A stretch of DNA of 19,267 bases from an uncultured Pelagibacteraceae bacterium (GTDB lineage: Bacteria > Pseudomonadota > Alphaproteobacteria > Pelagibacterales > Pelagibacteraceae): assembly GCA_902549785.1 (NCBI GenBank), contig CACCWT010000014.1, positions 1-19,267 of the forward strand, given 5' to 3'. The notes beneath the pieces were generated by a model. That model was not told where the DNA came from, searched no databases, and saw only the letters and a program-made list of their open reading frames with translations. Of this stretch, positions 1 to 19,267 are shown one piece after another. Position 1 is the stretch's first letter, and every line of letters begins with the position of its first letter. The translations under genes were made by a program, and so were the position numbers.

Positions 1-1745
1 ATGTAAGACCTTCAGAAGTCGGTGAACAAGAATTATATCACCCTCATAGTTTTATTGAGAAATGGGTATTTTGCCAAGATGCAAAAGTAATCGGTGTGCA
101 ATATTTTTTAACAGCAGTATTTACAGGGGTTGTAGGATTAATTTTATCTTGGTTAATGAGACTTCAGCTAGGTTTTCCTGAGTTAGCTGGTTTCATGACT
201 GCAGAACATTATTATCAATTCGTAACCATGCATGGAATGATAATGGTGGTTTATTTTTTAACCGCGCTATTCCTTGGAGGCTTTGGTAACTATTTAATAC
301 CATTAATGGTTGGAGCAAGAGATATGGTTTTTCCATATGTGAACATGTTAAGTTTTTGGATGTTCTTTGTTGCCGTTGCAGTTTTGATGGCAAGTTTCTT
401 TGTGCCAGGTGGCCCAACAGGTGCAGGGTGGACCTTATATCCTCCTCAAACAATTTTAGAGGGCACTCCTGGAGCAGGTATGGGAATTTTATTAATGCTT
501 ATTTCTTTATCTCTTTTCGTAATTGGATTTACAATGGGCGGATTAAATTACATGATTACAATTCTTCAAGCTAGAACTAGAGGGATGACATTAATGAGAA
601 TGCCTCTTACAGTCTGGGGTATATTTACAGCTACAGTGCTTGCAATGTTAGCATTTCCAGCATTATTGGTAAGTGCTATAATGATGACTTTAGATAAGGT
701 TTTACAAACTAGTTTCTTCATGCCAACAATATTAAAGGCTGGTGAAGTTCTAGAATATGGTGGTGGAAGCCCAATTCTTTTCCAACACCTGTTTTGGTTC
801 TTTGGACACCCTGAGGTTTATATTGTTGCACTTCCTGCTTTTGGGATAGTTTCAGATTTAATCTCTGTTCATGCTAGAAAAAATATTTTTGGGTATAGAA
901 TGATGGTGTGGGCAATTGTTGGAATTGGAGCATTAAGTTTCTTTGTTTGGGCACACCACATGTATGTAAGCGGAATGAATCCTTGGTTTGGTTTCTTCTT
1001 TGCAACAACTACATTGATTATTGCGGTTCCAACAGCCATGAAGGTTTATAACTGGATACTAACTTTATGGAGAGGAAATATACGAATAAACGTAGTAATG
1101 TTGTGGTGTTTAGGTTTTATAGTAACATTTGTTAATGGTGGAATCACTGGAATATTTTTAGGAAACGTATCAGTTGATGTTCCATTATCAGATACTTATT
1201 TCGTGATAGCACATTTCCATATGGTAATGGGTATTGCACCATTAATGGTAATTATGGGTGCAGTTTATCACTGGTTCCCATTAGTTGCAGGGAAAATGTT
1301 AGATGAAGGTCTTGGAAAATGGCACTTCTGGATTACTTTTTTAGGAGCTTACTCTATTTATTTCCCAATGCACTACTTAGGATTTATCGGAGTTCCAAGA
1401 AGATATTTTGAAATGTATGATAGTCCATATATGACATCAGCAGTGGGAATGAATGAATTTATTAGTATTGCAGCATTCATAGTAGGAGCTGCACAATTTA
1501 TTTTAATTTTCAATATAATTAAAACATTAAAAACAGGCAAAAAGGCAGAGCAAAATCCTTGGAAAGCTAATTCATTAGAATGGTACACTTCTACTGTTCC
1601 ACCAGAACATGGCAACTTCGGTGAAAGACTTCCAGTTGTGCACAGATGGCCTTATGATTTTAGTGTTCCAGGAGCTAAGGAAGATTATATTCCACAAACT
1701 ACTGCTCCGAGTGAAGTAATACATACAGAAGTAGAAAAAACATAA
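1..1745 (+). CDS. ctaD: Heme-copper oxidase subunit I (5' end cut by window edge)
   Basis: Catalytic subunit of an aa3/caa3-type terminal oxidase in the inner membrane; it reduces O2 to water and pumps protons. The reading frame is open from position 3 with no stop, so the gene begins outside the window. The GTG at 96 lies inside the conserved first-helix region and is not the true start. Counting that GTG as residue 1, the key residues are H46 and H375 (low-spin heme), H373 (high-spin heme), H238 with H287/H288 (CuB), Y242 in GHPEVY (His-Tyr crosslink), E240, D76 in GARDM (D channel) and K316 (K channel). This is a complete A1-type set. The CyoB quinol-site Arg71 and Asp75 align with Val and Leu, which favours cytochrome c as donor, but subunit II, which would decide it, is not in the window. 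Subunit III follows 9 bases downstream. Confidence 0.96.
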   Translation, partial: VRPSEVGEQELYHPHSFIEKWVFCQDAKVIGVQYFLTAVFTGVVGLILSWLMRLQLGFPELAGFMTAEHYYQFVTMHGMIMVVYFLTALFLGGFGNYLIPLMVGARDMVFPYVNMLSFWMFFVAVAVLMASFFVPGGPTGAGWTLYPPQTILEGTPGAGMGILLMLISLSLFVIGFTMGGLNYMITILQARTRGMTLMRMPLTVWGIFTATVLAMLAFPALLVSAIMMTLDKVLQTSFFMPTILKAGEVLEYGGGSPILFQHLFWFFGHPEVYIVALPAFGIVSDLISVHARKNIFGYRMMVWAIVGIGALSFFVWAHHMYVSGMNPWFGFFFATTTLIIAVPTAMKVYNWILTLWRGNIRINVVMLWCLGFIVTFVNGGITGIFLGNVSVDVPLSDTYFVIAHFHMVMGIAPLMVIMGAVYHWFPLVAGKMLDEGLGKWHFWITFLGAYSIYFPMHYLGFIGVPRRYFEMYDSPYMTSAVGMNEFISIAAFIVGAAQFILIFNIIKTLKTGKKAEQNPWKANSLEWYTSTVPPEHGNFGERLPVVHRWPYDFSVPGAKEDYIPQTTAPSEVIHTEVEKT

Positions 1746-1754
1746 GAGAAATAA

Positions 1755-2465
1755 ATGTCTGAACCAAAAATAGACGGCTTCGAACTTAAACCAGGGTTTA
1801 AGGGAATGGCGTCTGACACAGCGTCAGACCAAACAATGTTCAAAGGTGTGCATTGGGGTAAAGCCATGATGTGGATCTTTCTATTAAGTGATACTTTTGT
1901 TTTTAGTTGTTTTCTAATTTCATACATGAAAGGAAGAGGTTCAACTCCTGTCGAGTGGCCAAATCCTAGTGAAGTATTTGCACTAGAAGCATTTGGTGTA
2001 CCTGTTCCGTTATTACTGATTGCTCTTATGACCTTTGTCTTGATCACCAGTAGTGGAACAATGGCTATCGCTGTTAAATATGGATACGAAAAAAATAGAA
2101 AAATGTGTGGGTGGCTATTATTGGCGACTGCGCTCGGTGGTTTAACTTTTGTTGGAATGCAGGCTTATGAGTGGTCAAAATTAATTCATGAAGGTGTGAG
2201 ACCTTGGGAAAATCCATTCGGAGCTGCACAATTTGGATCATTTTTCTTTATGATAACCGGTTTTCACGGCTTTCACGTATCTATCGGAGTAATCTTTTTA
2301 TTTATATATACTTATAAAGTGTTTGCTGGCCACTACGAAAAAGGCAAAAAAGGATGGTTCACAAAATTAAAGGGCGATTATGTAGAAATTGAGATTTTAG
2401 GACTTTATTGGCACTTCGTAGATCTTGTATGGGTTTTTATTTTTGCTTTCTTTTACTTGTGGTAA
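1755..2465 (+). CDS. ctaE: Heme-copper oxidase subunit III
   Basis: Integral membrane subunit III that stabilises the oxidase core. The 236-residue protein has a soluble N-terminus of about 35 residues and then five predicted membrane helices (about 35-60, 80-110, 118-145, 162-190 and 210-236). This is the short five-helix CyoC/caa3-like form rather than the seven-helix mitochondrial type. Family features are the SSGTMAIAV stretch in helix 2, the GFHGFHV segment in helix 4 and the EILGLYWHFVDLVW segment at the C-terminus. The ATG at 1755 has a weak purine-rich AAGAGAA upstream. It sits between subunits I and IV with gaps of 9 and 8 bases, so all three are almost certainly on one transcript. 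Confidence 0.95.
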   Translation: MSEPKIDGFELKPGFKGMASDTASDQTMFKGVHWGKAMMWIFLLSDTFVFSCFLISYMKGRGSTPVEWPNPSEVFALEAFGVPVPLLLIALMTFVLITSSGTMAIAVKYGYEKNRKMCGWLLLATALGGLTFVGMQAYEWSKLIHEGVRPWENPFGAAQFGSFFFMITGFHGFHVSIGVIFLFIYTYKVFAGHYEKGKKGWFTKLKGDYVEIEILGLYWHFVDLVWVFIFAFFYLW

Positions 2466-2473
2466 AATAAATT

Positions 2474-2833
2474 ATGGAAAATACAAATAATATTGAAAAG
2501 ACAGACAAAAAAGAGGAAGCTTCCACACATAAAATTGGAATTTATCTTTGGATTTGGACTTTGTTATTCGTACTCAGTTTTTTTTCTTACATGGTCGACT
2601 GGTATCAATTCCAAGGAATGCTAAGATGGTCATTAATATTATTCTTCATGTTCCTAAAAGCAGGGCTGATAATGGCATTTTTCATGCACCTGTTTTGGGA
2701 AAGATATGCATTGGTAAATGTTCTTTTATGGCCAATGACGGCCATAGCTTGCTTCATATTCTTAATGGCAGCTGAATTTCAGTATACACTATTTTCAAGA
2801 TTATTTTATTTTGTAGTTGGAGGTGGAGCTTAA
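2474..2833 (+). CDS. Small oxidase subunit IV (bacterial COX4/CyoD-like)
   Basis: 119-residue accessory subunit of the oxidase. It has a charged Lys/Glu-rich N-terminus of about 20 residues and three hydrophobic helices (about 22-45, 51-78 and 82-105). The second helix carries the K-A-x-L-I-M-x-F-F-M-H-L motif typical of the prokaryotic cytochrome c oxidase subunit IV family found in caa3 and bo3 oxidases. The gene order I-III-IV followed by heme O synthase matches cyoBCDE and caa3 operons. Its last codons contain the ribosome binding site of the next gene, one base away, so the two are likely translationally coupled. The family assignment is good, but the exact role of such subunits in assembly or stability is only partly understood. 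Confidence 0.88.
   Translation: MENTNNIEKTDKKEEASTHKIGIYLWIWTLLFVLSFFSYMVDWYQFQGMLRWSLILFFMFLKAGLIMAFFMHLFWERYALVNVLLWPMTAIACFIFLMAAEFQYTLFSRLFYFVVGGGA
2819..2825 (+). promoter_or_regulatory. Perfect Shine-Dalgarno for the 87-residue membrane protein
   Basis: GGAGGTG is fully complementary to the usual 16S rRNA tail (CACCTCC) and lies 9 bases before the ATG at 2835, inside the final codons of subunit IV. It decides the start: the in-frame TTG at 2817 lies upstream of this site and has no comparable signal. Most genes in this window have weak or no Shine-Dalgarno sequences, so this suggests high or tightly coupled translation. Confidence 0.75.
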
Positions 2834-2834
2834 A

Positions 2835-3098
2835 ATGGATGCATATGGATATTTAGCTTTCTTCTTAATTTTATTTGTTTTCTTTATTTATATTGTTTGG
2901 TTTGGCTATTCAGTTAAATTAGAAAATCAGAAAGAACAAGGAGATAAAGTCTCAATAAATCCTTATGATCAAATACCTTTGCATAGAAGATTAATTGATA
3001 AGAAAAATAGTAAAGTAGGAATATTTGATCTTGGAAATCATATCTTAATAGCGGGTGTTATATTACTTGTAATATTTGTTTCACTGAATGTTGAGTAA
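2835..3098 (+). CDS. Unassigned small two-helix membrane protein of the oxidase operon
   Basis: I do not recognise this 87-residue protein with confidence. It has a membrane helix at about 5-28, a polar central segment of about 40 residues containing NPYDQIPLHRRL, and a second helix at about 67-85. The start at 2835 is chosen because of the perfect Shine-Dalgarno at 2819-2825. After helix 1 the sequence VWFGYSVK faintly resembles the W-x-x-Y-S pattern of CcoQ/FixQ subunits of cbb3 oxidases, but CcoQ has one helix, so this is only a hint. It lies between subunit IV (1 base) and heme O synthase (2 bases). That suggests an accessory subunit or assembly factor of this oxidase. The usual alphaproteobacterial assembly genes ctaG and surf1 are absent from the visible part of the operon. 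Confidence 0.8.
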   Translation: MDAYGYLAFFLILFVFFIYIVWFGYSVKLENQKEQGDKVSINPYDQIPLHRRLIDKKNSKVGIFDLGNHILIAGVILLVIFVSLNVE

Positions 3099-3100
3099 TA

Positions 3101-4015
3101 GTGACTGCAAATACAATTAAAAAAAAGTCAGTTTCAATAAGTTTTTTATCTTATTTTAAATATCTTTTATTGTTAATGAAGCCCAGAGTAATGTCTTTGG
3201 TAATTTTTACTTGTGCAGTTGGGTTGTTAACAGCTCCAGTTTCAGTTTCATTTCTAAATTCAATAATCGCAATTTTTTTTGTTACAATGGGCGCAGGTGC
3301 TGCAGGTGCTCTAAATATGTGGTATGAGGCTGATCTAGATAAATTAATGACAAGAACTTGTCTAAGACCGATTCCTACTGGAAAAGTAAACAGGGAGCAT
3401 GCTCTTTTATTCGGTACATTACTGTCAATTATTTCAGTAGTTGGATTGTATTATTTTTCAAATTTAACATCAGCTATACTATTATCTGTAACAATAGCAT
3501 TTTATGTTTTTGTTTATACAATTTGGTTGAAAAGAAAAACTCCACAAAATATTGTTATAGGAGGCGCATCAGGTGCATTGCCACCAGTTATAGGCTGGAC
3601 AATAGCTACTAACTCGCTAACATTAGAACCAATAACATTTTTCTTAATCATATTCTTTTGGACCCCATCTCATTTTTGGGCTCTTAGCCTTTATAAAGCA
3701 GATGACTATCAAAAAGCTAAAATCCCAATGTTACCAATTACTAATGGAATTGAAGAGACAAAGAAGAATATATTTGTTTATTCATTAATAATGTTACCAA
3801 TATTAATATTGCCTTATTATATCGGGTTTGTTGGTGAAACATTTTTAATTGTATCTCTATTACTGACATTTTATTACAACTATGTATGTTACGATCTTCT
3901 TAAATTTAAAAAAAACAAATTTGAAATAAAGAAGGCTAAAAAGGTATTTTCTTACTCAATTTTTTACTTATTTTTGCTTTTTGTATTATTTTTGGTAGAC
4001 CAGATCATAAAATAA
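3101..4015 (+). CDS. ctaB: Protoheme IX farnesyltransferase (heme O synthase)
   Basis: UbiA-family membrane prenyltransferase that adds a farnesyl group to heme B to give heme O, the precursor of heme A for the oxidase encoded just upstream. The 304-residue protein has about eight or nine hydrophobic helices. The first Asp-rich motif is at about 72-80 (N-MWYE-A-D-L-D), followed by RT-LRPIPTGKV. The second, KADDYQKAKIPMLP, is near residue 200. The conserved helix-1 start MKPRVMSL begins at residue 26, so the GTG at 3101 gives a reasonable N-terminus. The gene starts 2 bases after the small membrane protein and ends inside a long A/T inverted repeat. Confidence 0.96.
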   Translation: MTANTIKKKSVSISFLSYFKYLLLLMKPRVMSLVIFTCAVGLLTAPVSVSFLNSIIAIFFVTMGAGAAGALNMWYEADLDKLMTRTCLRPIPTGKVNREHALLFGTLLSIISVVGLYYFSNLTSAILLSVTIAFYVFVYTIWLKRKTPQNIVIGGASGALPPVIGWTIATNSLTLEPITFFLIIFFWTPSHFWALSLYKADDYQKAKIPMLPITNGIEETKKNIFVYSLIMLPILILPYYIGFVGETFLIVSLLLTFYYNYVCYDLLKFKKNKFEIKKAKKVFSYSIFYLFLLFVLFLVDQIIK

Positions 4016-4034
4016 ATAATCCTATTTATTTTAT
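4007..4034 (+). repeat. 12-bp all-A/T inverted repeat at the ctaB stop codon
   Basis: Two perfectly complementary 12-base arms (4007-4018 and 4023-4034), made only of A and T, flank the 4-base loop ATCC. The ctaB stop codon (4013-4015) lies in the left arm. It occupies most of the 41-base gap to thrC. RNA from either strand could form a stable but GC-free hairpin. It may mark the 3' end of the oxidase transcript or a processing site, but there is no clean U-tract, so I do not call it a standard terminator. Confidence 0.6.
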
Positions 4035-4056
4035 AAGAAAATGGTAAAAAAAATTC

Positions 4057-5427
4057 ATGAGATATGTAAGTACAAGAGATAATTCGAAAGAATATAGTTT
4101 TGAGGAGGTTTTTATTAAAGGCCTTGCTGATGATGGCGGACTTTATGTACCTAAATCTTTAAAAAAATTCAGTTCAGGAGAATTGTCAGATCTTAAAAAT
4201 CTTAATTACAACGATTTATCTACTGAAATAATAAATTTGTTTTCATCTGATTTTATATCTAAAGAAGATCTTTCTGAGTTAATTGAAAAATCTTATTCAA
4301 CTTTTAGAGAAAAAGAAGTTATTAAAATCTCAAATCTTGGTGATCTAAAATTGTTAGAACTTTTTCATGGACCAACACTAGCTTTTAAAGACGTTGCTAT
4401 GCAATTTATTGGTAATTTGTATGAATATTACTTAACTAAAAATGATAAAAAAATTAACATTGTTGTGGCTACTTCAGGTGATACAGGGGCAGCTGCTATT
4501 GATGCAATTAGAGGTAAATCAAATTTAAATATTTTTGTTTTACATCCTAATAATAGAATTTCACCAGTTCAAAGAAAATTAATGACAACAGTTGAAGATG
4601 AAAATGTTTTCAATATCGCAATTGATGGAAATTTTGATGACTGCCAAAATATTGTTAAGCAAATGTTTTCAGATTTAGATTTTTCAAATTCAATCAATAT
4701 GTCAGGGGTTAATTCTATTAATTGGGCAAGAATTATAGCTCAAGCTGTTTATTATTTTTATACTTATTTTAAACTTGATATTGACAAACCAATTTCTTTT
4801 TCAGTACCAACAGGAAACTTTGGAGATGTTTTTGCAGGTTATATTGCAAAAGAAATGGGATTGCCCATAGATAAACTTATTGTTGCAACTAATGAGAATG
4901 ATATTTTGCATCGAGCAATTTCTAAAGGTGATTATATTTCAAAAAAAGTTAAAGAAACACTTTCTCCAAGTATGGATATTCAGTTAGCAAGTAATTTTGA
5001 AAGATTAATTTATTATGTGAATAATTCTAATTCTGGCATTACATCAGATGTAATGAAAAAAGTTAAGAATAATGAATATAAAATAGAAAAATCAAACTTA
5101 GACATTATCCAAAAAGATTTTATTTCAGAAAGTTGTGATGAAAATGAAACCTTAGAAATTATTAAACAACATTTTGACAAAAGTAGTGTCATATTAGATC
5201 CTCATACTGCAGTTGGAGTAGGGGCTGCAAATAAGCTAAATTTTAGTGATTGCGTAGTTTTATCTACTGCTCATCCATGCAAATTTCCAGCTGCTACAGA
5301 TAAGGCTATAAATAAACATGAAGAACTACCTAAAGAGCTACAATATGTTCATAGTAAAGAGGAAAATTTTCAACTATTAAAAAATGATACAGAGGCAGTA
5401 AAAAATTTCGTTAAAAGTAAATTATGA
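4057..5427 (+). CDS. thrC: Threonine synthase
   Basis: PLP-dependent cytosolic enzyme that converts O-phosphohomoserine to threonine. The 456-residue protein opens with the family signature MRYVSTR and carries GLADDGGLYVP at about 22-32. The PLP lysine is K111 in GPTLAFKD, with the phosphate-binding ATSGDTGAAA stretch at about 143-152. Length and N-terminus match the proteobacterial long form of ThrC. The start ATG at 4057 has only a weak upstream signal. It follows the oxidase operon after 41 bases; ThrC next to cox genes is, as I recall, a common alphaproteobacterial arrangement. Its partner thrB lies on the opposite strand at 6364-7329. The stop overlaps the peroxiredoxin start by four bases (ATGA). 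Confidence 0.97.
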   Translation: MRYVSTRDNSKEYSFEEVFIKGLADDGGLYVPKSLKKFSSGELSDLKNLNYNDLSTEIINLFSSDFISKEDLSELIEKSYSTFREKEVIKISNLGDLKLLELFHGPTLAFKDVAMQFIGNLYEYYLTKNDKKINIVVATSGDTGAAAIDAIRGKSNLNIFVLHPNNRISPVQRKLMTTVEDENVFNIAIDGNFDDCQNIVKQMFSDLDFSNSINMSGVNSINWARIIAQAVYYFYTYFKLDIDKPISFSVPTGNFGDVFAGYIAKEMGLPIDKLIVATNENDILHRAISKGDYISKKVKETLSPSMDIQLASNFERLIYYVNNSNSGITSDVMKKVKNNEYKIEKSNLDIIQKDFISESCDENETLEIIKQHFDKSSVILDPHTAVGVGAANKLNFSDCVVLSTAHPCKFPAATDKAINKHEELPKELQYVHSKEENFQLLKNDTEAVKNFVKSKL

Positions 5428-5909
5428 AGTTAAGAGTAAACGATCAAATCCCAGATGTAAAAATCTTCCATTTAGTTGATGGAGAACCTAAAGAGCAAAA
5501 TGTATCTGAGATACTAGGACCAAAAAAAATAATATTGTTTGGTTTACCTGGCGCATTTACAGCTACATGCTCTAAATTTCACTTGCCGGGTTATGTTAAA
5601 AATGCTCAACAAATCTTTGATAAAGGTATTGATAAAATATTTTGCCTAGCTGTTAATGACCCTTATGTAATGAATGCTTGGGGTGAGGCGAATAATATAG
5701 GAGAAAATATAAATATGTTAGCTGATCCTTATTTGTCATTTACTAAGCTTATTGGTGCTGAAGTTGATAGAAACTCAAAAGGTATGGGAATGAGATCAAG
5801 CCGTTATGCAATGGTTATAGAAAATCTTCAAGTTCAAAATATCCAAGAGGAAGAGGAAACTAAAAATTGTGGAATATCCTCTGCAGAGGGAATTTTAGGT
5901 ATTATTTAG
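5424..5909 (+). CDS. Peroxiredoxin, PRX5-like
   Basis: Thiol peroxidase that reduces H2O2 or organic hydroperoxides. The 161-residue thioredoxin-fold protein has the active-site block PGAFTATCSKFHLPGY with T46 and peroxidatic C49. A conserved arginine, probably R127, lies in RSSRYAMVIE. C74 and C149 are further cysteines; C149 near the C-terminus could be a resolving cysteine, but this is inference. Length fits the Prx5 family without a fused glutaredoxin domain. The ATG overlaps the thrC stop (ATGA), so translation is probably coupled. It is the last gene of the plus-strand run and converges on rnhA. Protection next to a respiratory operon makes physiological sense. Confidence 0.93.
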   Translation: MKLRVNDQIPDVKIFHLVDGEPKEQNVSEILGPKKIILFGLPGAFTATCSKFHLPGYVKNAQQIFDKGIDKIFCLAVNDPYVMNAWGEANNIGENINMLADPYLSFTKLIGAEVDRNSKGMGMRSSRYAMVIENLQVQNIQEEEETKNCGISSAEGILGII

Positions 5910-5941
5910 CAAGAAGGTGCGTTCTGTTGCCAGGTGCCCCG
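5910..5941. other. GC-rich interval between convergent genes
   Basis: This 32-base gap separates the stop codons of the peroxiredoxin (plus) and rnhA (minus). Positions 5916-5941 are about 70% G+C, far above the surrounding sequence. It contains the pentamer GGTGC twice as a direct repeat about 17 bases apart. I find no convincing hairpin with a U-tract, so it is not an obvious bidirectional terminator. On the minus strand a weak 4-bp stem with a UAAC loop could form across the rnhA stop. Function unknown. Confidence 0.5.
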
Positions 5942-6364
5942 TTAGGAGTTTGCAGCTTCTCTAGCAATTAAATCAACTTCATTATTTAATTTATCTGAAG
6001 AATGACCTTTTACCCAACTCCATTTTATTTCAAATTCACTAGTCATAAGATCTAATTCGGTCCAGAGTTCTTTATTTTTTACAGGTTGTTTATTTGCAGT
6101 TTTCCAACCATTTTTTTTCCAATTATGTATCCACTCTGTTATTCCTGATTTTACATATTTAGAGTCTGTGAAAATCTGAACATTACTTCCTTTAGGGATT
6201 TTTTTAAGAGCTTTTATTGGAGCAAGTAATTCCATTTGATTATTAGTGGTATCTTTTTTGCTACCCTTTATATGGGTCTTCTTTTTATCATCTATAATAA
6301 TTGCAGCCCATCCACCATTTCCTGGATTACCTAAGCACGATCCATCAGTATAGATTTTTATCAT
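5942..6364 (-). CDS. rnhA: Ribonuclease HI
   Basis: Endonuclease that cuts the RNA strand of RNA:DNA hybrids, removing primers and R-loops. The 140-residue single-domain protein has the four catalytic acids D7 (YTDGSC), E45 (NNQMELLA), D67 (FTDSKY) and D131 (NNEVDLIA), plus H121 in VKGHSS. The basic handle loop WKKNGWKTANKQPVKN is at about 82-97, so this is the E. coli-like form with a substrate-binding protrusion. The start overlaps the thrB stop by one base (TAATG), showing coupled translation. It is the last gene of the 16-gene minus-strand run. The ispH-thrB-rnhA order is a familiar alphaproteobacterial cluster. Confidence 0.97.
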   Translation of the reverse strand: MIKIYTDGSCLGNPGNGGWAAIIIDDKKKTHIKGSKKDTTNNQMELLAPIKALKKIPKGSNVQIFTDSKYVKSGITEWIHNWKKNGWKTANKQPVKNKELWTELDLMTSEFEIKWSWVKGHSSDKLNNEVDLIAREAANS

Positions 6365-7329
6365 TAATTGTAATCCTTAAATGAATTTAATTTTCTGTGA
6401 AAATTTAATTTATCTAAATATTCTTTTGGGTCTTTAATTTTAATTAATGCTTTTTTTGGAGTATTTAAATAGTCATATGATCTTGTAAGTAGATATCTCA
6501 AAGCCGAACCTCTGCATAAAGTATTGAAATTACTCTTTTCTTTAGTATTTAATTTACGTATTGATTGGTAACCTCTTAATAAATGTGCAGATTTACTTTT
6601 GTCTAAAATAAAAATTTTATTTCTTTTTTTAAAACATAATGCATTCACACATGTAGCTAATTCATAGGCTAAAAAATCATTTGCAGAAAAATAAAAATCA
6701 ATGAACCCATAATATTTTTTCTTATAAAAAAAAATATTATCAATAAAGAGATCACTATGTATTATTCCATTGGGCATACTTTTTGGCCATTTTTTCTTGA
6801 TATCGACTAAGTCAGTTCGCATAGTATCTATTAAATTACTTGAAAGTTTATTAATTTTTTTATCTATTTTATTCAATAAAGGTCCCCACGCATTGACTGA
6901 TAATGAATTTTTTCTATATAATCTTAATTTTTTTGCAGCCAAATGTAACAGAGCTGCATTTTTTCCAACTTGAAAACAATCTTTATTTGTAAGTTGATTT
7001 TTGTCTTTTCCCTCTAAAAAACTTACCAAACAAGCAGTTTTATTTTTAATTTTGAATAAATATTTCCCTTTTTTACTCTTAATTGGTTCTGGACATTTGA
7101 TTTTATTTTTTGATAAACCAAACATAAGGTTCATAAAAAATGGTAAATCTTTTTTTTTAACTCTTTTTTCAAAAATAGTCAGTATTATTTTTCTATTTTT
7201 TGTTTTTAATAAATAATTAGTATTTTCAATTCCTTTTTTTATTCCTGAAAATGATAGAATTTTACTTATTTTAAAGGTTTTCTCTATTAAACTTAAATCA
7301 CCCTTATTTATTCTAGTATAAACAGCCAT
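6364..7329 (-). CDS. thrB: Homoserine kinase, APH/choline-kinase fold type
   Basis: Phosphorylates homoserine to O-phosphohomoserine, the substrate of the ThrC encoded nearby. The 321-residue protein belongs to the aminoglycoside-phosphotransferase-fold ThrB typical of alphaproteobacteria, not to the GHMP-type ThrB of E. coli. It shows the N-terminal MAVYT start, the nucleotide-fold segment GIENTNYLL at about 33-41, and DLPFFMNLM. The catalytic HSDLFIDN has H191, D193 and N198, followed by GFIDFYFS with metal-binding D211. The C-terminal region is unusually Lys/Asn-rich, in keeping with the whole window. It is joined by one-base TAATG overlaps to ispH upstream and rnhA downstream. Confidence 0.95.
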   Translation of the reverse strand: MAVYTRINKGDLSLIEKTFKISKILSFSGIKKGIENTNYLLKTKNRKIILTIFEKRVKKKDLPFFMNLMFGLSKNKIKCPEPIKSKKGKYLFKIKNKTACLVSFLEGKDKNQLTNKDCFQVGKNAALLHLAAKKLRLYRKNSLSVNAWGPLLNKIDKKINKLSSNLIDTMRTDLVDIKKKWPKSMPNGIIHSDLFIDNIFFYKKKYYGFIDFYFSANDFLAYELATCVNALCFKKRNKIFILDKSKSAHLLRGYQSIRKLNTKEKSNFNTLCRGSALRYLLTRSYDYLNTPKKALIKIKDPKEYLDKLNFHRKLNSFKDYN

Positions 7330-8279
7330 TAATTCAATTTTCCTGGGATTTTAAATGTTACATCTTCTTTGACTATTTCAATTTCCTCTATTTCTACGGT
7401 AAATTTTTTTTTAATTTTTTCTATGAATTCATTAACTAATACTTCAGGAGCTGAAGCACCAGATGAAATACCTATTGTTCTGCATTTAGATATTTTTTCT
7501 AGTGGAAAAGCGCTTTCTGAATGAACTAATTCAGCATGTTTACATCCATTGTTTTTAGCTACTTCTACCAATCTAACTGAGTTAGAAGAATTCCGACTAC
7601 CAATCACAAATAGATTATCACACTGTTTTGCAATTTTTTTTATTGCAGCTTGTCTATTTGTGGTTGCATAGCAAATATCATCTTTTTTTGGTTCGTGAAT
7701 ATCAGGAAAGCGTTCTTTTAAAACATTAATAATATCTTTTGTATCATCAACGGATAATGTTGTTTGTGTAATATAAGCAAGTTTATTATTTTTTCTTCTT
7801 TGATAATTTTTTGCATCTTCTATCGTTTCTATTAGATCAATTTCTCCATCAGGAACTTGTCCCATTGTGCCAATTACTTCAGGATGGTTTTTATGACCTA
7901 TAAGCAATACTTTAACATCTTTTTTATTTAAATTTTCTGCCTCTCTGTGAACTTTCGATACTAATGGGCATGTCGCATCAACAAATATCATATTTAAACT
8001 TTCTGCTTCTTGAGGCACAGATTTAGGAACACCATGAGCTGAAAAGATAACAGGTCTAGTTTTATCTTCAATTTCATCAATTTCTTCAACAAATATTGCG
8101 CCAATTTTTTTTAAGCTGTCTACTACATGTTTGTTATGAACTATTTCATGTCTTACGTATACAGGAGCACCATATTTTTCTATACTTTTTTTTACAATTT
8201 CAATTGCTCTATCAACTCCTGCACAAAAACCTCTGGGAGCTGCTAAAAGAATTTTTAGATGATTATTTTTCAATTTCAT
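7329..8279 (-). CDS. ispH: 4-hydroxy-3-methylbut-2-enyl diphosphate reductase
   Basis: Last enzyme of the MEP pathway: an iron-sulfur reductase that turns HMBPP into IPP and DMAPP. The 316-residue protein carries the three cluster cysteines C19 (PRGFCAGV), C104 (DATCPLV) and C203 (DICYATTNRQ). It also has the catalytic glutamate E134 in NHPEV, plus SAHGVP and SSGASAPE. The ATG at 8279 puts PRGFCAGV at the usual distance from the N-terminus and overlaps the preceding small gene by 17 bases. In this window it lies directly downstream of the carotenoid and retinal genes, so the isoprenoid precursor step and its downstream use are probably co-transcribed. Confidence 0.97.
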   Translation of the reverse strand: MKLKNNHLKILLAAPRGFCAGVDRAIEIVKKSIEKYGAPVYVRHEIVHNKHVVDSLKKIGAIFVEEIDEIEDKTRPVIFSAHGVPKSVPQEAESLNMIFVDATCPLVSKVHREAENLNKKDVKVLLIGHKNHPEVIGTMGQVPDGEIDLIETIEDAKNYQRRKNNKLAYITQTTLSVDDTKDIINVLKERFPDIHEPKKDDICYATTNRQAAIKKIAKQCDNLFVIGSRNSSNSVRLVEVAKNNGCKHAELVHSESAFPLEKISKCRTIGISSGASAPEVLVNEFIEKIKKKFTVEIEEIEIVKEDVTFKIPGKLN

Positions 8280-8436
8280 CCTTTCGAAAAAATGGGATTA
8301 AAAAAACAATACATGCAATTAGAAAAAAAAGACTCCCAAACATAGCCCAAAAACTTCCCACACTTGATATTATAAAACCCAACGCAGAAATAATGAATAA
8401 TATCCAACCAATTAAATTAATATTTTTATTGCTCAT
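8263..8436 (-). CDS. Small two-helix membrane protein between blh and ispH
   Basis: 57 residues from the ATG at 8436; a TTG at 8445 would add three residues but is a poorer start. Two hydrophobic helices lie at about 7-26 and 29-49, joined by a short turn and followed by a charged tail (FRKDEIEK). The paired helix pattern with SALGFIISSVGSF and GSLFFLIACIVFLIP is loosely like YrhK-type domains, a weak resemblance I would not rely on. It overlaps blh by 11 bases and ispH by 17, so it is translated within the retinal operon. The overlaps and clean membrane pattern argue that it is a real gene. A role in retinal or rhodopsin biogenesis, or as a membrane anchor, is only a guess from position. Confidence 0.7.
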   Translation of the reverse strand: MSNKNINLIGWILFIISALGFIISSVGSFWAMFGSLFFLIACIVFLIPFFRKDEIEK

Positions 8437-9319
8437 TTTTTTCAATTAAATATTCGAGCAATATATGAGGAAAAGTTAATGAGGCCAATCCAATAAAAAT
8501 TACTCGATATATAGTTTCGTTAAATTCGTTATAATTATTCAGAATTGATATTGAAACAACATACCCAAAAATTGTTAAAATTGTAAGTGGAAAGGCTTTT
8601 TTAACGAATATTGGTAAACCTTTTGTCAAATTTTTATTTATTTCTCTAATCAAAGAAATCGAGTGTCTGATAGAGTGTAAAAAGCAAAAGTAAATCGTAA
8701 AAGCAATTATTGGATTAGAAAAATAATTTAGGATTAGTATTGATAAATAATCCATTAACAATAATGATTTAACTTCAATATTTTTTTTAAATGATAAAAT
8801 AATTCCAGAGAGCAAAGATAAAAAAATAAGAATGAATAATATCTCGTCAGATATTATTAAATAATTTGAAATATTAAAATTTAATGTCTCGAAAATTGCG
8901 AGTGTTTCCTCTTTATGGAAAAATAAGGGTGATGTAATAATTAATGATCCTTTTAAAAAATAAATTAATTCGAAATTTTTCTTTTGATTGATAAATTCAG
9001 AGTCCTCTTTTCCAAAATGATAAGCAGCTATAATTAAAAATAAGAAAAGTAATGATTTTGGAAATATTAACCAAATTAATATTGTAACTGCACCAATAAG
9101 CAAATAACACAAATAAAAAACGCTCATTGATCTATATCCCAAATATTTAATCAGTTTTTTACCTTTAATATTATCAAGAGAACCATGAGATATTCCAATT
9201 GATAAAATTAAAAATAAAGAAATAATTAAGAAACTACCTTCTCTTAGATAATCAATTCCTGATAAAAATATACAAAAATTAAAAAAAATTAAAGAGTGGT
9301 AAAAATTAATTCTAATCAT
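8426..9319 (-). CDS. blh: Beta-carotene 15,15'-dioxygenase (Brp/Blh family)
   Basis: Iron-dependent membrane enzyme that splits beta-carotene into two retinal molecules, the chromophore of proteorhodopsin. The 297-residue protein is almost entirely hydrophobic helices. It has the family's four histidine iron ligands: H45 in GISHGSLDN, H101 in AAYHFGKED, and H215 and H219 in FLHSIRHS. A C-terminal FPHILLEYL motif is also present. Placement directly after crtI, crtB and crtY on the same strand confirms the pathway. The protein is rich in Ile/Leu/Phe even for its family. No rhodopsin gene lies in the window, so the opsin must be encoded elsewhere if present. Confidence 0.94.
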   Translation of the reverse strand: MIRINFYHSLIFFNFCIFLSGIDYLREGSFLIISLFLILSIGISHGSLDNIKGKKLIKYLGYRSMSVFYLCYLLIGAVTILIWLIFPKSLLFLFLIIAAYHFGKEDSEFINQKKNFELIYFLKGSLIITSPLFFHKEETLAIFETLNFNISNYLIISDEILFILIFLSLLSGIILSFKKNIEVKSLLLMDYLSILILNYFSNPIIAFTIYFCFLHSIRHSISLIREINKNLTKGLPIFVKKAFPLTILTIFGYVVSISILNNYNEFNETIYRVIFIGLASLTFPHILLEYLIEKNEQ

Positions 9320-9324
9320 TTAAT

Positions 9325-10389
9325 TTAAAAAAGTGCTTTGATAAAAATCCATTTAGGCATTTTTAATATTATTGATAAATCTTCAAACAAATTACTTCTA
9401 TTCGATAAAAATTTTATAACAGTATTAGATTTATTATTAAACATCCTAAAAAAAATATTTGGCATTTTGCTTGGATTATTTTTAAGAACTTTTAAAAAAA
9501 TATTATCAAGAAATTGGTATTTTTTTTTAATTCGAAAAGTTTTCAATTTACTAATGTTTTCGATATTTTCTCTTATGTATTTACTTTGTTCTTGAATATT
9601 TAGAAAAGTATAACCAGTACTTAACCTTGTCATACCACCAGCCGTTCCAATATGAATTTTATTTTTTACTTGGTCAATTATTGGGTAAAAAAGAGGTATT
9701 GCACCTACTTCTTTGTATGTAATCTTATAATCTTTTATTTTAAGATTATTCTCAATATAATCTTTAATTTGCTGATCATAATCTTTTTGGGAATCATCAT
9801 TCATTTCTGATAACCAAGTTGTCTCAACTAATGCTGTTTTTTTTGAATATGGAAGTGTATAAAAAAAATGAACACTTCCTCTCTGCTCACAATCAAAATC
9901 CATTAAATTCATCATTTCTTCATCAAAAAATTCTTTTTTTGTCTCTATTTCTACCCCACAGAAATGTTGCCAAAGACCAGAGTTTTGATTATCTAAGTTT
10001 GGAACGCTATTAAATACTAAGGATTTATCAATATTTATATTATGATCATTTTTGTGAAAGGAAATATTCTTATTCTGTTTTAATTTAGTATTTATTTTCT
10101 CATAAAATAATCCACTGTCTATAGTTTGATATGGAAAACTATTACACTCCAGATGTTTAGTTTTTTGTGGTATATTTATAGAAAAATGTTCCCAGTTTTT
10201 TTTTACACAGTCATCAAAATTATGTGAATATGTTTTCCAGAAAGACCATGTTTTATCTTTTTTGTATTCATCTCTTCGTTCAATGATCGCTAAAGTTTTA
10301 TCTTTTAACTTATTATTGATCTCTAATTCATACGCTAAAGATAATCCTGCACAACCTCCTCCAATTATAACAAAATCAAAATCTTTCAT
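9325..10389 (-). CDS. crtY: Lycopene beta-cyclase
   Basis: FAD-containing enzyme that cyclises both ends of lycopene to make beta-carotene, the substrate of Blh. The 354-residue protein begins with a dinucleotide-binding motif VIIGGGCAGLSLA at about 7-19. It has the family signature DKTWSFW at about 45-51, the WQHFCGVEIET segment, an acidic MDFDCEQ stretch, PLFYPIID, and GTAGGMTRLSTGYTF toward the C-terminus. This is the bacterial CrtY type rather than CrtL or a heterodimeric cyclase. It is slightly shorter than the roughly 380 residues usual for CrtY. Its start overlaps the end of crtB by 14 bases and blh follows after 5 bases. Confidence 0.95.
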   Translation of the reverse strand: MKDFDFVIIGGGCAGLSLAYELEINNKLKDKTLAIIERRDEYKKDKTWSFWKTYSHNFDDCVKKNWEHFSINIPQKTKHLECNSFPYQTIDSGLFYEKINTKLKQNKNISFHKNDHNINIDKSLVFNSVPNLDNQNSGLWQHFCGVEIETKKEFFDEEMMNLMDFDCEQRGSVHFFYTLPYSKKTALVETTWLSEMNDDSQKDYDQQIKDYIENNLKIKDYKITYKEVGAIPLFYPIIDQVKNKIHIGTAGGMTRLSTGYTFLNIQEQSKYIRENIENISKLKTFRIKKKYQFLDNIFLKVLKNNPSKMPNIFFRMFNNKSNTVIKFLSNRSNLFEDLSIILKMPKWIFIKALF

Positions 10390-11227
10390 TTAAATTTATT
10401 TCTTCACTTATTAATTCGTGTTCTTTATCTCTAAGGTGATTATGTTTTTTAATCAATGATAGTTTTATCAAGTCAAATATAGATAATAATGTTTGCAATA
10501 TCTTACCATTATTAGTTACAAAAATTTTACCTGATTTATTATAATTTTGAATTGTTTGTTTTTTAATAATATTTCTTCCAATTTGTCTATAAACTCTTCT
10601 TGCAACTAAAATTGAAAATCGAAGACTGAAAGGAATATCTTTTATTGATGAAAAGCTACTATCATAAAATAAATCTGCAGTAGCCAATGTTTCTTTTATT
10701 GTTTCAAAATTATGCTTTATATAAAATCTTTTATTTTTTGAGTCCTCTACTACATCTCTGGAAATATTTGTAAGCTGCATTGCTATACCTAAATCTATAG
10801 CTGATTTAAGAGAATTAGAGCTAGTTACATTTAAAATTTTTGCCATCATTAATCCAACAGTTCCAGCTACTCTATAAGAATAAATTAATAATTCCTTTTT
10901 TGAATTTAATCTTATTTCATTTTGAATATCAGACTCCACACCATCGAATAAGTCTTCTACAATCTTTGTGGAAATATTATATTCATCCATTAATAACCAC
11001 ATATTTTTAATTATATGGTTCTGAAATTCTTTATTGATAAAATTATTTTTGAAATTTAAAAATCTTCTTAATTTAACATCAATTGTACCTTCATCGTCTG
11101 CTATATTGTCTAAAGTTCTACAAAAATCGTATAAATTAGAACATTTTAAATAAGTTTCTTTGGGAAGAAAAAAACCAGCCCAGTTAAATGATTTTGCGTA
11201 TATTGATAGAAAACTCTTTTTCTCCAT
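10376..11227 (-). CDS. crtB: Phytoene synthase
   Basis: Condenses two geranylgeranyl diphosphates head-to-head to phytoene, the first committed carotenoid step. The 283-residue squalene/phytoene synthase family protein has both metal-binding Asp motifs, DNIAD with D40 and D44 and DVVED with D158 and D162. It also has YDFCRTLDN, YRVAGTVGLMM at about 118-128, and QLTNISRDV. The ATG overlaps the crtI stop by one base (TAATG) and the end overlaps crtY by 14 bases, so it is tightly coupled in the operon. The GGPP it needs must come from a crtE/ispA-type synthase outside the window. Confidence 0.96.
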   Translation of the reverse strand: MEKKSFLSIYAKSFNWAGFFLPKETYLKCSNLYDFCRTLDNIADDEGTIDVKLRRFLNFKNNFINKEFQNHIIKNMWLLMDEYNISTKIVEDLFDGVESDIQNEIRLNSKKELLIYSYRVAGTVGLMMAKILNVTSSNSLKSAIDLGIAMQLTNISRDVVEDSKNKRFYIKHNFETIKETLATADLFYDSSFSSIKDIPFSLRFSILVARRVYRQIGRNIIKKQTIQNYNKSGKIFVTNNGKILQTLLSIFDLIKLSLIKKHNHLRDKEHELISEEINLNERF

Positions 11228-12684
11228 TATAGAATTTTGTCTAAGACTTTTGCTGAAGATAGTACTCCAGGCACACCTGCTCCAGGATGAGTACCTGCTC
11301 CAACAAAATATAAACCATCAAAAATCTCTGACTTATTATGAAATCTAAAATAAGCTGATTGGGTAAATTTTGGTTGAATAGAAAAACCTGAGCCATATTT
11401 TGTATTTAACTCTTTCTCAAAATAATCTGGCGTTAAATAAAAATCCTCAACAATATTTTCACTTAGATTAGGTAATAAACTTTCCTCCATTTTTTTAATA
11501 ACTAAGTTTTTCATTTTATTTCCCTCAATAGACCAGTCTATACCAGACTGGTTGTTAGGAACTGGTACTAACACATAAAAACAATCATGATTATCAGGCG
11601 CCATCGATTTGTCTGTAGCTGTTGGTCTATGTAAATAGTAACTAATATCGTCATTTAATTTTTTATTGTTAAAAATATCATCCAAGTGTTCCTTGTACTT
11701 GTCTCCAAATTTGATGGTATGATGTTCAATATTGTTGTAAACTTTTTTGGTTCCAAAGTAATACACAAACAAACCCATTGAATATTCCATTCTTTTCATT
11801 TTCCAATTAAAAATAGAATTACTACTATTCGTGTTTGCTAATTTTGAGTAAACTGCAGGTGGATCAGCGTTACAAATGACATTATCTGTTTCTATTTTAT
11901 CCCCGTTGTTTAATTCAACGCCAGTTATTTTATTTTTATTTGATACGATTTTATTTACTTCGCATCCTTTTAATATTTTAATATGTTCTTCATTCATTAA
12001 TTTTTCCATGCCATTTATTATTTGACCAGTTCCTCCCATTGAGTAATGAATTCCCCATTTTTTTTCCAAATATAAGATTAGTCCATATATTGAAGTTGTT
12101 GTGAAAGGATTACCACCTACCAATAGTGGGTGCATACTAAGTAATCTTCTTAATTTTTCATTTTCTATGTAAGAAGAAACCAAACCATAAACAGATTTAT
12201 AACTCTTTAAATTAAATAAAGAGGGTATTTGCTTTAACATAAAGGAGGGTTTATCAAATGGGACATCTGATAGTTCAGTAAAACCTTTATCAAAAATCTT
12301 TTTTGTAAAATTAACTAAATTTTTATATCCGTTAACATCTTTTTCGTTAATCTTTTTTATTTGATTAACCATTTCTTCTTCATTACCAGAATAGTCAAAC
12401 TTAAAACCATCTTCAAAAACAAATTGATACCAAGTTTTTAAAGATTTTATTTCTAAATAATCTTTAGAATTCTTGTTAAAAAGCTGAAATAATTCATCAA
12501 TTAAGTAGGGCGCTGTTATCACAGTTGGACCGCCATCAAACGTAAATCCATTTTTTTTAAAAACTCTCGCCCGTCCACCTAAATCTTCATGTTTTTCAAT
12601 CAAGGTTACATTGTGGCCTTTAGCTTTTAACCTTAATGCTGCAGCCATGCCACCAAAACCTGATCCTATTACTATCGAATTCAT
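11227..12684 (-). CDS. crtI: Phytoene desaturase
   Basis: FAD-dependent oxidoreductase that makes four successive desaturations of phytoene to lycopene. The 485-residue protein opens with VIGSGFGGMAAALRL (FAD-binding glycines at 7-12), then EKHEDLGGRAR at about 30-40 and FTFDGGPTVI at about 47-56. It ends with the CrtI signature GLYFVGAGTHPGAGVPGVLSSAK. Length matches CrtI. It is the first gene of the retinal block, following atpF after 44 bases, the largest gap in the minus-strand run, so a promoter just upstream is plausible. There is no obvious Shine-Dalgarno. It could be read through from the ATP synthase genes. Confidence 0.97.
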   Translation of the reverse strand: MNSIVIGSGFGGMAAALRLKAKGHNVTLIEKHEDLGGRARVFKKNGFTFDGGPTVITAPYLIDELFQLFNKNSKDYLEIKSLKTWYQFVFEDGFKFDYSGNEEEMVNQIKKINEKDVNGYKNLVNFTKKIFDKGFTELSDVPFDKPSFMLKQIPSLFNLKSYKSVYGLVSSYIENEKLRRLLSMHPLLVGGNPFTTTSIYGLILYLEKKWGIHYSMGGTGQIINGMEKLMNEEHIKILKGCEVNKIVSNKNKITGVELNNGDKIETDNVICNADPPAVYSKLANTNSSNSIFNWKMKRMEYSMGLFVYYFGTKKVYNNIEHHTIKFGDKYKEHLDDIFNNKKLNDDISYYLHRPTATDKSMAPDNHDCFYVLVPVPNNQSGIDWSIEGNKMKNLVIKKMEESLLPNLSENIVEDFYLTPDYFEKELNTKYGSGFSIQPKFTQSAYFRFHNKSEIFDGLYFVGAGTHPGAGVPGVLSSAKVLDKIL

Positions 12685-12691
12685 AATTTGG

Positions 12692-12719
12692 ATTTTATAT
12701 TATTTTAAGAAAATGTAAC
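12692..12719 (-). promoter_or_regulatory. Possible promoter for the retinal operon
   Basis: On the minus strand, GTTACA (12719-12714) and TAAAAT (12697-12692) are separated by 16 bases. They match the -35 and -10 consensus at four and five of six positions. Transcription would start close to the crtI ATG, giving a leaderless or nearly leaderless message. In such AT-rich DNA these matches can arise by chance. The only supporting point is that this is the single larger gap in the minus-strand run. Confidence 0.3.
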
Positions 12720-12728
12720 GTAATTTAG

Positions 12729-13223
12729 TTATGAATTAATTTTTTTTAATTCAGTCTTTGCTTCTTCAAGATTTTTTTCAAACAGATTATCTAATTTAGA
12801 TTTATCAACTGTAGTTGTAATAATTTTTTTCACTGACTTCAGTGCAATTTTGACAGAAGTATCTTTGATTTCTTTAATTGCTGCCTCTTTCATCTGATTT
12901 ATTTTTAATTGTGTTAAATTCTTCTTTATTTCAGAAGATTTATGAAATTTTTCATTCATACTTATAACAAGTTGTTCAGATTCAGTTTTGGCTTGATCAA
13001 GGATTTTTTTGGATTCTCCTTCAACAGAGTTAAGTTTAGCCTGAGCTTCATCTAAAAGTTTTTTTGACTCAACTCTTAACTTTTCACTTTCATCAATTTC
13101 TTTTTTAATATCTCCTATCATTTTTGTTAGGAGATTATTTATATTCTGAGGTATTTTAAAATATACCAATAGACCTATAAATATAAAAAACGATATTGCT
13201 ACCCAAAAAGTTGCATCAAACAT
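12729..13223 (-). CDS. atpF: ATP synthase F0 subunit b
   Basis: Peripheral stalk subunit linking the membrane F0 sector to F1. The 164-residue protein has one N-terminal membrane helix (about 6-23) beginning DATFWVAISFF. A long charged amphipathic helix/coiled coil runs from about 30 to 160, rich in Lys, Glu and Ser. It overlaps atpX by 8 bases, giving the alphaproteobacterial pattern of two related b-type subunits (b and b') side by side. It is the last gene of the F0 block (atpI-B-E-X-F). The F1 genes are not in the window, as expected for alphaproteobacteria, where F0 and F1 operons are separate. Confidence 0.93.
   Translation of the reverse strand: MFDATFWVAISFFIFIGLLVYFKIPQNINNLLTKMIGDIKKEIDESEKLRVESKKLLDEAQAKLNSVEGESKKILDQAKTESEQLVISMNEKFHKSSEIKKNLTQLKINQMKEAAIKEIKDTSVKIALKSVKKIITTTVDKSKLDNLFEKNLEEAKTELKKINS
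12732..12753 (-). repeat. 8-bp inverted repeat at the end of atpF
   Basis: TGAATTAA and TTAATTCA flank a 6-base homopolymer loop (A6 in the atpF transcript) at the last codons of atpF. No U-tract follows, so it is a poor terminator. Part of the pattern may simply reflect the Lys-Ile-Asn-Ser coding. Noted because it lies at the boundary between the ATP synthase and retinal genes. Confidence 0.4.
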
Positions 13224-13803
13224 CTTTTCTCTCTTTGTTAATTTTTGATTGGTCTTCTACAATTGCTGCTATGCTGCTACTATTCACTTCTTCACCAATT
13301 AGTTCTTTTATTAACTCAGCTGATGTTTCAGCTGCTATTTTATTTATTTTTTCTCCTGATTTATTTTTTAGATTGGACAATTCCTTTTCTACTTCACCTA
13401 TTTCTTCATCAAGATCTTTTTCTAATGCAGTCCTTTTTTTATTAATATCATCTAAAATCTTTTCTCTAGCATCATTAAAAAAATTTTTAGCTTTAAGTTT
13501 ACTGTCTAAAATAATCTTTTCATATTCGTCAATTTTTTTTTGACTTTCCTCTTTTTGTTTATCTGCTGTCTCAATATTTTCAAGTATTTGTGATTTTCTG
13601 GTTTCTAAATTATCGCTAATCTTAGGCAATATAACTTTAGTTAAAACAATAAAAAGTATTCCAAACGTGATGATAAGCCAGAAGATTTGAGAAATCCAAA
13701 ACTCTGGATTAAGTTGAGGCATACCACCACTTTCAGCGGCAAATACTGTATTAAAACATGCAAAGCATGTGATGAATAATAGAATAACTATTTTTTTTAA
13801 CAT
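13216..13803 (-). CDS. atpX: ATP synthase F0 subunit b'
   Basis: Second peripheral-stalk subunit, paired with b as a heterodimer in alphaproteobacteria and photosynthetic bacteria. The 195-residue protein has a signal-like hydrophobic N-terminus (about 1-22, ending FAAESG), then GGMPQLNPEFWISQIFWLIITF, which leads into the membrane helix at about 34-58. After KVILPKISDNLETRK comes a long charged coiled coil to about residue 165. The N-terminal extension and MPQLNPEFW motif are characteristic of b' rather than b. It overlaps atpF by 8 bases and follows atpE by 3. The gene is also named atpG or atpF2 in some annotations. Confidence 0.92.
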   Translation of the reverse strand: MLKKIVILLFITCFACFNTVFAAESGGMPQLNPEFWISQIFWLIITFGILFIVLTKVILPKISDNLETRKSQILENIETADKQKEESQKKIDEYEKIILDSKLKAKNFFNDAREKILDDINKKRTALEKDLDEEIGEVEKELSNLKNKSGEKINKIAAETSAELIKELIGEEVNSSSIAAIVEDQSKINKERKDV

Positions 13804-13806
13804 TAA

Positions 13807-14034
13807 CTAAAATGCAAATAAAATAATCAACGCAACTACTAGGCCAAACAATCCTGTTGCTTCAGCTAAAGCAAATCCTAATAACAAGTTAGGGAATTGT
13901 TTTTGAGCTGCAGATGGATTTCTCATAGCACCTGATAAGTAATTACCAAAGATAATTCCTATACCAACTCCAGCACCTGCTAGTGCGATAGCTGCCAAAC
14001 CTGCTCCTATCATTTTTGCTGCTTCTAATTCCAT
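13807..14034 (-). CDS. atpE: ATP synthase F0 subunit c
   Basis: Proteolipid that forms the rotating proton ring. The 75-residue hairpin has helix 1 with the glycine ladder GAGVGIGIIFG (about 20-30), the polar loop MRNPSAAQKQ, and helix 2 with the proton-carrying E58 in ALAEATG. The region around E58 lacks the Gln/Ser-Thr set of sodium-type rings, so it is proton-coupled. It has the strongest Shine-Dalgarno of the ATP synthase block, fitting the need for many c copies per complex. It lies between atpB (17-base gap) and atpX (3-base gap). Confidence 0.97.
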   Translation of the reverse strand: MELEAAKMIGAGLAAIALAGAGVGIGIIFGNYLSGAMRNPSAAQKQFPNLLLGFALAEATGLFGLVVALIILFAF

Positions 14035-14038
14035 TTTT

Positions 14039-14043
14039 CCTCC
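14039..14043 (-). promoter_or_regulatory. atpE: Strong Shine-Dalgarno of atpE
   Basis: GGAGG, preceded by a run of A on the minus strand, lies 4 bases from the atpE ATG. It is one of only two near-perfect sites I see in the window. It likely boosts translation of subunit c, which is needed in multiple copies per ATP synthase, relative to the single-copy subunits on the same transcript. Confidence 0.65.
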
Positions 14044-14051
14044 TTTTTTTA

Positions 14052-14786
14052 TTAATGGTGTAGATTTAATGCATCATTTAAATAAATGCATGTTAAAATT
14101 GCAAATACATATGCTTGAAGAAAAGCAACTAGTATCTCCAAACCTGTAAGTGCAACCGAAAAACTAAGTGGAAGCCATCCACCTACAATTCCTAAGCTTA
14201 TAACAAAGCCTCCAAATACCTTCATCATAGTGTGACCAGCCATCATATTCGCAAATAGTCTTACTGATAAACTAATTGGTCTACTTAAATACGAAATAAT
14301 TTCAATAACAACTATTAGTGGAAGCAGAACCATTGGGACCCCACTTGGTACAAACAATTTTAAATATCCCAATCCATGCTTGATGAACCCAATTATTGTA
14401 ACTCCAATGAAAATAAATGCTGCCAACACAAATGTAACTATAATATGGCTAGTGACTGTAAATGCATAAGGTATCATTCCAAACATGTTACAAAAGAGTA
14501 CAAACATAAAAAGTGAGAAAATAAATGAAAAGTAAGGCTTTGCTTTTGATCCCGCTGTATCACTAATCATTTTAGCGACAAAGGAATAACTTAATTCTGA
14601 TAATAATTGTAATTTATCAGGTATTAGAGTTTTTTTCTTTGCTCCTAGATTAAAAATTATCAAAATAGCTAAAGAACTAATAACCATAAATAAACTTGCA
14701 TTAGTGAAAGAGATATCAACTGAGCCTAATTTAATTTCCGGACCAATTCTATAAACATTGAATTGGTACATTGGATTTGATGCCAT
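14052..14786 (-). CDS. atpB: ATP synthase F0 subunit a
   Basis: Stator membrane subunit that carries the proton half-channels. The 244-residue protein has five or six hydrophobic helices. The essential arginine is R176 in SLSVRLFANMMAGH. The C-terminal helix ALTGLEILVAFLQAYVFAILTCIYLNDAL is typical of the family. The N-terminal MASNPMYQFNVYRI and the segment FSFIFSLFMFVLFCNMFGMIPY are conserved in alphaproteobacterial AtpB. A weak AAGAGAA lies before the ATG. It follows atpI by 13 bases and precedes atpE by 17. Confidence 0.97.
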   Translation of the reverse strand: MASNPMYQFNVYRIGPEIKLGSVDISFTNASLFMVISSLAILIIFNLGAKKKTLIPDKLQLLSELSYSFVAKMISDTAGSKAKPYFSFIFSLFMFVLFCNMFGMIPYAFTVTSHIIVTFVLAAFIFIGVTIIGFIKHGLGYLKLFVPSGVPMVLLPLIVVIEIISYLSRPISLSVRLFANMMAGHTMMKVFGGFVISLGIVGGWLPLSFSVALTGLEILVAFLQAYVFAILTCIYLNDALNLHH

Positions 14787-14799
14787 TATATTCTCTTAT

Positions 14800-15075
14800 T
14801 TATTTTTGCATTTTTTTTGCTGATTTAATTACATTCATTATTCCTGCAATTACTCCTACAAAAAAAAATATTAAAATTAACCATGGCTTAGTACCAAACC
14901 AATTGTCTAAAATAAACCCAATAATTGTCCCAACAGCAACTGCAGCAACTAATTCAGTGCTCATTTTAAAAGCATGACCCATTCCAGATGTTGAAGGCTC
15001 TTTACTGTCAGAATATTTGGATTTTGCTCTATTTTTTGCACTTTTAAGGCGAGTTTTAAAATCTTCCTCTTTCAT
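14800..15075 (-). CDS. atpI: AtpI-family ATP synthase accessory protein
   Basis: Small membrane protein thought to help assemble the c-ring or supply Mg2+ to ATP synthase. The 91-residue protein has a basic, Ser/Lys-rich N-terminus of about 35 residues. Two helices (about 41-58 and 65-84) carry the family pattern ELVAAVAVGTIIGFILDNWFGTKPW followed by GVIAGIMNV. It is the first gene of the F0 block, 4 bases after smc, so no room exists for a separate ATP synthase promoter between them. Transcription from smc or from within its 3' end is implied. Confidence 0.9.
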   Translation of the reverse strand: MKEEDFKTRLKSAKNRAKSKYSDSKEPSTSGMGHAFKMSTELVAAVAVGTIIGFILDNWFGTKPWLILIFFFVGVIAGIMNVIKSAKKMQK

Positions 15076-15079
15076 TAGC

Positions 15080-17653
15080 CTAAGCTACCATGCTCTCAGC
15101 TTTTTGAAGGTCAACAGCAACTAGTTGACTTATTCCTTTCTCTGGCATCGTAACCCCATATAATCTATCCATTTTTGACATTGTTAAAGCATGGTGGGTT
15201 ACTATTATAAATCTTGTAGACGTAATCTTTGTCAGTTCATTTAATAGATTACAAAATCTTGTTACATTTGCATCATCTAGTGGTGCATCTACTTCATCAA
15301 GTACACAAATAGGGGATGGATTAGTAAGAAATACTGCAAATATCAAGGATAATGCAGTCAAAGCTTGTTCACCCCCAGAAAGCAAGGTAATGGATTGAAG
15401 TCTTTTACCAGGAGGACTGACTAGCATTTCCAAACCAGCATCTAGTGGGTCATCTGAGTCTACAAGTTCTAATTTAGCGCTACCCCCATTAAATAATTTT
15501 GTATAAACCTCGTTAAATTTTCTATTCACTCTCTCAAAAGCATCCAACAATCTTTCTCGACCTTTTTGATTAAGTTCAGTTATGCTCTCTTTTAACTTCA
15601 ATATTGCCGTTACAAGATCCTGCCTATCTTGTTCCATTTTTTTGATTTCAGTTTTATACTTTTCAGTTTCATCATCTGCTCTTAAATTAACAGATCCAAA
15701 TTTTTCTCTTTCCCTTTTTTTTTCATCAAGTAATTCTTCTTGGGTCACTAAATCTGGAAATTCATTTCCTTTTTCTAAATTTGAATAATTAAGTATATTT
15801 TCTTCTTCTACGTTTAACTCTGTCATAACTCTTTCCAATAAATCACTTCTTCTTTTGTTTAAACCTTCAATTGTTGCTCCAGAGCTAGCTTTCTTCTCTC
15901 TAATTTCTATTGAACTTTCTTTTGTATTATTTAATTGAAATCTAAATTCTGTAATATTATTATCAATTTTTTCAACTAAAATTTCATTTTCATTTTTTTC
16001 ATTTTCTGAAATTCTTAAATTTTCAGAAATCTTCCCTTTTTTTTCTGCTTGAGACTCTGGCTGTTTTTCTAGATCACTTAATTTATCTACAAGCTTACTC
16101 TTTCTCGCATTGAGTTCATTTACCATTTTTTCAGAATTACTTAAAAGATTTTGCCAGCTCTCAAATTCTTGATCAATAATACTTATTCTTTCTTTTCTTT
16201 TAACAGACTCTTTCTTTATACTTTGGTTTTTACTATAAGTTTCAGCATAATCATCCTGTAATTTCTTTATCTGATCACTTTTGGATGTTAGAGTTGAAAC
16301 TACATCATCATTTTCAACTTCTTTTATTTTCACAGTTAAGTAAGACAAATTAACTATACATTCATCTAAAATTTTTATTGTCTGGTGATTTCTATTTTCA
16401 GAAACTAGTTTTTTAACTTCTTCGATTTGATTTTTTATGGTTTTAATAATTTCGTTATGTTTTTTTAATGACTCAGAACTGAAACTCTCCAACAACACAT
16501 CCATCCTGTCTTGTTCATTCTTTAATTTTGATTTGGAATTTTCAAGGTCTTGACTTGAGAGTTTTTCTGTCTCATAATATTTTGAATCAGTATCAATTAG
16601 GATATTTCTCTCTTCTTTTAATCTTTTTTCGTTTGAATTTGCGTCAATAACAATGCTTTTTTCTCTATCAATATCCTCATCTAAAACCTTTATAGAACTT
16701 TTTATTGCATCTATCTCTTCGTTTATTCTGGTACTTTCCTCATCTAAAGACTTTAGTTCAAGATTTAATCTTTGAATCTTGGATAAATTTTCAATATTTT
16801 TTTGTCTTATAGGCTCTACTCTTTCAATTTCATTTTTAATTTTAGTTTCTAATTCAACAATTTGTTTATTAAATTCCTCAACTTTGCTATCTGCCTCATT
16901 ATTTACTTCATTTTCTAAAGTTATTTCTCTATCAATTTCTACAAGTCTTAAATAATAAAGTCCCGCCTCAACTTTTTTAATTTCTTCAGAAATTAATTTA
17001 TATTTTGCAGCTTCCTCTGCTTGTTTTTCTAAGTTTGCTAATTGTTTTTCCTGTTGCCTTCTTAATTCATCGGCTCTTTTTAAATTATTTTCTGCTGCCC
17101 CTAATCTAATTTCTGCTTCATGCCTTCTAGCATGCAAACCTGCAATTCCAGCAGCTTCTTCAAGTATAGCTCTCCTATCTGATGGTTTTGCTGTAACTAA
17201 TGCTCCAATTCTACCTTGACTTATCAGTGATGGTGAATGGGCGCCTGTGGATAGATCCGCAAAAAACATTTGTGCATCTTTTGCCCTAACTTCCTTATTG
17301 TTTATATAAAATTTTGACCCTTTGTCTTTTTCAATTTTCCTTTTAATTTCTATTTCCTCAAGATCGTTGTATTGGTGAGGTCCATCCTTATTTTCATTGT
17401 TCAAACTTAAAACTACTTCAGCAATATTTTTTGAAGGTTTATTTGATGTGCCTGAAAATATCACATCCTCCATTCCTGAACCCCTCATACTTTTTGCTGA
17501 AGTCTCTCCCATACACCATCTAAGAGACTCAACTATGTTTGACTTACCACAACCGTTAGGACCAACAATTCCTGTGAGACCTTTTTCAATTAAAAAGTTA
17601 GTTTTTTCTGCAAAAGACTTAAAGCCATTTAATTGGATTTTTTTAAACTCCAT
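15080..17653 (-). CDS. smc: Chromosome segregation SMC ATPase, short form lacking a recognisable hinge
   Basis: ABC-type ATPase of the condensin complex that organises and segregates the chromosome. At 857 residues it is about 300 shorter than typical bacterial SMC. The N-terminal head is intact: FKSF at 11-14, Walker A GPNGCGKS at 31-38, and ISQGRIGALVTAKPSDRRAILEEAAGI at about 145-170. So is the C-terminal head: signature LLSGGEQ at about 757-763, Walker B VLDEVDAPLDD with D786 and E787, and H820/H821. Residues about 175-700 are charged coiled coil. The globular Gly-rich hinge expected in the middle is missing; about 385-460 is a helical Lys/Asn/Ser-rich stretch instead. The reading frame has no break, so this is not a pseudogene. 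Gene order dciA-dsbA-smc is typical of alphaproteobacteria. Confidence 0.95.
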   Translation of the reverse strand: MEFKKIQLNGFKSFAEKTNFLIEKGLTGIVGPNGCGKSNIVESLRWCMGETSAKSMRGSGMEDVIFSGTSNKPSKNIAEVVLSLNNENKDGPHQYNDLEEIEIKRKIEKDKGSKFYINNKEVRAKDAQMFFADLSTGAHSPSLISQGRIGALVTAKPSDRRAILEEAAGIAGLHARRHEAEIRLGAAENNLKRADELRRQQEKQLANLEKQAEEAAKYKLISEEIKKVEAGLYYLRLVEIDREITLENEVNNEADSKVEEFNKQIVELETKIKNEIERVEPIRQKNIENLSKIQRLNLELKSLDEESTRINEEIDAIKSSIKVLDEDIDREKSIVIDANSNEKRLKEERNILIDTDSKYYETEKLSSQDLENSKSKLKNEQDRMDVLLESFSSESLKKHNEIIKTIKNQIEEVKKLVSENRNHQTIKILDECIVNLSYLTVKIKEVENDDVVSTLTSKSDQIKKLQDDYAETYSKNQSIKKESVKRKERISIIDQEFESWQNLLSNSEKMVNELNARKSKLVDKLSDLEKQPESQAEKKGKISENLRISENEKNENEILVEKIDNNITEFRFQLNNTKESSIEIREKKASSGATIEGLNKRRSDLLERVMTELNVEEENILNYSNLEKGNEFPDLVTQEELLDEKKREREKFGSVNLRADDETEKYKTEIKKMEQDRQDLVTAILKLKESITELNQKGRERLLDAFERVNRKFNEVYTKLFNGGSAKLELVDSDDPLDAGLEMLVSPPGKRLQSITLLSGGEQALTALSLIFAVFLTNPSPICVLDEVDAPLDDANVTRFCNLLNELTKITSTRFIIVTHHALTMSKMDRLYGVTMPEKGISQLVAVDLQKAESMVA

Positions 17654-17661
17654 TCAATGAC

Positions 17662-18243
17662 TTATATCAGTTTTTCAATATATTTTTTTAATTTTTTGTA
17701 GTTTTTTGGATTTTCGAACTTTTCACCGTTGATTATAAGTGTTGGAGTTGCTTCTATTTTGTAGTTTTTTGCCCCATCGATTCGGTCTTCTAAAATAAAA
17801 TCTTCAATTTTTGAGTCGGCGATACATTTATCAAAATCTAATTTGAAAACAGATTCTTGAACTACTTTTTTTAAATTTTTATTGAGATCCTCTATTGTGC
17901 TTCCTTTAATCCAGCTACTTTGATTGTTGTATAAGTGATGAAGTATTTCTGATTTTCCATCATTCCTACAATGAGCTATTTTTGATGCATTAAATGCAGC
18001 AATATCTAAAGGAAAATTTCTAAATTCGATTGATATTAAACCATTATCAATAAAATCTTTTTTTAAACTTGGATAAACATTTTTATGAAAATCTGCACAA
18101 TGACTACATGTTAGAGACTCGAATACAACAAGTTTTACTTTTGCATCAACACTGCCTTCTATTATTGGTTTAATTTCCGCTTTTAAATTAAATGAAGTAA
18201 AAAATAATAATATTATTATTGTTTTTATAAAAATTTTTTTCAT
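17662..18243 (-). CDS. DsbA-like periplasmic thiol:disulfide oxidoreductase
   Basis: Secreted thioredoxin-fold protein likely involved in disulfide chemistry of exported proteins. The 193-residue protein has a signal peptide (basic MKKIFIKT, hydrophobic core to about 20, probable cleavage near KAE at 21-23). The active site is C46-S-H-C49, and the conserved cis-proline is P167 in EATPTLIING. A helical insert lies between them, as in DsbA. Extra cysteines C92 and C140 are present. It resembles the DsbA/DSBA-like thioredoxin family that precedes smc in alphaproteobacteria. Its start overlaps the dciA stop by four bases (ATGA) and it is 8 bases from smc. Whether it oxidises or isomerises cannot be told. 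Confidence 0.9.
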   Translation of the reverse strand: MKKIFIKTIIILLFFTSFNLKAEIKPIIEGSVDAKVKLVVFESLTCSHCADFHKNVYPSLKKDFIDNGLISIEFRNFPLDIAAFNASKIAHCRNDGKSEILHHLYNNQSSWIKGSTIEDLNKNLKKVVQESVFKLDFDKCIADSKIEDFILEDRIDGAKNYKIEATPTLIINGEKFENPKNYKKLKKYIEKLI

Positions 18244-18719
18244 TTTGTTTTAAATAGTTTATTTAACTCAAGTAAAGATTGTTTAATTTTATCATTCTTA
18301 ATATTGTTAATCTTCTTAATATTTTTACTTTTTGTCGCATTATCAATTTTGTTTTCCTTGATTTTTTTAAACTCTCCCTCAAATGTTTTTAGCTTTATGT
18401 TATCAACTACATTATAACCAAAAAATATATTTATTTTTTTCAAAATTTCTTTCTTAGAATATTCAAGGTCTACTTCATTTCCTCTTTTAACCATTATGCT
18501 TAAACAGCTTCCATTTATTTTTGAATTTTTAAAAGATATTGGATAGCAAACATTAAATAATTCTTTTCCAGCAAGAAATTTCCAATTATCTAGGGTATTT
18601 GAATAAATTTGGCCTTTTTTACTCAATATTCTTTTTGCTTCTTGGGGCAAAGTATCTTTAAAAGATCTTAGTCCTTGAACAGATTTATTTCTCTGCTTAG
18701 TATTATATTTAAAATTCAT
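18240..18719 (-). CDS. dciA: DciA-like (DUF721) protein
   Basis: DUF721/DciA proteins help load the replicative helicase DnaB in bacteria lacking DnaC. From the ATG at 18719 the protein has 159 residues; a TTG at 18731 would extend it into mutY and is less likely. The DUF721-like part covers about residues 10-112 and includes WKFLAGKELFNVCYPISF, the beta-strand LSIMV and ILKKINIFFGYNVVDNIKLKTF. The last 45 residues are a Lys/Asn-rich tail of low complexity. It is the first gene of the 16-gene minus-strand run and its start codon abuts that of mutY. The family assignment rests on pattern and on the conserved mutY-DUF721-dsbA-smc neighbourhood. Confidence 0.82.
   Translation of the reverse strand: MNFKYNTKQRNKSVQGLRSFKDTLPQEAKRILSKKGQIYSNTLDNWKFLAGKELFNVCYPISFKNSKINGSCLSIMVKRGNEVDLEYSKKEILKKINIFFGYNVVDNIKLKTFEGEFKKIKENKIDNATKSKNIKKINNIKNDKIKQSLLELNKLFKTK
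18675..18703 (+). promoter_or_regulatory. Possible mutY promoter inside dciA
   Basis: TTGAAC (18675-18680) and TAGTAT (18698-18703) are 17 bases apart, each matching four of six consensus positions. Transcription would start about 10 bases before the mutY ATG. It lies within the 5' coding region of dciA on the other strand. Low confidence: the base composition makes chance matches likely, but a promoter must lie here because there is no intergenic space. Confidence 0.25.
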
Positions 18720-19267
18720 ATGACAAGTCAAAATATACCAAATAAAATTTTAAAATGGTACGACAATAATAAACGTAGTCTTCCTTGGCGAAAAAAAATC
18801 TCTAAAAGTCAAAAAGAATACCTCACTTTGGTGAGTGAATTTATGTTGCAGCAAACTCAAGTTAAGACGGTAATCCCATATTTTGAAAATTTTATTTCTA
18901 AAATTCCAGATTTAAAAAGTTTATCAAAAGTAAGAGATGCTAAATTAATGAAATGTTGGGAGGGGTTGGGATATTATTCAAGAGCAAGAAATCTTAAAAA
19001 ATCAGCAAAACTAATTATAAATGAATTTAATGGTCAGCTTCCAAATAATGAGGAAGATTTAAAATCTCTTCCTGGGGTTGGAGATTATACATCAAAGGCA
19101 ATCATGGCAATTGCATTCAATAAAAAAATAATTCCTTTAGATGGAAATGTTGAAAGAATTTTAAAAAGAGTATTTTATTTAAAAAAAGAAAAAGAAATTT
19201 CTAAAGAAAATTTACATAAAAAAAAAATTTTTTTTGGAGAAACAACTAGAGCTAGTGATTACGCTCA
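18720..19267 (+). CDS. mutY: Adenine DNA glycosylase MutY (3' end cut by window edge)
   Basis: Removes adenine mispaired with 8-oxoguanine in base-excision repair. An open frame runs from the ATG at 18720 to the edge; 182 codons are visible. The N-terminus has the MutY pattern W-Y-x3-RxxLPWR at about 13-24, and catalytic E40 in SEFMLQQTQV. WEGLGYYSRARNL lies at about 80-92, the helix-hairpin-helix LPGVGDYTSKAI at about 117-128, and catalytic D141 in PLDGNVERILKRV. YYSRARNL and the EFMLQQT form separate it from endonuclease III. The iron-sulfur and C-terminal NUDIX-like domains would lie beyond the window. The start directly abuts the divergent dciA start. Confidence 0.95.
   Translation, partial: MTSQNIPNKILKWYDNNKRSLPWRKKISKSQKEYLTLVSEFMLQQTQVKTVIPYFENFISKIPDLKSLSKVRDAKLMKCWEGLGYYSRARNLKKSAKLIINEFNGQLPNNEEDLKSLPGVGDYTSKAIMAIAFNKKIIPLDGNVERILKRVFYLKKEKEISKENLHKKKIFFGETTRASDYA

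What the first reader, a model, noticed from the sequence alone, without database searches (positions are those of the whole stretch)
15080..17653. SMC with intact ATPase heads but no recognisable hinge domain
The protein has 857 residues instead of about 1150-1200. Both heads and the sequences flanking them look like normal alphaproteobacterial SMC. The centre (about residues 385-460) is a polar helical stretch with no Gly-rich globular hinge. The hinge normally dimerises SMC, so this protein must dimerise differently, act as a monomer or V-shaped pair, or use a compact replacement. This could be a lineage-wide reduction of the condensin machine in streamlined genomes. The length and motifs are seen directly; the loss of hinge function is inference.
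Basis: partly seen in the sequence, partly recalled or inferred. Interest (0 to 1): 0.72.

Follow-up and report, generated by a model that had tools for sequence, protein, structure and literature searches.

The report
SAR11 condensin that lost its hinge
The chromosome-organising protein SMC of SAR11, the abundant ocean bacteria, has lost the central hinge that in other organisms joins two SMC arms into a ring, while its motor heads and partner proteins remain.

Summary
Confirmed. The 857-aa smc ORF lies on the minus strand (17653..15080). Head motifs are intact and it scores above NCBIfam's SMC_prok_B cut-off, but no hinge is detectable. Pfam's hinge model is weak in this class (58 of 190 genomes), so I built an alphaproteobacterial hinge profile: it hits 119 of 190 class genomes, 72 of 80 genomes of another small-genome order with equally short SMCs (mostly 868-882 aa), and 0 of 147 genomes of the window's order (Pelagibacterales; SMC match in 137). 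Profile-profile comparison: 0.3% for the window family, 99.7% for the short hinged SMCs. AlphaFold2 (pTM only 0.32) puts a helical hairpin at the tip and no strand between residues 173 and 720. Against a full-length relative, 352 residues (114 + hinge 128 + 110) became 58. ScpA, ScpB and ParB remain, gene order is ancestral, selection is purifying. So Pelagibacterales carry an orthologous SMC that lost hinge and distal arms. How it dimerises is inferred: ScpA, ATP-bound heads and arm contacts, perhaps the tip hairpin. 'Hinge-less' SMCs were reported in 2025 from marine actinobacteria; the searches made listed no report for SAR11. A second alphaproteobacterial family (2 genomes) also lacks a detectable hinge.

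The parts
15080..17653 (-). smc ORF, 857 aa, hinge-less SMC
   Evidence: ORF; TIGR02168 667 bits, cut-off 567.35; no hinge
17540..17563 (-). Walker A, residues 31-38
   Evidence: invariant columns
16481..17137 (-). N-terminal arm helix, residues 173-391
   Evidence: AlphaFold2 helix H173-391
16310..16480 (-). tip, residues 392-448: predicted helical hairpin (H394-418, H422-445) where the hinge stood; among the most variable parts of the protein
15584..16309 (-). C-terminal arm, residues 449-690
   Evidence: AlphaFold2 helices from 449 on; the end at 690 is my estimate
15365..15385 (-). ABC signature motif LLSGGEQ, residues 757-763
15266..15310 (-). Walker B and D-loop, residues 782-796, with E787
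17662..18243 (-). DsbA/thioredoxin-like gene directly upstream; gene order shared with hinged alphaproteobacterial smc
   Evidence: PF13462 2.5e-34; synteny
18240..18731 (-). DciA gene upstream
   Evidence: PF05258 1.2e-10; synteny
14800..15075 (-). small ORF downstream (AtpI-like by its place before the ATP synthase genes; name from recall), conserved neighbour
   Evidence: position

Best explanation
SHOWN: this is the orthologous alphaproteobacterial smc gene. Across the order its central hinge domain (about 128 aa) and about 110 residues of arm on either side are gone, with a short stretch, predicted helical, at the tip instead (58 residues in the window, next to nothing extra in the 798-aa forms). 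The ATPase heads, the ScpA/ScpB partners and ParB remain, and the protein is under purifying selection. INFERRED: it still works as the SMC-ScpAB condensin motor. Two SMC monomers are held together at the head end (ScpA bridging the neck of one and the cap of the other, ScpB2, and ATP-dependent head engagement; roles recalled from B. subtilis work), helped by side-by-side contacts of the shortened arms. The arms end in free hairpin tips, so the hinge-closed SMC ring does not exist or is closed only weakly. The motor would act as an ATP-gated clamp and rod rather than a permanently closed tripartite ring.
For: Hinge absent: PF06470 in 0 of 147 order genomes and custom profile in 0 of 147. The custom profile works as a control: its 19-row form recognises 19 of 19 class proteins when each is held out, at 120 bits or more, and finds the hinge in L057 and L058, which were not in it; its 21-row form, which includes those two, hits 119 of 190 class genomes and 72 of 80 genomes of their order. 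hhalign: window family against hinge probability 0.3%; L057/L058 against a hinge profile built without them 99.7%, E 1.1e-25. AlphaFold2: no strand between 173 and 720. Symmetric loss: relative to G199, 352 residues (114 + hinge 128 + 110) against 58 in the window (my arithmetic). Orthology: dsb upstream in 109 of 110 and the small ATP-synthase-side ORF downstream in 110 of 110 loci of the order; the same neighbours in hinged class loci. Function kept: motifs 131 of 131; dN/dS 0.00-0.04 in the heads and 0.05-0.43 in the tip in 8 comparisons, two of them identical. Partners: ScpA 125, ScpB 126, ParB 133 of 147. [quoted passage not shown] subtilis Smc (PMC5526789, passage), and hinge-less Smc5 and Smc6 subcomplexes associate in the presence of ATP (PMC8327961, passage).
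Against: No dimer was modelled or measured. Parts of the tip are conserved among 857-aa proteins (C432 in 215, L436 in 228, N420 in 222 of 230), and family f2 has its own conserved tip (7 sequences). That fits a replacement interface better than a free end. The AlphaFold2 model has low global confidence (pTM 0.32; tip blocks pLDDT 58-80), and its planned positive control did not run.
Confidence: 0.55

Rival explanations
1. Compact replacement: the tip hairpins of two SMCs pack into a small helical bundle that dimerises the arms, so the ring is still closed but by a new module that arose in place of the hinge.
For: The tip is predicted as a helical hairpin. It is under purifying selection and has near-invariant positions among 857-aa proteins. 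By eye, one alignment keeps a similar hairpin in the 798-aa forms. Family f2 has its own conserved tip.
Against: Columns 401-460 have the highest entropy of the alignment. Protein length varies from 798 to 881 aa, mostly by tip length, and families share no evident tip motif. In one search the 798-aa forms align as 1-394 plus 447-857, which would leave the hairpin out; the alignment there is ambiguous. Best PDB sequence match to the tip is E 0.027 to an Arp2/3 subunit, i.e. chance level.
Confidence: 0.3
2. Cryptic hinge: a hinge fold is present but diverged beyond recognition.
For: PF06470 misses most alphaproteobacterial hinges (58 of 190 genomes against 119 of 190 with the custom profile), so a missing Pfam hit alone proves little.
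Against: The custom profile finds hinges in the short SMCs of another order but nothing in Pelagibacterales; hhalign 0.3%; no strands predicted; the 798-aa forms leave too few residues at the tip for a 120-aa domain.
Confidence: 0.03
3. Hinge in trans: a separate small protein supplies the hinge or clamps the two tips.
For: Not excluded for an unrelated clamp protein.
Against: No hinge-like frame in 147 genomes by two profiles.
Confidence: 0.04
4. Repurposed protein: without a hinge it no longer acts as condensin but as a RecN- or Rad50-like repair ATPase or a head-only DNA clamp.
For: RecN and Rad50/SbcC are hinge-less relatives (recalled).
Against: Scores above the SMC_prok_B cut-off and far below Rad50 cut-offs; no CxxC in the window protein; ScpA, ScpB and ParB kept; ancestral locus.
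Confidence: 0.08

Closest known systems
SMC of hinged alphaproteobacteria (TIGR02168 SMC_prok_B; 19 proteins compared, 1102-1173 aa after trimming)
   Same: Heads, motifs, locus (dsb upstream, ATP-synthase side downstream), ScpA/ScpB/ParB partners.
   Different: No hinge; arms about 110 residues shorter each; 857 aa.
Short hinged SMC of another order of the class (families f32 and f142; my guess HIMB59-like, from recall)
   Same: Mostly 868-882 aa, genomes of 0.9-1.6 Mb, same neighbours in L057 and, but for dciA, in L058.
   Different: Keeps a recognisable hinge (L057 105.9 bits, L058 89.5 bits; 72 of 80 genomes).
'Hinge-less' environmental SMC of marine actinobacteria (Sussfeld et al. 2025, PMC12153180; abstract and passages seen)
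   Same: SMC head and antiparallel coiled coil, no hinge, no CXXC, not found alongside a regular SMC.
   Different: Assigned there to class Actinomycetes; SAR11, Pelagibacter and Alphaproteobacteria do not occur in the main text. Here a whole alphaproteobacterial order, with partners and locus. Their sequences were not compared with mine.
Rad50/SbcC
   Same: ABC heads on a hairpin coiled coil without an SMC hinge (recalled).
   Different: No zinc-hook CxxC; Rad50 models far below cut-off.
Hinge-less B. subtilis Smc and yeast Smc5/6 constructs (PMC5526789, PMC8327961; passages seen)
   Same: Heads and arms can associate without a hinge.
   Different: Laboratory constructs, not a natural lineage.

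Membership tests
Bacterial SMC (SMC_prok_B, TIGR02168) | Score above curated cut-off over the whole protein | tested here: met
   667 bits against 567.35
Bacterial SMC (SMC_prok_B, TIGR02168) | Walker A, signature and Walker B of the ABC head | tested here: met
   131 of 131 proteins, window included
Bacterial SMC (SMC_prok_B, TIGR02168) | Central hinge dimerisation domain | tested here: not met
Bacterial SMC (SMC_prok_B, TIGR02168) | Encoded with ScpA and ScpB in the same genome | tested here: met
   125 and 126 of 147 genomes of the order; the window's own assembly is not held, its nearest genome G001 has both
Bacterial SMC (SMC_prok_B, TIGR02168) | Homodimer and binding to ScpA | not testable with these tools
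   no multimer prediction offered
Rad50/SbcC | CxxC zinc hook at the tip | tested here: not met
   no CxxC in the protein
Rad50/SbcC | Score above family cut-off | tested here: not met
   48.9 against 1087 bits (NF002572)
Hinge-less SMC of marine actinobacteria (PMC12153180) | SMC without hinge and without CXXC | tested here: met
Hinge-less SMC of marine actinobacteria (PMC12153180) | Branches with actinobacterial SMC | not tested
   their sequences were not held; that the window gene sits in the alphaproteobacterial smc locus speaks against it

The most novel reading that the evidence does not exclude
An entire order that includes some of the most numerous cells on Earth (recalled) runs an SMC-ScpAB condensin whose SMC arms are never closed into a ring at a hinge: a natural hinge-free SMC motor held together by kleisin, ATP-engaged heads and arms. 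That would show that neither a closed tripartite ring nor hinge DNA-binding is needed for a working, selected bacterial condensin.
Probability: 0.4. Interest if true: 0.85.

Novelty: new variant of a known kind. Interest (0 to 1): 0.62.

Why it matters
The hinge is treated as a core domain of SMC proteins: it dimerises them, closes the ring and contacts DNA. A whole, abundant order that keeps heads, kleisin, kite protein and ParB but not the hinge is a natural experiment on what the hinge is for. Another order with equally short but hinged SMCs is a matched control. The system is testable by grafting tips and hinges in laboratory bacteria and in cultured SAR11. It also shows that Pfam's hinge model under-calls alphaproteobacterial hinges, so a missing PF06470 hit should not be read as hinge loss.

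Tried and rejected
Rejected: (1) 'No PF06470 hit = no hinge': Caulobacter is not among the 10 of 14 control genomes in which the model rings, and it rings in only 58 of 190 class genomes, so a clade-specific profile was made. (2) 'Short = hinge-less': refuted by families f32 and f142. (3) Pseudogene or assembly artefact. (4) Second full-length smc; one search scored only 6 candidates a genome and its match list was cut. (5) Streamlining as sufficient cause. (6) A zinc hook at the tip: no CxxC. (7) One origin or two of hinge loss (Pelagibacterales and family f25): not resolved. The free tree puts them apart; holding them together is not rejected (p-AU 0.516) and scores 1.26 log-likelihood units better; f25 has a long branch and odd composition. 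(8) Hinged short SMCs as sister to Pelagibacterales: 24.75 log-likelihood units worse but not rejected (p 0.121).

Led nowhere: Foldseek against PDB returned SMC, condensin, cohesin, Smc5/6, Rad50, MukB and Wadjet chains with low TM-scores to the model in the 50 rows shown. The tip sequence has no significant PDB relative. Alignment A2 held a one-residue placeholder row and was replaced by A5.

Rows dropped before counts: L194 (wrong-strand ORF) from the 20 full-length class loci, so 19 were used; L180 (G109, internal TAG) never entered the protein set, so 19 of 20 loci did. The tree used 40 rows chosen by me out of those held. In the class draw 12 of 131 genomes with an SMC match lack a hinge match: G001 and G002 (window's order), G170 and G301 (f25), five whose listed SMC frames are only 274-541 aa (G163, G191, G211, G283, G333), and three weak matches that I take not to be SMC (G209, G254, G280) (my comparison of the tables). 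Of the 137 SMC matches in the order one, G118, is weak (6.2e-4). The 131 order proteins include many near-copies (111 are of 857 aa). L006 and L113 gave identical dN/dS values and are probably the same genome.

Full report
OBSERVATION. The finding's coordinates are right; the gene is on the minus strand. ORF 17653..15080 encodes 857 aa. The protein scores 667 bits with TIGR02168 SMC_prok_B, above the curated 567.35, and 174.5 bits with Pfam SMC_N, with no hinge family even at E<=1. Its best relatives among solved structures are bacterial SMC heads. The head motifs are intact in the window and in 131 of 131 proteins of its order, window included.

WHERE IT IS FROM. The window's own assembly is not held. 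The nearest genome G001 carries a 99% identical 857-aa copy, and the 80 named relatives kept, at up to 97% identity, are nearly all titled Pelagibacteraceae (one Pelagibacterales, one Candidatus Pelagibacter ubique). Of 147 genomes of the order, 137 have an SMC match (101 of 105 of those at least 90% complete), one of them weak. Among the rows listed (the list was cut) the open frames are 799-891 aa, apart from two of 533 and 746 aa that match only query residues 325-857 and 120-855.

IS THE HINGE REALLY ABSENT? Pfam's hinge model rings in 0 of 147 order genomes, but Caulobacter is not among the 10 of 14 control genomes in which it rings, and it rings in only 58 of 190 class genomes. It is therefore not a fair test. 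Aligning 19 full-length class SMCs (one of 20 loci dropped, wrong strand) shows a conserved hinge of 125-131 aa with a core reading about PGQ.LV...G..WRWDG. An HMM of it finds each held-out member at 120 bits or more. It also finds the hinge in two short SMCs that were not in it, L057 (881 aa, 105.9 bits) and L058 (869 aa, 89.5 bits). It finds nothing in the window, and in the other 130 proteins of the order one match of 1.9 bits away from the tip; the 21-row form gives 10 matches there, the best of 2.4 bits. As a genome search the 21-row profile (with L057 and L058 added) matches 119 of 190 class genomes and 0 of 147 genomes of the order. In the order that holds L057 and L058, with genomes of 0.9-1.6 Mb and SMC frames of mostly 868-882 aa, it matches 72 of 80. 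Profile-profile comparison gives probability 0.3% for the window family against the hinge, aligned to an unrelated stretch of the C-terminal head. It gives 99.7% and E 1.1e-25 for L057/L058 against a hinge profile built without them. AlphaFold2 on 50 sequences predicts no strand between residues 173 and 720 and a tip made of H173-391, H394-418, H422-445 and H449-529; mean pLDDT is 73 but pTM only 0.32. The positive-control fold of L057 was interrupted and could not be repeated.

ANATOMY OF THE LOSS. Against G199, the window's residues 2-395 and 454-857 align. The 352 residues between these blocks in G199 consist of 114 arm residues, the 128-residue hinge and 110 arm residues (coordinates; my arithmetic), against 58 in the window. 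The loss is symmetric about the hinge, as expected if the distal part of an antiparallel coiled-coil arm went with it. Columns 401-460 have the highest entropy of the 50-row alignment. Other members of the genus have 798-aa proteins that lack some 50-60 residues here; search matches place the gap at about 394-447, while MAFFT keeps a short hairpin and puts the gaps on both sides of it, so the alignment is ambiguous. Among 857-aa proteins parts of the tip are constrained: N420 in 222, C432 in 215 and L436 in 228 of 230, and tip dN/dS is 0.05-0.43 in 8 comparisons, two of them identical. Family f2 has a different, internally conserved tip (7 proteins).

ORTHOLOGY AND PARTNERS. Of 110 loci of the order, 109 have the Dsb-like gene upstream, 100 the DciA gene upstream and 110 the small ATP-synthase-side ORF downstream. 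Of 26 class loci, all from genomes with a hinge match, 9 show dsb and 6 dciA upstream and 13 (my count of the printed rows) the small ORF downstream; many loci reach only one side. So this is the ancestral smc locus, not a paralogue. Heads evolve at dN/dS 0.00-0.04. ScpA is found in 125, ScpB in 126 and ParB in 133 of 147 genomes (96, 95 and 97 of the 105 at least 90% complete), and each family also rings in Caulobacter among the controls.

EVOLUTION. On a tree of heads and neck-proximal arms (40 rows), the 15 Pelagibacterales rows form one supported clade (99/100). The two hinged short SMCs group together elsewhere. A further hinge-less lineage, family f25 (G170 and G301: frames of 820 and 806 aa; hinge profile 2.1 and 1.5 bits), falls apart from them. 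Joining all hinge-less rows is not rejected (p-AU 0.516), so one or two losses remain possible.

MECHANISM. Shown: hinge and distal arms lost; heads, partners and selection kept. Inferred: dimerisation at the head end by ScpA, ScpB2 and ATP, plus arm-arm contacts. [quoted passage not shown] subtilis (PMC5526789, passage). Hinge-less Smc5 and Smc6 subcomplexes associate in the presence of ATP (PMC8327961, passage). In a B. subtilis resizing screen, in which the hinge was kept, arms of 253-267 residues were functional, and 238 is a major natural mode (PMC5344682, sections 8 and 9 and passages). From the AlphaFold2 helix limits I estimate arms of about 245 residues here. The Rad50 zinc hook of fission yeast could be replaced by the MukB hinge (PMC6969161, passages), so some tip link might be expected; the tip hairpin is the candidate and is kept as the main rival.

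NOVELTY. Sussfeld et al. 2025 (PMC12153180; abstract and passages seen) describe 'hinge-less' marine SMCs assigned to class Actinomycetes; SAR11, Pelagibacter and Alphaproteobacteria do not occur in the main text. Searches for SMC with hinge and Pelagibacter, hingeless with SMC, SAR11 with chromosome segregation and SMC, SMC with phrases for lacking a hinge, hinge-less with SMC and Pelagibacterales with SMC listed no paper that, by its title and start of abstract, is on a SAR11 hinge loss; apart from the five papers named above I judged by listings alone, and most subscription papers and all preprints are not held. The kind 'hinge-less SMC' is therefore known; its fixation across an alphaproteobacterial order, with partners, locus and a matched hinged control order, appears new.

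Noticed in passing
L212, L213 (G301, G170; family f25): A second alphaproteobacterial lineage with small genomes (0.8-1.0 Mb, 71-79% complete) has SMC frames of 806-820 aa without a detectable hinge; whether the loss is independent is unresolved.
   Followed up: partly
class of G001: Pfam SMC_hinge PF06470 rings in 58 of 190 class genomes where a clade-specific profile matches 119; Caulobacter is not among the control genomes in which it rings, so PF06470-based surveys under-call hinges here.
   Followed up: yes
L180 (G109): The smc gene of this relative (family f1, g8) has one internal TAG in the first matched stretch; a sequencing error or a decaying copy could not be told apart.
   Followed up: no
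L170-L176 (family f2), about residues 385-460: Family f2 has its own conserved tip: KRD(D/E)W in 6 of 7 proteins and VE(G/N)YDD...WT in 7 of 7, unlike the tip of family f1.
   Followed up: partly
P0009: A 942-aa metagenomic relative, 75% identical over 74% of the query; the other 119 listed hits are 857 aa. It may carry an insert or a fused piece.
   Followed up: no
window 8426-12684: A minus-strand cluster that reads like carotenoid genes (crtI-, crtB- and crtY-like plus a Blh-like membrane protein; names from recall), as in retinal synthesis for proteorhodopsin.
   Followed up: no
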